Below, one piece after another: positions 1-64,000 of a stretch of DNA of 64,000 bases. Numbering within the stretch: the stretch's first letter is position 1; the number at the start of each line of letters is the position of its first letter. The position numbers were made by a program, and so were the translations under genes. The stretch comes from an uncultured Blautia sp. (GTDB lineage Bacteria > Bacillota > Clostridia > Lachnospirales > Lachnospiraceae), in assembly GCA_934364795.1 (NCBI GenBank), contig CAKRMK010000008.1, positions 34,343 through 98,342 on the forward strand, in the 5' to 3' direction. The notes under the pieces are model-generated. The model saw nothing but the letters and a program-made list of their open reading frames with translations, had not been told where the DNA came from and did no database searches.

Positions 1-377
1 AACAGGGAATTATGATTGAGACTCCGGCAGCTGCCATTATCAGTGATGATCTGGCGAAGGAAGTGGATTTCTTCAGCATTGGCACCAATGATCTTAGCCA
101 GTACACTATGGCAATTGACCGCCAGAATCCAAAGCTGGATCAGTTCTTTGATCCCCATCATCCTGCTGTGCTCCGTATGATCTCCATGGTGGTAGAGAAT
201 GCACATAAGGCTGGAATCTGGGCAGGAATCTGTGGGGAACTTGGTGCAGACCAGTCACTTACGAAAGAATTTCTGGCAATGGGAGTGGATGAGCTTTCTG
301 TTTCACCGGGAAGTATTCTGCCGCTTCGCAAGATTATTCTTGAAACAAATGTTGGAGAATATAAGGCGGGAAAATAA
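1..377 (+). CDS. ptsI: PTS enzyme I, C-terminal end (partial)
   Basis: This is the last ~125 codons of phosphoenolpyruvate-protein phosphotransferase, cut by the left edge of the window; the reading frame is open from base 3. Enzyme I is cytoplasmic and passes phosphate from PEP to HPr. The visible part is the end of the PEP-binding TIM barrel: the metal-binding DFFSIGTNDLSQY motif, the DR(Q/N)NPK segment, and the CGELGAD motif, in which the Cys is the usual active-site cysteine. The stop codon shares one base with the start of the DeoR-type gene, so the two are translationally coupled and probably co-transcribed. The identification is firm, but the length of the full protein cannot be seen. 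Confidence 0.93.
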   Translation, partial: QGIMIETPAAAIISDDLAKEVDFFSIGTNDLSQYTMAIDRQNPKLDQFFDPHHPAVLRMISMVVENAHKAGIWAGICGELGADQSLTKEFLAMGVDELSVSPGSILPLRKIILETNVGEYKAGK

Positions 378-1135
378 TGTTAACACAGCAACGACATGAG
401 ATCATTCTGAAGCTTCTGAAAGAAAAAGGCAGTATTACCGTGACAGAGGTAAAGGATCTTCTGGATACATCAGAATCTACAGTACGAAGAGATATTACTG
501 CTCTTGATAAAGAAGGCAAACTGGAAAAAGTTTTCGGTGGAGCCGTGGAATTAAAGGAACGTGTAACCGCATATGAGTATTCAGTTGCCGAGAAGATGGG
601 ACTGAAGCTGGAAGAGAAGCACCGGATTGCAAGATATGCTGCTGGGCTTATAAAGGATGAAGATTTTGTCTATATTGATGCAGGTACTACTACAGCAGAT
701 ATGTTGAAATTTCTTCAGGTTACCAGAGCTGTCTTTGTGACCAATGCAGTGGTGCATGCCCAGACTCTGGCTGGAAGAGGCTTTAAGGTTCTTCTTGTAG
801 GAGGAGAGCTGAAGAGTTCTACAGAAGCGGTCATTGGCAATCAGGCCATGAATACCTTGCGGGGATATCATTTTACCAAGGGATTTTTCGGAACCAATGG
901 AATTACAAAGAAAAGCGGATGCACTACCCCGGATGCCAATGAGGCAGCGGTGAAAGCAGCAGCTATGGAGCAGTGCAGGGAATGTTACGTACTTTGTGAC
1001 AGTTCCAAGTTTGATAATATCAGTTCGGTGACTTTTGCTGATTTCTATCATTCTACCGTTATTACAGATAAGATTCCGGCAGGCTACGAGGAATGTGCCA
1101 ATATTATCGAAGTGCAGAAAGACTTAAGACAATAA
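377..1135 (+). CDS. DeoR-family transcriptional regulator
   Basis: A 252-residue sugar-phosphate-responsive regulator. Residues ~1-57 form the DeoR winged helix-turn-helix (QQRHEIILKLL, then SESTVRRDI in the recognition helix), followed by the DeoRC sensor domain (IDAGTTTADM, LVGGELKS, TNGITKKSG), which binds phosphorylated sugars in this family. It overlaps the ptsI stop codon by one base. This suggests that it reports on PTS-derived sugar phosphates, as FruR/LacR-type members do, but the actual ligand is not readable from the sequence. The length is normal for the family, and a terminator-like hairpin follows it. Confidence 0.9.
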   Translation: MLTQQRHEIILKLLKEKGSITVTEVKDLLDTSESTVRRDITALDKEGKLEKVFGGAVELKERVTAYEYSVAEKMGLKLEEKHRIARYAAGLIKDEDFVYIDAGTTTADMLKFLQVTRAVFVTNAVVHAQTLAGRGFKVLLVGGELKSSTEAVIGNQAMNTLRGYHFTKGFFGTNGITKKSGCTTPDANEAAVKAAAMEQCRECYVLCDSSKFDNISSVTFADFYHSTVITDKIPAGYEECANIIEVQKDLRQ

Positions 1136-1139
1136 ACGA

Positions 1140-1158
1140 TTTTTCAAACACGCTATAG
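1140..1158. repeat. Intergenic repeat, end fragment
   Basis: The sequence TTTTTCAAACACGCTATAG matches the right end of the repeat described at 34759-34832. Only this end is recognisable here. It lies directly after the DeoR gene. Confidence 0.5.
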
Positions 1159-1184
1159 ATAAAGCTTAAATTTCATAGTATAAT

Positions 1185-1236
1185 AGTCCACAGAGATTTT
1201 GCCGGACAAAGGATAACGGCATCCTGTGGACTTTTT
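1185..1236 (+). terminator. Hairpin terminator after ptsI-deoR operon
   Basis: AGTCCACAG pairs with CTGTGGACT, with an inner GCCG/CGGC stem, and a run of five T follows. It sits about 50 bases after the DeoR stop codon and before the next promoter region. Confidence 0.75.
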
Positions 1237-1299
1237 GTTACAAAAATAACAATAAAGTTTTCTACTGTAGATTTCGCAAGAGATGAGAGGGCATTTATT

Positions 1300-2097
1300 A
1301 TGATAAAATTAATCGCATCCGATTTGGATGGCACACTTTTGCCGGAGGGTACCATGGATATTAATCCGGAAATTTTTGAAGTTATCCGGAAATTAAAAGA
1401 AAAAGGGATTGTTTTTGCAGCAGTAAGCGGAAGAGAGTATGACAGTATTGCAAGAGTATTTGCACCTGTGAAAAATGATATTTATTTTATTGCAGGGAAT
1501 GGCGGGGTTATTTCCTATCAGGGCGAGATTATTGAGAAAATGGCAATTCCCCAGGAGCTTCTTGGTGAGGTTGTGGAATATGTGAGAAGCCAGAGGGGAG
1601 CTTCTTTTATGACTGCCGGAAGTGCACAGGCATATGTGGAACGTGCAGATCAGGCTTTTGTGAAAAAGCTGCGGGAAGGATACAAGCTGCATGTAAATGA
1701 AGTGGATGATGTTCTGAGGGCTCCGGAGACTATGACGAAAGTAGCCATGTATAATGAGAAGGTAGATGCAGCTATAGGAGCAGAACAAGCCAGAAAGATA
1801 TTTGGTGACAGAATCCAGATTATGGCATCTGGCGATTACTGGGTAGATTTTGTAGATATTCATTCAGGAAAGGGAAATGCCATTCAGAAGTTATGTGCCC
1901 GTCTTGGAATTACGAAAAAAGATGAGGTGGTGGCGTTTGGTGATAACTGTAATGATGTGAGCATGCTTACACAGGCAGGGAAAAGCTATGCGGTGAACAC
2001 TGCCAGAGAAGAGGCGAAACAGGCTGCCAGGTATGTATTAGAGTCCGCAGATCCGGATAGTGTTCTTAATGTATTGAAAATGATTCTGGAAATGTAA
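1300..2097 (+). CDS. Cof-type HAD-superfamily phosphatase
   Basis: A 265-residue cytoplasmic HAD hydrolase of the Cof/YidA subfamily (type IIB cap). HAD motif I is ASDLDGTLL near residue 10 (nucleophile Asp and the +2 Asp), motif II is the Ser in AVSGRE, a Lys near residue 195 (HSGKGNAI) is the usual motif III position, and motif IV is GDNCNDVSML. Family members dephosphorylate sugar phosphates or other small phosphorylated metabolites; the substrate cannot be inferred. The gene stands alone, with a terminator upstream and an intergenic repeat downstream. The ATG is preceded by GAGAGGGC. Confidence 0.88.
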   Translation: MIKLIASDLDGTLLPEGTMDINPEIFEVIRKLKEKGIVFAAVSGREYDSIARVFAPVKNDIYFIAGNGGVISYQGEIIEKMAIPQELLGEVVEYVRSQRGASFMTAGSAQAYVERADQAFVKKLREGYKLHVNEVDDVLRAPETMTKVAMYNEKVDAAIGAEQARKIFGDRIQIMASGDYWVDFVDIHSGKGNAIQKLCARLGITKKDEVVAFGDNCNDVSMLTQAGKSYAVNTAREEAKQAARYVLESADPDSVLNVLKMILEM

Positions 2098-2210
2098 ATT
2101 CAGGTTATTTTGCAGGAGGTTTTACCCGAATTCGGTTGTCGTACAGTTTACGTATAGTTGTTGTACAATTAGCTGCCGTACTTGCTACGACGCCCTCATC
2201 CGGATAAAAT

Positions 2211-2232
2211 CTCCCACAAATTGTGACGCATA
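2211..2232. repeat. Intergenic repeat, core fragment
   Basis: CTCCCACAAATTGTGACGCA matches the core of the 34759-34832 repeat. It lies between the HAD gene and the convergent ferredoxin gene. The remaining ~130 bases of this gap contain three loose copies of a GT(C/T)GTAC motif (2138-2180) that I cannot interpret, and no gene. Confidence 0.5.
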
Positions 2233-2266
2233 TCGAAAAATTCAAAAAGCTGTTTATGAGATTCTC

Positions 2267-3094
2267 TTAAGAAAGAATCTCGCCAGTTGTAGAAATGGTA
2301 TATACCTGCCAGGGCAGGAATTTACCGCTGTCTTTCATGGCTTTTATGGCAGCCTGCTGGAGTCCGCCGCAGCAGGGTACTTCCATACGGACAATAGTCA
2401 CACTGCGAATGTTGTTTTGTTTAATGATTTCTGTAAGCTTCTGACTGTAGTCTACAGAGTCCAGTTTGGGGCATCCGATGAGAGTGATTTTTCCCTTTAT
2501 AAAATCCTGATGGAAATTTGCGTAAACGTAAGCGGTACAATCTGCAGCGATAAGAAGGTCAGCGCCATCGAAATAAGGAGCATTAACAGGGACAAGCTTT
2601 ATCTGTACCGGCCATTGCTGTAACTGAGAGACAGGGAATGCATTATTTTGGTTATTATTGTTATAAAAATCAGGTGAATTTCCTGGGCTTGCAGGCTTGT
2701 TCTGAGAATTTATTAAATTCTGTGGGGTGGCAAAATTCTGTGAATTTGCCATGTCCTGTGAAGTTGGTAAATCTCCGGTTCTGCGAAGACGTTTCGCCAT
2801 ACTGCCGGGACAGCCTGTGTGAACTGGGGAAACCGGAGTGGATGCCTGTGCTTCCAGTTTTTTCTTATTTTCCAGAACCGCCTCTTCGTCATAGGCAGCT
2901 GCTTCTCTTTCTACAAAAGAAATGGCATTTGTAGGACAGGCTGGAAGGCAGTCACCCAGACCGTCACAGTAATCTTCCCGAAGCAATTTAGCTTTGCCAT
3001 TTACGATTCCAATAGCACTTTCGTGGCAGGCCCGGGCACAAAGCCCGCAGCCGTTACATTTTTCTTCATTGATATGAATGATTTTTCTGATCAT
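2267..3094 (-). CDS. Two-[4Fe-4S] ferredoxin-domain protein with Asn/Gln-rich linker
   Basis: A 275-residue protein just downstream of hcp on the same strand (24-base gap). Residues ~1-65 hold two [4Fe-4S] motifs, CNGCGLCARAC and CDGLGDCLPAC, each followed by the usual later Cys-Pro or Cys. Residues ~100-155 are a low-complexity linker rich in Asn, Gln, Ser and Pro (repeats of SQN/NSQN, then NNNN). The C-terminal ~115 residues form a compact domain with CTAY, GCPK and PCCGG cysteine motifs. Its position suggests that it supplies electrons to Hcp; this is inference. The ferredoxin assignment is firm, but the C-terminal domain function is unknown to me. Confidence 0.85.
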   Translation of the reverse strand: MIRKIIHINEEKCNGCGLCARACHESAIGIVNGKAKLLREDYCDGLGDCLPACPTNAISFVEREAAAYDEEAVLENKKKLEAQASTPVSPVHTGCPGSMAKRLRRTGDLPTSQDMANSQNFATPQNLINSQNKPASPGNSPDFYNNNNQNNAFPVSQLQQWPVQIKLVPVNAPYFDGADLLIAADCTAYVYANFHQDFIKGKITLIGCPKLDSVDYSQKLTEIIKQNNIRSVTIVRMEVPCCGGLQQAAIKAMKDSGKFLPWQVYTISTTGEILS

Positions 3095-3118
3095 AATGAA
3101 ACTCCTCCCAAAATATTT

Positions 3119-4726
3119 TTACATAATATGATTGCCAAGCAAAGTTTCAAGGTCGTTTTCCGGTGTGGTAATGGCTGCAATACCGAAGTTTTCCACCAGA
3201 TAATTCAGCACATTTTTGGAAAGAAAAGCTGGTAATGTAGGGCCAAGACGGATATTTTTGATTCCAAGATGAAGCAAGGTGAGCAGAATGGAAACCGCTT
3301 TTTGCTCATACCAGGAAAGTACCATGGAAAGAGGAAGCTCATTGACTCCACAGTTAAATGCTTCTGCAAGAGCTACAGCAACTTTGATTGCACCATAAGC
3401 GTCATTGCACTGTCCCATATCCATCAGTCTTGGCAGACCACCGATGGTTCCAAGATTCAGATCATTGAAACGGTATTTTCCGCATGCAAGGGTGAGAATC
3501 ACGGAGTCGGAGGGAGTCTGTTTTACAAAATCAGTGTAGTAATTACGTCCGCTTCTTGCCCCGTCACAGCCGGCAACCAGGAAGAAATGACGGATTGCAC
3601 CACTTTTTACCGCTTCAATTACCTGATCAGCCACACCAAGAATGGTGCCATGTCCAAAGCCTGTAGTCAGAGAGGTTCCACCGTTAATGCCTGTAAAATG
3701 CTGATCCTCTTTATAGCCTCCAAGCTCAAGCGCACGTTGGATCACAGGGGTGAAATCCTTTCTATCATCAATGTGTACGGTTCCAGGGAAGGTAACAGTT
3801 CCGGTGGTAAATACACGGTCAATGTAGCTGGCTTTTGGCGGCATCAGGCAGTTTGTTGTAAAAAGAACAGGGGCAGGGAGCTGGGCAAATTCTTTTTGCT
3901 GATTTTGCCATGCAGTACCAAAGTTTCCCTTCAGATGGCTGTATTTTTTCAGCTCCGGGTAGGCGTGGCAGGGAAGCATTTCGCCGTGAGTGTAAATGTT
4001 AATTCCTTTTCCCTCTGTCTGTTCCAGGAGAAGTTTCAGGTCGTGGAGGTCATGTCCGGTGATTACAATGAAGGGGCCTTTTTCCACTGTAAGAGGTACT
4101 GTTACCGGTGAAGGAGTTCCATAGGCAGTGGTGTTGGCACGGTCCAGAAGCTCCATACAGGAAAGATTATATTTTCCCACCTCCATTACAATAGGAAGAA
4201 GCAGGTCCATATCCCAGTCTTCCCCAAGAGCAAAAAGAGCTTTTCCGAAAAATTCATTTACACCTGTATCGGTATATCCCAGTATCATAGCATGGTATGC
4301 GTAAGCTGCCATTCCACGGATTCCAAACAAAATCAGGGATTTCAAAGAACGGATATCTTCCTGTGCGTTCCACAGTCTGTTCATATCGTAATCATCGTTG
4401 TGACCACAAGGAGAAGCGCAGCCGCCGCAATCCGGGCGAAGTCTGGATTTTTCCTGGTGGATGCGGTCTGTAAGTTCTGCCAGTGCCTTATCATCAAAGC
4501 TTACATTGGTAAGGGTGGCAAAGAGTCCCTCAATCATCAGCTTCCAGGTAGATTCCTGAAGAGGAGCGTTTTCATCAGATGCATGTGCAAGTCCGATCAG
4601 CGCACCAGTAAGCTCATCCTGAAGCCTGGCTGTGTCAGCTGTTTTTCCACAGACCCCTTTGGCACCTGTACAGCCTGTACATCCGGCTGTCTGTTCACAT
4701 TGAAAGCAAAACATATTCTGTTCCAT
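3119..4726 (-). CDS. hcp: Hydroxylamine reductase (hybrid cluster protein)
   Basis: A 535-residue cytoplasmic Hcp. Known members reduce hydroxylamine and act as NO reductases in nitrosative stress defence. The N-terminal cysteine cluster (Cys7, Cys10, Cys19, Cys26, with an extra Cys16) binds the first Fe-S cluster. Hybrid-cluster ligands are visible further on: GHDLHDL, the Glu of THGEMLPCH, TTNCLMPP, VAGCDGARSGR and the C-terminal LTLACGKYRF and PLSMVLSWYEQKA motifs. An AGGAGG ribosome site lies 9 bases before the ATG. It is divergent from the Crp/Fnr gene at 4868, and the intergenic region carries a palindrome placed as a class II activator site for hcp. Confidence 0.95.
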   Translation of the reverse strand: MEQNMFCFQCEQTAGCTGCTGAKGVCGKTADTARLQDELTGALIGLAHASDENAPLQESTWKLMIEGLFATLTNVSFDDKALAELTDRIHQEKSRLRPDCGGCASPCGHNDDYDMNRLWNAQEDIRSLKSLILFGIRGMAAYAYHAMILGYTDTGVNEFFGKALFALGEDWDMDLLLPIVMEVGKYNLSCMELLDRANTTAYGTPSPVTVPLTVEKGPFIVITGHDLHDLKLLLEQTEGKGINIYTHGEMLPCHAYPELKKYSHLKGNFGTAWQNQQKEFAQLPAPVLFTTNCLMPPKASYIDRVFTTGTVTFPGTVHIDDRKDFTPVIQRALELGGYKEDQHFTGINGGTSLTTGFGHGTILGVADQVIEAVKSGAIRHFFLVAGCDGARSGRNYYTDFVKQTPSDSVILTLACGKYRFNDLNLGTIGGLPRLMDMGQCNDAYGAIKVAVALAEAFNCGVNELPLSMVLSWYEQKAVSILLTLLHLGIKNIRLGPTLPAFLSKNVLNYLVENFGIAAITTPENDLETLLGNHIM

Positions 4727-4796
4727 AAAAGATAACCTCCTAAATAAATAGTGTATTGGAAACAGGCAAACCAGATTTCGGATTTCCTGTTCGTTC

Positions 4797-4825
4797 TTGA
4801 CTTTACATGTGCACTATAATATAAT
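4797..4825 (+). promoter_or_regulatory. Promoter of the Crp/Fnr regulator
   Basis: TTGACT (4797-4802), a 17-base spacer and TATAAT (4820-4825), giving a predicted start near 4832. The operator palindromes begin immediately at this start point, a position that fits repression (autoregulation). Confidence 0.75.
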
Positions 4826-4828
4826 TTG

Positions 4829-4855
4829 AACAACAAGTATGTTGTTATAACAACA
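4829..4855. promoter_or_regulatory. Crp/Fnr-type operator shared by hcp and its regulator
   Basis: TGTTGTTATAACAACA (4840-4855) is a perfect 16-bp palindrome. An overlapping inverted repeat, AACAACA-AGTA-TGTTGTT, occupies 4829-4846. On the minus strand a TATAGT -10 element (4818-4813) predicts an hcp start near 4806, which places the palindrome centre at about -41.5, the class II activator position. No strong -35 is visible for hcp, consistent with activator dependence. Confidence 0.7.
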
Positions 4856-4867
4856 AAAGGAGAAAAA

Positions 4868-5533
4868 ATGAATTATGAATTTCTTTCCAGGACCTTTCTT
4901 TTTCAGGGAACCAGTCCGAAAGAGACAGAGCACATGCTGTCCTGCCTGAATGCAGAACCAAGAAGCTATAAAAAAGGAAGCGTGATCTGTCAGGTTGGGA
5001 ATCAGGTGAAAGCAATGGGAATGGTACTTTCCGGCAGCGTGCATATAGAAAATATTGATATGATGGGAAATAAAAGCATTCTCAACCGGATTGCACCAGG
5101 ACAGGTTTTTGGCGAGACTTATGCCTGCATTCCCGGTGAAAAAATGCTGGTAGGGGTGACGGCTGCAGAGGATTGCCAGATCCTTTTTCTGGAAGTTGGG
5201 AAAATTTTTCACACCTGTCCGGACACCTGTCCCTGCCATGAAAAGCTGATCCGCAACATGCTGATGGTCATGGCGAAAAAAAATCTGGAGCTTTCCAGAC
5301 GAAGCCTTCATACGGCATCAAAGTCTATCAGAGGACGTCTGATTTCCTATTTTTCACAGGAAATGATACAACAGGGAAGCAGCCGTTTTGTGATTCCCTT
5401 TAACAGGCAGGAGCTGGCTGATTATCTGGGAGTAGACAGAAGTGCCCTGTCCAATGAACTTGGGAAAATGCGAAGAGAAGGGATTATTGAGGTAAACAAA
5501 AACCAGATTCATTATCTGGAAGAGGAGGAATAA
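4868..5533 (+). CDS. Crp/Fnr-family regulator, HcpR-like
   Basis: A 221-residue regulator divergent from hcp. The N-terminal cyclic-nucleotide-binding-like beta-roll contains GSVHIENIDMMGNKSI and PGQVFGETYA; the C-terminal HTH_Crp has FNRQELADYLGVDRSALSNELGKM. It has several cysteines but no obvious Fnr-type four-Cys cluster. I chose the ATG at 4868 because AAAAGGAG lies six bases upstream; an in-frame TTG at 4826 would run through the operator. Hcp genes in Clostridia are commonly controlled by HcpR-type Crp/Fnr proteins, and the layout here supports that role. The NO- or redox-sensing mechanism is not visible. Confidence 0.88.
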   Translation: MNYEFLSRTFLFQGTSPKETEHMLSCLNAEPRSYKKGSVICQVGNQVKAMGMVLSGSVHIENIDMMGNKSILNRIAPGQVFGETYACIPGEKMLVGVTAAEDCQILFLEVGKIFHTCPDTCPCHEKLIRNMLMVMAKKNLELSRRSLHTASKSIRGRLISYFSQEMIQQGSSRFVIPFNRQELADYLGVDRSALSNELGKMRREGIIEVNKNQIHYLEEEE

Positions 5534-5537
5534 AAAA

Positions 5538-6767
5538 GTGAAGTACGATTTTACAAGTATTTTGAACCGCAGAGGGAAGGATGCCATTGCTGTTGATGCA
5601 CCTTATTCAGAGGATTGCTTTAATCATGATTATTTTGCCGGTGTGACTTTAAAAGAAGGAATGGACTGGATTCCGATGTGGGTTGCCGACATGAACTTTC
5701 CTACTGTACCAACTGTGCAGAAGGCTGTTGTAGAAAGAATGGCCCATCCGGCATTTGGATATTTTGCGCCAAGAGAGGAATATTTTGGGGAAATCATAAA
5801 GTGGCAGGAAGTAAGAAATGGTGTGACAGGACTTACAAAAGAATGCATTGGCTATGAAAACGGAGTTCTGGGCGGCGTTATCAGTGCTTTAAATGTACTT
5901 TGCTCCAAAGGAGACAATGTGCTGTTACATTCCCCTACTTATGTTGGATTTACGGAAACGCTTAAGAATAACGGATATCACATGGTGCACAGCCAGCTGA
6001 AAAAAGATGAGAAAAATGTATGGCGTATGGATTTTGAGGATATGGAAGAAAAAATTGTAAAGAACCACATCCATGCATGTATTATGTGCAGTCCACATAA
6101 TCCCACAGGACGGGTATGGGAGCGCTGGGAGCTGGAAAAAGCCATGGAGCTTTTCGAGAAGTATGATGTGTATGTGATCTCGGATGAAATCTGGTCAGAT
6201 TTAATTCTTGGAGATAACAGACACATTCCTACACAGTCTATTTCAGAGGATGCAAAAAATCGTACCATTGCCATGTATGCACCGTCAAAGACTTTTAATC
6301 TGGCAGGGCTGATCGGAAGTTATCATATTATTTATAATTCCTGGCTGCGTGACCGGGTAAAAAAAGAGTCAAGTCTTTGTCATTACAATGAGATGAATGT
6401 ACTGTCCATGTATGCGCTGATAGGAGCTTATCAATCTGAAGGCTATGAGTGGGTGGATGAGCTTCGCCAGGTGCTGACAAAAAATGTGGATTTTGCCTGT
6501 GATTATATTAAAGACCATTTTGAGGGTGTGGAGGTTTCAAAGCCTCAGGGAACTTACATGCTGTTTCTGGATTGTGAGAAATGGTGCAAAGCCCATGGGA
6601 AAAATATGGATGAACTGGAGCGTGCCGGGCTTGAAGTGGGTGTTATGTGGCAGGATGGCAGAGCATTCCATGGAAAATATGGCATCCGCATGAATCTGGC
6701 TCTGCCTCTGTCACGGGTAAAAGAAGCCTTTGAACGGCTGGATCAGTATGTATTTAATGCAAAATAA
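5538..6767 (+). CDS. PatB/MalY-type PLP-dependent C-S lyase or aminotransferase
   Basis: A 409-residue fold-type I PLP enzyme of the PatB/MalY group (cystathionine beta-lyase type). Visible features are the N-terminal WVADMNFPT, the SPTYVGF loop, CSPHNPTGRVW, SDEIWSDL and the PLP lysine in PSKTFNLAG. PatB-type proteins cleave C-S bonds of cystathionine or cysteine, releasing ammonia and pyruvate. The start is a GTG at 5538 preceded by GAGGAGG, four bases after the Crp/Fnr gene stop, so the two genes are probably co-transcribed. Whether that links it to nitrosative or sulfur stress is unknown. Confidence 0.88.
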   Translation: MKYDFTSILNRRGKDAIAVDAPYSEDCFNHDYFAGVTLKEGMDWIPMWVADMNFPTVPTVQKAVVERMAHPAFGYFAPREEYFGEIIKWQEVRNGVTGLTKECIGYENGVLGGVISALNVLCSKGDNVLLHSPTYVGFTETLKNNGYHMVHSQLKKDEKNVWRMDFEDMEEKIVKNHIHACIMCSPHNPTGRVWERWELEKAMELFEKYDVYVISDEIWSDLILGDNRHIPTQSISEDAKNRTIAMYAPSKTFNLAGLIGSYHIIYNSWLRDRVKKESSLCHYNEMNVLSMYALIGAYQSEGYEWVDELRQVLTKNVDFACDYIKDHFEGVEVSKPQGTYMLFLDCEKWCKAHGKNMDELERAGLEVGVMWQDGRAFHGKYGIRMNLALPLSRVKEAFERLDQYVFNAK

Positions 6768-6773
6768 AGAAAA

Positions 6774-7373
6774 TTATAACACACGGATAGCGGCTTCTAA
6801 TCCTTTTACAATATCTTCAAGTGCCATGCAAGGAGCTGGGCGGTTCATAGACGTGACTTGCTGCGGGATATAGGGAACATGGACAAATCCTCCCCGGGTC
6901 TGTGGAAAACTGTGATGAATATAATACAGTACGCCGTACATCAGCTGGTTACATACAAAAGTGCCGGCTGAATAGGAAACTGCTGCCGGAATTCCTGCCT
7001 GACGGATGGCTGTTACCATGCTTTTTACCGGAAGGGTGGAAAAATAACCGTCAGCGCCATCTGCAAATACCGGAATGTCTGTAGGCTGATTGCCCTGGTT
7101 ATCGGCAATAGAGGCATCAATCAGATTGATGGCAATCTGCTCCACAGTGATGGATGTACGCCCTCCGGCCTGGCCAATACAAAGGACAACGTCAGGCTGA
7201 TGCTCTTTCATAGCCTCATAAACGGTCTGAATGGAAAGACCAAATACTGTTGGAACAACAAGTTTTATCAGTTGGGTATCCGGGGATGGAGCCTGGAGCT
7301 GTTTCAGAGCTTCCTGTGCCGGATTAATGGATTCCCCGCCAAAGGGATCAAATGCTGTAAGAAGTATTTTCAT
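6774..7373 (-). CDS. pcp: Pyroglutamyl-peptidase I
   Basis: A 199-residue cytoplasmic cysteine peptidase of family C15 that removes N-terminal pyroglutamate. The start MKILLTAFDPFGGESINPA is diagnostic. The catalytic triad is visible: Glu in the SITVEQIAIN region, Cys in SAGTFVCNQLMYG and His in GGFVHVPYIP. The ATG at 7373 has AGGAGG ten bases upstream; an in-frame extension to 7490 adds a hydrophobic stretch with no support. It ends only six bases from the convergent PatB-type gene, with no clear terminator between them. Confidence 0.95.
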   Translation of the reverse strand: MKILLTAFDPFGGESINPAQEALKQLQAPSPDTQLIKLVVPTVFGLSIQTVYEAMKEHQPDVVLCIGQAGGRTSITVEQIAINLIDASIADNQGNQPTDIPVFADGADGYFSTLPVKSMVTAIRQAGIPAAVSYSAGTFVCNQLMYGVLYYIHHSFPQTRGGFVHVPYIPQQVTSMNRPAPCMALEDIVKGLEAAIRVL

Positions 7374-7488
7374 AATCGTGTAACCTCCTGTGTTTAGATT
7401 ATAGCAGATAATGGGGAAGCATTGAAGTACTATGAAAAAATATAATGATACCAGTGAACAGTACTTAACTGGAAGGAGAAAAAAGAAC

Positions 7489-7860
7489 ATGAATCTTAAT
7501 CCATATTTTAAAAGTATAATAGATCAGGACACAGCTTCGGTTGTAATCTGCAATCTGGAGCATGAGATTATTTATATGAATCCCCAGGCTGTATGCAGCT
7601 ATAAAAAATGGGGCGGTGGAGAATTAACAGGAAAAAGCCTGATGAACTGCCACAACCCAAAATCGAAAGAGATGATTGAAAAAGTGGTGGAGTGGTTTAA
7701 GGAAAATAAGGAACATAACCGGATCCATACCTTTTATAATGAAAAGCAGGCGAAAGATGTGTATATGGTAGCACTTCGGGATGATGAGGGAACGCTCATC
7801 GGTTATTATGAAAAGCATGAGTACCGTACACGGGATGAGGAGCCATTTTACAAATTTTAG
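7489..7860 (+). CDS. Stand-alone PAS-domain protein
   Basis: A 123-residue protein that is little more than one PAS domain: IIDQDTASVVICNLEHEIIYMN, the GKSLMNCHNPKS loop and a C-terminal beta-sheet ending DDEGTLIGYYEKHEYR. It has no HTH, kinase or cyclase domain. The ATG at 7489 follows AAGGAG at good spacing, so an upstream in-frame ATG at 7432 is less likely. Small PAS proteins can bind flavin, heme or a metabolite, but the ligand is not evident (there is one His and one Cys in the HNPK/CHNP loop). It is divergent from pcp. Confidence 0.75.
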   Translation: MNLNPYFKSIIDQDTASVVICNLEHEIIYMNPQAVCSYKKWGGGELTGKSLMNCHNPKSKEMIEKVVEWFKENKEHNRIHTFYNEKQAKDVYMVALRDDEGTLIGYYEKHEYRTRDEEPFYKF

Positions 7861-7902
7861 AGTGTGTCGCAAAATAACATTATTCCTGCAATCTAAAAAT
7901 AT

Positions 7903-7998
7903 AAAGCATATATATTGCACAAAATACAGCCATGTCTGTAATATGAATTTACAGGCAATGAAACAGCAGGTATTGTGGCAAATATATATGCTTTTTTT
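7903..7998. repeat. Long imperfect inverted repeat, possible terminator
   Basis: AAAGCATATATATT (7903-7916) is repeated in inverted form at 7981-7994, and the pairing continues inward over about ten more bases with few mismatches. A run of T follows the right arm. It lies between the PAS gene and the convergent export-protein gene, so it may end transcription. The ~40-base loop is unexplained. Confidence 0.6.
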
Positions 7999-8107
7999 GT
8001 GTAACAAGAAATTATGCCGGAATTCCCAATTACAAAAAAACTACCGGGCAGGATCCCTTTTTGTAACACCTAAGATTCACTACAATATAGTAGTACAAAA
8101 ATATTCT

Positions 8108-8584
8108 TTAACTAAAAACAGCAAACAATGCACCGAATAATCCTGCGCTTGCAGCGCCCATAATAACGCCTGCCAGCAGAACGCCAAGCATAACAGCAAG
8201 AATACTGGACTTAAAGTCCATGTCCAGAAGGCTGGCTGCCAGAGTTCCAGTCCAGGCACCGGTTCCAGGAAGAGGAATTCCTACGAATAAAAGCAGGGCA
8301 ATGAATAATCCCCGGCCAGCCTTGGCCTGAAGTGCCTTGCCGCCTTTTTCACCCTTTTCCAGACAGAATGTGAAGAAATGTCCGATCACAGGCTTATCTT
8401 TCCCCCATTCCAGAATCTTGCGGGCGAAGAAGTAGATAAAAGGTACCGGCAGCATATTTCCAATGATCGCCACAATGTAAGCAGGAAGAAGTGGAAGTCC
8501 AAATCCTACCGCATAGGGGATGGCACCACGCAGCTCAATAAGAGGCACCATAGAAATAAAGAAAACAATCAGATAACTTTTCAT
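8108..8584 (-). CDS. Small multidrug-export family membrane protein (COG2426)
   Basis: A 158-residue integral membrane protein with about four hydrophobic segments. It begins MKSYLIVFFISMVPLIELRGAIP, and the PLIELRGAIPYA and GIPLPGTGAWTG motifs are those of the family annotated as putative small multidrug export protein, related to DedA. Its transported substrate is not established. It is the only gene of its unit; the gap downstream (7861-8107) holds an inverted repeat and no gene. Confidence 0.75.
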   Translation of the reverse strand: MKSYLIVFFISMVPLIELRGAIPYAVGFGLPLLPAYIVAIIGNMLPVPFIYFFARKILEWGKDKPVIGHFFTFCLEKGEKGGKALQAKAGRGLFIALLLFVGIPLPGTGAWTGTLAASLLDMDFKSSILAVMLGVLLAGVIMGAASAGLFGALFAVFS

Positions 8585-8746
8585 GTTTTAATTCTCCTCT
8601 AAATTCATTTCATACAAAACGTAATTATTATACATGATATTAGAAGCGTTGAACAGTGGGAAATATAAAAAAGTGAAATTACTATATTATATGTAGTGCG
8701 CCTTTTCAATTATTTGCACAATTTTAGAAAATTTTATGGAAACATA

Positions 8747-8774
8747 TTGACAGAAAGAAATAGAATGCTATAAT
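8747..8774 (+). promoter_or_regulatory. Promoter of the heavy-metal resistance module
   Basis: TTGACA (8747-8752), a 16-base spacer and an extended -10 TGCTATAAT (8766-8774). Transcription should start near 8781, right at the operator described next. Confidence 0.8.
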
Positions 8775-8783
8775 AAAAACAAA

Positions 8784-8805
8784 CATATGAATAATTGTTC
8801 ATATG
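8784..8805. promoter_or_regulatory. ArsR/SmtB-type metal-sensor operator
   Basis: CATATGAA-N6-TTCATATG is a perfect inverted repeat of 22 bases, the form bound by CzrA/CadC-type repressors. It lies over the predicted transcription start of the HMA protein gene. The ArsR gene at 11284 is the obvious candidate repressor. Confidence 0.75.
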
Positions 8806-8841
8806 AAAACAGAAAACATTTTCAAAAAGGAGATCACCACC

Positions 8842-9060
8842 ATGAAAAAAACTTACAAAATCGACGTTGACTGTGCAAACTGTGCAAACAAGATGGAAGA
8901 AGCTGCAAAAAACACAGCAGGTGTTAAGAATGCAACTGTAAACTTCATGACTCTGAAAATGATCGTAGAGTTTGAAGATGGACAGGAGCCAAAGGCAGTT
9001 ATGCAGGAAGTTCTGAAGAACTGTAAGAAGGTAGAGGATGATTGCGAGATCTTTTTATAA
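8842..9060 (+). CDS. Heavy-metal-associated (HMA) domain protein
   Basis: A 72-residue metallochaperone-like protein consisting of one HMA fold (beta-alpha-beta-beta-alpha-beta). The metal site is DCANCANKME, the CxxC form with Asn between the cysteines. A second acidic-Cys segment ends the protein (VEDDCEIFL). The ATG at 8842 follows AAGGAG; an in-frame ATG at 8803 lies inside the operator. The P-type ATPase downstream lacks its own N-terminal HMA domain, so this small protein probably replaces it in trans. Zn or Cd is more likely than Cu given the ATPase type and the acidic tail; this is inference. Confidence 0.88.
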   Translation: MKKTYKIDVDCANCANKMEEAAKNTAGVKNATVNFMTLKMIVEFEDGQEPKAVMQEVLKNCKKVEDDCEIFL

Positions 9061-9070
9061 GATCTGACAT

Positions 9071-9160
9071 AGAGTTTGCTCCCAAAAATTATTCCTGCAA
9101 TCTGCACGCCACCATTTTGTGGCATACATCTTGCAGAAAACATTTTTGGGAGCCTGCTCT
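9071..9160. repeat. MITE-like 90-bp intergenic repeat
   Basis: The ends are inverted: AGAGTTTGCTCCCAAAAAT at 9071 and its near-complement closing at 9160. Inside, TGCA...TGCACGCCAC pairs with GTGGCATACA...TGCA, so the whole element folds into one hairpin. It shares its interior (CATCTTGCAGAAA) with the 34759-34832 repeat but has variant ends. The rest of this gap (9161-9343) shows no gene. Confidence 0.65.
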
Positions 9161-9343
9161 GGAGCCTGCCCTGCAATTTATATGCTTCACTTTTGCAGAA
9201 CTTTACAAAATCAGTTTATTTCAAAATGCAGATGTCCCGAAATTACCTATGTTATCTATGAGTTTTGAGGGTGTCTTTTATAAATAGATGGAAAAAATTT
9301 ATCCACAACAATATTTATGATACAGGAGGGCATGTGAAAAATT

Positions 9344-11212
9344 ATGAATAAGAAGCAGAAAAAAGTTTTAATCAGAATTATTGTTACGATTGTTCTTCTG
9401 ATTGCACTGCGTTTTATTCCAATAGAAGGCTATGTAAGAATGGCATTATATATGGTTCCATATCTGGTGATCGGCTATGACATTCTGAAAAAAGCATTCA
9501 AAGGAATTAAAAACCGTCAGGTATTTGATGAAAACTTTCTGATGGCAGTTGCCACAGTAGGTGCTATTGCGTTGGGAGATTACCAGGAAGGAACAGCGGT
9601 TATGCTGTTTTATCAGATCGGGGAACTTTTCCAGAGCTATGCAGTTGGCAAGAGCAGAAGAAATATCAGTGAGTTAATGGATATCCGTCCAGACTATGCA
9701 AACATTGAGCAGGATGGCAAACTGGAAAAGGTTGACCCGGATGAAGTAGAGGTTGGTACTGTGATCGTAGTTCAGCCTGGAGAGAAGATTCCCATTGATG
9801 GAATTATTGAAGAGGGAGCCTCTGCTTTGAATACAAGTGCCCTGACCGGAGAGAGCCTTCCAAGAGATGCGAAAGCAGGAGAAGAGGTTATCAGTGGTTG
9901 TATTAACATGACTGGTGTTCTGAAAATCCGTACAACCAAGGAATTTGGAGAATCTACCGTTTCCAAGATCCTGGACCTTGTGGAGAATTCCAGTTCCAAG
10001 AAATCAAGATCTGAAAACTTTATTTCAAAATTTGCAAAATACTATACACCTGCTGTATGTTACAGCGCCCTGGCACTTGCAATCATTCCCCCGTTTTGCA
10101 GAATGTTGTTCATGGGACTTTCACCGGAGTGGGGAGACTGGATCTACCGTGCCCTTACTTTCCTGGTAATCAGCTGTCCGTGTGCACTTGTGATCAGTAT
10201 TCCTCTTAGCTTCTTTGCAGGAATCGGCGGTGCCAGCAATCAGGGAGTTCTGGTAAAAGGCTCCAATTATCTTGAAGCTCTTTCCCAGACAAAAATTGTA
10301 GTATTTGATAAAACCGGAACTATGACAAAAGGTGTATTCGAAGTAAGCGGAATCCATCACAGTGAGATGGAGGATGCTAAGCTTCTGGAATATGCAGCAT
10401 ATGCAGAATGTTCTTCTTCCCATCCCATCAGTAAAAGCCTTCAGGCAGCATACGGCAAGCCCATTGACCGCAGCCGTGTGACAGATATTGAGGAAATCGG
10501 TGGAAATGGCGTAGTAGCAAAGGTTGACGGTGTGCAGGTTGCAGCAGGAAATGCCAAGCTGATGAACCGCCTTGGAATCCAGTATAAGGAATGTCACCAT
10601 GTGGGAACTGTCGTTCATATGGCAGTTGACGGCAAATACGCAGGACACATTCTGATCTCTGATATTTTGAAGCCTCATGCAAAAGAGGCAATTGAAAATC
10701 TGAAAAAAGCAGGTGTTACAAAAACAGTTATGCTTACAGGAGATGCACGTAAGGTGGCAGATTCTGTGGCAGCAGAGCTTGGAATTGGTGAAGTACACAG
10801 CGAGCTTCTTCCGGCAGATAAGGTATCTAAGGTAGAGGAGCTTCTGGCAAATAAATCTGAAAAAGAGAAACTTGCATTCGTTGGTGACGGTATTAACGAT
10901 GCGCCGGTTCTTTCAAGAGCAGATATAGGTATTGCAATGGGAGCACTTGGCTCTGATGCTGCAATTGAAGCTGCTGATATTGTCCTCATGGACGATGATC
11001 CTGTAAAAATTGCAAAAGCAATCCGTATTTCAAAGAAATGTATGCGTATTGTATATGAAAATATCTACTTTGCAATTGGAGTCAAGCTGATCTGTCTGGT
11101 GCTTGGAGCCCTTGGTATTGCAAACATGTGGGTGGCTATTTTTGCAGATGTAGGAGTTATGGTAATTGCAGTTCTCAATGCAATCCGTACTTTATTTGTA
11201 AAGAATCTTTAA
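9344..11212 (+). CDS. Heavy-metal P1B-type ATPase (Zn/Cd/Pb group)
   Basis: A 622-residue membrane ATPase that exports divalent soft metals. It has all catalytic motifs: TGES (actuator domain), CPC in the sixth membrane helix (ISCPCALVISIPL), the phosphorylation site DKTGTMTKG, the SSHPIS histidine-proline motif and GDGINDAPVL. The CPC motif together with the last helix region (ANMWVAIFADVGVMVIAVLNA) fits the ZntA/CadA class. The protein starts almost directly with membrane helices; the usual N-terminal HMA domain is absent and is encoded separately at 8842. RBS AGGAGG precedes the ATG. An ArsR regulator follows. Confidence 0.93.
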   Translation: MNKKQKKVLIRIIVTIVLLIALRFIPIEGYVRMALYMVPYLVIGYDILKKAFKGIKNRQVFDENFLMAVATVGAIALGDYQEGTAVMLFYQIGELFQSYAVGKSRRNISELMDIRPDYANIEQDGKLEKVDPDEVEVGTVIVVQPGEKIPIDGIIEEGASALNTSALTGESLPRDAKAGEEVISGCINMTGVLKIRTTKEFGESTVSKILDLVENSSSKKSRSENFISKFAKYYTPAVCYSALALAIIPPFCRMLFMGLSPEWGDWIYRALTFLVISCPCALVISIPLSFFAGIGGASNQGVLVKGSNYLEALSQTKIVVFDKTGTMTKGVFEVSGIHHSEMEDAKLLEYAAYAECSSSHPISKSLQAAYGKPIDRSRVTDIEEIGGNGVVAKVDGVQVAAGNAKLMNRLGIQYKECHHVGTVVHMAVDGKYAGHILISDILKPHAKEAIENLKKAGVTKTVMLTGDARKVADSVAAELGIGEVHSELLPADKVSKVEELLANKSEKEKLAFVGDGINDAPVLSRADIGIAMGALGSDAAIEAADIVLMDDDPVKIAKAIRISKKCMRIVYENIYFAIGVKLICLVLGALGIANMWVAIFADVGVMVIAVLNAIRTLFVKNL

Positions 11213-11283
11213 TGTAAATGGGGGCAGAGTTATTTGCCCCCTGAAGCTGTATAATCTGGATAGTTTAATTGAGGAGTTTGACA

Positions 11284-11655
11284 ATGAAAAAAGATACAGA
11301 TAAAGATATTGAAACCTGTGAATGCTGTGAAGTTCACGAAAATCTTCTGCAGATTGTAAACGAAACCATCCCGGAAGAAAATGAACTTTATGATCTGGCT
11401 GAATTATTTAAAGTTTTTGGGGACTCTACCAGAATCCGTATCCTGTTTGTGCTTTTTGAGGCAGAGGTATGTGTGTGCGACCTGGCCAAGGCACTGAACA
11501 TGACCCAATCAGCAATTTCCCATCAGCTGCGTATCCTGAAACAGAATAAGCTGGTGAAAAGCCGCAGAGAGGGGAAATCTATTTTCTATTCTCTTGCAGA
11601 TGAACATGTGCGGACAATCATTGACCAGGGAAGAGAGCATATTGAGGAAGATTAA
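11284..11655 (+). CDS. ArsR/SmtB-family metal-sensing repressor (CadC-like)
   Basis: A 123-residue winged-helix repressor. The N-terminal tail CECCEVHE supplies cysteines that with the EVCVCDLA motif at the start of the DNA-binding region form a CadC-type alpha3N metal site. The recognition helix is MTQSAISHQLRILKQNKLV, and the C-terminal helix D..H..TI..Q..EH also has residues used for alpha5 Zn sites. The ATG at 11284 follows GAGGAG; a TTG at 11269 overlaps that site. It probably represses the operator at 8784 and releases it on Cd, Pb or Zn binding. It ends before a strong bidirectional terminator. Confidence 0.9.
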   Translation: MKKDTDKDIETCECCEVHENLLQIVNETIPEENELYDLAELFKVFGDSTRIRILFVLFEAEVCVCDLAKALNMTQSAISHQLRILKQNKLVKSRREGKSIFYSLADEHVRTIIDQGREHIEED

Positions 11656-11720
11656 TATTAGTTACTGGTTACAGAGGACGCAATCCTTAATATTTTTTGA
11701 AAACCTGTAATGTGTAAATA

Positions 11721-11785
11721 AAAACGGTATGTACAATGAACATAAAGTAATGAAACGTTACTTTTGATATTGTACATACCGTTTT
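11721..11785. terminator. Bidirectional terminator
   Basis: AAAACGGTATGTACAAT pairs perfectly with its complement at 11769-11785, and an inner GTAA/TTAC pair tops the hairpin. With A and T runs at the two feet it serves both the ArsR gene and the convergent antiporter gene. Confidence 0.85.
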
Positions 11786-11792
11786 ATATTAT

Positions 11793-12767
11793 TTATACAA
11801 ACTGATAAATGCAGAACACTGCATAAATTACCAGCAGAACGATTCCCTGAGTTCTGGAAAGCTTTTCTCTTTTTATGGCAGGGAAAGTAAGAAATGCCAT
11901 AACAAACAGCATAAGGGGAATATCCACAACCAGAGAAGAATTTAAACCGGCAATGGTTTTGCTTACCGGGATATCAAATGGAGATAAGGTTGCGGAAACA
12001 CCAGTTACCAGTACCAGGTTGAAAAGGTTTGCGCCGATTACATTTCCAAGGGAAAGAGCACCATGTCCCTTTGTAAGAGAGGTGATGGCAGTTACCAGCT
12101 CCGGAAGAGAAGTACCAAGTGCAACGAAGGTAAGTGCGATAACAGATTCCGGAACACCAAGTTCGCGGGCAATAATGGTTCCGTTATTTACCAGCAGATT
12201 TGCACCCCATGCAATAAGAGCCGCGCCAATAATCAGCAGGAAAATGTCCTTTAACAAAGAAGAATTTTCCTCTTTAGAAACTTCCACTTCTTCAGATACG
12301 GCAACATCACCAGGATGATTTTTGATCTGGTAAACAGAAACTCCAATGTAAGCACCGAACATAATAAGAAGAACAAGTCCGGTAATGTGGGAAAAATGTC
12401 CGCTGATATAAGCTGTTGCAGAGTAGAAAATGGCTGCAACAAAGAAAAAGATAACCGGCAGCTTCAGTGCCTTTTTGTCCGTGGCTGACGGACGGATGGC
12501 AATGGTAAGGGCTGCAATAAGACATACATTGCAGATAATGGAGCCGATGGCATTTCCATAGGCGATTTCCCCATGTCCGCTTACAGCAGAGGTGGCAGAA
12601 ACCATAACCTCCGGAAGTGTGGTGCCAATGGAAACTACAGTGGCGCCGATAAGAAGCTCCGGTACATGAAAACGATGGGCAATGCCCGTAGCCCCGTCAA
12701 CAAACCAGTCGCCGCCTTTGATCAGAAAAATCAGACCGATGATGAAAAAAATAACTGGTAAAATCAT
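11793..12767 (-). CDS. Calcium/sodium antiporter (CaCA family)
   Basis: A 324-residue inner-membrane cation exchanger made of two inverted five-helix repeats. The two alpha-repeats are clear: GATVVSIGTTLPEVMVSATSA near residue 40 and ALTFVALGTSLPELVTAITSL near residue 210, each with the GT(T/S)LPE ion-binding signature. The acidic cytoplasmic loop (EEVEVSKEEN) separates the halves. Members exchange Ca2+ (or other divalent cations) for Na+ or H+. It lies 39 bases downstream of mntP on the same strand, so the two may be read together under the Mn riboswitch. Confidence 0.9.
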   Translation of the reverse strand: MILPVIFFIIGLIFLIKGGDWFVDGATGIAHRFHVPELLIGATVVSIGTTLPEVMVSATSAVSGHGEIAYGNAIGSIICNVCLIAALTIAIRPSATDKKALKLPVIFFFVAAIFYSATAYISGHFSHITGLVLLIMFGAYIGVSVYQIKNHPGDVAVSEEVEVSKEENSSLLKDIFLLIIGAALIAWGANLLVNNGTIIARELGVPESVIALTFVALGTSLPELVTAITSLTKGHGALSLGNVIGANLFNLVLVTGVSATLSPFDIPVSKTIAGLNSSLVVDIPLMLFVMAFLTFPAIKREKLSRTQGIVLLVIYAVFCIYQFV

Positions 12768-12806
12768 AAATGTCCTCCTTTTTGTGCAGGAAAAATTCCT
12801 GGAAAA

Positions 12807-13391
12807 TTAAAACATGTTGCTGATGAAAATTTCCAGACCAATTGCAATTAAGATCACGCCACCCAGGATATCAGCCTTGTTGGAAAGCTTTGTTCCAAAT
12901 CGTTTGCCAAGGGAAAGGCCTGACATGGAAATGAAAAATGTAACGGTTGCAATGATCAGGGAACAGACAAGAGCCATAAGCCAGTCATATTCTGCGATGG
13001 TAAAGCCTACAGACAAAGCATCAATGGAAGTGGCAACACCCTGAATGAAAAGAGCTTTTGGACCAACTCCTGGAACTTCGTCATCCTCGCCAGTTCCACG
13101 GATACCGTTTATCAGCATGGAACCTCCGATGTAGCCTAATAAGATCAGTGCGATCCATGGGATAAATTTCTCAAATGTTTTGAAATATTCCACAATGGTG
13201 TGGACGCATAACCATCCGGTCATTGGCATAATGGCCTGAAAAGCACCGAAGGTGCCGGCAATACCGCACATTTTCTTCATTCGCATCTTTGGCTCATGCA
13301 GGCCGTTTGCAAGGGAAACTGAAAAAGCATCCATTGCAAGTCCAACACCCAACAGGGCGCTGTTCAGAAAAAAGACAAAACTGTAGTTCAT
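12807..13391 (-). CDS. mntP: Manganese efflux pump MntP
   Basis: A 194-residue, six-helix membrane protein of the MntP (DUF204) family, which exports Mn2+. Two homologous halves each carry the key acidic motif: GLAMDAFSVSLANGL and GVATSIDALSVGFTIA. I prefer the ATG at 13391, nine bases from GGAGG, over the one at 13397, which is only three bases from it. A yybP-ykoY manganese riboswitch precedes the gene, which strongly supports the assignment. A downstream CaCA antiporter gene may share the transcript. Confidence 0.93.
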   Translation of the reverse strand: MNYSFVFFLNSALLGVGLAMDAFSVSLANGLHEPKMRMKKMCGIAGTFGAFQAIMPMTGWLCVHTIVEYFKTFEKFIPWIALILLGYIGGSMLINGIRGTGEDDEVPGVGPKALFIQGVATSIDALSVGFTIAEYDWLMALVCSLIIATVTFFISMSGLSLGKRFGTKLSNKADILGGVILIAIGLEIFISNMF

Positions 13392-13540
13392 TTTCATATT
13401 CCTCCGTAATATTATTTCACCGTTGAATTATTTTCAGCAGGCTGGTTTCCTGAATGTGGCAGCCAAACATGATTTAAGATCTAAAGTGAAGATTTCTTAA
13501 CAATTATGGATGCCTGTATCATACGGGTAAAAATCACATG

Positions 13541-13580
13541 AAAAAAGACCCGCTATATAACCGCCGGCTATATATGGGTC
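13541..13580 (-). terminator. Riboswitch-controlled terminator upstream of mntP
   Basis: Read on the minus strand, GACCC at 13580 pairs with GGGTC at 13551-13547, with ATATAtaGCC/GGCggTTATAT inside, followed by six T. It sits between the aptamer and mntP and would be avoided when Mn2+ is bound. Confidence 0.8.
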
Positions 13581-13581
13581 A

Positions 13582-13752
13582 TCATCATTCTTATAAAAGG
13601 ATAGACTCCATGTATAGCATCAGTTATACATGAGTCTCGCAATTTAATGCAAGCCAGACCAAAACATTACACTGGTAATATCCACGGGTCGGTATGTTGA
13701 CTTGCCACGTACAGTTCAATACGCTTGCTACTCCCTCACAGGGAAACCTTGT
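13582..13752 (-). promoter_or_regulatory. yybP-ykoY manganese riboswitch aptamer
   Basis: On the minus strand the leader has the family hallmarks: a 5' stem leading into GGGAGTAGC (13735-13727), the long P-stem with CCGAC-containing junction, and GCGAGACTCATG...CATGGAGTCT closing the second arm. The family senses Mn2+ and switches on exporters such as mntP, which is the downstream gene. Exact ends are estimated from the predicted start near 13752 and the terminator. Confidence 0.85.
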
Positions 13753-13758
13753 GTGGTA

Positions 13759-13787
13759 ACTTTAGCAGATAAGAAGTCGTTTGTCAA
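13759..13787 (-). promoter_or_regulatory. Promoter of the mntP leader
   Basis: Minus strand: TTGACA (13787-13782), a 17-base spacer and TAAAGT (13764-13759), giving a start near 13752 just before the aptamer. Confidence 0.7.
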
Positions 13788-13805
13788 TAATTTTTATCAA
13801 TAATA

Positions 13806-13871
13806 TTGACATTGCCAGAATATTAGCATAAACTAACTTTTGTAATATTAATGATAAAAAATATCATTAAT
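13806..13871 (+). promoter_or_regulatory. feoAB promoter with metalloregulator operator
   Basis: TTGACA (13806-13811), 17-base spacer and TAAACT (13829-13834). Directly downstream is ATTAATGATA-AAAAA-TATCATTAAT (13847-13871), a perfect inverted repeat. Its position fits a repressor site and its TGATA...TATCA halves resemble Fur- or DtxR-family iron boxes. Which of these regulators binds cannot be decided from the sequence. Confidence 0.65.
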
Positions 13872-13899
13872 GAAGAGAAAGTTACTATAAAACATATCT

Positions 13900-13980
13900 G
13901 TAATCTGTGTTTCTCACTTTACGGTGCCATATCACAAAACATGCCGTAAAGTGTAGATGTGTAACATCTTAAAAGATTAC
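13900..13980 (+). promoter_or_regulatory. Structured RNA leader of feoAB (candidate three-way junction)
   Basis: GTAATCT (13900-13906) pairs with AGATTAC (13974-13980) and encloses two hairpins: CACTTTACGG/CCGTAAAGTG (13915-13953, 10 perfect pairs) and GATGT/ACATC (13956-13968). No T-run follows the strong stem, so it is not a simple terminator. I do not recognise it as a known riboswitch class. It ends ten bases before the ribosome site. Confidence 0.5.
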
Positions 13981-14004
13981 AAATGAGAAAAGAGGAAACT
14001 ACAT

Positions 14005-16350
14005 ATGACATTAAAAGATCTTCCTATTGGAAAAACTGCCACAGTTACGGCAGTAGGCGGGGAAGGAGCGCTTCGGCAGCATTTTCTGGATATGGGTATT
14101 ATTCCCATGGCAGATGTGACTATGGTGAAATATGCGCCTATGGGGGATCCTGTAGAGGTAAGGATACATAGCTACGAACTGACCCTCCGTCTTGCAGATG
14201 CTGACAAAATCCAGATAGACAACATAAGGGAAATGAAAACGCCCCGGCACAATAACCATGTAAAAACAATTCCCCATCCAGGGCTTGGAGAGGGCGGCAA
14301 GTACCACGAAAAAGCAGATGAACACCCGATTCCAGATGGTGAGATCATTACATTTGCCCTTGCAGGAAATCAGAACTGTGGCAAAACCACATTGTTTAAT
14401 CAGCTGACAGGTTCCAACCAGCATGTGGGAAATTTTCCCGGGGTAACAGTAGACCGTAAAGACGGTTCCATCCGGGGAAAAAAGAATACTCTGGTAACAG
14501 ACCTTCCAGGTATTTATTCTATGTCCCCTTATTCCAGCGAGGAAATCGTAACCAGAAATTTTATTCTGGAACAGCATCCACGGGGGATTATTAATATTGT
14601 AGATGCCACCAATATTGAGAGAAATCTCTATCTTACCATGCAGCTAATGGAACTGGATGTTCCTATGGTGCTGGCTTTGAACATGATGGATGAGGTGCGC
14701 CAGAATGGCGGCTCTATACTGGTGAATCAGATGGAGGAGATGCTTGGAATCCCGGTAGTGCCTGTTTCCGCAGCCAAAAATGAAGGAATTGATGAACTAG
14801 TAGCACATGCAATTCATGTCGCAAAATATCAGGAACGTCCCAAACGTGTTGACTTTTGCGATGCAAATGAAGATGGCGGGGCAGTGCACAGATGCCTTCA
14901 CGGAATTATGCATTTAATTGAAGATCACGCCCAGAAGGCCGATATTCCGGTTCGTTTTGCGGCCAGCAAGCTTGCAGAGGGGGACGAGCTGATTCTGGAA
15001 AAGCTGGGACTTGACCAGAATGAGAAAGAAACTCTGGAACATATTGTAAAGCAGATGGAAACAGAGCGAGGACTTGACCGGGCAGCTGCCATGGCTCATA
15101 TGCGTTTTGATTTTATTGAAAAGGTCTGTGATGAGACAGTGGTAAAGCCTCATGAAAGCAAAGAACATGTAAGAAGCCAGAAAATGGATAAGATCCTCAC
15201 CGGCAAATATACGGCGATTCCCTGTTTTGCAGGAATTATGGGGCTTGTATTCTGGCTTACCTTTGGTGTTATCGGAAAAGGGCTTTCCGACCTCCTGGAT
15301 ATGGGGATTTCCTGGCTTACAGATGTGGTGGACCAGGCCATGACCGCATGGAATGTCAATGAAGTGCTTCATTCCCTGGTGATTGACGGAATTTTTAACG
15401 GAGTAGGCAGTGTGCTTAGTTTCCTTCCGATTATTGTCACTTTGTTCTTCTTTTTGTCCCTTCTGGAAGACAGTGGATATATGGCAAGGGTTGCCTTTGT
15501 GATGGATAAGCTGCTTCGTAAAATCGGGCTTTCGGGGCGAAGCATTGTCCCTATGCTGGTGGGCTTTGGCTGTACAGTTCCAGGGGTTATGGCAAGCAGA
15601 ACCCTTCCCTCTGAGCGTGACCGTAAGATGACCATTCTTCTTACCCCGTTTATGAGCTGCTCTGCAAAGCTTCCGATATATGCATTTTTTACAGCGGCTT
15701 TTTTTCCGAAATACGGTGCACTTGTAATGATTGCTCTTTATTTTGGTGGAATCCTTATGGGAATTGTGATGGCACTGCTTTTTGGAAAAACATTATTTAA
15801 AGGGGAGGCAGTTCCTTTTGTAATGGAGCTTCCAAACTATCGTTTGCCGGGAGCAAAGAATGTGGGGCAGCTTCTCTGGGAAAAAGCAAAAGATTTTCTT
15901 CAGAGAGCCTTTACAGTAATTTTTGTAGCAACCATTGTAATCTGGTTTTTGCAGACCTTTGATCTGCAGATGAATATTGTCACGGATTCCAGAGACAGCA
16001 TTCTGGCTGTGGTGGCAGGAATTGTTGCGCCTGTGTTTAAACCTCTGGGCTTTGGTGACTGGAGATTTTCCACAGCACTTGTTACCGGATTCATGGCAAA
16101 GGAAAGCGTGGTTTCCACATTGTCCATTTTGTTTGGAAGCACTGGGGCTCTTGTGGAAGTGCTGACACCGCTGGCTGCGGTGAGCCTTCTTACTTTCTGT
16201 CTGCTTTATACTCCCTGTGTGGCTGCAATTGCCTCAGTGAAGCGGGAGCTTGGGGGCAAATGGGCTGCTGGAGTTGTGATCGGGCAGTGTGTGATCGCAT
16301 GGATTGCGGCATTTTTGGTAAAAATAATTGGTGGTTTCATCGGATTTTGA
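14005..16350 (+). CDS. feoB: Fused FeoA-FeoB ferrous iron transporter
   Basis: A 781-residue Fe2+ importer. Residues ~1-75 are a FeoA (SH3-like) domain, DLPIGKTATVTAVGGEG...LRLADADKIQI. A His-rich linker follows. The FeoB G-domain starts with G1 GNQNCGKT (121-128), then GVTVDRKDG, DLPGIYS (G3), NMMDEV (G4) and SAAK (G5). The membrane part has two Gate domains, including GFGCTVPGVMASRTLPSERDRK and the C-terminal LYTPCVAAIASVKRELGGKW. Most bacteria encode FeoA and FeoB separately; the fusion is known in some Clostridia and Bacteroidetes. No FeoC is seen. The upstream iron-box-like palindrome suggests repression in iron-rich conditions. Confidence 0.95.
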   Translation: MTLKDLPIGKTATVTAVGGEGALRQHFLDMGIIPMADVTMVKYAPMGDPVEVRIHSYELTLRLADADKIQIDNIREMKTPRHNNHVKTIPHPGLGEGGKYHEKADEHPIPDGEIITFALAGNQNCGKTTLFNQLTGSNQHVGNFPGVTVDRKDGSIRGKKNTLVTDLPGIYSMSPYSSEEIVTRNFILEQHPRGIINIVDATNIERNLYLTMQLMELDVPMVLALNMMDEVRQNGGSILVNQMEEMLGIPVVPVSAAKNEGIDELVAHAIHVAKYQERPKRVDFCDANEDGGAVHRCLHGIMHLIEDHAQKADIPVRFAASKLAEGDELILEKLGLDQNEKETLEHIVKQMETERGLDRAAAMAHMRFDFIEKVCDETVVKPHESKEHVRSQKMDKILTGKYTAIPCFAGIMGLVFWLTFGVIGKGLSDLLDMGISWLTDVVDQAMTAWNVNEVLHSLVIDGIFNGVGSVLSFLPIIVTLFFFLSLLEDSGYMARVAFVMDKLLRKIGLSGRSIVPMLVGFGCTVPGVMASRTLPSERDRKMTILLTPFMSCSAKLPIYAFFTAAFFPKYGALVMIALYFGGILMGIVMALLFGKTLFKGEAVPFVMELPNYRLPGAKNVGQLLWEKAKDFLQRAFTVIFVATIVIWFLQTFDLQMNIVTDSRDSILAVVAGIVAPVFKPLGFGDWRFSTALVTGFMAKESVVSTLSILFGSTGALVEVLTPLAAVSLLTFCLLYTPCVAAIASVKRELGGKWAAGVVIGQCVIAWIAAFLVKIIGGFIGF

Positions 16351-16356
16351 GAAAAA

Positions 16357-16415
16357 TGACTATTTTTCATTTTTGTCAAAAAAAATATTGACTATTGGTC
16401 ATTTTGGTTTATACT
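16357..16415 (+). promoter_or_regulatory. MMPL exporter promoter with paired operator motifs
   Basis: TTGACT (16388-16393), 16-base spacer, TATACT (16410-16415). The motif TGACTATTnnTCATTTT occurs twice, at 16357 and 16389, 32 bases (about three helix turns) apart; the second copy contains the inverted repeat TGAC-TATTG-GTCA and overlaps the -35. This looks like a repressor-binding array. No regulator gene adjoins it. Confidence 0.55.
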
Positions 16416-16451
16416 ATAGTACGAAAGAAATGAATTAAGGAGATGACATCA

Positions 16452-18539
16452 ATGGTCAAAGTAGGAAAATGGATAGCCAAGCATAAAGTCCTTGTCCTTC
16501 TAATCGGACTTTTGCTGGTGATCCCGTCTGTGATCGGAATTGCGAAGACGAGAGTTAATTATGATTTGTTAAGTTATCTGCCAGATACGCTGGAGACTGT
16601 CAAGGGTCAGGATATTCTGGTTGATGAGTTTGGTATGGGCGCCTTTTCCATGGTAATCGTGGAAAATATGGATATGAAGGATGTCCAGAAGCTGAAAGAG
16701 GATTTCAGCCAGGTAGAGCATGTGAAGGATGTTCTGTGGTACGACGATGTGGCTGATATCACCCTTCCTGTGGAGATGATCCCGGAGAAATACCGAAAGG
16801 TGTTTATTAACGGAGATGCTACCATGATGCTGGTGCTTTTTGATAACACCACATCCTCTGATGATTCTATGGAAGCTCTTACACAGCTTCGTAAGGTGGC
16901 CAATAAGCAGTGTTTTTTAAGCGGTATGACAGGTGTTGTCACCGATATTAAGAATATTGCCATGCAGGAACTTCCGATTTATGTTGTAATTGCAGCTGTA
17001 CTTAGTCTGGTGGTTCTGGAACTTACATCTGGTTCCTTTGTAGTTCCGTTTCTGTTCCTGCTTAGTATCGGACTTGCCATCCTTTACAACCTTGGAAGCA
17101 ATATTATTTTAGGTGAGACTTCCTATATTACACAGGCTCTGACAGCAGTACTTCAGCTTGGTGTTACAATGGACTATTCCATTTTCCTTCTGAACAGCTA
17201 CGAAGAGAATAAAAAGCGTTTTCCCGGCGAGAAAGACCGTGCCATGGGTCATGCCATTGCAAATACATTTAAGTCTGTAGCAGGAAGCTCTGTTACTACA
17301 GTTGCCGGATTCCTTGCTCTTTGTGTTATGACCTTTGCACTTGGACGGGACCTTGGTATCGTAATGGCAAAAGGTGTTGTAATTGGTGTTATCTGTTGTG
17401 TAACTGTTCTTCCGGCATTGGTTCTGTTCTTTGACAAACCAATTGAGAAAACACAGCATAAGCTTTTACTTAGCAACATGGATAAGCCATCCGCTTTTAT
17501 TACGAAGCATTATAAAGCATGGACTCTGGTTTTCCTGGTGCTTTTGTTCCCTGCTATTTATGGAAATAATCACACTCAGATCTATTATAATATTGCACAG
17601 TCCCTTCCATCTACCCTGGACTGCAACATTGCCAATGAAGAGCTGGAAAATACTTTTGCAGTAGGTAATATCCACATGATTATGCTGGATAAGAATATGG
17701 ATTCCAAGGCAAAACAGAACATGTTAAATGAGATTGACGATGTTGACGGTGTAAAGTGGAGCCTGGGCATGAATTCCCTGATTGGACCGACAGTTCCGGA
17801 ATCCATGATTCCGGAGGATCTGAAGAAGATTTTTAAAGGCGATGAGTATGAGCTTGCTTTTGTATGCTCTGAATATGGTTCTGCAACCGATGAAGTAAAT
17901 GCTCAGATTGCTGCCATTGATAAGATTGTTAAGAAGTACGATGACAGTGCAATGGTTATTGGTGAAGCGCCTCTGATGAAGGACCTTCAGGATACTACAG
18001 ATGCCGACCTGGTACGTGTAAATGTTATTTCCATCGGTGCTATTTTCCTGATCATCATGATTATTTTCAAATCAATTTCCCTGCCGATTATTCTGGTTGC
18101 GGTTATTGAGTTTGCGATTTTTGTAAATATGGCCATTCCGTTCTATCAGGGAATCAGCCTTCCGTTCGTAGCAAGTATTGTTATCGGAGCTATCCAGCTG
18201 GGTGCAACTGTAGACTATGCGATCCTGATGACTACACGTTATCAGAGAGAAAGACAGCATGGTAAGAATAAGATGGAAGCAATCGGCATTGCACATAAGA
18301 CCAGTATGCCATCTATCATCAGCAGTGGTCTTAGCTTCTTTGCTGCAACATTTGGTGTTTCCTGTTATTCACAGGTTGAGATGATCGGATCCATCTGTAC
18401 TCTGCTTGCCCGTGGAGCAATTATCAGTATGGTAGTTGTATTGTTTATTTTACCGGCGATGTTTATGATCTTTGACAAGCTGATCTGTGTAACATCTATT
18501 GGCTTCCTTGGAGATAAGAAAGCAGCCAAAAGTAAATAA
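16452..18539 (+). CDS. MMPL/RND-superfamily transporter
   Basis: A 695-residue membrane protein with the two-fold RND layout: one N-terminal helix, a large extracellular loop (~residues 45-165), six helices, a second loop (~365-530) and six more helices. Proton-relay-type motifs are visible in each half: LGVTMDYSIFLLNSYEE with the following FALGRDLGIVMAKGV, and LGATVDYAILMTTRYQRER. MMPL proteins export lipids, siderophores or drugs; the substrate is unknown. The ATG at 16452 lies nine bases from AAGGAG; the ATG at 16443 is directly adjacent to it and unlikely. A terminator follows. Confidence 0.88.
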   Translation: MVKVGKWIAKHKVLVLLIGLLLVIPSVIGIAKTRVNYDLLSYLPDTLETVKGQDILVDEFGMGAFSMVIVENMDMKDVQKLKEDFSQVEHVKDVLWYDDVADITLPVEMIPEKYRKVFINGDATMMLVLFDNTTSSDDSMEALTQLRKVANKQCFLSGMTGVVTDIKNIAMQELPIYVVIAAVLSLVVLELTSGSFVVPFLFLLSIGLAILYNLGSNIILGETSYITQALTAVLQLGVTMDYSIFLLNSYEENKKRFPGEKDRAMGHAIANTFKSVAGSSVTTVAGFLALCVMTFALGRDLGIVMAKGVVIGVICCVTVLPALVLFFDKPIEKTQHKLLLSNMDKPSAFITKHYKAWTLVFLVLLFPAIYGNNHTQIYYNIAQSLPSTLDCNIANEELENTFAVGNIHMIMLDKNMDSKAKQNMLNEIDDVDGVKWSLGMNSLIGPTVPESMIPEDLKKIFKGDEYELAFVCSEYGSATDEVNAQIAAIDKIVKKYDDSAMVIGEAPLMKDLQDTTDADLVRVNVISIGAIFLIIMIIFKSISLPIILVAVIEFAIFVNMAIPFYQGISLPFVASIVIGAIQLGATVDYAILMTTRYQRERQHGKNKMEAIGIAHKTSMPSIISSGLSFFAATFGVSCYSQVEMIGSICTLLARGAIISMVVVLFILPAMFMIFDKLICVTSIGFLGDKKAAKSK

Positions 18540-18563
18540 AATATAGAAATATATAATGTTTTG

Positions 18564-18627
18564 AAAGTCCTGTTCTGTATCTAGCGCCTTTTTCAAACAC
18601 GCTCTAGTGTACAGAATAGGACTTTTT
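18564..18627 (+). terminator. Terminator after the MMPL gene, with repeat in its loop
   Basis: AAAGTCCTGTTCTGTA pairs with TACAGAATAGGACTTT (one or two mismatches), followed by five T. Its loop contains the intergenic-repeat end GCCTTTTTCAAACACGCTCTAG (18586-18607), so a repeat seems to have inserted in, or been captured by, the terminator. Confidence 0.8.
18586..18607. repeat. Intergenic repeat, end fragment
   Basis: Same right-end sequence as in the 34759-34832 repeat (there TTTTTCAAACATGCTCTA). It lies within the loop of the preceding terminator. Confidence 0.6.
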
Positions 18628-18688
18628 AGTTGAATAAAAGGAAAGAACCCGTTATAATTGAGGGAAATGTAAAGGAGTGAGTTTGTTT

Positions 18689-19435
18689 ATGACATTGGAA
18701 GAAATACTTGCCCAGGTACAAATGGGAACTCTTTCCCCAAAGGCAGCAGAAAACCTGATCCGTCAGGATGGCTATAAAGAAATGGATTATGCAAAGCTGG
18801 ACACAGGCAGGAAAGCGCGTACCGGGTTTGCTGAAGTAATTTATTGCAGCAATAAGGCAGATGTCCACTTACTGAAGATTTTTGAACGCTTGTATGAGGA
18901 AGAAGGAGAAGTGCTGGGAACAAGAGCTTCCCAGGCACAGTATGAGCTGATAAGGGAGAAATTTCCACAGGTTCAGTATGATCCCATTTCCAGAATCATT
19001 AAGATAGAGAAACCGGATAAAGTGCATGAGGGAAAAGTGGCAGTGTGCACAGCTGGTACAGCTGATATCCCGGTGGCAGAGGAAGCAGCGCAGACAGCAG
19101 AGTATTTCGGAACTCATGTGGAGAGGATTTATGATGTAGGTGTCAGCGGAATGCACAGGCTGTTTTCCAGACTGGAAACAATCCAGGATGCCAACTGTGT
19201 GATAGCTGTTGCTGGCATGGAGGGGGCTCTTGCCAGTGTAATGGGAGGACTTGTCAGCCGTCCCGTGATCGCAGTGCCTACTTCTGTAGGGTATGGAGCT
19301 AATTTTCATGGCCTGTCAGCACTTCTTACTATGCTCAATTCCTGTGCAAACGGAATTGCTACAGTAAATATTGACAATGGATATGGCGCCGGATATCTGG
19401 CAACCCAGCTGAACCGGCTTGCACTTGGTAAATAA
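18689..19435 (+). CDS. larB: Nickel-pincer cofactor biosynthesis protein LarB
   Basis: A 248-residue cytoplasmic enzyme. LarB carboxylates and hydrolyses nicotinic acid adenine dinucleotide to start synthesis of the Ni-pincer nucleotide used by lactate racemase and relatives. The C-terminal half is the AIR-carboxylase-like domain: VAVCTAGTADIPVAEEA, YDVGVSGMHRL, VAGMEGALASVMGGL and PTSVGYGANFHGL. I chose the ATG at 18689 because a GTG at 18677 overlaps the AAAGGAG ribosome site. larC follows after 48 bases. LarE and a LarA-type enzyme are not in this window. Confidence 0.93.
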   Translation: MTLEEILAQVQMGTLSPKAAENLIRQDGYKEMDYAKLDTGRKARTGFAEVIYCSNKADVHLLKIFERLYEEEGEVLGTRASQAQYELIREKFPQVQYDPISRIIKIEKPDKVHEGKVAVCTAGTADIPVAEEAAQTAEYFGTHVERIYDVGVSGMHRLFSRLETIQDANCVIAVAGMEGALASVMGGLVSRPVIAVPTSVGYGANFHGLSALLTMLNSCANGIATVNIDNGYGAGYLATQLNRLALGK

Positions 19436-19475
19436 AGTTCAGACGAAAAAGTTCAAACAAAAAAGTTCAGACGAG
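19434..19475. repeat. Three tandem copies of a ~14-base unit between larB and larC
   Basis: The unit AAAGTTCAGACGA appears three times (the middle copy reads AAAGTTCAAACAA). The third copy runs into the larC ribosome site (CGAGGAG), so slippage here could alter larB-larC spacing without affecting either gene. Confidence 0.7.
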
Positions 19476-19483
19476 GAGATATT

Positions 19484-20857
19484 ATGGGAAAAACATTATA
19501 TCTGGAATGTTATTCAGGAATCAGCGGGGATATGACAGTTGCAGCCCTTCTGGACCTGGGAGCAGATCAGGCAGTTTTACAGGCTGCTCTTGATGGCCTT
19601 TTCGTTCAGGGATTTGAGACGAAGATTACAAGAGTAAAGAAATCCGGGATTGACGCCTGTGATTTTGACGTGATACTGGATTCGGAAATCAATGGGCATG
19701 ACCATGATATGGAGTATCTGCATGGACATGAAGCAGAAGCACATATTCACAGCCATGATCATGAGTACGTGGGAGCAGCGGCACATGCCCACGATCACGT
19801 ACATGGAGAAGGCACACATGCTCACAGCCACCACCAGCACCGTGGTATGAAAGAAATCCGTGAAATTATTAACAAAGCGGCTATGACAGAAGGGGCAAGG
19901 AAAATTGCCCTTGATATTTTTGAAATTCTGGCAAGGGCAGAGGCAAAGGCACATAATGTACCAGTTGAAGAGGTCCATTTCCATGAGGTAGGAGCAGTAG
20001 ATTCCATAGTGGATATTTTATCTGTGGCTGTCTGCGTGGATAATCTGGGAATTACAGATGTGATTGTACCTGTATTATATGAAGGAACCGGAACCATCCG
20101 CTGCCAGCATGGAATTCTGCCAGTGCCGGTACCGGCAGTTTCTAATATTGTACAGCAGTGTGGACTGAAGCTTCACCTTACCCAGGTAAGAGGAGAACTG
20201 GTCACTCCTACAGGCGCAGCAATTGTGGCAGCTCTTAAAACCTCCGAAAAACTTCCGAAAAGCTTCCAGGTGGAAAAAATCGGAATCGGTGCAGGAAAAA
20301 GAAAATATGAGTGTCCTGGAATCCTTCGGGCAATTTTAATTACCAGCCAGGAAACCGTTAATAAAAGCAATGTGAAAAATGAAAAACAGGACAGCCAGCA
20401 GTGCCTGGACTGTAAAGACTACATTTACAAGCTGGAAACCAATATTGATGACTGCAGCGGAGAAGTTCTTGGCTTTGTAATGGAAAAGCTGTTTGAGGCA
20501 GGGGCAAGAGATGTTCACTATACCCCTGTTTATATGAAAAAGAACCGTCCGGCATGGCTGCTTACTGTTATCTGCAAAGAAGAAGATGTGCCTGGAATGG
20601 AAGAGCTGATCTTTGCGGAAACTACCAGTATTGGAATCCGGAAATCCAAAATGGAGCGAACCATTTTACCCCGTAAAAAAGAAAAAGTTATGATTCCATA
20701 CGGAGAAGTGGAAGTGAAGGTATGCGGCCCGGAAGACGCACAGAAATTTTATCCGGAGTATGAAAGCCTTGCAAAAATTTGCAGGAAAACAGGAATTTCC
20801 TATGCAGAAGCATATCGCATGACAGTAGAAAGCTGTCTTAGAGATCCTGAACTTTAG
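19484..20857 (+). CDS. larC: Nickel insertion protein LarC
   Basis: A 457-residue protein that inserts Ni into the pincer nucleotide in a CTP-dependent reaction (LarC family). The N-terminal signature is LYLECYSGISGDMTVAALLDLG; EVHFHEVGAVDSIVDI and LVTPTGAAIVAAL follow, and the C-terminal half has KLETNIDDCSGEVLG and FAETTSIGIRKSKMERTILPR. Residues 71-120 are a strongly His-rich insert (17 His in 50 residues), likely a Ni store. In Lactobacillus plantarum larC is split and needs a frameshift; here it is one open frame. Co-transcribed with larB. Confidence 0.93.
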   Translation: MGKTLYLECYSGISGDMTVAALLDLGADQAVLQAALDGLFVQGFETKITRVKKSGIDACDFDVILDSEINGHDHDMEYLHGHEAEAHIHSHDHEYVGAAAHAHDHVHGEGTHAHSHHQHRGMKEIREIINKAAMTEGARKIALDIFEILARAEAKAHNVPVEEVHFHEVGAVDSIVDILSVAVCVDNLGITDVIVPVLYEGTGTIRCQHGILPVPVPAVSNIVQQCGLKLHLTQVRGELVTPTGAAIVAALKTSEKLPKSFQVEKIGIGAGKRKYECPGILRAILITSQETVNKSNVKNEKQDSQQCLDCKDYIYKLETNIDDCSGEVLGFVMEKLFEAGARDVHYTPVYMKKNRPAWLLTVICKEEDVPGMEELIFAETTSIGIRKSKMERTILPRKKEKVMIPYGEVEVKVCGPEDAQKFYPEYESLAKICRKTGISYAEAYRMTVESCLRDPEL

Positions 20858-20875
20858 AAATATTGAAAATGTTAT

Positions 20876-20896
20876 GCCTTTTCTAAACACGCTTCA
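20876..20896. repeat. Intergenic repeat, end fragment
   Basis: GCCTTTTCTAAACACGCTTCAG is a diverged copy of the repeat end. It is in the 224-base gap between larC and the teichoic-acid-type locus, which otherwise holds a promoter and no gene. Confidence 0.45.
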
Positions 20897-20987
20897 GATG
20901 TTGCGTTTAACGGAAGCATATTTGTTTTGGCATGAATTTGCCGAAAACTTAAGAAATAAGAGGCGGAAGATTGTAAAAACCGCAGTG

Positions 20988-21016
20988 TTGCAACTGATAG
21001 CTTTGTATGCTACAAT
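20988..21016 (+). promoter_or_regulatory. Promoter of the cell-surface polymer locus
   Basis: TTGCAA (20988-20993), 17-base spacer, and extended -10 TGCTACAAT (21008-21016). It is the only strong promoter seen ahead of the eleven-gene run that starts at 21082. Confidence 0.7.
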
Positions 21017-21081
21017 ACAGGTTGGTTTTTACACAGATACCACATGTAAAAACTAATATCTGAAAATACGATGGAGTGATT

Positions 21082-21858
21082 ATGAAGAAATATTTTGATA
21101 ATTTTAGGCAGTACCAGTTTTTGCTCAGCGAGCTGGTAAAAAAAGGAATCAAACTGAAATACCGTCGTTCCTATCTCGGTATTTTATGGTCTATGCTGGA
21201 GCCTTTGCTCACCATGATCGTTCTGACAATTGTATTCGGAACCTTGTACGGAAATACAGACAGAACTTTCCCTGTATACATTCTGTCAGGACGTCTTTTG
21301 TACAGCTTTTATTCATCCGCGACCAAAACCACACTGAAATCCATACGGTCCAATTCCGCTATGATTAAGAAGGTATACGTTCCAAAATATTTATACCCTC
21401 TTTCCAGTGTGCTTTATAACTATATTATTTTCCTGATTTCCATGATTGTCCTGGCAGTTGTGGCAGCTGTGCTGGGAGTAGAGCCTACCCTTTATCTGCT
21501 TCAGGCGCCGGTTGCACTGATTATTCTGTTTTTCCTTTCTTATGGATCAGGAATGTTTCTGGCAACCATCGGAGTATTTTTCAGGGATGTGGAGTATTTA
21601 TGGTCTGTAGGACTTATGCTGATCATGTACACCTGCGCTATTTTCTATTATCCAAGTAAGCTTCTTAAGAGCGGCTGGGCATGGATCCTGAAATTTAATC
21701 CGCTGTACTGTACCATCCAGATTTTCCGTTCCGCAATCTTCGGAGAGCCGATGTATCTCCCATATGTACTGTATGCTGCAGGCTTCAGTATTGCAATTAC
21801 CATCATCGGACTTGTATGCTTTAAGAAGAACCAGGATGAGTTCATTTTGTATATTTAA
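21082..21858 (+). CDS. ABC-2 type polysaccharide/teichoic acid export permease
   Basis: A 258-residue membrane protein with six hydrophobic segments, of the TagG/Wzm type. The N-terminal amphipathic RQYQFLLSELVKKGIKLKYRRSYLGILWSMLEPLL segment is the family hallmark. With the ATPase encoded next it moves a lipid-linked polymer across the membrane. The ATG at 21082 has GGAG five bases upstream; the in-frame GTG at 21076 overlaps it. First gene of the locus. Confidence 0.92.
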   Translation: MKKYFDNFRQYQFLLSELVKKGIKLKYRRSYLGILWSMLEPLLTMIVLTIVFGTLYGNTDRTFPVYILSGRLLYSFYSSATKTTLKSIRSNSAMIKKVYVPKYLYPLSSVLYNYIIFLISMIVLAVVAAVLGVEPTLYLLQAPVALIILFFLSYGSGMFLATIGVFFRDVEYLWSVGLMLIMYTCAIFYYPSKLLKSGWAWILKFNPLYCTIQIFRSAIFGEPMYLPYVLYAAGFSIAITIIGLVCFKKNQDEFILYI

Positions 21859-21867
21859 GGAGAAAAT

Positions 21868-22608
21868 ATGAGCAAAACAGCCATTGAAGTAAACAATGTA
21901 AGCATGAAGTTCAACCTTAGCAAAGAAAAGGTTGACAGTTTAAAAGATTATATTTTAAAATCCATCAAACATGAGATCCAGTACAATGAATTCTGGGCAT
22001 TGAAGAATGTGGATTTTAAAGTGGAAGCAGGAGACCGTGTAGGAATCCTAGGACTTAACGGTGCTGGAAAAAGTACCCTTCTGAAGGTTATTTCCGGCGT
22101 ATTCAAGCCTACAGAGGGCTCCGTTGTCAAGCGTGGAAAAACAGTTCCCCTTCTGGAGCTTGGAGCAGGCTTTGACCCACAGTATACCGGCACAGAGAAT
22201 ATTTATCTGTACGGAGCTATGTTAGGATATACAAAAGAATTTATTGACAGCAAGTTTGACGAAATCGTGGAATTTTCCGAACTTCAGAAATTTATGGATG
22301 TTCCGGTGAAGAACTATTCCTCCGGTATGAAGTCAAGACTTGGATTTTCCATTGCAACAGTTGTAGAGCCGAAGATTCTGATCCTGGACGAGGTGCTTTC
22401 TGTTGGAGATGCCAAATTCCGCAGAAAAAGTGAGAAAAAGATTATGAGCATGTTTGATTCCGGGGTTACGGTCCTTTTCGTATCCCATTCACTGGAGCAG
22501 GTTGTCCGCCTTTGCAATAAGGCAATGATCCTGGAGAAGGGACAGCTGCTGGCATATGGAGATATCGGACCTATTGCAGAGCAGTACAGTAAGATGATCG
22601 GAGGCTGA
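21868..22608 (+). CDS. ABC transporter ATP-binding subunit (TagH/Wzt type)
   Basis: A 246-residue ATPase partner of the preceding permease. Walker A is GLNGAGKST, the signature is YSSGMKSRLGF, Walker B is ILILDEVLSVGD and the H-loop is VSHSLEQV. The ELGAGFDPQYTGTENIYLYGAMLG segment is characteristic of the polysaccharide/teichoic acid exporter branch. There is no C-terminal carbohydrate-binding extension, so no Wzt-like terminal-modification check is expected. It starts nine bases after the permease. Confidence 0.93.
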   Translation: MSKTAIEVNNVSMKFNLSKEKVDSLKDYILKSIKHEIQYNEFWALKNVDFKVEAGDRVGILGLNGAGKSTLLKVISGVFKPTEGSVVKRGKTVPLLELGAGFDPQYTGTENIYLYGAMLGYTKEFIDSKFDEIVEFSELQKFMDVPVKNYSSGMKSRLGFSIATVVEPKILILDEVLSVGDAKFRRKSEKKIMSMFDSGVTVLFVSHSLEQVVRLCNKAMILEKGQLLAYGDIGPIAEQYSKMIGG

Positions 22609-22610
22609 TG

Positions 22611-23702
22611 ATGGAGAAGGTACTGACAAAAGAGGATTCTGGTGCTTTAAAGGGAGTTGCCGTTCTTTTGATGGTATTTCACCATTGCTTCAGGAGCAAA
22701 GCAAAATTTGCGGCCTATTCGCTTATTTTTACACCCTTTCATGTAAAAACAATCATTCATCTGGCGCGCTGGGCGAAAATCTGTGTACCGATTTTTGCCT
22801 TTGTGTCCGGATATGGACTGATCTATGTCTACAAAAAAATGGAAAACCCTTCTCCTGGAGAGGTTTTTCGCTGGATAAAAAAACGCCTGATCTCCACTTT
22901 ATCTGGATTCTGGTTTGTTGCAGGTGCTTCTTATGTTGTTCTGTATCTGTTTGGCAGACTGAATTTAAGCAAATGGGGAGATAATAATTTCAAGCGTATC
23001 CTTCTGGCCGGCATAGATTGTCTGGGGTTATCTGAACTTCTGGGAACCAATACACTTCGAGGTGCATGGTGGTACATGGGAGCTGCCATAGTATTTATCA
23101 TTTTGCTTCCGCTTTTGGCATGGATATTGGGAAAATGGAAGCTTGGCGGTCTTGTGTGTATCGGGCTTTTATCAGCAGTGCCAAGAATAACTGGAATTGG
23201 ATTTCCTGGTGGAACCAATGCTTTTTCCTTTCTTACAGCATTTATCCTTGGAGTTCTAAGTCAGGAATATCATATTTTTAACTGGTTCCACTGTCTGCAT
23301 CTGGTAAAAAATGAAAAAATAAATGATTTACTGAAATTCTGTCTTACCGCTGCCGGGATAGCCTTTGGTATATGGAGCTATTCTAAAATCCCGGTAAAAG
23401 TGTTCTGGGAATATCATTATGCAATTGTTCCTTTTGTTTTGATTTTGTTTCTTGTGGAATATGTGTTCCGCCTGAAAAAAGTAAGAAATGTTTTCGAGTA
23501 TTTCGGAAAATATTCTCTTGACATCTGGCTTCTCCATACTTTTGTGCGTGATTATCTTGCCAGATATGTGTGGGACGTGAAATATTTCCTGCTGGTTCCT
23601 GTAGTGATCACATTAATTTCCCTTGTACTTGGAATTATAGTAGAAGCAGCAAAAAAATACAGTGGATATAATAAAATGATTCATTACTTCATCAAAAAAT
23701 AA
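22611..23702 (+). CDS. Membrane acyltransferase family 3
   Basis: A 363-residue integral membrane protein with about ten helices. It begins with DSGALKGVAVLLMVFHHC, the acyltransferase-3 (OafA/NolL) motif with the catalytic His; later it shows WYMGAAIVFIILLPLL and YSLDIWLLHTF. Members transfer acetyl or succinyl groups to surface glycans. In this locus it probably acylates the exported polymer or its precursor. The ATG at 22611 is six bases after GGAGG and is preferred over 22608, which overlaps the preceding stop. Confidence 0.85.
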   Translation: MEKVLTKEDSGALKGVAVLLMVFHHCFRSKAKFAAYSLIFTPFHVKTIIHLARWAKICVPIFAFVSGYGLIYVYKKMENPSPGEVFRWIKKRLISTLSGFWFVAGASYVVLYLFGRLNLSKWGDNNFKRILLAGIDCLGLSELLGTNTLRGAWWYMGAAIVFIILLPLLAWILGKWKLGGLVCIGLLSAVPRITGIGFPGGTNAFSFLTAFILGVLSQEYHIFNWFHCLHLVKNEKINDLLKFCLTAAGIAFGIWSYSKIPVKVFWEYHYAIVPFVLILFLVEYVFRLKKVRNVFEYFGKYSLDIWLLHTFVRDYLARYVWDVKYFLLVPVVITLISLVLGIIVEAAKKYSGYNKMIHYFIKK

Positions 23703-23726
23703 AGCGCAGTAAAAGGAGATATTCAT

Positions 23727-24827
23727 TTGAAAGTACTGCAAATAGGTCTTGGCAATGTACAGGGCGGTCTGGAAGCCTTTGTCATGAATTATTACAGAGT
23801 TCTGGTTCATATGGATGTGCAGTTTGATTATGTGTGCATGTATGATGAAATTGCATATGCCAGAGAAATCAAAAGCCTGGGAGGGCATGTCTATTATGTT
23901 CCCAATGTGAAAAAAGACTATGTGGGATACAAAAAAGCACTGAAGAAGATTCTGCAGGAAGGCTCTTACCATGCTGTTCATGTAAATATGCTTTCTGCAG
24001 CAAATATCGTTCCTCTTCGTGTTGCACATAAGATGGGAATAAAAAAGGTGATTGCCCATTGCCACAGTTCTTCCTGCCCGGGACTGGTGAGAAATCTTAT
24101 GAACTGGTGGAACAGGCCATTTATTAATCGCTATGCTACAGATAAATTTGCATGTGCCATTGTTGCCGGAAAATGGATGTTTGGCGAAAAAGCATTTGCA
24201 AACGGGGAAGTGACAGTGATCAATAATGCCATTCATATAGATAAATTTGCCTTTTCTCTGGAAAAGAGAAACCGGATCCGGCAGGAAATGGGATGGGAAA
24301 ATAAGCTGGTTATTGGTCATGTGGGTCGTTTTGACATTCCAAAGAATCATCAGCGTATGATTCCTGTGATGGAAGAAGTGACAAAGAAAAATCCCAATGC
24401 GGTTCTGGCTCTGATAGGCGGTAAAGAGGGGCTTTACCAAAAAATCCAGGAAAAAACAGATCAGGCAGGTCTTCGCGACAAGATCTGCTTTGCAGGAAAG
24501 CAGGATGATGTATGCAGCTATCTGTGTGCAATGGATGTATTTTTGTTCCCTTCGCTTTTTGAGGGAGTTCCATTTGCCCTGATCGAGGCACAGGCCAACG
24601 GACTTCCCTGTGTGATGGCAGACTCTGTATCTGAGGAGGCTGTAGTATTTCCAGAGCGGGTAAGCCGGCTTTCCCTGAATGAAAGTAACCAGGTCTGGGC
24701 AGAGAACATTCTGAAAATGAGTGAAATAAAAAGAGAAGAGCCGGAAGTACTTAAGAAAAAGCTGAAAGAGGCTCATTTTGACATAACAACAGAAGCAAAC
24801 CGTCTCAGGGATTTATATAAGGAGTAA
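23727..24827 (+). CDS. Family 4 glycosyltransferase
   Basis: A 366-residue cytoplasmic GT-B glycosyltransferase. The N-terminal domain opens with KVLQIGLGNVQGGLEAFVMNYY; the C-terminal GT1 domain has GHVGRFDIPKNHQRMI, ALIGGKEG, ICFAGKQDDV and the E-x7-E nucleotide-sugar motif in FPSLFEGVPFALIEAQANGLPC. The start is a TTG eight bases after AAAGGAG. Its donor and acceptor sugars are unknown; from its place in the locus it should build part of a surface glycan. Confidence 0.87.
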   Translation: MKVLQIGLGNVQGGLEAFVMNYYRVLVHMDVQFDYVCMYDEIAYAREIKSLGGHVYYVPNVKKDYVGYKKALKKILQEGSYHAVHVNMLSAANIVPLRVAHKMGIKKVIAHCHSSSCPGLVRNLMNWWNRPFINRYATDKFACAIVAGKWMFGEKAFANGEVTVINNAIHIDKFAFSLEKRNRIRQEMGWENKLVIGHVGRFDIPKNHQRMIPVMEEVTKKNPNAVLALIGGKEGLYQKIQEKTDQAGLRDKICFAGKQDDVCSYLCAMDVFLFPSLFEGVPFALIEAQANGLPCVMADSVSEEAVVFPERVSRLSLNESNQVWAENILKMSEIKREEPEVLKKKLKEAHFDITTEANRLRDLYKE

Positions 24828-24833
24828 AGGGAA

Positions 24834-25826
24834 ATGGAAAAAATAGACTTTGTATTACCCTGGGTAGATGGCGGAGATGAAAACTGGAGAAGGGTTCGGG
24901 CACAGTATGCGCCGGATACCGGTTCAGATGCCACAGCAAGCCGCTACCGTGACTGGGATAACCTGCAGTACTGGTTCCGGGGAGTGGAGAAATTTGCCCC
25001 ATGGGTAAATCATGTTTACTTTGTCACCTGCGGACATCTTCCCAAATGGCTGAATACCAGTCATCCGAAGCTGACTGTGGTACGCCATGACGAATTTATG
25101 GATCCGGAATATCTGCCAACCTTCAGCAGCCATCCCATTGAACTGAATCTTCACAGAATCAAGGGCCTTTCTGAAAAATTTGTTTACTTCAATGATGATA
25201 CATTTCTTACAGCTCCTGTAAGTCAGGAGGATTTTTTCAAAAACGGACTGCCAAGGGACTGCTGTATTGAGACAGCAATTGCCCAGGACGACATTGACGA
25301 TCCATTTGCACACATTCTCTTAAATAATGCAGCACTTATCAATATGCATTTCAAAAAAAGAGAAGTGATCCGCCGCACATGGAAAAAATGGTTCAGTCCG
25401 GCATATGGAAAAATGGTCATGAGGAATTTTCTGATGCTTCCATATCAGGAATTTTCTGGCTTTAAGTATACTCATATGCCCAGTCCATTTTTGAAAAGCT
25501 CCTACGAAAAAGTGTGGGAAGAAGAAGGGGCACGGCTTCACCGTCTGTGCCACAACCGTTTCCGCACCTCTTTTGATGTGAACCAGTATCTGATCAAGCA
25601 CTGGCAATGCATGGAAGGTAAATATGAACCACAGACCCCTTCCTTTGGATTCTTTTGTATCATGGGACGGGATGATGAGCGGCTGTATGACATTATGGAA
25701 AAACAGTCCTATAAAATGGTCTGCATCAACGACAGTGACAGACTGAAGGATTTCCCAGGCACCAGGGATAAAGTGCGAAATGCATTCGAAAAGATTTTGC
25801 CGGAAAAATCTTCTTATGAGGTGTAG
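24834..25826 (+). CDS. Stealth-family sugar-1-phosphate transferase
   Basis: A 330-residue protein with the conserved Stealth regions: CR1 IDFVLPWVDGGDENW at the N-terminus; CR2 RYRDWDNLQYWFRGVEKFAPWV...PKWLN; then SSHPIELNLHRIKGLSEKFVYFNDDTFL; and C-terminal CR3/CR4 (FDVNQYLIKHWQ, CINDSD). Stealth proteins are hexose-1-phosphate transferases of capsule synthesis, related to human GlcNAc-1-phosphotransferase. It implies phosphodiester-linked sugars in the polymer, in addition to glycerol phosphate. It is six bases after the previous gene. Confidence 0.9.
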   Translation: MEKIDFVLPWVDGGDENWRRVRAQYAPDTGSDATASRYRDWDNLQYWFRGVEKFAPWVNHVYFVTCGHLPKWLNTSHPKLTVVRHDEFMDPEYLPTFSSHPIELNLHRIKGLSEKFVYFNDDTFLTAPVSQEDFFKNGLPRDCCIETAIAQDDIDDPFAHILLNNAALINMHFKKREVIRRTWKKWFSPAYGKMVMRNFLMLPYQEFSGFKYTHMPSPFLKSSYEKVWEEEGARLHRLCHNRFRTSFDVNQYLIKHWQCMEGKYEPQTPSFGFFCIMGRDDERLYDIMEKQSYKMVCINDSDRLKDFPGTRDKVRNAFEKILPEKSSYEV

Positions 25827-25829
25827 GAT

Positions 25830-27101
25830 ATGTCAAAAGAAGCAATGAAAAAGATCCTGAAAGAGCAGGGCGTGTCCGGTTTTGTCCTTCATTATGGCGC
25901 AAGAGTCCTGACAAAAGCGGAAAAACAGGTTATCGGGCGTTTTACAGCAAGGTTTTGCAGGGTAAAAGAGAACCGCCTTGTATTCAAAAACAGAGAAAAT
26001 TTAGATTTTACAGATAATCCGCGAGCTTTCTTTGATTATTTGATGAAAATAGGTTATAATGAAAAATACCAGATCATCTGGCTGGTTTCCAAGCCGGAAA
26101 AGTTTCATAACCTGAAATACAAAAATGTTAAATTCGTAACAGCGGAAAATAAATATGGCTGGAACAGCTGCAGGGCATATTATTATGCTGCCACGGCGAA
26201 ATATTTTTTCTTTTCCCATAATACGCAGGATCTTCTGGATTATGGATGTAAGGGAAGGACGATTATCAATTTGTGGCATGGCTGCGGCTATAAAGGGGCA
26301 GAGCAGGGCGTCAGAGCGAACACCAATAAGAGTGCACCTACCGGTTTTGATTACGGGCTGGTACCGGGGCCTTTGTTTGTGGAGACGAAATCTGTGGCAT
26401 GGAATTGCCCAAGAGAAAAGATCCTGCCAATTGGCTATCCAAGATATGACTGGATGCTTGCCCCATCTATGGACAAGTCTGCTGCCCTAAAGAAGCTGTT
26501 CCAATGGGAAAATCCATCTGGAAAGGCGGTTATATGGCTGCCTACATTCCGGCAGAGCAATCTGAAAGGCTGCCGTGAGGGTGAGATCCGGATGCCTTAT
26601 CAGCTTCCTGCCATACAGGGCATGGAGGAAATGAAGAAGCTGGATGCCTATCTTAGGGGGCAGAATGTGCTGCTTATTATCAAGAAGCATCCTCTTCAGA
26701 CAAAGTGGTCCCAGGATGGGCAGTTTTCCAATATCCGCTATGTGACAGAAGAAATGCTGGAAAAGGCAGATCTGCAGCTGGCAGAGCTGATGGGAGTATG
26801 TGACGGGCTGATTTCTGATTACTCCTCTGCAGCAGTAGATTTTATGCTTCTTGACAGACCCATAGGATATGTACTTACGGATTTTAAGGAATATGAGGAA
26901 AAAAGAGGCTTTGTATTTAAAGATCCTCTTGCTTATATGCCAGGAGAAAAAATATATGATTATCAGGGGCTGGAAGCTTTTCTTGGACATGTTGCCCAGA
27001 AAGAGGATCAATACAAAAAAGAAAGAGAAGCCCTGATGCCAGTAATGCATAATCCGGCAGAAAATTATTGTGAACGGCTTGCCGGCTGGCTGAAGTTATA
27101 A
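25830..27101 (+). CDS. CDP-glycerol glycerophosphotransferase (TagF/TagB type), copy 1
   Basis: A 423-residue membrane-associated GT-B enzyme that adds glycerol phosphate from CDP-glycerol. The catalytic motifs are intact: INLWHGCGYKG (first essential His), IIKKHPLQ (second His) and GLISDYSSAAVDFMLLDRP. The N-terminal DFTDNPRAFFDYLMKIGY block is shared with the paralogue at 27548. Whether it is a primase (TagB-like) or polymerase (TagF-like) cannot be decided from sequence alone. It lies three bases after the Stealth gene and before tagD. Confidence 0.9.
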   Translation: MSKEAMKKILKEQGVSGFVLHYGARVLTKAEKQVIGRFTARFCRVKENRLVFKNRENLDFTDNPRAFFDYLMKIGYNEKYQIIWLVSKPEKFHNLKYKNVKFVTAENKYGWNSCRAYYYAATAKYFFFSHNTQDLLDYGCKGRTIINLWHGCGYKGAEQGVRANTNKSAPTGFDYGLVPGPLFVETKSVAWNCPREKILPIGYPRYDWMLAPSMDKSAALKKLFQWENPSGKAVIWLPTFRQSNLKGCREGEIRMPYQLPAIQGMEEMKKLDAYLRGQNVLLIIKKHPLQTKWSQDGQFSNIRYVTEEMLEKADLQLAELMGVCDGLISDYSSAAVDFMLLDRPIGYVLTDFKEYEEKRGFVFKDPLAYMPGEKIYDYQGLEAFLGHVAQKEDQYKKEREALMPVMHNPAENYCERLAGWLKL

Positions 27102-27116
27102 AAGGGAGAGAGACAA

Positions 27117-27533
27117 ATGGGAAAAGTAATTGGTTACACACAGGGAACTTATGATATGTTCCATATCGGACATCTGAATCTGATCAAAAATGCCAAGAGA
27201 CGATGCGATTATCTCATCGTGGGAGTAAACACAGATGAGCTTGTACAGAGCTACAAGAACAAAAAACCGATCGTGCCGCTTGCAGAGCGTGCGGAGATTG
27301 TCCGTGCCATCAAATATGTAGACGAGGTGATTGTCACAGATACTCTGGACAAAAAGGAAGTCTGGGACAGGATCCGTTTTGATGAGATCTATATCGGAGA
27401 TGACTGGAAGGGAAATGCCCGCTGGGAGCAGACTGGCAGGGAATTAGCAGAACTTGGCGCGAAGCTGGTATTTCTTCCGTATACCAAAGAGACATCTTCA
27501 ACAATGCTGCGGGAAAAACTGAAAGAGTACTAA
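27117..27533 (+). CDS. tagD: Glycerol-3-phosphate cytidylyltransferase
   Basis: A 138-residue cytoplasmic nucleotidyltransferase that makes CDP-glycerol, the donor for the glycerophosphotransferases around it. The HxGH site is FHIGHLNLIKNAKRRCD; LAERAEIVRAIKYVDEV, DEIYIGDDW and the C-terminal TSSTMLREKL motif (RTEGISTT-equivalent) follow. The N-terminus reads VIGYTQGTYDMFH rather than the usual VITYGTFDLFH, a small insertion. Having this gene inside the cluster is the best evidence that CDP-glycerol is the donor used. Confidence 0.92.
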   Translation: MGKVIGYTQGTYDMFHIGHLNLIKNAKRRCDYLIVGVNTDELVQSYKNKKPIVPLAERAEIVRAIKYVDEVIVTDTLDKKEVWDRIRFDEIYIGDDWKGNARWEQTGRELAELGAKLVFLPYTKETSSTMLREKLKEY

Positions 27534-27547
27534 GAAAGGTTTAGAGA

Positions 27548-28891
27548 ATGGGAAAGTTCGTAAAGAAGTGTAAAAAATTTTCAAAAAAAGTAATAAAAAA
27601 GAAAAACGTTAAGCTGTATAAAAAAATCAGAAAAAATTACAGGAATTTAAGAGAAGTATACCGCATCGGCCAGAATGAGGGAAAAGAAGAAATGCTTTAT
27701 ACCATCAAGGCAGATCTTACTTATGCCTTATATGACAAGAGAAAGATCAAACGTCTGAAAAAGTTCCCGCCGAAAATGGTGGAGAACCGGATTCTGTTTG
27801 AGACAAACGATGACTTTACAGATAACGGCCGTGCAATTTTTGATTATATGATCGAGAATGGCTTTAACAAGAAATATGAGCTTGTATGGCTGGTACATGA
27901 TCCTTCCAAGTACAAGAAATACGAGCAGGAAAATGTAAAATTCATTCAGAACTTTAAGAAGCACAGTACCATCCGCCGTGCAGAGGCTTACCGTTATGCA
28001 CTTACTTCCAAATTTATTTTCTATACCCAGGCATTTAACTGGATCGGAATGTCAAGAAAAGGACAGACTTTTGTAGATCTGTGGCATGGATGCGGATATA
28101 AGGCAAATAAAAACGGTCGTAAAGTGTTCTTTGATTATTGCCTGATTCCGGGAGACGCATTCATCAAAACCAAGATGGAATTCTTTGGATGCAGCTCGAA
28201 AAAGCTGCTTACATTTGGCTATCCAAGATATGATATGATGTTAAAAGGCAGTGATGCTGCAAGAGCATACAAAGAAGAGCTTCTGAAAGCATCAAACAGC
28301 GACAAGCTGATCCTGTGGATGCCTACTTACCGTCATGCAAGCAGTGTAAGACTGAATGAAGAAACCCTGAATAATGAATTTAATATTCCGATTCTGGATG
28401 ATAAAGAACGTCTTCTTGCATTTAATAACTTCTGCCGTGACAACCATATCCTGGTAGTGATCAAGAAGCATTATCTGCAGATTCCTTATGATTTCGGCGA
28501 AAATGTGCTGACCAATATTGTATATGTTGAGAATAAGGATCTGGAAGCGCGTGATCTTCAGCTTTACGAATTTATCAATTGCTCTGATGCACTGGTTTCT
28601 GATTATTCTTCTGTTGCCATTGATTATCTGCTTATGGATCGTCCGCTTGGATTTACCCTGGATGATTATGAGGCCTATACAGAGTCAAGAGGCTGGGTAT
28701 TTGATGACCCGCTGGAATATATGCCAGGCGAGCATATTTACAATTTAGAGCAGTTTGAGCAGTTCGTACTTGATGTCAAAGAAGGAAAGGACGATTACAA
28801 AGAACAGCGGGCAGCAGTTCGCGCAAAGACACACAATGTGTGCGACAACTACTGCAAACGAGTTCTTGATTACTTTGATATTACTCCCTGA
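27548..28891 (+). CDS. CDP-glycerol glycerophosphotransferase (TagF/TagB type), copy 2
   Basis: A 447-residue enzyme paralogous to the one at 25830. A very basic N-terminal stretch (~35 residues with many Lys) precedes the DFTDNGRAIFDYMIENGF block; it could bind the membrane surface. The catalytic motifs are VDLWHGCGYKANKNG, VIKKHYLQ and ALVSDYSSVAIDYLLMDRP. The two paralogues may do successive steps (priming and extension), as TagB and TagF do; this is inference. RBS GAAAGG lies before the ATG. Confidence 0.9.
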   Translation: MGKFVKKCKKFSKKVIKKKNVKLYKKIRKNYRNLREVYRIGQNEGKEEMLYTIKADLTYALYDKRKIKRLKKFPPKMVENRILFETNDDFTDNGRAIFDYMIENGFNKKYELVWLVHDPSKYKKYEQENVKFIQNFKKHSTIRRAEAYRYALTSKFIFYTQAFNWIGMSRKGQTFVDLWHGCGYKANKNGRKVFFDYCLIPGDAFIKTKMEFFGCSSKKLLTFGYPRYDMMLKGSDAARAYKEELLKASNSDKLILWMPTYRHASSVRLNEETLNNEFNIPILDDKERLLAFNNFCRDNHILVVIKKHYLQIPYDFGENVLTNIVYVENKDLEARDLQLYEFINCSDALVSDYSSVAIDYLLMDRPLGFTLDDYEAYTESRGWVFDDPLEYMPGEHIYNLEQFEQFVLDVKEGKDDYKEQRAAVRAKTHNVCDNYCKRVLDYFDITP

Positions 28892-28940
28892 TGGGAAGAA
28901 AGCTGGATAAGGAGGAAACCCCAAAGGGGGAGTATAGAAT

Positions 28941-30164
28941 ATGAAAATATGTATCTGGGTAACAAAAATTTTTAGTCTTGGCGGAACGAAGCGAGTAGTA
29001 ACCCTGCTGGCAAATGAGCTGGTGAAAGAGCATGACGTAACCATCATGACATACGAGGACCGCTTTAAAGAAGACCGCAATATGTACCATTTAAGTGAAG
29101 ATATCAAGGTAGATTTTATTGATAATACCTTATTTGTAAACAAACATCACACACCTGCATTTGGTTTCCGCTATGCAGTCCGTGAGCTGAACAAGAAATA
29201 TGGTATCTTCAATAAAAAATGCTTTAACCATCTTCTTGCAGATGCCATTTTCCCTAAGAAAACACAGGATAAATGGGTGGAATATCTTAATGAGCAGAAT
29301 TACGATGTGATCATTACCACAGCCTCTTTAAGTTTAAGACTGGGTATGCTTGCACCGAGACTAAATGCAGCTACCATCGGCTGGCAGCACAACTGCTATG
29401 ACGGATATCTTCATGTACCGAATGTTGTATTCTGGAAACAGGAATGCCTGCTTCAGGAATACCTGCCGAAATTAAGCCGTTATATTGTTTTAAGTGATTA
29501 TGACAAACGCGATTATAAAGAGAAGCTTGATATTGATACAGAGGTAAAAATCAACCCAAGAAGTTTTGTCAGCGAGCAGAAATGTGATCCTTCACAGAAG
29601 AAATTCTTCATGGCCACCCGTTTTGTATATGCAAAGGGCCTGGACCTTATGATGGAATCCTTTGAGGAGTTCTGCAAACAGGATTCCGAGTGGCAGCTTG
29701 ACATTATCGGAAGCGGTGATCTTATGAAGGAAATCATGGCAGATGCCAAGAAACGTAACCTTCTGGACCGTGTAAACTTTGTGGGCTATACCAATGAGCC
29801 GGAGAAATATTATCTGAATTCTTCCGTATTCCTTCTTCCGTCCAGATGGGAGGGATGGCCTATGGTTATCATGGAAGCATTTGAGTTCGGACTTCCGGTT
29901 ATTGCATTCCATACAGGTGCAATGGATCTGATCATTGATGATGGCAAGACCGGATTCCTTCCGGAGGCATTTGATACTCACAAGTTCACAGAAGCTATGT
30001 TAAAGCTTGCCCATGATGAGGACCTTCGCAGACAGATGTCTGCCAATGCCATTGTGAAATCTGCAGACTTTAATATTGATAAGGCTGTGGATGCATGGAA
30101 CGATCTCTTTAAGCGCGTAACCGCCAAAAAAAAGGGGGAGGCAAATGAAAATCAGCGTAACTAA
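28941..30164 (+). CDS. Family 4 glycosyltransferase
   Basis: A 407-residue GT-B enzyme. It starts KICIWVTKIFSLGGTKRVVTLLANEL, a donor-independent GGT/R acceptor-side motif, and carries FFMATRFVYAKGLDLM, FVGYTNEPEKYY and FLLPSRWEGWPMVIMEAFEFGLPV with the conserved E-x7-E pair. It resembles enzymes that transfer Glc, Gal or GlcNAc onto polymer backbones. The gene is preceded by GGGGGAG and overlaps the next gene by 20 bases. Confidence 0.88.
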   Translation: MKICIWVTKIFSLGGTKRVVTLLANELVKEHDVTIMTYEDRFKEDRNMYHLSEDIKVDFIDNTLFVNKHHTPAFGFRYAVRELNKKYGIFNKKCFNHLLADAIFPKKTQDKWVEYLNEQNYDVIITTASLSLRLGMLAPRLNAATIGWQHNCYDGYLHVPNVVFWKQECLLQEYLPKLSRYIVLSDYDKRDYKEKLDIDTEVKINPRSFVSEQKCDPSQKKFFMATRFVYAKGLDLMMESFEEFCKQDSEWQLDIIGSGDLMKEIMADAKKRNLLDRVNFVGYTNEPEKYYLNSSVFLLPSRWEGWPMVIMEAFEFGLPVIAFHTGAMDLIIDDGKTGFLPEAFDTHKFTEAMLKLAHDEDLRRQMSANAIVKSADFNIDKAVDAWNDLFKRVTAKKKGEANENQRN

Positions 30165-32694
30165 TCTGAAGAATATCTTTAAAAAGGTAATTGGATCAGA
30201 GAATGAGTCAGTTTCTTCAGAAGAACCGAAGTCAGAACAGGTACAGCAGATAGAAAAAGTCCAGCAGAAGGCAGAAAAGGTGCAGGAAAATCAGGCACAG
30301 CCCGTAAAAGTCATAAAAGACAGCCAGCCTGAAAAACAGCTCGAAATGGGCTGCGCGGATGCAAAAGCAAAAGAGGTACAGACTACTGCCAAAGCACAGG
30401 AGCCTGTGAAGAAAGTCCAGCAGCCAGAAGCTGAAGAAGCAGATGCAAAGAGCCTGGAACGCCAGCGTAAAGAGCAGGAAAAACAGGCCAGAAAAGAAAA
30501 AGAAGACCGCTATCTGAACCGTGTGAAAAAACAGGTAAAGGCAGAAGCCAGCCTGAATCTGAACGAGGAATTAAGAGAGAAATACGCAGATTTTTTAAAA
30601 ACCAGACCTATTCAGGAAAAATGTATATTATATGAGGCTTTTGGGGGCAGAGGCATGACCTGCAGCCCTCATGCCATTTTTAAATATCTTTTGGCCCAGC
30701 CGGAGTTTCATGACTATCTCCATGTCTGGGTCATCGATGATTTTCAGGATAATAAGGTCTGGATGGAACAGTATGCGTCCAATGAAAATGTGAAATTCGT
30801 AAAATACCAGTCTCTGGAATACAGAGAATATCTTGCAACTGCAAAGTATCTGATTAACAATGTAAGTTTCCCTGGCTATTTTACCAAAAGAGAGGGGCAG
30901 GTTTTTATAGATACCTGGCATGGAATCCCTCTTAAAACAATTGGATTCGACATTCCTTCCGGTAAGGTAAGTGCCGGAAATACAGTAAAAAATCTGCTGG
31001 CAGCAGACTATCTGATTTCTCCCAATGCATTTATGACCAGCATTTACAAAAATGCATTTAAGCTGGAAAATATTTATCCGGGAACAATCCTTGAAATCGG
31101 ACAGCCGCGTAATGATGGATATTTTCATACAAAGCGTCAGGACATTCTTGACAAACTGAAAATGGCAGGCGTGCATGTGGAAGACGGAAAGAAGATCATT
31201 CTTTATGCGCCTACCTGGAAGGGAAGCAAATATTCAAGTCCGGATACCAGTCTGGATTCTTACCAGAAGATCATTCAGACTGTGGAAGCTCATGTAGATA
31301 CATCGAAGTATCAGGTTCTGGTGAAGCCCCATCAGATTGTTTATTATCACATAAAGGATACTCTTGGTGTAACAGGACAGTATATTCCTGCCACTGTAGA
31401 TACCAATGAGCTTCTTTCTGTAACGGATATTTTAATATCTGACTATTCCAGTATCTATTTTGATTTTCTTGTATCCGGGAAACCAGTATTATTCTTTATT
31501 CCGGATCTGTCAGAATATGTGAATTACAGAGGCCTGTATTTTGGAGTTGACAAGCTGCCAGGGCCGATTGCAGAGAATTATGAGCAGCTGGGAATGCTTG
31601 TGGAAGATGCAGAAAAAGCTATGAAGCCTTATAAAGCACATTATAAAGAAGAGGCGCTCTGGGCGTGCCCAAGAGATGACGGAGAGGTATGCCGCCGTCT
31701 TGTAGAAGCGGTCTTTGAGGGAAAATCTTCAGAGTATGCCGTAAAGTGTGAATATACTAAGAAAAAGATTCTTCTTTATGCAGGTGACTTATCTGAAAAT
31801 GAAGTGACCAGATCTTTTCTTTGTCTTACAAAGTATCTGGATTATGAGAAGTATGATTTTACCCTGCTTGTGGACGGGGATGGTGATGAGAAAGCTTCAG
31901 AGCGGATCAGCAGCCTGCCAGATGGAATCCGTGTGCTTTACCGGGGACAGCCGTTTAATGGAACACCAGGAGAAATTGCCCGTCATCGTGCCCTTATGTC
32001 TGAAAAAGTAAAAAGAGTTGTCCATGATTTTTACATCCGTGAGGGAAAAAGACTGTTTGGCGGGGCAGGCTTTGACTGTGCAATTGATTTTACCGGTGAA
32101 AATAATCTGTTTTCCATGGTGATTTCTCATATGGAAAATACCGCTTTTCATGTATATACAGAGCATTTTGCAGAGAAAGAGCGTATTGAGAAGGAACTGG
32201 CACAGCAGTCTGTGATTACTGTGGATGGCAGGACACTTTATATATCAGACTGTGACTATAAAAATCCTACGGTGCTTAATGTAGATACCATTATGGCTCC
32301 TGATACGAAAAAGGTTAATTATATCTGCATGGATCAGAAAAAAGCAGAGAATGTGATCCGGAATTTTGTTCAGATGCAGGACGAAAATGCATGTCTTTAC
32401 ATTACCGGAAAAGGAAGAAGTTCCAAAAAGCTTGGAAATCTGATTACAGAGCTTGGAGCAGAGGATAAAGTGGTTCTGACCGGATGGCTGGAACATCCGT
32501 TTTCCTTTATGAAGCTGTGTAAGTACTATATTTGTCCGGAAGGCAATGAGAAATGTATGGATACTTTGGCAGCCAAAACAATGAAGATGAAGCTTCTGGC
32601 AGAAGACTGCAAAACAGAAATTTCCTATACTTTTGACCCGGATATCTGGAACCAGAATCATTACAGAAAATTATCCGCGCTGACCATGGATTGA
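30145..32694 (+). CDS. Large CDP-glycerol glycerophosphotransferase with extra C-terminal domain
   Basis: An 849-residue protein in three parts. Residues ~20-135 are low-complexity, rich in Lys, Glu and Gln, and likely coiled-coil. Residues ~150-530 are a complete glycerophosphotransferase domain: YFTKREGQVFIDTWHGIPLK, VKPHQIVYYH, ILISDYSSIYFDFL. Residues ~545-849 are a second GT-B-like domain (KKILLYAGDLSENE, GAGFDCAIDFTG, LYITGKGRSSKK, GAEDKVVLTGWL) that is not recognisable as a specific family. A GGGGGAGG site lies inside the end of the previous gene. It is most like TagF-type polymerases with a C-terminal extension. Confidence 0.87.
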   Translation: MKISVTNLKNIFKKVIGSENESVSSEEPKSEQVQQIEKVQQKAEKVQENQAQPVKVIKDSQPEKQLEMGCADAKAKEVQTTAKAQEPVKKVQQPEAEEADAKSLERQRKEQEKQARKEKEDRYLNRVKKQVKAEASLNLNEELREKYADFLKTRPIQEKCILYEAFGGRGMTCSPHAIFKYLLAQPEFHDYLHVWVIDDFQDNKVWMEQYASNENVKFVKYQSLEYREYLATAKYLINNVSFPGYFTKREGQVFIDTWHGIPLKTIGFDIPSGKVSAGNTVKNLLAADYLISPNAFMTSIYKNAFKLENIYPGTILEIGQPRNDGYFHTKRQDILDKLKMAGVHVEDGKKIILYAPTWKGSKYSSPDTSLDSYQKIIQTVEAHVDTSKYQVLVKPHQIVYYHIKDTLGVTGQYIPATVDTNELLSVTDILISDYSSIYFDFLVSGKPVLFFIPDLSEYVNYRGLYFGVDKLPGPIAENYEQLGMLVEDAEKAMKPYKAHYKEEALWACPRDDGEVCRRLVEAVFEGKSSEYAVKCEYTKKKILLYAGDLSENEVTRSFLCLTKYLDYEKYDFTLLVDGDGDEKASERISSLPDGIRVLYRGQPFNGTPGEIARHRALMSEKVKRVVHDFYIREGKRLFGGAGFDCAIDFTGENNLFSMVISHMENTAFHVYTEHFAEKERIEKELAQQSVITVDGRTLYISDCDYKNPTVLNVDTIMAPDTKKVNYICMDQKKAENVIRNFVQMQDENACLYITGKGRSSKKLGNLITELGAEDKVVLTGWLEHPFSFMKLCKYYICPEGNEKCMDTLAAKTMKMKLLAEDCKTEISYTFDPDIWNQNHYRKLSALTMD

Positions 32695-32705
32695 GAGGTG
32701 TTCAG

Positions 32706-34424
32706 ATGAGTGAAATAGAAAAGCTTCTGGAAACAAAAATAGAAGACTACGAAAGTGCCAGACGCCAGGCTCTGAAGTTTATTGATGAAAATAAAGAAGA
32801 ACTTGCGGCAAAGTATGATTATGCTGCTTTTCTGGAACAGCCGCTGAAAGAGAAACAGATTTTTTTTCTGTGGAAAAACAGTACTGGCGGTGGTGAACTG
32901 ATCCAGGCCGTGAAAAAGCAGATCATGGATCTGACAGGTACCGAATATACCTGTGTCAGCTGTGAAACTGGCTGTGAGGATATCAGTGAGGAAAATACCG
33001 AGGAAGCCAGTTCCGAAAATAGTGTACAGATCCACAGGGAAAATGGTTTTGTACAGGAAGATTCTCTGGAATACTGGGAAGCTCTGGCAGGTTCTTCTGT
33101 GATCATCAGCAGCGTTCCCCTGCCTGTTGGATATGTAAAGAGAGAAGGGCAGATATATTTCAACAGTATGTCTGAAATATATGCAAGGGAACCGGAGAAA
33201 GACAGCGATTTTGCGTCAAACAGAGCGAGAGATTTTCTGAAAACAGACTACTGCTTTGCACCATCCTGGCCGGAAGCAAGAAGAATCTGGCTTGAGCATA
33301 CGGGAATCGGCAGGGTTTACGATGGAAAGATCCTTGTGATTTCCCGGGAAATTCCTGAGACAATTGCTGCATTTGTTCTGAAAAAAGAAACAAAAGAGAC
33401 ATTAAAGATTTTTTCTACCCGAGACAAAGACAGAAAGAAAGTTCTCATAATGGGTTCCTGGAAAATGAGCCGTGGAAACCGTATGCTTCTGAAACGTATG
33501 ATCGAAAATGCAGATCAGGAGAATCTGGATGTGGCTGTTTGCAGCAACTGGCTTGGAGAAACGGAAGAACGGAATGAATTTTTGCAATTGCAGGAAAAAA
33601 TCCCTCTTTTTATGGGAAGAGGCCGTATTCCTTTGACAGAGGAAGAACTGCTTAATTACCGTATTATGGAGAAGAATCCGGATGTTTATCTGGAAGATTC
33701 CCAGTTACGGGATTATATGAACCACCTTGCCAGAAGAGAGTGGAGAAGACTGCTTGGTGAATGTCACTGGGATGTGATTCTGCTTCTTGGAAATGCCAGA
33801 TATCTGCAGTTTTACCTTGCCATCAGTGCATCTGCCGGCGAAAAATATCTTACAGATCTGGAATTTCTTCCTTACCTGCAGGAAAGACATCCGGCGAAGT
33901 GGCGCAAGGCTCTTGCTGCATTTGAGAGAATATATGTGCCTGCAAGCTGTGAACAGACTGGAAAATATGGCGAAGAAAACCGTGAGCGCATAATAGGTAT
34001 GCCTGTATTTGCTGATGAGCCAGAGGATGGCAGAAAGGAAAAGAATCTGATTTCCTATAACGGAATTTCCTATCTTGTGTGCGACCAGTGGAAGAATGAC
34101 AATGGACATACACTTATGAAGCTTGTACAGATGCCGGAAGAAGGAAGTATTCTGGTAAATACTGCAGTTTTGCCCTCCAGGGAGAAAAGGGAGCAGCTGG
34201 AAAAACTGGCAGCCACCTGTAAATTATATCTGGTTGGAACAGAAAGTGGTGCCTATCAAAGCTTTTTACCAGATGCAACGGTTCTTGATGAGTTCGTAAA
34301 AAAAGAACTTTATGCATATCCGGCAGCCAGAGATTTTTTCCGTGCTTTTAAGGGCTACGTGGGAAATGAAATGGCAGAATATGATGTGTTAAACGATATT
34401 TGCAGGAAGTATTGTTTAGAATAA
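32706..34424 (+). CDS. Degenerate paralogue of the large glycerophosphotransferase
   Basis: A 572-residue protein of unknown activity that aligns in pieces with its upstream neighbour. Its GYVKREGQIYFNSMSEIYA corresponds to YFTKREGQVFIDTWHGIPL there, but the catalytic WHG has become MSE. The segment that would contain the HP and SDYSS motifs is missing: it passes from KILVISREI directly to the C-terminal domain (KKVLIMGSWKMSRGN, WDVILLLGNARY). So it keeps the shell but not the active site, and may be a scaffold or regulator. Start chosen at ATG 32706 (GAGAGG upstream). Confidence 0.7.
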   Translation: MSEIEKLLETKIEDYESARRQALKFIDENKEELAAKYDYAAFLEQPLKEKQIFFLWKNSTGGGELIQAVKKQIMDLTGTEYTCVSCETGCEDISEENTEEASSENSVQIHRENGFVQEDSLEYWEALAGSSVIISSVPLPVGYVKREGQIYFNSMSEIYAREPEKDSDFASNRARDFLKTDYCFAPSWPEARRIWLEHTGIGRVYDGKILVISREIPETIAAFVLKKETKETLKIFSTRDKDRKKVLIMGSWKMSRGNRMLLKRMIENADQENLDVAVCSNWLGETEERNEFLQLQEKIPLFMGRGRIPLTEEELLNYRIMEKNPDVYLEDSQLRDYMNHLARREWRRLLGECHWDVILLLGNARYLQFYLAISASAGEKYLTDLEFLPYLQERHPAKWRKALAAFERIYVPASCEQTGKYGEENRERIIGMPVFADEPEDGRKEKNLISYNGISYLVCDQWKNDNGHTLMKLVQMPEEGSILVNTAVLPSREKREQLEKLAATCKLYLVGTESGAYQSFLPDATVLDEFVKKELYAYPAARDFFRAFKGYVGNEMAEYDVLNDICRKYCLE

Positions 34425-34450
34425 GCAGGAAGTATTATTTAGAATAAGCC

Positions 34451-34479
34451 TTGACAGAACTATTGTTCTGTATTATAGT
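34451..34479 (+). promoter_or_regulatory. Promoter with LexA-like box
   Basis: TTGACA (34451-34456), 17-base spacer, TATAGT (34474-34479). CAGAACTATTGTTCTG (34455-34470) fills the spacer: a perfect palindrome whose core GAAC-N4-GTTC is the Firmicutes SOS-box form. Repressor binding there would block the promoter. Confidence 0.65.
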
Positions 34480-34523
34480 ATTCATTACACATGTGATGAA
34501 AAGAAAGGAAAGGAGGCAGTAAT

Positions 34524-34622
34524 ATGATTATCACAGGAATAAAACAGAGTATAGAATATCTATATGAGAAACTGGGATTAAGGAATATCCAACTGCCTGC
34601 TTTTTATGGTACTGTGCATTAA
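34524..34622 (+). CDS. Small protein (32 aa), possibly SOS-regulated
   Basis: A short ORF too small for usual callers. The supports are a consensus promoter 45 bases upstream, AAAGGAGG seven bases before the ATG, and a terminator about 95 bases downstream, with nothing else in between. The peptide begins MIITGIKQSIEYLYEKLG and ends FYGTVH; it is slightly amphipathic with no clear membrane helix, signal or known domain. I do not recognise it. It could be a small stress protein, or a leader peptide for the RNA. A 9-bp hairpin (ATAATGGC...GCCATTAT, 34637-34660) follows the stop codon. Confidence 0.5.
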   Translation: MIITGIKQSIEYLYEKLGLRNIQLPAFYGTVH

Positions 34623-34715
34623 TGGAGAGCAGATGATATAATGGCGTAAGCCAGCCATTATAAGCATGCATCAGCTTGTCCATGAAGAATGTGATAGTGT
34701 CTTTTGCAAATAGAG

Positions 34716-34753
34716 GACATCCCTTGATTAAATCCAGGGGGTGTCTTTTTTTT
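34716..34753 (+). terminator. Terminator of the small transcription unit
   Basis: GACATCCC pairs with GGGGTGTC (one G-T pair), followed by eight T. Together with the promoter at 34451 it defines a transcript of roughly 270 bases. Confidence 0.85.
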
Positions 34754-34758
34754 GTACT

Positions 34759-34832
34759 AAGGCGTGTTTGAAAAACCATTCCCACAAATTGTGACGCACA
34801 TCTTGCAGAAAGCCTTTTTCAAACATGCTCTA
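34759..34832. repeat. Intergenic repeat, complete copy
   Basis: This is the best-preserved copy of the window's repeat family. The ends GCGTGTTTGAAAAA and TTTTTCAAACATGC are inverted, and the core is CATTCCCACAAATTGTGACG then CACATCTTGCAGAAAGCC. The core contains the palindrome CACAAATTGTG. It encodes nothing. About 74 bases; it lies between a terminator and the following hairpin. Confidence 0.75.
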
Positions 34833-34855
34833 GGAAATTCCGTTGGAATCTCCTA
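34831..34855. repeat. Second repeat type: TAGGAAATTCC hairpin
   Basis: TAGGAAATTCC pairs with GGAATCTCCTA across a 3-base loop and is followed by TATATAAAAAGCCCTAC. The same hairpin plus AAAACCCTAC tail occurs at 54877-54917. It directly abuts the previous repeat. Confidence 0.65.
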
Positions 34856-34954
34856 GTATATAAAAAGCCCTACCGGGCAGGATTCTTTTGCACAACAAAG
34901 AGACACATATCGTACATAAAGGCAGGCAGAAACAACGTATAACAGGGGGAAGTT

Positions 34955-36796
34955 ATGACAACAAAAAGTAAAAATGAGAAATTCCGGATTATTTTCCGTT
35001 TTTTAAAGGGAAATATCCGGTTCTTTGTGGGAACACTTGTATTTTCAGTGCTGTTTACAGCCTGCAATGCACTGATCCCACAGATTGTAAAGTATACGGC
35101 AGATCATATTTTATTGCTGGATGGGATTCCGAATGGTATGAGTGTGAGACAGGCGTTACTTCTGGCTGCAATATTGGTAGCAGTATCGGCAGTTTTTTCA
35201 GGAGTATTTAATTATTTAAGTAAAATGTGCCTGGCAAAAGGTTCGGAAAATTTTCTGAAATCTATCCGTGATACTCTGTATCACCATACTCAGTATCTGC
35301 CATTTTCCTGGCATGTACAGCATCAGACAGGAGAAATTATTCAAAGATGCACTTCAGATGTGGAAGTAATCCGTAATTTTGTGTGCAGACAGCTGCCGGA
35401 AGTATTCCGTATCTGTTTTCTGATCGTTTTGTATCTGGGAATTATGTTTTCTATGAATGTTCCCATCACTTTGGCGGCAACTGCTTTTTTCCCGGTGATT
35501 ATCGGGTATTCCTGCTTCTTTTACTCCAGGATTGGGAAGCGGTTTCAGGATGCAGATGAGGCAGAGGGAGCACTTTCCAGTACAGTACAGGAGAATCTGA
35601 CTGGTGTCCGTGTGGTGCGGGCATTCGGAAGAGAGAAATATGAGATCGACCGGTTTGACCAGAAGAATAATGCTTATTCAAATCTTTGGATGTATCTTGG
35701 AAAACTGATGAGTGTTTTCTGGGCTTCCGGTGATCTGATCACCAACCTTCAGGTATTGACGGTTATGGTGATGGGTGTGAGCTTTGCGGTTAGTGGAAGA
35801 ATCACACTGGGAGAATTTCTGGCATTTGTTTCTTATAATGCTTCTCTTACCTGGCCAGTGCGAAGCCTGGGACGAATTATTTCCGATATGAGCAAGGCCG
35901 GTGTTTCCATGGAGCGTGTGGCTTATATTCTGGAGGCACAGGAGGAAGATGGGACATATAAAGAATATATTTCAGGGAAAAAAGCAGACAAAAACACAAA
36001 GGCAGATAAAAAAACGGAATTTACAACCGGTGATATTTGCTTTCACAATGTATCTTTTTTCTATTCTTCTGATCATCCGATTCTGAAAAATATCAATTTT
36101 ACCATTCCAGAAGGAAGTACTTTTGCAATTCTTGGTACAACTGGAAGCGGAAAATCTACTCTGGTCCATCTTCTGAACCGGCTTTATGATCTGCCAGAAG
36201 AGTGCGGAAAGATCACCATCGGAGGGAAAGATATCCGGGAAATTGACCGGCAGGTATTGCGCCAGAATATTGGAATGGTGCTTCAGGAGCCATTTCTGTT
36301 TTCCAGGACTATCCGGGAAAATATCGGTATCACAAAGGAGAAGTTTCTTGATGAGGAAATCCGCCATGCAGCGGGAATTGCCTGTGTAGACGAAGCAATC
36401 CAACATTTTACAGATGGCTATGACACTATTGTAGGAGAAAGAGGAGTGACTTTGTCTGGCGGACAAAAACAACGTGTTGCCATAGCACGAATGCTGATGA
36501 AAGAAGCTCCAATTCTTGTTTTTGATGATTCTTTGTCTGCAGTAGATACCGAAACCGATAACAAAATCCGTAAGGAGCTGAAAAAGGAGATGGAGAGGGC
36601 AACTGTAATTATGATTTCTCATCGTATTACCTCCCTTATGCAGGCTGATTGTATTATTGTTATGGATAAAGGAGAGATTCAGCAGATGGGAACTCACGAA
36701 GAGCTGATTCAGCAGGAGGGTCCTTACAAAGACATTTATGAGATACAGATGAACAGTGATATTCGTCTGATGGAAGAAGGTGCGGCATGCGTTTAG
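34955..36796 (+). CDS. ABC exporter half-transporter, degenerate-site subunit
   Basis: A 613-residue type IV ABC exporter subunit: six membrane helices (~20-320) then an ATPase domain. Walker A is GTTGSGKST, Q-loop MVLQEPFLFS, signature LSGGQKQRVAIAR and H-loop ISHRI. Walker B ends ILVFDDSLSAVD: the catalytic Glu is replaced by Asp, as in the non-catalytic partner of heterodimeric exporters. A Lys/Thr-rich linker (KADKNTKADKK) precedes the ATPase domain. It overlaps the next gene by 10 bases, and the two should form one transporter, probably for drugs, peptides or lipids. Confidence 0.92.
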   Translation: MTTKSKNEKFRIIFRFLKGNIRFFVGTLVFSVLFTACNALIPQIVKYTADHILLLDGIPNGMSVRQALLLAAILVAVSAVFSGVFNYLSKMCLAKGSENFLKSIRDTLYHHTQYLPFSWHVQHQTGEIIQRCTSDVEVIRNFVCRQLPEVFRICFLIVLYLGIMFSMNVPITLAATAFFPVIIGYSCFFYSRIGKRFQDADEAEGALSSTVQENLTGVRVVRAFGREKYEIDRFDQKNNAYSNLWMYLGKLMSVFWASGDLITNLQVLTVMVMGVSFAVSGRITLGEFLAFVSYNASLTWPVRSLGRIISDMSKAGVSMERVAYILEAQEEDGTYKEYISGKKADKNTKADKKTEFTTGDICFHNVSFFYSSDHPILKNINFTIPEGSTFAILGTTGSGKSTLVHLLNRLYDLPEECGKITIGGKDIREIDRQVLRQNIGMVLQEPFLFSRTIRENIGITKEKFLDEEIRHAAGIACVDEAIQHFTDGYDTIVGERGVTLSGGQKQRVAIARMLMKEAPILVFDDSLSAVDTETDNKIRKELKKEMERATVIMISHRITSLMQADCIIVMDKGEIQQMGTHEELIQQEGPYKDIYEIQMNSDIRLMEEGAACV

Positions 36797-38610
36797 AAGA
36801 AAAAGAATATACGAAATCCATTGATCTTTCCATCTGGAAGAAAATCCTTCCCTTTTTAAAGCAAAGGAAGGGGACATGGATCATGGTAATTTTGATGAAT
36901 CTGTTCTGCTCTGTCATTGATATTATCATGCCATTGTTCCAGCGCCATGCCATTGACTTTTTTATTGAGAAAAATACCATGGCAGGAGTTGGAAGCTTTA
37001 TCTTTGTTTATATTGCAGCAATTGTTTTGCAGATGGGTGCGGTAATCTGCTTTACAAGAGGCTGTATGAAGCTGGACGTAGAAACAGGACGTGATATGAA
37101 AAGAGCTTTGTTTGTACATCTTCAGAAGTTATCCTTTTCATATTACAATGCTACGCCTGTCGGCTATATTTTATCCAGAGTGATGAACGATGTGGCAAGA
37201 ATCACAGAGCTGGTTGCCTGGGATGTGATCGATATGCTCTGGGCGATTTCCTATGTAATCGGAGTGTTTATAGCCATGACTTTTCTGAACTGGAAGCTGG
37301 CGCTTGTGATTATGATGATTGTGCCGGCAATTGCAGTTCTTACCTGGTATTTCCAGAACAAAATCCTTACCTGGAACAGGCAGGTGCGTAAGATCAATTC
37401 CAAAATCACCAGCGGTTACAACGAGGGAATCACAGGTGCAAAAACAGTGAAATCCCTGGTTGTGGAAGAGAAAAATTTCCGTGAGTTTTCTTCTGTTACA
37501 GAGGAAATGAGAAACGCTTCTGTTAAAGCAGCCAGATTAAATGCAATCTATGTTCCAATGGTAGTATTCTTTGGTGCTCTTGCAACAGCGCTGGTGCTGG
37601 ACCGTGGAGGAATCATGGTTCTTGATGGGGCAATGGATCTGGGAACTCTTGCGGCCTTTACAGCCTATGCAGTGGGAATTTTCGAGCCTATCCAGAGACT
37701 GGCAGGCATTTTGTCACAGTGCATTTCCGCACAGGCGAATATTGAGCGTGTGACCTCCCTTCTGGAAGAAAGGCCACAGGTAGTGGACAGTCCGGAAATT
37801 ATTAAAAAATACGGTGATTTTTTCCAGCCTCACAGGGAAAACTGGGAGCCTATCAAGGGTGATATTGAGTTTGAAGATGTATCTTTCCAGTATCCTGATG
37901 GAAAAGAAGAGGTGTTAAGCCACTTTAATCTGAAAATTCCTGCTGGAACCAATGTGGCAATTGTAGGAGAGACAGGTGCGGGAAAAAGTACACTGGTAAA
38001 TCTGGCGTGCCGCTTTTTTGAGCCTACAAAAGGCAGAATCCTGATTGACGGCAGGGATTACCGGGAAAGAAGCCAGCTGTGGCTTCACAGTAACATTGGC
38101 TATGTGCTTCAAAATCCCCATCTGTTTTCCGGAACTGTAATGGAAAATATCCGCTATGGAAGACTGGATGCCACGGATGAGGAAGTGAAAGCAGCAGCCA
38201 GGGCAGTTCATGCGGATGAAGTAGCGCAGAAGCTGGATAAGGGATATGAAAGTGATGTTGGAGAGGGCGGCGACCGTTTGTCCACAGGAGAGAAACAGCT
38301 TCTTTCCTTTGCCCGTGCAGTGCTGGCAGATCCGGCAATTTTTGTTCTGGATGAGGCCACCTCCTCCATTGATACCAAAACAGAACAGCTTATTCAGCAG
38401 GCTACCGACAAGCTTCTGAAGGGAAGAACTGCATTTCTGATTGCTCACCGTCTGTCTACCATTCGAAATGCGGATCTGATCCTGGTTGTCCGTGATGGAA
38501 AGATCATAGAGCAGGGGAAACATCTGGAGCTTCTTGAGAAAAAAGGTTACTATTACCAGCTGGTACGCCAGCAGTTTGCAGAGGAGGAATCCAGGAAAGT
38601 ATTGAATTGA
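36787..38610 (+). CDS. ABC exporter half-transporter, catalytic subunit
   Basis: A 607-residue partner of the preceding protein with the same six-helix plus ATPase layout. Walker A is GETGAGKST and Walker B is FVLDEATSSID with the catalytic Glu intact, H-loop AHRLST. Its signature motif is altered to LSTGEKQLLSFAR instead of LSGGQ. Pairing this subunit's Walker motifs with the partner's LSGGQ gives one full ATP site; the reverse pairing gives one degenerate site, the asymmetric design of LmrCD/TM287-288-type exporters. Confidence 0.92.
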   Translation: MRLEEKEYTKSIDLSIWKKILPFLKQRKGTWIMVILMNLFCSVIDIIMPLFQRHAIDFFIEKNTMAGVGSFIFVYIAAIVLQMGAVICFTRGCMKLDVETGRDMKRALFVHLQKLSFSYYNATPVGYILSRVMNDVARITELVAWDVIDMLWAISYVIGVFIAMTFLNWKLALVIMMIVPAIAVLTWYFQNKILTWNRQVRKINSKITSGYNEGITGAKTVKSLVVEEKNFREFSSVTEEMRNASVKAARLNAIYVPMVVFFGALATALVLDRGGIMVLDGAMDLGTLAAFTAYAVGIFEPIQRLAGILSQCISAQANIERVTSLLEERPQVVDSPEIIKKYGDFFQPHRENWEPIKGDIEFEDVSFQYPDGKEEVLSHFNLKIPAGTNVAIVGETGAGKSTLVNLACRFFEPTKGRILIDGRDYRERSQLWLHSNIGYVLQNPHLFSGTVMENIRYGRLDATDEEVKAAARAVHADEVAQKLDKGYESDVGEGGDRLSTGEKQLLSFARAVLADPAIFVLDEATSSIDTKTEQLIQQATDKLLKGRTAFLIAHRLSTIRNADLILVVRDGKIIEQGKHLELLEKKGYYYQLVRQQFAEEESRKVLN

Positions 38611-38631
38611 TGTAAATTTGTATAATTATAC

Positions 38632-38660
38632 TTGACTTCTAAAAACTTTGGTAGTAAAAT
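38632..38660 (+). promoter_or_regulatory. Promoter of the T-box leader
   Basis: TTGACT (38632-38637), 17-base spacer, TAAAAT (38655-38660). No clear terminator separates it from the ABC exporter genes, so some read-through into the leader is possible. Confidence 0.7.
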
Positions 38661-38703
38661 TACTTTAGTTCGTTAAACAACTAAATTTAAAAAGGATTAA
38701 ATT

Positions 38704-38980
38704 CCTTGAAGGGAAGCAGTAGGAACAGGAAACCGGTCTACAGAGAGCTGTGTTGGTGGAAGGCAGTGTCAGGTCTGTTTTGAAGATCATCCCCGAGAAG
38801 GGAAGCCGAACGTATGAGAATCACTCAGGTACCTTATAGTGACAAGTAGGTTTCCACGGCTGTTCTCCGTTATCAGAACCACGTATGTCGGTACGTTGTC
38901 TTTTCGTACTTGTTTCAAAGGAGAAACAGGGTGGTTGCGGCTTTATATGTCCGTCCCTAGTTTGGGGACGGACTTTTTTT
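38704..38980 (+). promoter_or_regulatory. T-box leader (tRNA-sensing), probably Ile-specific
   Basis: Stem I hallmarks are present: AGTAG (38718), CAGAGAGCTG (38741) and TTGGTGGAAGGCAG (38753). The specifier segment TTTTGAAGATCATCCCC (38778-38794) offers ATC (Ile, 38786-38788), or less likely GAT (Asp). The T-box antiterminator AGGG-TGGT-TGCGG (38928-38940) pairs with CCGTCCCT. The bulge TGGT calls for discriminator base A, which fits tRNA-Ile but not the usual G73 of tRNA-Asp. The leader ends in a terminator and precedes a TRAP transporter. Class is firm; the specifier is inference. Confidence 0.85.
38949..38980 (+). terminator. T-box terminator
   Basis: GTCCGTCCC pairs perfectly with GGGACGGAC, followed by seven T. 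Its left arm includes the CCGTCCCT needed by the antiterminator, so the two structures exclude each other. Confidence 0.9.
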
Positions 38981-38981
38981 G

Positions 38982-39196
38982 CGATGAAAGTCCCGGACAG
39001 CAGCCGTGTATGAGCCATGCTTGCATGAGCGAATACACGGATATTGGACGGGCTAGGCGACATGAGTAAGTAGGGCGAGACGCCCGGATTACGAATGCCG
39101 CCGGCAACTGTGGGAGCGCCGCAGGCGCGGAACAGTTGACTTTCATCTATAAAAATGTCTGCGTAAGCAGACATTTCCATGTCCCGGACAGCAGCC
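38982..39196. repeat. GC-rich palindromic segment between 16-bp direct repeats
   Basis: GTCCCGGACAGCAGCC occurs at 38990-39005 and again at 39181-39196, exactly 191 bases apart. The segment between them is GC-rich compared with its surroundings and full of hairpins: CAACTGT...ACAGTTG enclosing GCGCC/GGCGC (39105-39138), and AAATGTCTGC-GTAA-GCAGACATTT (39153-39176). GATGAAAGTC (38982) and GACTTTCATC (39138) are also inverted copies. No ORF or promoter is evident. It may be an inserted element or a structured leader section. Confidence 0.6.
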
Positions 39197-39244
39197 AGGC
39201 TAAAGACTAAAACCCGCACAAGTAACCCAAGAGGAGGAGAGATC

Positions 39245-39742
39245 ATGAAAGTCTTCAAAAAAATCATGAATGCAGTAGCAGCAGTGGAAAATTGTATTCT
39301 TGTTGTATCCACCCTGCTGATACTGGTCCTGACTGTGGGAAATGTTTTTTCCCGTAAAGTCATCCATCGTTCCTGGTCCTTTACCGAGGAACTTGTAGTT
39401 GCAGTTTTTGTTCTGATCACATTAATGGCTGCAGCACTTGCATGTCGGGAAGGAGAACTGGTCAACCTGTCACTGGTTACAGACCGTCTTCCTGAAAAGC
39501 TGAAAAAACCATCTGTTATCCTGTCCACTGTTTTATGTATTATTTTTACCGCTATCTTATTCTGGTTTGGTATGGAAAAAGTAATCACACAGCTGGAAAA
39601 TGGAAAACGTACCTTCGTACTGAACTGGCCTGAATGGATTTTCTGGTCCTTTGTTCCGATTGGTTCCGGATGTATGATTTTACATTTTATTGAATTTTGC
39701 ATTGATTTTTGTACAGACAAGATAAAGAAGGAGGATAAATAA
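39245..39742 (+). CDS. dctQ: TRAP transporter small permease (DctQ)
   Basis: A 165-residue membrane protein with four helices, the DctQ subunit of a tripartite ATP-independent periplasmic-type (TRAP) transporter. Typical residues are NVFSRKVIHRSWSFTEELVV and the GM.KV...LENGKR region before the third and fourth helices. I chose the ATG at 39245 with GGAGGAG upstream; a longer frame to 39179 runs into the palindromic segment. The stop codon abuts the ATG of the next gene, which encodes the large permease. TRAP systems take up carboxylates with Na+. Confidence 0.9.
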   Translation: MKVFKKIMNAVAAVENCILVVSTLLILVLTVGNVFSRKVIHRSWSFTEELVVAVFVLITLMAAALACREGELVNLSLVTDRLPEKLKKPSVILSTVLCIIFTAILFWFGMEKVITQLENGKRTFVLNWPEWIFWSFVPIGSGCMILHFIEFCIDFCTDKIKKEDK

Positions 39743-42700
39743 ATGATAAGTGCAGTTCTTTTTATTTCATTTTTTGTTTTCCTGATCATGGGCGTTCCCA
39801 TTGCAATCTGTCTGGGACTGTCATCCGTATGTGCAATTTTGTACTCCGGAACATCTCTTACCATTGTGGCAACCAACATGTATGCCGGAATCAGTAAATT
39901 CCTTCTTCTGGCAATTCCATTTTTCGTGCTTTCCGGAAATATTATGGCAAAAGCCGGAATTTCCAAAAGACTTGTTAAATTCGTAGATACCTGTGTGGGA
40001 CACAGAAGAGGCGGAATTGCCATTGTATGTGTTATTGTTGCATGCTTCTTTGGCGCAATTTCCGGTTCCGGTCCGGCTACTGTAGCTGCGCTTGGTGCAG
40101 TTCTGATTCCTGCCATGGTAGAAAGAGGAGGCTTTAGTGCTCCGTTTTCCACTGCACTGATGGCAACTTCAAGCTCCATAGCAATTGTCATCCCGCCAAG
40201 TATTGCATTTGTTGTATACGCTTCTATTACAGGCGTATCCATTGCAGATATGTTTATGGCAGGTATTGTGCCAGGTATCCTCATGGGCGTTGCCCTTGTA
40301 ATCGTAGTAATGGTAGAAGCCAGAAGAAAAGGCATTCAGCCGGCACAGAAAAAGGCTACTGCAAAAGAACGCTGGGATGCATTTAAGGATGCTTTCTGGG
40401 GATTTTTAATGCCAGTTATCATTCTTGGCGGTATTTACGGAGGAATCTTTACTCCTACCGAGGCGGCTGCAGTGTCTGTTGTATACGGTTTGTTTGTAGG
40501 TATGGTGATCTACCGTGAAGTTAAGTTAAAAGATCTGTTTGATATTTGCGTAGATTCAGCAAAAACAACTGGCGGAATCATGTTGATCGTAGCATGTGCA
40601 TCCCTGTTTTCCTATGTATGTACCAAATTTGGTATTGCAGATGCAGCTTCCCAGCTTCTTGGAAGCATTGCACATAACCAGTTTACCTTCCTTCTGATTG
40701 TAAACGTGATTTTCCTGATTGCAGGCTGCTTTATTGATGCAAACTCTGCAATGTATATTTTCATTCCGGTAATGCTTCCGGTATGCAAAGCCCTTGGCTA
40801 TGACGTAGTTGCTTTTGGTGTTATGGCAACTGTAAACCTTGCAATCGGCCAGGTAACTCCTCCGGTTGGTGTCAACCTGTTTGTTGCAATTGGAATTAAG
40901 ATTAAAAAAGGAATGGAAGTTACTCTTCAGGAGATTTCCAAAGCGGTTATGCCTATGCTGGCAGCTTGTATTGCAGTTCTTCTGATTGTTACATACATTC
41001 CGGTTACTTCTACAGCTCTTCCAAAAGCACTTGCCAAAAATGGTGCTTATTCCGGTGATTCTGCAGCAGGTGAAAGCGGTTCTTCTGCAGCTTCTGCAGC
41101 AGGCGATGAGGAACATTCTTTCAACGAGATCGGTGATTACAGTGATCTTGGCTGGGAAGAGACAACCTGGAATTTTGCATGCTCTACAACAGAAACTTCT
41201 ACCTGGGCAGAAGGCGGACGTAAGTTCGGAGAGCTGATGGAAAAAGCCACAGGCGGAAAAGTAAAAGTAAACGTATATGCAGCAGATCAGCTGACAAATG
41301 GAAACCAGTCCGAGGGAATCCAGGCACTGATGAACGGAGATCCGGTACAGATTTCCATGCATTCTAACCTGATCTATTCTGCATTTGATCCAAGATTTAA
41401 CGTAGTATCCCTGCCGTTTATTTATGATTCTGTAGAAGATGCAGATGCCAAATTTGACGGCGAGGCAGGAGAGAAATTAAAAGAAATTTTAAGTGAATAT
41501 GGACTTCACTGTATGGGAATTGCAGAGAATGGTTTCCGCGAGCTGACCAACAGTGTCCGTGAGGTAAAATCTGTAGATGACATGAAGAATCTGAAGATCC
41601 GTGTTGCAGGTTCTAACCTTCTTATGGAATGTTATAAGAGATGGGGGGCAGATGCCACCAACATGAACTGGTCAGAAACCTACACTGCACTTCAGCAGAA
41701 CACTGTCGAGGGACAGGAAAATCCGCTGCCTGCAATTGATGCTGCCAGTGTACAGGAGGTTCAGCCGTACTGCTCCATGTGGGATGCTATTTATGACTGT
41801 CTGTTCTTCTGTATTAACCAGGAAATTTATGACGGACTTACAGAAGAGCAGCAGGCAGTTGTTGATGAAGCAGGACAAAAAGCAGTAGAGTACGAGCGTT
41901 ACATCAACCGTTCCGGTGACGAAGAGATTATGAACCGCTGGGAAGAGAAAAACGGTGTAACCTTTACTGCAAAAGAAGATATGGATATTGATTCTTTCAA
42001 AGAAGCTGTTGAGGGTGTAGACGAGTGGTTTATTGAAGAACTGAAATCCCAGGGCTATGATGACGCAGAAGAGCTGGTTGAGGCATTTACCGGAATCGGG
42101 GATTACAGCGACCTTGGCTGGGAAGAAACTACCTGGAACTTTGCATGCTCCACAACAGAGACATCTACCTGGGCAGAAGGCGGACGCAAGTTCGGAGAGC
42201 TGATGGAAAAAGCCACAGGTGGAAAAGTAAAGGTAAACGTATATGCAGCAGATCAGCTGACAAACGGAAACCAGTCTGAGGGAATCCAGGCGCTGATGAA
42301 CGGAGATCCGGTACAGATTTCTATGCATTCCAACCTGATCTATTCTGCATTTGACCCAAGATTTAACGTAGTATCCCTGCCGTTTATCTATGACTCTGTG
42401 GAAGATGCAGACGCCAAGTTTGACGGCGAGGCAGGCGATAAGATGAAAGAAATCTTAAGTGAGTACGGACTTCACTGCATGGGAATTGCGGAGAACGGTT
42501 TCCGTGAGCTGACTAACAGTGTTCATGAAGTGAAAACTGTAGACGACATGAAGAATCTGAAAATCCGTGTTGCAGGCTCCAATCTTCTCATGGAATGTTA
42601 TAAGAGATGGGGCGCAGATGCCACCAATATGAACTGGTCAGAAACCTACACTGCACTTCAGCAGAACACTGTCGAGGGACAGGAAAATCCGCTGCCTGCA

Positions 42701-43060
42701 ATTGATGCTGCCAGCGTACAGGAAGTTCAGCCATATTGCTCCATGTGGGATGCTATTTATGACTGCCTGTTCTTCTGTATCAATCAGGATATATATGATG
42801 CCCTGACTCCAGAGCAGCAGGCCGTTGTAGACAAAGCCGGAAGAATGGCAGTAGAGTATGAGCGTTACATCAACCGTTCCAGTGATACAGAAATCATGAA
42901 CCGCTGGGAAGAGAAAAACGGCGTAACCTTTACTGCAAAAGAGGATATGGATATTGATTCTTTCAAAGAAGCGGTAGACGGTGTTGATGAGTGGTTTGTA
43001 GAAGAACTGAAAAACCAGGGCTATGATGATGGCCAGGAACTGGTAGATGCATTTAAGTAA
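39743..43060 (+). CDS. TRAP large permease fused to two tandem substrate-binding domains (DctM-DctP-DctP)
   Basis: An 1105-residue fusion. Residues 1-424 are a full DctM permease (GVPIAICLGLSS, FFGAISGSGPATVAALGA, FTPTEAAAVSVVYG, IGQVTPPVGVNLF). Residues 425-462 are a Ser/Ala/Gly-rich flexible linker. Residues 463-784 and 785-1105 are two DctP-type binding domains of 322 and 321 residues; I count about 19 differences between them. Both keep the ligand-anchoring Arg in LKIRVAG (Arg620, Arg942) and the Asn of GQENP (Asn660, Asn982). Neither has a signal peptide or lipobox, so the permease itself must place them outside. Normally DctP is a separate protein. Preceded by AAGGAGG; a terminator follows. 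Confidence 0.92.
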   Translation: MISAVLFISFFVFLIMGVPIAICLGLSSVCAILYSGTSLTIVATNMYAGISKFLLLAIPFFVLSGNIMAKAGISKRLVKFVDTCVGHRRGGIAIVCVIVACFFGAISGSGPATVAALGAVLIPAMVERGGFSAPFSTALMATSSSIAIVIPPSIAFVVYASITGVSIADMFMAGIVPGILMGVALVIVVMVEARRKGIQPAQKKATAKERWDAFKDAFWGFLMPVIILGGIYGGIFTPTEAAAVSVVYGLFVGMVIYREVKLKDLFDICVDSAKTTGGIMLIVACASLFSYVCTKFGIADAASQLLGSIAHNQFTFLLIVNVIFLIAGCFIDANSAMYIFIPVMLPVCKALGYDVVAFGVMATVNLAIGQVTPPVGVNLFVAIGIKIKKGMEVTLQEISKAVMPMLAACIAVLLIVTYIPVTSTALPKALAKNGAYSGDSAAGESGSSAASAAGDEEHSFNEIGDYSDLGWEETTWNFACSTTETSTWAEGGRKFGELMEKATGGKVKVNVYAADQLTNGNQSEGIQALMNGDPVQISMHSNLIYSAFDPRFNVVSLPFIYDSVEDADAKFDGEAGEKLKEILSEYGLHCMGIAENGFRELTNSVREVKSVDDMKNLKIRVAGSNLLMECYKRWGADATNMNWSETYTALQQNTVEGQENPLPAIDAASVQEVQPYCSMWDAIYDCLFFCINQEIYDGLTEEQQAVVDEAGQKAVEYERYINRSGDEEIMNRWEEKNGVTFTAKEDMDIDSFKEAVEGVDEWFIEELKSQGYDDAEELVEAFTGIGDYSDLGWEETTWNFACSTTETSTWAEGGRKFGELMEKATGGKVKVNVYAADQLTNGNQSEGIQALMNGDPVQISMHSNLIYSAFDPRFNVVSLPFIYDSVEDADAKFDGEAGDKMKEILSEYGLHCMGIAENGFRELTNSVHEVKTVDDMKNLKIRVAGSNLLMECYKRWGADATNMNWSETYTALQQNTVEGQENPLPAIDAASVQEVQPYCSMWDAIYDCLFFCINQDIYDALTPEQQAVVDKAGRMAVEYERYINRSSDTEIMNRWEEKNGVTFTAKEDMDIDSFKEAVDGVDEWFVEELKNQGYDDGQELVDAFK
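41129..43057 (+). repeat. 966-bp tandem duplication encoding the two binding domains
   Basis: Unit 1 is 41129-42094 and unit 2 is 42095-43057. The first 114 residues of the two domains are identical in protein but differ at many silent positions, while other stretches (around 41660-41750 and 42620-42710) are almost identical in DNA. This mix of silent divergence and near-identity suggests an older duplication kept similar by selection and local gene conversion. Confidence 0.9.
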
Positions 43061-43105
43061 AATGCGTATAAAATTTGTAATATAACAAAAGTGCCCTTAT
43101 ATAAG

Positions 43106-43150
43106 AAGGCTGCCGGTTGATAGAGAGACTGTTACCGGCAGCTTTCTTTT
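43106..43150 (+). terminator. Terminator of the TRAP operon
   Basis: AAGGCTGCCGGT pairs with ACCGGCAGCTTT around a 16-base loop, then CTTTT. It also reaches the end of the convergent LysE gene and can serve both. Confidence 0.85.
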
Positions 43151-43746
43151 CAGCTTAATATTCCCATAATTTTTAAGGAACACCACACCAGCAAAAGAGC
43201 CATAAACCAGTTCATCAGTTTATAATGATTGCTATAAAATCTTTTCAGCCCGTTACCTGCAAAAGCCCAGATCAGATTCCCCAGAGAACCCAGAAACATA
43301 AGATATACGGCAAAACAAAAGAGTAGGGGAATTCTGTTTTCATAAGGCAGAATAAAAGCAGAAAACATGGTTAAACCATATATAATGATTTTTACATTAA
43401 TCAACTGAAGAAAAAATCCCATAAGCCAGGTTGGCTTTTTTTCCTGTACACTGGCGGAAGGTGGCTGTCGTTTTAAGGTCTGCCAGGCAAGATATAAAAT
43501 ATAAGCAGCTCCCAGATATTTCATTACAGGCTGGATCCCTGGAATTATTTTTCCAAGTGTGCTGCAGAAAATGCCGGAAAGACACATCAAAGTAAGAGAA
43601 CCGCTCCAGATTCCTGCCATAAACCGAAGATTACCCCGGACACCGTATTTGCTGGCTGTAGACAAAAGAAGAATATTATTTGGTCCCGGGGACCAGACTG
43701 TGAGAATGGCAGATAAGGTCATTTCTATAAAAACAGATAAAGGCAT
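43150..43746 (-). CDS. LysE/RhtB-family amino acid exporter
   Basis: A 198-residue membrane protein with about six helices. The N-terminal VWSPGPNNILLLSTASKYGVRGNLRFMAGIWSG is the LysE/RhtB signature (PGPN), and LAWQTLKR and LINVKIIIYGLTMFSAFILP follow. Family members export basic or neutral amino acids or homoserine lactones. The substrate is not predictable. It is convergent with the TRAP operon, whose leader senses an amino-acid tRNA; whether the two are linked functionally is open. GGAGG lies six bases before the ATG. Confidence 0.88.
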   Translation of the reverse strand: MPLSVFIEMTLSAILTVWSPGPNNILLLSTASKYGVRGNLRFMAGIWSGSLTLMCLSGIFCSTLGKIIPGIQPVMKYLGAAYILYLAWQTLKRQPPSASVQEKKPTWLMGFFLQLINVKIIIYGLTMFSAFILPYENRIPLLFCFAVYLMFLGSLGNLIWAFAGNGLKRFYSNHYKLMNWFMALLLVWCSLKIMGILS

Positions 43747-43786
43747 GAAAGTTCCTCCCAGTAAAATTACGAAAATTCAAGGGCAA

Positions 43787-43842
43787 AATCCCCCACAAAT
43801 TGTGACATACATTTTGCCGAAAGCCTTTGGGAGGTATGCTCT
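43787..43842. repeat. Intergenic repeat, variant copy
   Basis: The core CCCACAAATTGTGACATACA, then TTGCCGAAAGCCTTTGGGAGGTATGCTCTTA. It keeps the core of the 34759-34832 copy, but its right end (GGGAGGTATGCTCT) resembles the variant end at 9150-9160. Confidence 0.6.
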
Positions 43843-43924
43843 TACATCTTTTATTGTAATATAGCATAAAATGTTGCAACTGTATATAAATACCTGCAAT
43901 GGTGATTCTTATGTTCGATACTAA

Positions 43925-43964
43925 AGCGTGTTTGAAAATGCATTCCTGCAAATTCGCAATGCAC
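43925..43964. repeat. Intergenic repeat, left-end fragment
   Basis: AGCGTGTTTGAAAATGCATTC followed by CTGCAAATTCGCAATGCA; TGCATT and AATGCA can pair. Together with the previous copy and the promoter at 44016 it fills most of the 360-base gap 43747-44106, which has no gene. Confidence 0.5.
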
Positions 43965-44015
43965 AAAAAATCATGTATTCGCACATATTATTTTGGTTAA
44001 ATAATTGTAAAATTC

Positions 44016-44044
44016 ATGCAAAATGGGAACGATTATGTTATAAT
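44016..44044 (+). promoter_or_regulatory. Promoter of the polyphosphate:AMP phosphotransferase gene
   Basis: ATGCAA (44016-44021), 17-base spacer, extended -10 TGTTATAAT (44036-44044). Confidence 0.6.
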
Positions 44045-44106
44045 ACAGAAAATTTATTTTTTTAAGAAACGTACAGCTACAGGAAAATAAATAAGGAGGA
44101 ATCCAT

Positions 44107-45576
44107 ATGTTAAAAACCTGGAATTCGGAAGAAATTCCGGAAAAAGAGGAATTAAAGAAACGGATCAAGGACGCGGGAGAGAAGCTTTATCAACAGCAAA
44201 TGAAACTAAAGGAACATAAACTTCCTGTTTTAGTCCTGTTTGAAGGCTGGGGAGCTTCCGGCAAGGGAAGCACCATCGGAAGAGTGATCAAATACATTGA
44301 TCCCCGCTTTTTCAAAGTGGCAACCATGTCCAAGCCTACAGAGGATGAGCTTCGCAGGCCATTTTTGTACCGGTATTTTAATCAGATCCCGGAGGCAGGT
44401 AAATTTACTTTTCTGGATTCAGGCTGGATGGAACAGACCTGCAAGGATTGCCTGAACGGTCTGGAAGATGAGGCCTATACAAGACGGATTGAAAGCATTA
44501 AGCATTTTGAAAGACAGCTTACAGATAATGGATATCTGGTGCTGAAATTTTTCATGCAGATTGAGAAAAAGGAACAGACCAGGCGGATGGAACGCCTTTA
44601 TGAAGAACACGATACCAGATGGCGGGTAAATGAGTTTGACAAATGGCAGAACGAACACTATAAACGGTGTCAGAAGATTTTTGACAGATATCTCACTGAT
44701 ACCAACACATCCATTGCGCCCTGGTATATTGTGGATGCTACAGACCGGAACTGGGCAGAGCTGCAGGTCCTTGAGACAATGGTAAATAATATTGAGGTTG
44801 CCCTTCAGAACAGTGCCCACAGTGCGCCGCTTCTGCCAAATGTATTTCCTCTTGCAAAAATGCCGAAGCTTTCGGAAATCCAACTGTCTGATAAAATAAT
44901 AGAGGAAGAGGAATACAAAAAGGAACTGAAGCATCTTCAGAAAAAATTAGGAGAGCTTCATAACCGGCTGTACCGCAAACGTGTTCCTGTGATTATCACA
45001 TATGAGGGCTGGGATGCAGCCGGAAAGGGTGGAAATATCAAAAGAATTACAGAAGCCCTTGATCCCCGTGGGTTTGAAGTGCATCCCATTGCCAGCCCGG
45101 AGCCTCATGAAAAAGCCCGGCATTATCTGTGGAGATTTTGGACAAGACTGCCAAAAGACGGACACATTGCTATTTTTGACCGCACCTGGTACGGCCGTGT
45201 AATGGTGGAACGTCTGGAAGGCTTTTGCAGTGAAAATGACTGGAAGCGGGCATATAACGAGATCAATGAGTTTGAAAAAGAACTGTCAGACTGGGGTGCT
45301 GTGATCATCAAATTCTGGGTACAGATTGATAAAGATACTCAGCTGGCACGTTTTACAGACCGGCAGAATAATCCGGAAAAACAGTGGAAGATTACAGATG
45401 AAGACTGGAGAAACCGGGAAAAATGGGATGCTTATGAGGGTGCAGTCAATGAGATGCTGGCAAAAACCAGTACAACCTATGCACCGTGGCATATTCTGGA
45501 ATCTGTAGATAAGAAATATGCAAGAATCAAGGCTTTGAAAATTGTAATCAAAGAGCTGGAGAGAGCACTGGATTAA
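44107..45576 (+). CDS. pap: Polyphosphate:AMP phosphotransferase (two-domain PPK2)
   Basis: A 489-residue cytoplasmic enzyme made of two PPK2 domains, the arrangement of class II PPK2 that makes ADP from AMP and polyphosphate. Domain 1 (~1-235) has LFEGWGASGKGSTIGR and a weakened second motif, TFLDSGWMEQTC. Domain 2 (~255-489) has TYEGWDAAGKGGNIKR and the intact lid/Walker B region IFDRTWYGRVMVERLEGF. In Pseudomonas PAP the C-terminal domain is the active one, matching this pattern. No ppk gene is in the window, so the polyphosphate source is unseen. Confidence 0.9.
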   Translation: MLKTWNSEEIPEKEELKKRIKDAGEKLYQQQMKLKEHKLPVLVLFEGWGASGKGSTIGRVIKYIDPRFFKVATMSKPTEDELRRPFLYRYFNQIPEAGKFTFLDSGWMEQTCKDCLNGLEDEAYTRRIESIKHFERQLTDNGYLVLKFFMQIEKKEQTRRMERLYEEHDTRWRVNEFDKWQNEHYKRCQKIFDRYLTDTNTSIAPWYIVDATDRNWAELQVLETMVNNIEVALQNSAHSAPLLPNVFPLAKMPKLSEIQLSDKIIEEEEYKKELKHLQKKLGELHNRLYRKRVPVIITYEGWDAAGKGGNIKRITEALDPRGFEVHPIASPEPHEKARHYLWRFWTRLPKDGHIAIFDRTWYGRVMVERLEGFCSENDWKRAYNEINEFEKELSDWGAVIIKFWVQIDKDTQLARFTDRQNNPEKQWKITDEDWRNREKWDAYEGAVNEMLAKTSTTYAPWHILESVDKKYARIKALKIVIKELERALD

Positions 45577-45597
45577 AACTTAAAATATATTTGAAGA

Positions 45598-45648
45598 GGA
45601 CAGTATCCTGACACCTGATATACTTTGTCAGTATACTGTCCTTATTTA
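45598..45648. terminator. Bidirectional terminator
   Basis: GGACAGTAT pairs with ATACTGTCC, with GACA/GTCA... pairing inside, then TTATTTATTTTT. It separates convergent pap and sigG. Confidence 0.75.
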
Positions 45649-45673
45649 TTTTTGCCTTGTAGTACAGGGAAAA

Positions 45674-46453
45674 TCAGGCACGCAGGTAATTTCGCATGGT
45701 TTTCAGTGCATTTTTTTCCAGACGGCTGACCTGTGCCTGGGAAATACCGATTTCCTGCGCCACTTCCATCTGGGTTTTGCCCTCATAAAAGCGCAGGTCA
45801 ATAATATGACGTTCCCGTTTATTCAGCTTGTTAATAGCTTCCCGAAGAGAAAGGTTTTCTACCCAGTTTTCTTCTTTGTTTTTCTTGTCACTGATCTGAT
45901 CCATCACATAGAGAGTGTCCCCGCCCTCGGTATAAACAGGCTCAAAAAGACTGACAGGATTTTGGATGGCATCCATAGCATAAACGATCATTTCTTTTTC
46001 AATTCCAATTTCATCAGCAATTTCCGCAATGGTAGGCTCTTTCAGATTATTTTTCATGTAAGACTCTTTTGCATAGATTGCACGGTAGGCGATATCCCGC
46101 AGAGAACGGCTGACACGGATGCTGTTGTTGTCCCGCAGATAGCGGCGGATTTCGCCTATGATCATGGGAACTGCATATGTGGAAAATTTAACATTCAGTG
46201 TGGTGTCAAAATTGTCAATGGCTTTGATAAGGCCGATGCAGCCGATCTGAAACAGATCGTCCATATTTTCACTGCTGTTGGAAAAACGTTTGATTACGCT
46301 TAAAACAAGACGCAGATTGCCTTTGATGTAAAGCTCCCGGGCCTTATTGTCCCCTTGCTTGATTCTTTTAAAAAGCTCCTCTTTTTCTTCTGCCTTCAGT
46401 ACCGGAAGCTTCGATGTATTAACTCCGCAAATTTCAACTTTGTTAAGTGCCAT
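45674..46453 (-). CDS. sigG: Sporulation sigma factor SigG
   Basis: A 259-residue sigma factor for late forespore transcription. It begins NKVEICGVNTSKLPVLKAEEKEELF, the SigG-specific N-terminus (also the anti-sigma binding region). Region 2 is NLRLVLSVIKRF...DDLFQIGCIGLIKAIDNFD...KFSTYAVPMIIGEIRRYLRDN, and region 4 has RERHIIDLRFYEGKTQMEVAQEIGISQAQVSRLEK. The gene lies downstream of a YlmC/YmxH gene, a common Clostridia order. It establishes that this organism is, or descends from, an endospore former. Confidence 0.96.
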   Translation of the reverse strand: MALNKVEICGVNTSKLPVLKAEEKEELFKRIKQGDNKARELYIKGNLRLVLSVIKRFSNSSENMDDLFQIGCIGLIKAIDNFDTTLNVKFSTYAVPMIIGEIRRYLRDNNSIRVSRSLRDIAYRAIYAKESYMKNNLKEPTIAEIADEIGIEKEMIVYAMDAIQNPVSLFEPVYTEGGDTLYVMDQISDKKNKEENWVENLSLREAINKLNKRERHIIDLRFYEGKTQMEVAQEIGISQAQVSRLEKNALKTMRNYLRA

Positions 46454-46576
46454 TTGGTGAATCCTCCTTTTTGTGCATAAGTAAACAAAGAACGGGTGTA
46501 GTAAAATGATTCACATGGAGGAGGATAAATATTCTTTTTTCGGAAAAATTAAAAAAATAATAGCCCTTGACAATTT

Positions 46577-46834
46577 CTAATCTTTTTTGCAGCAATGTTT
46601 TTCGTCGATTTCTACCAGAATAATGTCATCCCCGATCTGACGGATACAATTCCAGGGAATCACGTATTCGCTGGCAGGCCCCCAGAAACAGAAGCAGAAA
46701 TTGCCGGGGCCGGGGACTACAATTGCGGTAATACAGCCGGATTCACAGTTGAATTCCACATCTACAGGACAGCCCAGGGTGCGGCAGGTACAGATATTGA
46801 TCACTTCTTTTTGTTTTAATTCACATATACGCAT
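46577..46834 (-). CDS. YlmC/YmxH-family sporulation protein
   Basis: An 85-residue PRC-barrel-like protein: MRICELKQKEVINICTCRTLG, then GCITAIVVPGPG and ASEYVIPWNCIRQIGDDIILVEID. YlmC/YmxH genes are conserved next to sigG and sporulation genes in Firmicutes; their exact role is not settled. This copy is unusually Cys-rich (eight Cys), including CTCRTLGC and a final HCCKKD, so it might bind metal. It is divergent from nrdR and 123 bases upstream of sigG, a gap in which I see no gene. Confidence 0.85.
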   Translation of the reverse strand: MRICELKQKEVINICTCRTLGCPVDVEFNCESGCITAIVVPGPGNFCFCFWGPASEYVIPWNCIRQIGDDIILVEIDEKHCCKKD

Positions 46835-46893
46835 GAAAAATACCTGTTTTTTATGAGATTATGCAAAAATTCTGAAAATATGCACAGAGTTTG

Positions 46894-46923
46894 TTGACAC
46901 AGTTTTATTGGGTAAAGTATAAT
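46894..46923 (+). promoter_or_regulatory. Promoter of nrdR
   Basis: TTGACA (46894-46899), 18-base spacer, TATAAT (46918-46923), about 100 bases before the nrdR ATG. A partial repeat end (TTTTCAAACATGATTTAAG, 46979-46997) lies in the leader. Confidence 0.75.
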
Positions 46924-47025
46924 AAAGTTTAAGAAGTTCAGTCCGTTTTATGTCACTGAAAAATGTTTTTAGAGAGATTTTCAAACATGATTTAAGTATC
47001 AGCTGAGGAGGGAGAATTTTTATAC

Positions 47026-47475
47026 ATGAGATGCCCATATTGTAATCAGGACAATACAAGAGTAGTGGATTCCAGACCTGTGGAGGAAACCAATTCCATA
47101 AGACGCAGAAGATTATGTGATTCCTGTGGCAGACGTTTTACTACGTATGAGAATGTGGAAATTATTCCATTAACTGTAATAAAGAAAAATCTGAACAGAG
47201 AGCAGTATGACCGGAACAAACTGATCAATGGAATCCGCCGCGCCTGCTACAAACGCCCCATTGCCAGTGAGAAACTGGAGGCCATGATCGATGCCACAGA
47301 GGGGGATATTTTAAGCACCGAGGATAAAGAAATCTCCAGCACCAGGATCGGAGAGATCGTCATGAGCCATCTGAAAGACCTGGATTCCGTTGCATATGTT
47401 CGTTTTGCATCTGTATACAGAGAATTTAAAGACGTTAGCACCTTCATGGATGAACTGAAGAAATTCATGAACTAA
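47026..47475 (+). CDS. nrdR: Ribonucleotide reductase repressor NrdR
   Basis: A 149-residue repressor of ribonucleotide reductase genes. The N-terminal zinc ribbon is complete: MRCPYCNQDNTRVVDSR...RRRLCDSCGRRFTTYE (two CxxC pairs). The ATP-cone follows from VIKKNLNREQYDRNKLINGI; it senses ATP/dATP. SHLKDLDSVAYVRFASVYREF is the conserved C-terminal block. Length is standard. No nrd genes are in the window. Confidence 0.96.
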   Translation: MRCPYCNQDNTRVVDSRPVEETNSIRRRRLCDSCGRRFTTYENVEIIPLTVIKKNLNREQYDRNKLINGIRRACYKRPIASEKLEAMIDATEGDILSTEDKEISSTRIGEIVMSHLKDLDSVAYVRFASVYREFKDVSTFMDELKKFMN

Positions 47476-47582
47476 GAAACTCCCCTGCCGAAGAGCAGGG
47501 GAGTTTCGCTACGCAAATGGAGCGAAGCGGAATTCGCGGTTCCCGTGCCCTGCCGAAGAGCAGGGGAGTTTCGCTACGCAAA
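47476..47582. repeat. Duplicated terminator-like hairpin after nrdR
   Basis: CTCCCCTGCCGAAGAGCAGGGGAG forms an 8-9-bp hairpin; the 35-base unit CCCTGCCGAAGAGCAGGGGA...CGCTACGCAAA occurs at 47483-47517 and 47548-47582. Between them is GAAGCGGAATTCGCGGTTCCC. The first copy lies one base after the nrdR stop and probably ends its transcript. Confidence 0.75.
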
Positions 47583-47616
47583 AAAAGGGCAGGCTCATAC
47601 GAGCTGCCCCTTTTTA
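47582..47616. terminator. Bidirectional terminator between nrdR and gdhA
   Basis: AAAAAGGGCAG pairs with CTGCCCCTTTTT around GCTCATACGAG, which has its own GCTC/GAG(C) pairing. It has U-tracts in both directions. Confidence 0.85.
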
Positions 47617-47628
47617 ATACACTGTATA

Positions 47629-48975
<1,347 letters not shown>

Positions 48976-49219
48976 TCATCCTGAGTGATGTAAAATTTTT
49001 TAACGACGCTATTATACACTAAAGTGCTAAAAAAGAAAAGAGTTTTTTTTATATTTCCAAAAATTTCATAGGGGCTTGCGAAAATGAGCCAAATATGAGA
49101 AGATAAAAGGCAAGAAATACTTTACGTCAGAGAAGAAAGAAAACCTGTGGATTTTTTCATGTCTATGCAACAGCAATCAGGACATCGGACGTAAGTAGTA
49201 AGATGAGGAGTGAAAATAA

Positions 49220-50437
49220 ATGAAAACATTTGACAAATCCAGTAAATTGGATAACGTGCTTTACGATGTGCGTGGTCCGGTTGTGGATGAAGCAGCCCGG
49301 ATGGAAGAGGATGGCATGGAAATCCTGAAGCTGAATATTGGTAATCCATATCCATTTGGTTTTTCAGCACCTCAGGAGGTTATCCTGGATATGCTCAGTA
49401 ATATCCGTACTTCACAGGGATATTCTGATTCCAAGGGTATTTTTTCCGCACGAAAGGCGATCATGCAGTATGCACAGCTACGGGGCATCCCAGGGGTGAC
49501 TATGAGCGATATTTATACAGGTAATGGTGTCAGCGAGCTGATCAACCTGTGCATGCAGGCACTTCTTGATAACGGTGATGAGATTCTGATCCCGGCACCG
49601 GATTATCCTTTATGGACTGCCACTGCAACTCTGGCAGGCGGTAATGTAGTCCATTATATCTGTGACGAACAGTCTGAGTGGTATCCGGACATTGAGGATA
49701 TCAAGAGCAAGATCACAGATAAGACCAAGGCCATTGTTATTATCAATCCTAATAACCCGACAGGTGCAGTATATCCTAAGGAAATTCTTGAGCAGATTGT
49801 ACAGATCGCAAGGGAGCATGAGCTTATTATTTTCTCTGATGAGATTTACGATCGTCTGATCATGGACGGATATAAGCATACTTCTATTGCTTCTCTGGCA
49901 CCGGATGTGTTCTGCGTTACTTTTTCCGGACTTTCCAAGTCTCATATGATCGCAGGATTCCGTATTGGATGGATGATTTTAAGCGGTGCCAAGAATAAGG
50001 CCAAAGGATATATAGAAGGAATCAACATGCTTTCTTCCATGCGTCTTTGTTCTAATGTACCGGCACAGTCCATTGTACAGACCGCACTTGGCGGCTATCA
50101 GAGTGTGAATGAATACATTCAGCCAGGCGGAAGAGTTTATGAACAGCGTGATTTCATTTATAAGGCACTGAATGATATCCCAGGAATCACAGCAGTGAAG
50201 CCTAAGGCTGCTTTTTATATTTTCCCGAAGATCGATACAGAGAAATTCAATATTTACAATGATGAACAGTTTGCCCTTGATTTTCTCCATGAGAAACAGG
50301 TGCTTCTGGTACCTGGCAAAGGCTTTAACTGGAACTGCCCGGATCATTTCCGCGTGGTTTATCTGCCGAATGTACGCCAGCTGGAGAAAGCAATGAATAA
50401 AATGAGAGACTTTTTATCCACTTACAAGCAAAGATAA
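49220..50437 (+). CDS. PLP-dependent aminotransferase (AlaA-like)
   Basis: A 405-residue class I/II aminotransferase. It has GNPYPFGFSAPQEVI, the YTGNGVSELINLCMQALLDNGDEIL segment, INPNNPTGAVYPKEIL, FSDEIYDRLIMDGYKHTS and the PLP lysine in FSGLSKSHMIAGFRIGW. It is closest to the AlaA/alanine transaminase group, which makes alanine from pyruvate and glutamate. It is divergent from gdhA, which supplies glutamate, and this fits nitrogen assimilation. Exact substrate preference is inference. Confidence 0.88.
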   Translation: MKTFDKSSKLDNVLYDVRGPVVDEAARMEEDGMEILKLNIGNPYPFGFSAPQEVILDMLSNIRTSQGYSDSKGIFSARKAIMQYAQLRGIPGVTMSDIYTGNGVSELINLCMQALLDNGDEILIPAPDYPLWTATATLAGGNVVHYICDEQSEWYPDIEDIKSKITDKTKAIVIINPNNPTGAVYPKEILEQIVQIAREHELIIFSDEIYDRLIMDGYKHTSIASLAPDVFCVTFSGLSKSHMIAGFRIGWMILSGAKNKAKGYIEGINMLSSMRLCSNVPAQSIVQTALGGYQSVNEYIQPGGRVYEQRDFIYKALNDIPGITAVKPKAAFYIFPKIDTEKFNIYNDEQFALDFLHEKQVLLVPGKGFNWNCPDHFRVVYLPNVRQLEKAMNKMRDFLSTYKQR

Positions 50438-50724
50438 AAGTCCTGTAAGCAAGAACAAAAAATGGGCAGCAGCAAAAATTTGTCTGTAGACCATAAATGG
50501 AATTAATGTTATACTTTTTATATTCGCCGGATGCCGGACAGACAGTTTGGGATGTTACGTTGGCAGGCATTTTGGCAGAAAATTTATATCAGCCACAGAT
50601 TATCCATGATGTAATGCCGGCATATATCTGTAATCACTGTTTTTCAGAAATTTTACCGGCATTCTTATAATATTGCGGGAGGAAAGGATTATCGGACGGT
50701 TAAAAAGAGAAAGGGGTTTACCAT
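50438..50724 (+). other. Intergenic region before citrate synthase
   Basis: No gene is seen in these 287 bases. It contains a hairpin-forming pair AATGCCGG (50613) / CCGGCATT (50656), followed at once by a TATAAT (50666-50671) with a poor -35; the pair could be an operator or a leader hairpin. Confidence 0.4.
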
Positions 50725-52089
50725 ATGGCAGGATTTAACATGAAAGTAACACCGGAAATAGAGAACCTGACGGAGATTTGTAAGGATCATTCCAGTCTTG
50801 ATCTGTCCCTTTACCAGAAATATGATGTGAAGCGAGGACTTCGTGATGTGAATGGTAAGGGCGTTCTGGCCGGACTGACACAGATTTCCAATGTATGTGC
50901 GGTTAAAGTAGTAGACGGTAAGGAAGTGCCCTGTGCAGGAAGTCTTTCTTACAGAGGATATGACATCAAGGAACTTACAAGGGGATTTATTGAAGATGAC
51001 AGATATGGTTTCGAGGAAACCACTTATCTTTTACTGTTTGGTAAGCTTCCGAATCAGAAAGAACTGGACGATTTTACGAAGCTGCTGGCGAACCAGCGTT
51101 CTCTTCCTACCAATTTTGTAAGGGATGTTATTATGAAGGCACCTTCCAAGGACATTATGAATGCCCTGTCACGAAGTGTGCTTACCCTTTACTGTTATGA
51201 TAAGGAGCCTGATGATATTTCCCTGCCCAATGTATTAAGGCAGTGTCTGAATCTCATAAGCGTATTTCCGCTTTTGTCAGTATACGGATATCAGGCTTAT
51301 AATCATTATGTATGCGGAAAGAGTCTTTATATTCACAATCCGAAGAAAGAGCTTTCCACAGCAGAAAATATTCTCCGTATGCTCCGCCCGGATAAGAAGT
51401 ATTCCCATCTGGAAGCGAAGATCCTGGATCTTGCCCTGATCCTTCACATGGAGCACGGCGGTGGTAATAACTCTACATTTACTACCCATGTAGTTTCTTC
51501 TTCCGGTACAGATACATACTCTGCGATTGCAGCAGCCCTTGGTTCCCTGAAAGGACCTAAGCACGGCGGTGCCAATATTAAGGTTGTAAGTATGTTCCAG
51601 GATATGAAGAAGAATGTAAAGGATATTTCCGATGAGGATGAAGTAAGAGAATACCTGAAGAAGCTGCTTCACAAGGAGGCATTTGATAAGAGAGGTCTTA
51701 TTTATGGTATGGGACATGCTATTTATTCCGTATCTGACCCCCGTGCCCAGGTATTGAAGGGCTTTGTAGAAACCCTTGCCAATGAAAAAGGCCGCATGAA
51801 GGAATACAATCTTTATGCCATGGTAGAGAAAATGGCTCCTGAAGTAATTGCAGAGGAACGCCATATTTATAAAGGTGTCAGCGCCAATGTGGATTTTTAC
51901 AGCGGATTTGTATACAGCATGCTGGATCTTCCTCTTGAACTGTACACTCCGATTTTTGCAGTGGCACGTATTGTGGGCTGGAGCGCGCACCGAATGGAAG
52001 AGCTGATTAATACAGATAAGATCATCCGTCCGGCATACAAAAATGTGCTGGATCCGGCTGTATACGTACCTCTTAAGGAGCGTGAATAA
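50725..52089 (+). CDS. citZ: Citrate synthase
   Basis: A 454-residue type I-like citrate synthase. The catalytic triad residues appear in LILHMEHGGGNNSTFTTHVVSSSGTD (His), YGMGHAIYSVSDPRAQ (His) and SANVDFYSGFVYSML (Asp). SYRGYDIKELTRG near residue 75 is also conserved. In anaerobic Clostridia the enzyme feeds 2-oxoglutarate synthesis for glutamate, which agrees with gdhA and the aminotransferase just upstream. A patatin gene starts two bases after it. Aconitase and isocitrate dehydrogenase genes are not in the window. Confidence 0.94.
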   Translation: MAGFNMKVTPEIENLTEICKDHSSLDLSLYQKYDVKRGLRDVNGKGVLAGLTQISNVCAVKVVDGKEVPCAGSLSYRGYDIKELTRGFIEDDRYGFEETTYLLLFGKLPNQKELDDFTKLLANQRSLPTNFVRDVIMKAPSKDIMNALSRSVLTLYCYDKEPDDISLPNVLRQCLNLISVFPLLSVYGYQAYNHYVCGKSLYIHNPKKELSTAENILRMLRPDKKYSHLEAKILDLALILHMEHGGGNNSTFTTHVVSSSGTDTYSAIAAALGSLKGPKHGGANIKVVSMFQDMKKNVKDISDEDEVREYLKKLLHKEAFDKRGLIYGMGHAIYSVSDPRAQVLKGFVETLANEKGRMKEYNLYAMVEKMAPEVIAEERHIYKGVSANVDFYSGFVYSMLDLPLELYTPIFAVARIVGWSAHRMEELINTDKIIRPAYKNVLDPAVYVPLKERE

Positions 52090-52091
52090 AA

Positions 52092-52958
52092 ATGCCGGAA
52101 CAAATAGAAACAACCGCTTCCCTTGTTCTGGAGGGCGGTGGAAGCAGAGGTGTGTTTACCGCAGGCGTACTGGATTTCCTTATGGAGAAAAATGTGAAAT
52201 TTCCCTATGTAGTCGGAGTTTCCGCAGGCTCCTGCAATGCACTTGACTATGTTTCCGCACAGCCGGGCAGAACAAGAGACTGTATGGTAGTAGAAGATAA
52301 GAAGAATAATTATATTGCCACCAGGGCAGCCCTTAAAAAGCATGAGCTTTTTGACATGGATATGTTATTTGACAAATATCCAAATGAACTGTTTCCTTTT
52401 GATTTTGATACCTTTTTTGCATCCGATACAGAGTGTGAAATGGTAGTGACCAACTGTCAGAACGGAGAGGCAGAGTATTTGTCAGAGAAACGGGACAGAC
52501 AGCGGCTGATGGATATTGGAAGGGCATCTTCCAGCATCCCTCTTGCAAGTTCTATGGTCCAGATCGATGGGATCCCTTATCTGGATGGAGGAATTGCAGA
52601 TTCCATTCCGCTGGTTCATGCCATGGAGAAGGGCTACCGCAAAAATGTGGTAGTTCTCACCAGAAACAAGGGCTACCGGAAGAAAAAGCCGGGCAAAAGT
52701 GCAGCTCTTTATCTTGCAGCTTTTCGCCAGTATCCGGATTTTCTGAACACTTTATACAACCGTTACCGGAATTATAACAGGACTCTGGAGCTTCTGGAAA
52801 AATGGGAGCAGGAAGGTCATATTTTTGTGATCCGTCCCCAGGAGCCTGCCGTTGGAAGAGCAGAAGCAAATAAAGAAAAGCTTCTTGGATTTTACCAGCA
52901 CGGTTACGATGTTATGAAGGCGAATTATGAAGAATTGGTGGCTTATCTGTATCGCTGA
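52092..52958 (+). CDS. Patatin-like phospholipase
   Basis: A 288-residue serine acyl hydrolase of the RssA/YjjU type. The oxyanion-hole motif is LEGGGSRGVFTAGVLDFL, the nucleophile elbow is GVSAGSCNA and the catalytic Asp is in YLDGGIADSIPLVHA. A C-terminal helical extension follows. Substrate is unknown; such proteins hydrolyse acyl lipids and are not secreted here (no signal peptide). Two bases separate it from citZ, so it is co-transcribed. Confidence 0.88.
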   Translation: MPEQIETTASLVLEGGGSRGVFTAGVLDFLMEKNVKFPYVVGVSAGSCNALDYVSAQPGRTRDCMVVEDKKNNYIATRAALKKHELFDMDMLFDKYPNELFPFDFDTFFASDTECEMVVTNCQNGEAEYLSEKRDRQRLMDIGRASSSIPLASSMVQIDGIPYLDGGIADSIPLVHAMEKGYRKNVVVLTRNKGYRKKKPGKSAALYLAAFRQYPDFLNTLYNRYRNYNRTLELLEKWEQEGHIFVIRPQEPAVGRAEANKEKLLGFYQHGYDVMKANYEELVAYLYR

Positions 52959-53064
52959 CCAGGTACAGTCACAATGAAATTCAGACCAGGCTATGGCAGC
53001 TGAATTTGGGTGAAACATGCCCGAAAGTGGAGAATTCAGAATAGAAATAAAGGATGTAACAGAG

Positions 53065-53568
53065 ATGTTTGAACGCTTTTTTCCAGATGAATATCTGGAT
53101 TCAGCATATGTGGTAAATTATGAAAAGTTATACCAGCAGGGATACCGGGGGGTTCTGTTTGACATAGACAATACCCTGGTTCCTCATGGAGCACCGGCAG
53201 ATCCGGGGGCTGTACAGCTTTTTCAGAAACTAAAAGAGCTGGGCTTTTCCTGCTGTCTGGTGTCCAACAATAAGAAAAAAAGGGTGGAACCCTTTGCTGT
53301 TTCAGTAGGCGCAAAGTATATTGAAATGGCAGCCAAGCCATCCAGAAGAGGCTACGAACGTGCCATGGAGCTGCTTGGAACCAATCCGGGGAATACGGTC
53401 TTTATCGGAGACCAGCTTTTTACCGATATCTGGGGGGCTAAGAATGCTGGACTTCATAATATTCTGGTAAAGCCCATACACCCCAAGGAAGAAATCCAGA
53501 TCGTGCTGAAACGCTATCTGGAAAAAATTGTATTACATTTTTATACCAAGGAGGAGAGGAATTCATGA
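53065..53568 (+). CDS. YqeG-family HAD phosphatase
   Basis: A 167-residue HAD (class IIIA) phosphatase. It starts MFERFFPDEYLDSAY, matching the conserved YqeG N-terminus, and has motif I GVLFDIDNTLVPHG, motif II CLVSNNKKKR and motif IV VFIGDQLFTDIWGAKNAG. In Bacilli yqeG is next to aroE-like and ribosome-assembly genes; human PTPMT-like phosphatidylglycerophosphatase relatives (GEP4) share this family. I chose ATG 53065 over 53017 because of the conserved start and an AAAGGA site. It overlaps aroK by four bases. Confidence 0.85.
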   Translation: MFERFFPDEYLDSAYVVNYEKLYQQGYRGVLFDIDNTLVPHGAPADPGAVQLFQKLKELGFSCCLVSNNKKKRVEPFAVSVGAKYIEMAAKPSRRGYERAMELLGTNPGNTVFIGDQLFTDIWGAKNAGLHNILVKPIHPKEEIQIVLKRYLEKIVLHFYTKEERNS

Positions 53569-54068
53569 ACCATATTGTGGTTATCGGATTTATGGGTTCT
53601 GGCAAGACAAGAGTGGGGAAACGTCTGTCCAGTGACCTGGGACTGACATTTGTAGACGTAGACAAAGTAATTGTCAGAAAGATGAACATGTCTGTGAAGG
53701 AGATTTTCCAGAGATTTGGTGAGCCTTATTACCGCGCACTGGAAACCATGACAGTGAAAGCTCTGATTGAGGACAAGGAGAGAAAGGTAATTTCTCTTGG
53801 CGCAGGACTGCCAATCCAGGAACAGAATGAGAAATATATCAAACAGCTTGGAACCGTTGTTTATCTGAATGGTTCTGCTGATACGTTCCGCAAGAGACTG
53901 GAAGGTAATAACAATCCGCTTCTGGAAGGTGATAACCAGGAAGAGAAGATCAAGAAACTTCTGAAACAGAGAGATCCGATTTATCACAAATTTGCAGATA
54001 TTGAAGTGGTAACAGGAGTGAAGCCTTTCGAGGAACTGATTAAAGAAATCGAAAGCAAACTTCCGTAA
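53565..54068 (+). CDS. aroK: Shikimate kinase
   Basis: A 167-residue kinase of the common aromatic pathway that phosphorylates shikimate at the 3-position. Walker A is GFMGSGKTRVGKRL, the shikimate-binding Asp lies in FVDVDKVIV, Arg in EPYYRALE and the GxGxP loop is SLGAGLP (usually GGG). The lid Arg is in NPLLEGDN and KQRDPIYHKFADI. The ATG overlaps the YqeG stop (ATGA), so translation is coupled. Confidence 0.9.
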   Translation: MNHIVVIGFMGSGKTRVGKRLSSDLGLTFVDVDKVIVRKMNMSVKEIFQRFGEPYYRALETMTVKALIEDKERKVISLGAGLPIQEQNEKYIKQLGTVVYLNGSADTFRKRLEGNNNPLLEGDNQEEKIKKLLKQRDPIYHKFADIEVVTGVKPFEELIKEIESKLP

Positions 54069-54167
54069 AAACAGGAAATAAACCAGCTGCGGATATGGAA
54101 ATTCTTATAATATATGAAAATTATATGGGATTTTCAGGAAAAAATCTGCGCTTATGAAAAAAAGTAG

Positions 54168-54196
54168 TTGAAAAAATGACTTATATATTATAGAAT
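54168..54196 (+). promoter_or_regulatory. Promoter of efp
   Basis: TTGAAA (54168-54173), 17-base spacer, TAGAAT (54191-54196); the efp ribosome site AAGGAGG follows ~25 bases later. Confidence 0.6.
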
Positions 54197-54236
54197 ATTT
54201 CTAGTCATAAGCACTATAAGGAGGAAAAAATTAATT

Positions 54237-54794
54237 ATGATTTCAGCAGGTGATTTCAGAAACGGTGTCACAGTAGAAATTGATGGCAACGTTTGTCAGA
54301 TCGTAGAATTCCAGCACGTTAAGCCAGGTAAAGGAGCTGCTTTCGTTAGAACCAAATACAAAAACATTATTACAGGATCCGTGTTAGAGAAATCTTTCCG
54401 TCCTACAGAGAAATTCCCGACAGCACGTATCGAGCGTGTTGACATGCAGTATCTGTACAGCGATGGTGGATTATTCTACTTCATGAACGTTGAGACATTT
54501 GACCAGATCGGTCTTACCGCAGAGCAGGTTGGTGATTCTCTTAAATTCGTAAAAGAGAATGAGATGGTTAAGATCTGTTCCCACAATGGCAATGTATTCG
54601 CTATCGAGCCACCGTTATTCGTTGAGCTTGTAGTAACAGAGACAGAGCCAGGATTCGCTGGAAATACAGCACAGGGTGCTACTAAACCGGCTACAGTTGA
54701 GACTGGAGCACAGGTTATGGTTCCTCTGTTCGTTAACCAGGGAGATAAACTGAAAATTGATACCAGAACAGGCGAGTATCTGTCCCGTGTATAA
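54237..54794 (+). CDS. efp: Translation elongation factor P
   Basis: A 185-residue ribosome-binding factor that relieves stalling at proline runs. The three domains are recognisable; the tip of domain I reads [16 protein letters not shown] with Lys in the position that is modified in many bacteria. Domain III ends [30 protein letters not shown], the standard EF-P C-terminus. Codon use is biased as expected for an abundant protein. It has its own promoter and terminator. Confidence 0.97.
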
Positions 54795-54821
54795 TGATTT
54801 TTTAATAGCGTGAAGCTGTTT

Positions 54822-54855
54822 ATGTGCCATCGGCGTAAGCCGGTGGCATTTTTTG
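54822..54855 (+). terminator. Terminator of efp
   Basis: GTGCCATCGGC pairs with GCCGGTGGCAT over a GTAA tetraloop, followed by six T. Confidence 0.88.
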
Positions 54856-54867
54856 TGACAGGGCCTT

Positions 54868-54910
54868 TTTATGCAATAGGAAATTCCGTCGAAATCCCCT
54901 ATTGCATAAA
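54868..54910. repeat. TAGGAAATTCC hairpin, second copy
   Basis: TTTATGCAATAGG pairs with CCTATTGCATAAA; inside, AAATTCCGTCGAAATC matches the hairpin at 34831. The tail AAAACCCTAC is also shared. It lies between efp and the convergent aldo/keto reductase gene and could terminate the latter. Confidence 0.7.
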
Positions 54911-54918
54911 AACCCTAC

Positions 54919-54934
54919 TAGAGCGTGTTTGAAA
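54919..54934. repeat. Intergenic repeat, left-end fragment
   Basis: TAGAGCGTGTTTGAAA, the left end of the 34759-34832 repeat, directly after the TAGGAAATTCC hairpin. The two repeat types are adjacent here too, in the opposite order. Confidence 0.5.
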
Positions 54935-54947
54935 TCGAATTTGGGGG

Positions 54948-55955
54948 CTATTCGCCGAATTCCTGAGCAACCTTTTTAAGCATTTCTCTGATAGGCAGAT
55001 GATAAGGACATCTTGTCTCGCATTTTCCACATTCTACACATGCCGAAGCTTTTACTGCCAGACTGCTGTAACGGTCTTTTGCCCAGCCTGCCAGATTATA
55101 GCGTTCCAGATAGCCTGCGAAAAGAAAGGCACTTGGAATGCTGATACCTACTGTACAAGGCGCACAGTAATTACAGCGGCGGCAGAAATTAGTACCCAGC
55201 TGATGACGGATTTCTTCCATTTCGGAAAGTTCCCGCTGGGTAAGTGGGGTAGTATCTGTGCATGCCTTTATATTTTCTTCCAGCTCTGATACTTCAGCCA
55301 TTCCCGGAATCACAACGGTAACTGCCGGATTGGAACAGACATAACGAAGTGCAAGGGTTCCATTCTCAATTGCGCCCCCGGCCAGCGGCTTCATGGCAAT
55401 AAAGCCTATATTTTTCTCCTGACACTTACGGATCAGTTTCTCTCCCTGACTTTCTACAATATTATATGGGAACATGATGGTTTCTACCCAGTCAAGCTCC
55501 AGAGCACGTTCAAACACAGCAGTAGAGTGAGCTGTCAGTCCGATATGACCGATTTTCCCAGCCTCTTTCGCTTCTTTCAAAGCCTCCAGTGCACCGCCCT
55601 TTGCAAGAACTGTATCCAGCTGCTCCATGCTTGGATTATGTACCTGGTACAGGTCAATATGATTCGTACGAAGATTGCCAAGGCTTTTTTCAATGTCTGC
55701 AGCCATAGCCTCTTTTGTCCTTGCCATGCTTTTGGTAGCAAGAATAAACTTATCACGGATTCCCTCAAGGGCATATCCCAGATATTCTTCACTGACTGTA
55801 TATCCTCTGGCAGTGTCAATATAATTTATGCCCTCATCTGCCAGCTGTTTCATTAACGCTTTCGTACCTTCTGCATCAATTCTCTGAATAGGGATTCCGC
55901 CGAAGCCCATTCTGGAAATTTTAAGTCCTGTTTTTCCCAGTGTTGTATACTCCAT
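54948..55955 (-). CDS. Aldo/keto reductase with C-terminal [4Fe-4S] domain
   Basis: A 335-residue oxidoreductase. The AKR barrel has MGFGGIPIQRI, the catalytic Asp/Tyr region INYIDTARGYTVSEEYLG, FILATKS (Lys) and HIDLYQVHNP. The C-terminal extension carries iron-sulfur cysteines: CRRCNYCAPC and CVECGKCETRCP. This AKR-ferredoxin fusion is common in Clostridia; its physiological substrate is unknown. I chose ATG 55955 (AGGAGG nine bases upstream) over the longer frame to 56015, because MEYTTLGKTGLKIS is the normal AKR start. Confidence 0.9.
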   Translation of the reverse strand: MEYTTLGKTGLKISRMGFGGIPIQRIDAEGTKALMKQLADEGINYIDTARGYTVSEEYLGYALEGIRDKFILATKSMARTKEAMAADIEKSLGNLRTNHIDLYQVHNPSMEQLDTVLAKGGALEALKEAKEAGKIGHIGLTAHSTAVFERALELDWVETIMFPYNIVESQGEKLIRKCQEKNIGFIAMKPLAGGAIENGTLALRYVCSNPAVTVVIPGMAEVSELEENIKACTDTTPLTQRELSEMEEIRHQLGTNFCRRCNYCAPCTVGISIPSAFLFAGYLERYNLAGWAKDRYSSLAVKASACVECGKCETRCPYHLPIREMLKKVAQEFGE

Positions 55956-55979
55956 ATAGTAGTTCCTCCTTGGATAATT

Positions 55980-55997
55980 TGTGTTCATATTAACACA
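55980..55997. promoter_or_regulatory. Palindrome upstream of the aldo/keto reductase gene
   Basis: TGTGTT-CATATT-AACACA, a perfect inverted repeat 25 bases before the start codon. It resembles Rex-type (redox) or Crp/Fnr sites but matches neither exactly. The remaining AT-rich stretch up to 56267 shows no gene. Confidence 0.4.
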
Positions 55998-56267
55998 TAG
56001 AGAGATTATTTGCACGAATTATCTGTCTTTTAATTTTTGAAATATTTCTGAAAATTTCTATATTCTTGCAATTAATATGTTTGGATTTACAAAAAAATAT
56101 TTTTAGGCCTGCTATAATTTTGCAGTCCATTATCAAATGCAGGATTCATTAAAATTTGGTACCATAATTTTACTTAAATCAGCTGATGAAATAAATTGTA
56201 ATGAATAAATATTTTCTAATACAATAAAAACAATCTTAAAAAGTATTAAAAAACCTGCAAAACGGTA

Positions 56268-56341
56268 TTGACTCTATAGTTACTACATAGTTTACTATAT
56301 AGTAGTCATATGGTTAACTCTATAGTAACTATGAGGTTAAC
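56268..56341 (+). promoter_or_regulatory. MerR-type promoter of the purine uptake operon
   Basis: TTGACT (56268-56273), a 19-base spacer and TACTAT (56293-56298); 19-base spacers mark MerR-activated promoters. CTCTATAGTNACTA is present twice (56272 and 56318), the palindrome TACTATATAGTA covers the -10, and GGTTAAC is repeated at 56312 and 56334. The MerR-family gene at 61091 in the same operon is the likely regulator. Confidence 0.6.
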
Positions 56342-56387
56342 CAATACGAAAACGAGAGAAAATAAGATCTGATCAGGGAGGATTATT

Positions 56388-57377
56388 ATGAAAAAACTGG
56401 TGGTTTTGGGATTAGCAATGGCAATGACAGCATCTATGGTAAGTGGTGTAAGTGCACTGCCGGTACAGGCAGCAGATGGAGAAGGGCTGAAGGTTGCACT
56501 TTTGCTTTCCGGAGCAGCCAATGACCAGGGTTGGAACCAGACAGCATATGAAGGAACACAGAAAGCCTGTGAGAAATATGGCTATGAGCTGGCTTATACA
56601 GAGAACGTGGAAGTAGCTGATATTTCCGCAGCATTTGCTGATTATGCAAGCGCAGGTTATGATGTTGTAATCGGACATGGTTATGAGTTCGGCGATCCTG
56701 CACTGGAAGTTGCAGAAACTTATCCAGATACCAAATTTATCTGTACAGAAGCTGATGCATCTGCAGATAATGTTGCATCCTACGTTATGGCATGTGAGCA
56801 GACCGCTTATGTGGAAGGAATCATTGCAGCATCTATGACAGAATCCGATAAGCTTGGCACAATCGGACCGATCCCGGGAGATTCCCTTGTAAAGATCATT
56901 AACGGATACGAAGACGGAGCGAAATCAGTAAATCCTGATATTGAAGTACAGACAGCATGGACCAATTCCTTTGTAGATACACAGCTTGCACAGGAAGCTG
57001 CAAAAGCTATGATCGACAACGGCGTTGATGTAATCAAGCATTGTGCAAACGCCTGCGGAAACGGTGCTATGGCAGCAGCAGTAGACGCTGGCATCTGGTG
57101 CCAGGGCGATTCCTACGATCAGAGCTCTTTAGCACCAGACAACATTCTTGACTCTGCACTTTACAACCTGGATGTTGTTCTTGATACAGCACTTGGAAGT
57201 ATTGCAGACGGAAGCTTCGAAGGCGAAGTATACAACCTTGGTATGGCTGACGGAGCAGTAGAAGTTCTTCTTTCCGATAATCTTCCAGAGGATGTAAAAG
57301 CAACTGCACAGGATGCCATCGACAAGATCGTTTCCGGTGAGATTGAGGTTGAGCGCGACTATACTTTAAGAGATTAA
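56388..57377 (+). CDS. BMP-family (nucleoside) ABC transporter binding protein
   Basis: A 329-residue exported binding protein of the BMP/PnrA type. The first ~28 residues are a signal peptide (MKKLVVLGLAMAMTASMV...PVQA|ADG). The mature part shows the family's VALLLSGAANDQGWNQTAYEG, GHGYEFGDPALEVAETYPDTKFICT and CQGDSYDQSSLAPDNIL. Related proteins bind purine nucleosides. There is no lipobox Cys, although Gram-positive members are usually lipoproteins. Downstream ATPase, permeases and guanine deaminase support purine uptake. A hairpin separates it from the rest. Confidence 0.88.
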   Translation: MKKLVVLGLAMAMTASMVSGVSALPVQAADGEGLKVALLLSGAANDQGWNQTAYEGTQKACEKYGYELAYTENVEVADISAAFADYASAGYDVVIGHGYEFGDPALEVAETYPDTKFICTEADASADNVASYVMACEQTAYVEGIIAASMTESDKLGTIGPIPGDSLVKIINGYEDGAKSVNPDIEVQTAWTNSFVDTQLAQEAAKAMIDNGVDVIKHCANACGNGAMAAAVDAGIWCQGDSYDQSSLAPDNILDSALYNLDVVLDTALGSIADGSFEGEVYNLGMADGAVEVLLSDNLPEDVKATAQDAIDKIVSGEIEVERDYTLRD

Positions 57378-57459
57378 TTGCTTATTTTTGAACTGTAGAG
57401 ATTGATTTGCTGTTATCAACAAATTAGCTTACAGACTGTAACACTGACTGTAAAAAGAT

Positions 57460-57540
57460 AAAGCTGAAATAGAGAACTGTTATCCATCAGCCAAAGATCT
57501 GCCTGAAGAAAGATAACAGTTTCTCATTTCAGCTTTCTTA
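57460..57540 (+). terminator. Long intercistronic hairpin (partial terminator or RNA stabiliser)
   Basis: AAAGCTGAAATAGAGAACTG then TTATC pairs with its near-complement ending ATTTCAGCTTT at 57536, and TCTT follows. It lies between the binding protein and the ATPase genes, the usual place for a structure that keeps binding-protein levels higher than membrane-component levels. Confidence 0.7.
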
Positions 57541-57572
57541 ATAAGAAACTACACCAAAAAAAGGAGAAAACC

Positions 57573-59099
57573 ATGTCTCTTCTTCAACTGAAACATATCT
57601 GTAAATCATTTTCCGGCGTATATGCAAATGAGGATATCAACCTTACTGTAGAAAAAGGTGAGATCCACGCACTTCTGGGAGAAAACGGCGCTGGAAAAAC
57701 AACATTGGTAAATATTATTTTCGGTCTTTATACTGCAGACAGCGGTGAAATCTTCTGGAAAGACAAGCCGGCAGATTTTTCTTCCCCCAGAGAAGCAATA
57801 GAAGCAGGCGTGGGAATGGTCCAGCAGCATTTTTCCCTTGTGAATAAAATGACAGTTCTGGACAATATAGTGCTGAATCTGAAAGGAAATTCCTTTTTCC
57901 TTGACCGCGCGGCGGCCAAAAAGAAATTGATCTCTCTTGCAGAAAAATACGGTCTTTACGTGAATCCGGATGCCTTGATCAGTGACCTTTCTGTTGGAGA
58001 GCAGCAGCGAGTTGAAATCCTGAAAGCACTTTACCGGAATGTGGAGCTTCTGATCCTGGATGAGCCAACCGGAGTTCTGACTCCACAGGAAACCACCCAG
58101 TTTTTTGAAGTGCTTCGCAATCTGAAAAAAGAAGGCTACGGAATCATTATCATCACCCATCGCATGAGTGAGATCATGGCAATCAGTGACAAAGTTACCA
58201 TTCTCCGTGACGGCAAACAGGTGGCAGACCTTGTTACAAAAGAGACAAATCCCGGTGAACTGTCTGCGTATATGATCGGCAGGGAGCTTTCCAGTGATTA
58301 TCAGATCCAGGGAACCCCGCAGAAATCCATTATGCTGGAAATGAAAGAGGTGTCCAATGCACCAAAAAGACACAGCAGACATAAGCTTGAGAATATCAGC
58401 CTTACCATCCACAAAGGAGAAATTCTTGGAATTGCCGGTGTTGAAGGTAATGGACAAAAAGAACTGGCAGAAGTAATCACAGGAATCCAGAAAATCAAAA
58501 ATGGTCAGATTCTTCTTGAGGGTGAGGATCTGGCAGGGAAAAACATCCGCGGACGTTATGATGCCGGTGTTTCCTATATTTCAGAGGACAGACAGATGGA
58601 CAGCCTGATCACGGGAATGAATATCACAGAGAATCTGGTGCTTAGAGATTATAAAAAATTTCCATTTGCAAGACATCTGGTGATCAACAAATCTGCCCTT
58701 CGAAAAAATGCCGATGAAAAAATGAAACAGTACCAGGTACGTGCATCTGGAAAATCCGGAGCTGATACACCAGTCAAGCTTTTGTCTGGAGGAAACCAGC
58801 AGAAGCTGATCATTGCCAGAGAGCTGACAAAGAAAGCAAAAGTCATTGTGGCAAGCCAGCCAACAAGAGGACTTGATATTGGAGCTACTGAATTTGTCCG
58901 CCAGCAGCTGATTGACCAGAGAAATGCAGGAAAGGGTGTTCTTCTGATTTCGGCAGATTTGGAAGAAATTATGGCATTAAGTGACAGAATCGCAGTACTT
59001 TTTGGCGGAAAAATCGTTGGAATCCTGAACAAAGAAGAAGCAACTGTTCAGAAAATCGGACTTCTTATGGGCGGTATTTCAGAAAAGGAGGCTAGATAA
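57573..59099 (+). CDS. Nucleoside ABC transporter, double ATPase subunit
   Basis: A 508-residue protein with two fused ATPase domains, as in YufO/NupA. Domain 1: GENGAGKTT, LSVGEQQRVEI, LLILDEPTGVLTP, ITHRMSE. Domain 2: GVEGNGQKELA (altered Walker A), LSGGNQQKLIIARE, VIVASQPTRGLDIGA. The second domain's altered P-loop is the usual sugar/nucleoside-importer pattern (RbsA/YufO type). It energises the two permeases that follow, with which it forms an operon by direct overlaps. Confidence 0.92.
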   Translation: MSLLQLKHICKSFSGVYANEDINLTVEKGEIHALLGENGAGKTTLVNIIFGLYTADSGEIFWKDKPADFSSPREAIEAGVGMVQQHFSLVNKMTVLDNIVLNLKGNSFFLDRAAAKKKLISLAEKYGLYVNPDALISDLSVGEQQRVEILKALYRNVELLILDEPTGVLTPQETTQFFEVLRNLKKEGYGIIIITHRMSEIMAISDKVTILRDGKQVADLVTKETNPGELSAYMIGRELSSDYQIQGTPQKSIMLEMKEVSNAPKRHSRHKLENISLTIHKGEILGIAGVEGNGQKELAEVITGIQKIKNGQILLEGEDLAGKNIRGRYDAGVSYISEDRQMDSLITGMNITENLVLRDYKKFPFARHLVINKSALRKNADEKMKQYQVRASGKSGADTPVKLLSGGNQQKLIIARELTKKAKVIVASQPTRGLDIGATEFVRQQLIDQRNAGKGVLLISADLEEIMALSDRIAVLFGGKIVGILNKEEATVQKIGLLMGGISEKEAR

Positions 59100-60145
59100 T
59101 GCAGAAGGAAAAAAGAACAAGAGGGATCACAGATGTACTTCTGATCCTTGTGATAACCATTTTGGTAGGAACTGTTCTGATCATTGCCTGTGGTGCAGAT
59201 CCGGCAGAAGCGTATAGCCTTTTCTTCAGAGGAATTTTTGGAACACCGGCAGGATTTGCGGAGATTTTTGTAAAAGCATGTCCTCTGATCCTTACAGGAC
59301 TTGGATGTGCAGTGGCCTACCGTACCGGATTTTTTAACATTGGTGCTGAAGGACAGTTTTATGTAGGGGCAATGGTCACTACCATAGTAGCATTGAACTG
59401 TACAGCAGTTCCCGGCGTTTTTCGCATTATCCTTTCCCTTGTGGCAGGATTTCTTGCAGGTGGCCTCTGGGCGCTGATTGCAGCTGTCTTTAAAGCAAAA
59501 TTCAATATTTCTGAAATTATTGTTACCATTATGCTGAACTATATTGCAATTAATTTCCTGGGCTATGCAGTGCGTTCCTTCCTTATGGACCCGGAAGGAA
59601 ATGTTCCCCAGTCTGCAAAAATCGACAAATCCGTTCAGCTTGGAAACCTGATTCCTGCAACCCGTTTTCATGCCGGAATTCTTATTGCCATTGTCTGCGT
59701 TGTCGCAGTGTGGTTTTTTATGGAAAAAACAACAGTTGGATATGAGTTAAAAGCTGTTGGTTTAAACAAGCGTGGAAGTGCCTGCAACGGTATTTCCGTT
59801 ATGAAAAACATTGTACTTTCTGCCTTTTTAAGTGGTGGCCTTTCTGCTGTGGCAGGTGGAATCGAAGTTCTTGCAATTCAGAAAAAGCTTCTGGAGGGAA
59901 TTTCTTCAAGCTGCGGTTATACGGCTGTTCTGATCGCACTTGTGGCATTTAATAATCCAATTGGAGTATTGGTTGTGGCAGTTTTGTATGCGGCAATGCA
60001 GGTTGGAGCCAGTTCCATGCAAAGACAGCTGGGAGTACCCTCTGCAATCGTGAACATTTTGATTGGTGTTGTAGTAGTGCTGATTCTTGGAAGAGATTTA
60101 TTCCATTTCAAAAAGAAACAGGCAGGTAAAGGAGGAAATGCATAA
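59099..60145 (+). CDS. Nucleoside ABC transporter permease 1
   Basis: A 348-residue inner-membrane permease of the BPD_transp_2 family (YufP/NupB-like), with about nine or ten helices. AYRTGFFNIGAEGQFYVGA is the diagnostic sequence, and YELKAVGLNKRGSACNGISVMKN is the ATPase-coupling loop. The ATG overlaps the ATPase stop by one base; its own stop overlaps the next ATG by one base. Confidence 0.92.
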   Translation: MQKEKRTRGITDVLLILVITILVGTVLIIACGADPAEAYSLFFRGIFGTPAGFAEIFVKACPLILTGLGCAVAYRTGFFNIGAEGQFYVGAMVTTIVALNCTAVPGVFRIILSLVAGFLAGGLWALIAAVFKAKFNISEIIVTIMLNYIAINFLGYAVRSFLMDPEGNVPQSAKIDKSVQLGNLIPATRFHAGILIAIVCVVAVWFFMEKTTVGYELKAVGLNKRGSACNGISVMKNIVLSAFLSGGLSAVAGGIEVLAIQKKLLEGISSSCGYTAVLIALVAFNNPIGVLVVAVLYAAMQVGASSMQRQLGVPSAIVNILIGVVVVLILGRDLFHFKKKQAGKGGNA

Positions 60146-61086
60146 TGCTGGAGCAGATTTTTAATTTAAGCTTTCTCACCGCTTTTCTGGCAGCAGCAGT
60201 GCGTCTGGCAGTGCCGCTGATGTACGGTGGAATCGGGGAAACAATTGCAGAGAAATCCGGAATTCTGAATATTGGGATGGAAGGCGTTATGCTAAGCGGA
60301 GCTTTTTTCTCCTTTGCAGGGGCGTGGTACTCCGGCAATCTGTTTGTGGGACTTCTTGCAGGAATGCTGGGCGGCCTTGTTGTCAGTCTGCTTCACGGAC
60401 TTCTTAGCATTACCCTGATTCAGAACCAGTCCGTTTCCGGTTTAGCCATCAATATGCTTATGCTTGGTGTGACCAGCTTTTTATTTAAACTGATGTCAAA
60501 CGGACAGGGATATCAGCAGATTGAAACATTTCCAAACATTGCTATCCCGGGACTGTCCTCCATTCCGCTGATCGGATCTGCATTTTTTAACTGTGATTTT
60601 CTTACATATGTACTTTATGTACTTCTGATCCTTACCTGGATCTTCTATAAAAAAACAAATCTGGGACTTTCCTTCCAGGCAGTGGGAGAGCATCCCCAGG
60701 CAGCAGAATCAGCTGGTATCCAGGTAAAAAAATACCGCTGGATCGTGATGGTGTTTAACGGAATCCTGGGCGGAATCGGCGGTGCTTATCTGGTGCTGGT
60801 ACAGCTTGGAGTATTTACAGAAAACATGATCTCCGGACGTGGTTATATTGCCCTTGCCACAGTCATTCTGGGACGCTATACACCATTTGGAATGTTTGGC
60901 GCAGCCCTTTTGTTTGGTGCGGCAAATGCATTGCAGATCCGTCTGCAGACCATTGGAGTTTCCATTTCCCCGTTCCTTCTGGCAATTTTACCATACGCAC
61001 TTACTCTGATCGCCATGCTTGGCGCAGCTGGTAAGAACAGTGAGCCGGAGGCACTTAGCAAGCCTTATGTAAAAGGAGCAAGATAG
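60145..61086 (+). CDS. Nucleoside ABC transporter permease 2
   Basis: A 313-residue partner permease (YufQ/NupC-like). It has GGIGETIAEKSGILNIGMEGVMLSGAF, the LGLSFQAVGEHPQAAESAGI coupling loop, and GRGYIALATVILGRYTPFGM. With the first permease it forms the membrane heterodimer. The MerR-type gene begins four bases after its stop codon. Confidence 0.92.
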   Translation: MLEQIFNLSFLTAFLAAAVRLAVPLMYGGIGETIAEKSGILNIGMEGVMLSGAFFSFAGAWYSGNLFVGLLAGMLGGLVVSLLHGLLSITLIQNQSVSGLAINMLMLGVTSFLFKLMSNGQGYQQIETFPNIAIPGLSSIPLIGSAFFNCDFLTYVLYVLLILTWIFYKKTNLGLSFQAVGEHPQAAESAGIQVKKYRWIVMVFNGILGGIGGAYLVLVQLGVFTENMISGRGYIALATVILGRYTPFGMFGAALLFGAANALQIRLQTIGVSISPFLLAILPYALTLIAMLGAAGKNSEPEALSKPYVKGAR

Positions 61087-61090
61087 TTTT

Positions 61091-61858
61091 ATGGGAAACA
61101 AAGAGTATCTGAATGTAAACGAGCTTGCCACCTTGTTTGGCCTTAATGTGCAGACTCTTCATTATTATGACAAAATCGGCATTTTGAAGCCAAGCTACCG
61201 GGATCCAAAAAACGGTTACCGGAAATACCGTTTTGACCAGACCTACAAGCTGGCATCTATCCGCTATATGCGAAAACTTGGTTATTCCATTGACGCAGTG
61301 CGGAACTTCCAGGATACAAAAGACCCGGACGAGGCATTAAAAAGGCTGAAGGAACGTTCTGCAGCCATTCATGCCCAGTGGGAAGAAATGATGCGGATCG
61401 AACAGGCAATTTTAAGAAAAATACAATTTATAGAGGACTCAAAAGAAGCTATTGACTTTGAAGATTTCAGAATTGTGGAATTTCCGGAAAGAAAATACAT
61501 TCCCATTGGTACAGAAAATGAGATTTATATGGGAGAGTCCTTTTACTTTTATCCTACCCTTGTTTTTTATGGGGAAAACAAAAAAGAATTCGGCGCACTG
61601 GTTACTGATGATGCAGGGGAAGAATCGGCTGAAATGCTTACAATTCCCGCTGGAACCTATGTGGTGGGATATCACAAAGGTGCCTATGAGCAGATTCAGG
61701 ACAGCTTTGCCAGAATCAAAGAATGGGGAAAAGAGCTGGATCTGGATGATACCATTGTGGCTGTGAACATTATTGATCAGTTTGTGGAACAAAATAATGA
61801 GAACTATGCCACACGAATTGAGATCAGGATTAATGAAAAGATCAGCTGTGACAACTGA
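61091..61858 (+). CDS. MerR-family regulator with effector-binding domain
   Basis: A 255-residue activator-type regulator. The N-terminal MerR HTH reads NVNELATLFGLNVQTLHYYDKIGILKPSYRDPKNGYRKY; an antiparallel coiled-coil helix follows (DEALKRLKERSAAIHAQWEEM). Residues ~125-255 form a GyrI/BmrR-like effector-binding domain (AGTYVVGYHKGAYEQIQDSFARI). It is embedded in the purine operon, and the 19-base-spacer promoter at 56268 suits it, so it may activate its own operon on binding a purine-related ligand; this is inference. Confidence 0.88.
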   Translation: MGNKEYLNVNELATLFGLNVQTLHYYDKIGILKPSYRDPKNGYRKYRFDQTYKLASIRYMRKLGYSIDAVRNFQDTKDPDEALKRLKERSAAIHAQWEEMMRIEQAILRKIQFIEDSKEAIDFEDFRIVEFPERKYIPIGTENEIYMGESFYFYPTLVFYGENKKEFGALVTDDAGEESAEMLTIPAGTYVVGYHKGAYEQIQDSFARIKEWGKELDLDDTIVAVNIIDQFVEQNNENYATRIEIRINEKISCDN

Positions 61859-61972
61859 ATTTAAGTGAAATATACGGTAAAAGCGGGCATGTAGTTACTA
61901 GTACAGCGAATATTAAGTTCAATTATATATTTTGTACAGATTTTGAGAACGAAAGAAGAGAGGGACGAAAAA

Positions 61973-63232
61973 ATGGCAGTAAAAATTTATCATGGAGACA
62001 TTGTTTTTGCTCCGGCAGCAGATCAGTTATCAATTCATGAGAACAGTTATATTATTGTGGAAGACGGAGTTGTTTCCCAGATCTGCGAACAGGTTCCAGA
62101 GCAGTATAAAGGCGTGGAAGTAGTGGACTATGGCGATAAAATGATTATTCCGGCGTTCTCCGATCTTCACGTACACGGGGCACAGTATGTACAAAGAGGA
62201 ATTGGCATGGACTGCCTTCTTTCTGACTGGCTGAACCATTATACATTTCCACAGGAATCCCGTTTCGCAAATATGGAATATGCAAAAAACTGCTATGATG
62301 CATTTGTGGATGACATGATCCGCAACGGTACTTTCCATGCCAATGTGTTTGCTACCATTCACAGAGAAGCTACCAACTATCTCTTCGAAAAAATGGAAGA
62401 GAAGGGCATGTACGGCTATGTGGGAAAAGTAAATATGGATTGTAATTCTCCAGAATTTCTTGTCGAGACTACAGAGGATTCTCTGAAAGAAACAGAAAAA
62501 TATCTGGCAGAGCATGAGGGCAGCAAAAAGGTAAAAACCATTCTGGCACCTCGTTTTGCCCCTACCTGCAGCAAGCCTCTCATTGACGGACTTGGCCAGC
62601 TGGCAGCAAAATATCACTGTGGCGTGCATACCCATCTGGTAGAATCCAAATGGGAGGCACAGGAGGCCCTGAATCTGTTCCCGGGATATGGTTCCGATGC
62701 GGAAATCTATGAGCGCGCAGGCCTTATGGACAACGGCCCATCTATTTTCGCCCATGTTATATTCCCTACAGACGAGGATAAACGGATCCTGAAAAAACAT
62801 GGAAGCCTTTCAGTTCACTGTCCGGATGCCACAGTAAACATCATTGCTGGAATCATGCCTCTACAGCAGATGGAGTCAGAAGGAATGAAAATTGCAATCG
62901 GTTCTGATATTGCAGGTGGTCACGGAATCGCAGTTTACCGTCAGGTGGCAAGAGCCGTGCAGCTCTCCAAGCTGAAAGAATTTTATGAGCCACAGGAAAG
63001 CAAGACTATCACCATTACACAGGCGTTCTACCATGCAACAAAAGAAGCAGGAAGTGTATTTGGAAAAGTTGGATCTTTTGAAAAAGGATATGCATTTAAT
63101 GCACTTGTCATTGACAACATGGAAGATCCGTGGACAAAAATGACAGCAGAAGAGAAGCTGGAACGTTTCTGCTATATTGGAGATGACAGAAATATCCGGG
63201 CAAGATTTATTGACGGGGAATTATTGAAATAA
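61973..63232 (+). CDS. guaD: Guanine deaminase (amidohydrolase family)
   Basis: A 419-residue metal-dependent deaminase. Metal and substrate residues are visible: PAFSDLHVHGAQY (HxH), GVHTHLVES, FAHVIFPTDED (His), HCPDATVN and IGSDIAGG (Asp). The family converts guanine to xanthine and ammonia. Position after a nucleoside importer suits purine salvage or use as nitrogen source. Start chosen at ATG 61973 (GAGGGA upstream); the longer frame at 61943 overlaps that site. A terminator hairpin follows. A neighbouring amidohydrolase function (e.g. other aminopurine) cannot be excluded. Confidence 0.83.
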   Translation: MAVKIYHGDIVFAPAADQLSIHENSYIIVEDGVVSQICEQVPEQYKGVEVVDYGDKMIIPAFSDLHVHGAQYVQRGIGMDCLLSDWLNHYTFPQESRFANMEYAKNCYDAFVDDMIRNGTFHANVFATIHREATNYLFEKMEEKGMYGYVGKVNMDCNSPEFLVETTEDSLKETEKYLAEHEGSKKVKTILAPRFAPTCSKPLIDGLGQLAAKYHCGVHTHLVESKWEAQEALNLFPGYGSDAEIYERAGLMDNGPSIFAHVIFPTDEDKRILKKHGSLSVHCPDATVNIIAGIMPLQQMESEGMKIAIGSDIAGGHGIAVYRQVARAVQLSKLKEFYEPQESKTITITQAFYHATKEAGSVFGKVGSFEKGYAFNALVIDNMEDPWTKMTAEEKLERFCYIGDDRNIRARFIDGELLK

Positions 63233-63267
63233 AAAATATTACCTGAAAAAGGTATTGGGGATGAAAT

Positions 63268-63312
63268 CCGGCAGGAATCTGTGAGAATACAGGTTTCTGC
63301 CGGGAAGTTTTT
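63268..63312 (+). terminator. Terminator of the purine operon
   Basis: CCGGCAGGAATCTGT pairs with ACAGGTTTCTGCCGG (one mismatch), then GAAGTTTTTATAT. Confidence 0.85.
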
Positions 63313-63377
63313 ATATAGCCGGAAAATTTGTTGGAATTCTTTAGGTAATATTTGTAGGGGAATTATGTAAATTTATC

Positions 63378-63406
63378 TTGACAGCTTCACTATATATGCC
63401 TATAAT
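63378..63406 (+). promoter_or_regulatory. Consensus promoter of ssrA
   Basis: TTGACA, 17 bases, TATAAT: a perfect sigma-A consensus. The predicted start is near 63413, so about 65 bases of 5' leader are removed to give mature tmRNA. Confidence 0.85.
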
Positions 63407-63477
63407 AAAATCCTAACAAAAGCACACAATAGTGATACTTCGTCTGCGTACCAGAACTACCTATTTATATCTATTTA

Positions 63478-63824
63478 GGGCTTGTACTGGTTTCGACGGG
63501 GGTTTTGAAGTTGTGGAAGCCATCCGCAGCCTCCCGAACTGCGTAATAACGGGAAATTCTAAATATAAACGCTGACGATCAGTTAGTAATGGCAGCCTAA
63601 GTGCTGCCCGTCAGTCCTGTTGCACTCACACTTCAGGAGTCTGGCGTCGACCTTGTGAGAAACCTTGCCGGGTAAGCTTTGCCCCGGTAGATGTATCATG
63701 AAGCTACTGAAGCAGTAAGCCTGTCGGTGGGCGTGCTGCGGAGGGAATGTTAATACAGCGACTGTGATGGGAGATGCCGCAAGGGATAGACTTTCGGACG
63801 CGGGTTCAATTCCCGCCAGGTCCA
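63478..63824 (+). ncRNA. ssrA: tmRNA
   Basis: Transfer-messenger RNA of about 347 bases. The 5' acceptor strand GGGCTTG pairs with CAGGTCC at the 3' end, and the T-arm is GCGGGTTCAATTCCCGC. The tag frame ends at TAA 63598-63600 and encodes NADDQLVMAA (63568-63597), preceded by the Ala carried by tmRNA itself; an in-frame TAA at 63562 limits the start. Pseudoknots are suggested by CCTTGCCGGGTAAGC/GCCCCGG and later G-rich pairs. The 3' CCA is not encoded (ACTA follows), so it must be added. Confidence 0.95.
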
Positions 63825-63834
63825 CTAAAATGAA

Positions 63835-63888
63835 ACAAGCAGAATTTCTGATAGAATGTGATGTATACAGAGATTCTGCTTGTTTTTT
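63835..63888 (+). terminator. Terminator of ssrA
   Basis: ACAAGCAGAAT pairs perfectly with ATTCTGCTTGT, followed by six T. The remaining bases to 64000 contain no gene I can support. Confidence 0.9.
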
Positions 63889-64000
63889 CGTGGGGAATTT
63901 TGCTACTATTTAGGTTGCTATTGTGCTATTTAATGTGTGGGGGGAATGGTTTCCCGGACGCGGTTTTGCAAGGTATATTCCACGCAGACCGGAGCAACAT

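Follow-up and report, generated by a model that had tools for sequence, protein, structure and literature searches.

A DctM permease with two tandem DctP domains behind a predicted isoleucine T-box leader in an uncultured Blautia species

A gene in the window (the whole stretch of 64,000 nucleotides from an uncultured Blautia sp. that was analysed) encodes a DctM permease that continues through a linker into two DctP binding domains, and its operon is headed by a T-box leader with an apparent isoleucine specifier. The product probably works as a TRAP importer that takes up isoleucine or an isoleucine-pathway acid and bears several alike receptors, tethered in an array on the outside. The single M-P fusion is already known; the tandem receptor array on DctM is apparently undescribed, no description of tandem DctP on DctM having been found, among the matches listed, in the available text of the literature.

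The frame at 39743-43060 is open from end to end, with zero internal stops, and encodes 1105 amino acids, as the earlier note had read it. We confirmed that DctM, a linker and two DctP domains are joined in this one chain, which follows dctQ:

39245..39742, + strand: dctQ, small TRAP permease subunit, 165 aa (PF04290, E 4.1e-33 to 5.9e-33, on 39251-39739)
39743..41017, + strand: DctM permease domain, residues 1-425 (PF06808, E 1.5e-112; TIGR00786, E 3.1e-128, above cut-off)
41018..41128, + strand: flexible linker rich in Ser/Ala/Gly, about 37 residues (from the sequence)
41129..42094, + strand: DctP binding domain, unit 1, residues 463-784 (Pfam DctP)
42095..43057, + strand: DctP binding domain, unit 2, residues 785-1105 (94% identical to unit 1)

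Pfam places DctM at residues 7-420 and finds two DctP stretches (E 1.1e-136, whole protein), NCBIfam is concordant, and fold comparison found the TRAP receptor fold for the DctP unit. The linker had been given 38 residues in the earlier note; within it, residues 432-435 and 440-457 have a pLDDT below 50 in the predicted full-length model, which is weak as a whole (pTM 0.47, too low for docking). Judged by eye, the likely start of dctQ is the ATG at 39245 with its preceding AGGAGG, not the mechanical frame start at 39179, and a dctQ homologue lies directly upstream of the fused gene in 30 of 30 loci. Because the same fused architecture recurs in other genomes, the fusion is not a chance event.

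Relatives carry from one to four binding domains on DctM, and the two units of the window are not a fixed number. Among 41 loci, two intact units occur in 22, three in one and four in one; four is the highest number among the matches listed (best 120 per search), the protein search having been confined to lengths of at most 1.75 times that of the query (about 1934 and 3047 aa). Loci found again in the second search (L056, L057, L058, L060, L062, L063, L072, L074 and L075) were counted once, and the fragments L025, L030, L045 and L054 were excluded. A DctM tree was built from 49 family members; it omits L029 (a fragment) and L014 (frameshifted), both among the 41 loci, and L072 stands in it for L024. 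At least 17 changes in unit number or fusion state fall on this tree, on which some low unit counts could be collapsed assemblies, and single-unit proteins nest among multi-unit ones. A further tree of 95 units represents a chosen subset (the window and 35 loci, 10 database proteins and 2 free receptors), and the nearest unit lies in the same protein for 27 of 80 units. As judged from these phylogenies, receptor number changes often in evolution.

One possible hypothesis holds that near-identical repeats recombine and leave extra units behind as a neutral side effect, a single unit being enough and more bringing no gain in uptake. The frequent changes of unit number, the nesting of single-unit proteins and the 27 units closest to another unit of their own protein are all in keeping with it. 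The units themselves speak against it. The two in the window differ at 102 of 963 aligned bases (89.4% identical), mostly synonymously (72 synonymous against 19 non-synonymous codon differences), and tandem proteins are common. Moreover, the ligand-binding Arg and Asn reported earlier are present in both window units, and seven core contacts (R146, R167, N207, W190, H87, N89 and N143, numbered after a 331-residue model, the pocket being assessed from sequence) are the same in all 80 units compared from 33 multi-domain proteins, and likewise in all 15 single or free receptors. On balance we regard neutral extra units as a serious possibility that falls somewhat short of probable. That two copies raise the capture rate, as had been suggested, is a plausible, putative effect. 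Because 11 of 51 listed candidate positions around the pocket vary among units, the units may also differ in affinity. Broadened specificity of the kind known from GlnPQ was considered as well and is weakened, if not rejected, by the likeness of the core contacts between units, although these 11 positions vary.

The isoleucine T-box leader upstream of dctQ, which is absent from the earlier note, lies among the following elements:

38632..38660, + strand: promoter-like site TTGACT-17-TAAAAT (pattern match only)
38697..38961, + strand: T-box leader (RF00230; cmscan 93.5 bits, gathering score 93)
38786..38788, + strand: T-box specifier codon AUC (isoleucine), register from the Rfam alignment
38949..38980, + strand: intrinsic terminator overlapping the antiterminator 3' side (11-pair stem plus T run)
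38985..39145, + strand: Clostridiales-1 RNA (RF01699), between leader and dctQ (cmscan 111 bits)

The window T-box barely exceeds the Rfam cut-off, and five relatives score 95.2 to 106.9 bits. The stretch 38925-38980 folds at z -3.4, the GGGTGG antiterminator side is present in T-box leaders, and the promoter-like pattern was found once against a shuffle mean of 0.9. Altogether, T-box leaders were found in 27 of the 41 distinct loci, window included. The other 14 show none by pattern, and 11 of these also yielded none in an Rfam scan, which omitted L021, L027 and L073; L008 has the pattern and does not reach the Rfam cut-off. The longer loci L076-L082 show no T-box at the Rfam cut-off, a negative to be read at that threshold because the T-boxes of L067, L070 and L071 score under it. 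The Clostridiales-1 RNA we place outside the core system, because it is missing from the aligned leader of L015 and unreported in the six relatives' loci scanned.

The specifier is AUC in 27 of 27 aligned T-box leaders, window included, six bases before GAG, while the base preceding it takes all four letters; leaders with AUC occur in two separate groups of the family. The register was controlled on 19 T-box matches in two relatives' genomes, of which eight were read (L089, L090, L091, L092, L094, L095, L097 and L098); the 11 left out include leuA and trpE leaders. L092 and L095 are TRAP leaders, and L097 (ACC) has no listed downstream frame. By eye, the codons read upstream of thrS, proS and pheS are ACC, CCG and TTC, all at the same six-base distance from GAG as AUC here. 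It is the GAG side that carries the control, because the CCG of L091, counted from GAG, would shift by one base if counted from the GAA motif. The predicted action of the leader is that uncharged tRNA-Ile would raise transcription of the dctQ operon.

We suggest the following mechanism. The receptor would be a covalent, surface-exposed array on the C-terminus of DctM in a DctP-type TRAP importer. When tRNA-Ile is uncharged, the leader would antiterminate and the importer would be made, in the window and behind the 26 further leaders. The small carboxylate, the same for all units, might then be bound by any unit of the array, which would close and then dock at the face of DctQ/DctM, passing its ligand on to the elevator; the others would serve as a tethered reserve. 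Cargo, T-box action, docking unit by unit and the benefit of several units are the parts of this scheme that we infer. Candidate cargoes are isoleucine, 2-oxobutyrate, 3-methyl-2-oxopentanoate, acetohydroxybutyrate, dihydroxy-methylpentanoate or 2-methylbutyrate, an isoleucine-related cargo being suggested because the specifier is AUC in every T-box leader aligned. We take PDB entry 4p8b to hold 2-acetolactate, and 4nq8 and 4pak presumably hold pantoate. TRAP ligands listed in the available text of PMC5812351 include 2-acetolactate and pantoate, and the alpha-keto-acid TRAP receptor TakP is discussed, in the part of PMC1839085 at hand, as a supplier of intermediates of valine/isoleucine synthesis. 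Taken as a whole, a tethered-array DctQ/DctM importer under isoleucine T-box control with an isoleucine-related cargo is the explanation that we favour, with somewhat better than even confidence.

Alternatively, the same tethered TRAP importer might carry a cargo unrelated to isoleucine, such as a sugar acid or a short hydroxy acid (erythronate, threonate, pantoate), the T-box then being a general response to amino-acid starvation or having been acquired without a match to the cargo. The T-box is missing in 14 of 41 loci, and DctPAm, which is described as binding sugar acids, ranks with the best matches in both sequence and fold. The available text of PMC11668362 reports pantoate or erythronate in several of the structures nearest to a related receptor, OaIseP. 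In Treponema, the L027 operon faces D-threonate kinase-like and PdxA-type dehydrogenase-like genes, which would point to four-carbon sugar acids. However, L027 is a distant member (65%), its kinase stays below the NCBIfam threshold, and a GntP-type permease of their own is found among its tetronate-like genes. The constancy of AUC in two family groups, next to a base that varies freely, also argues against an unrelated cargo, which we consider unlikely, though worth keeping in view.

As to topology, the earlier note had placed the binding domains at the permease outside the cell, and homology with unfused, secreted receptors supports this. In L024 (= L072), a stop follows DctM, and an AGGAGG site precedes a separate DctP whose leader is of lipoprotein type and ends in LTAC-GG; in L073, the separate DctP has a plain signal-peptide-like start (both by eye), and the beginning of its mature form is similar to the linkers found in the fused relatives L066-L071. 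On the DctM tree L073 adjoins a fused group with strong support, and L024 lies at the family base with weak support. Because the DctP proteins of these two unfused orthologues have signal-peptide-like starts, an external position is almost certain for the fused domains as well. The chain could in principle be cut at the linkers after export, freeing separate surface receptors, so that fusion would serve only joint export and expression. In the model the first linker comes out as disordered, and linkers differ in length and sequence among relatives, both of which would suit cleavage; freed domains would, though, be without a lipid anchor, in a cell that lacks an outer membrane, and we think such cutting very improbable. 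An assembly or frame artefact deserves next to no credence. In its favour, short reads can lose count of repeats this long (about 960 bases), the gene is split in two assemblies (L025 with L029; L030 with L045) and the L014 gene is frameshifted. Against it, the longest identical run between the window units is only 86 bases, and the tandem, which the earlier note had taken as real, has relatives with one to four domains, some of them in large contigs (L001, 3.3 Mb, two units; P0077, 3.8 Mb, three; P0093, 5.9 Mb, three).

The favoured tethered-array importer shares with the DctP-type TRAP transporters SiaPQM and DctPQM the DctQ, DctM and DctP modules, the receptor fold, the conserved Arg/Arg/Asn contacts and, probably, a sodium-driven elevator. 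Parts of the SGSGPATVAALG and TPPVG stretches of DctM are invariant in the family alignment, and the importer may be sodium-coupled. In SiaPQM and DctPQM the receptor is free or lipid-anchored, whereas here one to four copies of it form the C-terminal portion of DctM; a separate extracytoplasmic receptor is absent in the window (fused) and present in L024 and L073. The fused importer still counts as a TRAP transporter, because PMC9352664, in its available text, counts natural M-P fusions as such. That text also bears on the novelty suggested in the earlier note: it already describes single DctM-DctP fusions, modelled with the receptor outside, and cites as rare a natural single M-P fusion in Acidaminococcus intestini (G4Q5D7), so only the tandem array keeps its claim. 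By description G4Q5D7 likewise has DctM and then DctP in one chain; the tandem and the leader found here are not mentioned for it there.

The comparison with GlnPQ that had been drawn holds for the layout, two receptors in tandem tethered to a permease in Gram-positive bacteria (PMC8025302, available text), and is at most partial beyond it, the core contacts giving no hint of specialised domains and some nearby positions varying. GlnPQ is an ABC importer whose domains differ in specificity, as that text has it, whereas here the permease is DctM and the near-identical units have the same core contacts. The TAXI-GltS fusions of Lachnospiraceae (PMC12344293) come from the same bacterial family, join a receptor to an elevator-type carrier and carry the same tethering argument; they belong to other receptor and carrier families, with the receptor N-terminal and, in the part available, one receptor domain described. 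TakP is likewise a TRAP receptor discussed as feeding valine/isoleucine synthesis, but it is a separate dimeric Rhodobacter receptor, with no T-box mentioned in the text at hand (PMC1839085). Isoleucine T-boxes upstream of transporters are known from PMC2494555, where the classes named in the accessible portion are ABC, APC, DAACS, LIVCS, MFS, NHAC and NSS, with no DctP-type TRAP; among the matches listed, the available literature likewise yielded no description of a T-box-controlled DctP-type TRAP.

Tethered tandem receptors, known from ABC importers, are here seen in TRAP importers too, in Blautia and similar gut bacteria, and the T-box leader narrows the ligand list in a family of often unknown cargo. 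The carrier type is reported to take ligand solely from its receptor, which makes the effect of extra receptors of interest, and nature offers a ready series for studying their role, in which similar permeases bear one, two, three or four alike receptors. More tentatively, the isoleucine T-box and an adjustable string of alike receptors might together form the first amino-acid-regulon TRAP importer, in which recombination between repeats would change the receptor number quickly in evolution and this number, like a dial, would set the capacity for uptake in the gut; we hold this bolder version possible rather than probable.

Neighbour clustering of 30 loci revealed no isoleucine-pathway enzyme as a recurrent neighbour. 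We looked for, and rejected, a recurrent catabolic cluster from which the cargo might be read, since the other clusters in at least four loci are, by eye, shadow frames or genes common to at most six loci. The recurrent neighbour besides dctQ is a convergent gene:

43150..43746, - strand: LysE-type exporter gene (PF01810, E 1.5e-15)

A LysE-type homologue lies within 7 kb in 17 of the 30 loci. Neighbours seen in single cases are thrH at L065, a metY-like gene at L077 and the tetronate-like genes at L027.

The interval 39743-43060 of the window is a single open frame of 1105 residues without interruption, and Pfam and NCBIfam place in its product a complete N-terminal DctM and two C-terminal DctP domains ("units", at residues 463-784 and 785-1105), as the earlier note had read it: DctM, a linker and two DctP domains in one frame. 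DctM and the first unit are joined by a segment rich in Ser, Ala and Gly, most of which has a pLDDT below 50 in the structure model. The TAA stop of dctQ directly abuts the dctM start. The two units share 94% residue identity and 89.4% DNA identity and differ by 72 synonymous and 19 non-synonymous codons, an excess of synonymous change that would be expected under purifying selection.

That the tandem might be an assembly artefact, as the earlier note had considered, is not borne out, because tandem forms recur in relatives, including on contigs of 3.3, 3.8 and 5.9 Mb. Among 41 distinct loci (window included), 22 carry two units and 13 one fused unit; the others are a frameshifted two-unit gene (L014), a three-unit gene (L004), a four-unit gene (L009, 1804 aa), two loci with unfused DctP (L024 and L073) and a cut fragment (L029). 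In the family of the genome carrying locus L001, a match with an E-value no higher than 1e-150 was present in 18 of 397 sampled genomes; nine of these are tandem, seven are single fusions and two are unfused. The whole-chain protein search gave 3940 relatives out of 7987 scored candidates, with three-unit proteins the majority among the 120 matches listed. We collected 252 database proteins, a redundant set whose composition follows the queries used: one DctM is joined to three units in 127, to four in one and to two in one; 111 have one unit without a full DctM, three have three units and three have two units without a full DctM, and six have neither DctM nor unit by the thresholds applied. 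No signal peptide was seen by eye at the starts of 17 of the one-unit proteins, which look like partial pieces. It is possible that some low unit counts are repeats collapsed in short-read assemblies; for example, L026 has two units and database protein P0077 three, although their DctM parts are almost the same. Several database sequences of the family carry the name "DctP family TRAP transporter solute-binding subunit".

The sequences themselves are already public. In the papers covered by our literature search we found no description of tandem DctP on DctM, and the earlier note likewise knew of no described DctM-DctP-DctP protein; a single DctM-DctP fusion is already in print, as passages of PMC9352664 report. 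GlnPQ is a known case of receptors arranged in tandem within a single chain (in part of PMC8025302), and a receptor-carrier fusion was proposed to serve tethering in TAXI-GltS of Lachnospiraceae (in part of PMC12344293).

The DctM tree (64 rows) requires a minimum of 17 changes in unit count or fusion state across the 49 family members it includes. In a FastTree phylogeny of 95 units, close species retain unit position (window units 1 and 2 are nearest units 1 and 2, respectively, of the relative L015), and in other species the units of one protein group together, for example all four of P0035; the nearest leaf is a unit of the same protein for 27 of 80 units. The pattern fits duplication, loss and homogenisation that would have occurred repeatedly. 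Both units of L065 cluster together, adjoining the single-unit L027, which suggests that this doubling was a separate one. Unit 1 of P0034 groups with the window's close kin and its other two units with the L002/P0001 type; the protein is either a recombinant or a metagenome chimera.

In most outgroup loci the DctP gene lies upstream of DctM, and the order within the family is dctQ, dctM, DctP. In L024 the DctM stop is followed by an AGGAGG site and then by a DctP with a lipoprotein-type signal ending LTACGG (judged by eye), an arrangement that would show the step before fusion. The separate DctP of L073 starts with a plain signal-peptide-like sequence, and the linkers of the fused L066-L071 resemble its mature N-terminus (both by eye). 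On the DctM tree L073 is sister to L066-L071 (joint support 100/100) and L024 lies at the family base with weak support (89/69). A history with at least two fusions fits, and so does one with a single fusion that was later reversed twice; that signal peptides were newly gained twice seems less likely. Because these orthologous receptors look secreted, the fused DctP domains should lie outside the cell, which supports the outward-facing DctM C-terminus proposed previously. A published model of a natural DctM-DctP fusion likewise puts the receptor on the periplasmic side (in part of PMC9352664).

Upstream of dctQ lie the following elements:
38697-38961: T-box leader (Rfam match barely above cut-off)
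38949-38980: terminator at the downstream end of the leader
38985-39145, plus strand: Clostridiales-1 RNA, between the terminator and dctQ

In the close relative L015 the T-box runs straight into dctQ without the ~200-base stretch holding this RNA, as if the Clostridiales-1 RNA gene were an insertion in the window leader. A small perfect hairpin lies 3′ of the RNA (~39153-39176). Right ahead of dctQ, the short sequence TCCCGGACAGCAGCC (39182-39196) repeats the early part of that hairpin.

Rfam found a T-box in five of six further loci, L008 not being above cut-off. It also matched T-boxes in L067, L070 and L071 under the gathering score (E 4e-15 to 1e-12); accordingly, its scan of the longer loci L076-L082 listed none at cut-off. 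By pattern and alignment, 27 of the 41 loci have a T-box, and all 27 leaders, which are related and not independent events, carry an AUC specifier (isoleucine) with GAG six bases later; the preceding base occurs as all four letters. As register controls in two relatives, ACC before thrS, CCG before proS and TTC before pheS each lie six bases before GAG (by eye; 8 of 19 T-box matches were readable). The pattern gave no T-box in 14 loci, nor did Rfam in the 11 of these that were scanned with it, several of them covered only ~1.5 kb upstream of dctM. The literature search found no description of a T-box on a DctP-type TRAP system.

The isoleucine control predicted from the leader suggests that the cargo is either isoleucine itself or an isoleucine-pathway acid. 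In described TRAP receptors a conserved Arg holds the carboxylate and a ligand hydroxyl is often contacted (passages of PMC11668362), which may make a keto or hydroxy acid a slightly better candidate than the amino acid. TRAP carriers are reported, in part of PMC9971032, to take ligand solely from their own receptor; if so, a receptor array tethered to the permease would act as a fixed local ligand supply.

Three neighbourhoods bear on the cargo:
43150-43746, minus strand: LysE-type exporter gene, facing the operon
L065:4370-4969: ThrH (homoserine phosphotransferase / phosphoserine phosphatase), whose gene immediately precedes dctQ and the two-unit DctM
L027:4734-9236: Treponema one-unit relative, oriented divergently from genes of threonate-kinase-like, PdxA and GntP type and from a gene that by eye resembles DeoR

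A LysE-type homologue lies within 7 kb in 17 of 30 loci (15 copies on the opposite strand, 2 on the same), and also beside the unfused L024, where it is nearest a cysteine/O-acetylserine transporter model at a score below its cut-off. This recurrent neighbour and the thrH of L065, itself a hint of threonine-isoleucine metabolism, fit an amino-acid theme, whereas the tetronate-like cluster of L027 does not. A tmRNA gene (63478-63825, plus strand; tag ADDQLVMAA) also lies in the window.
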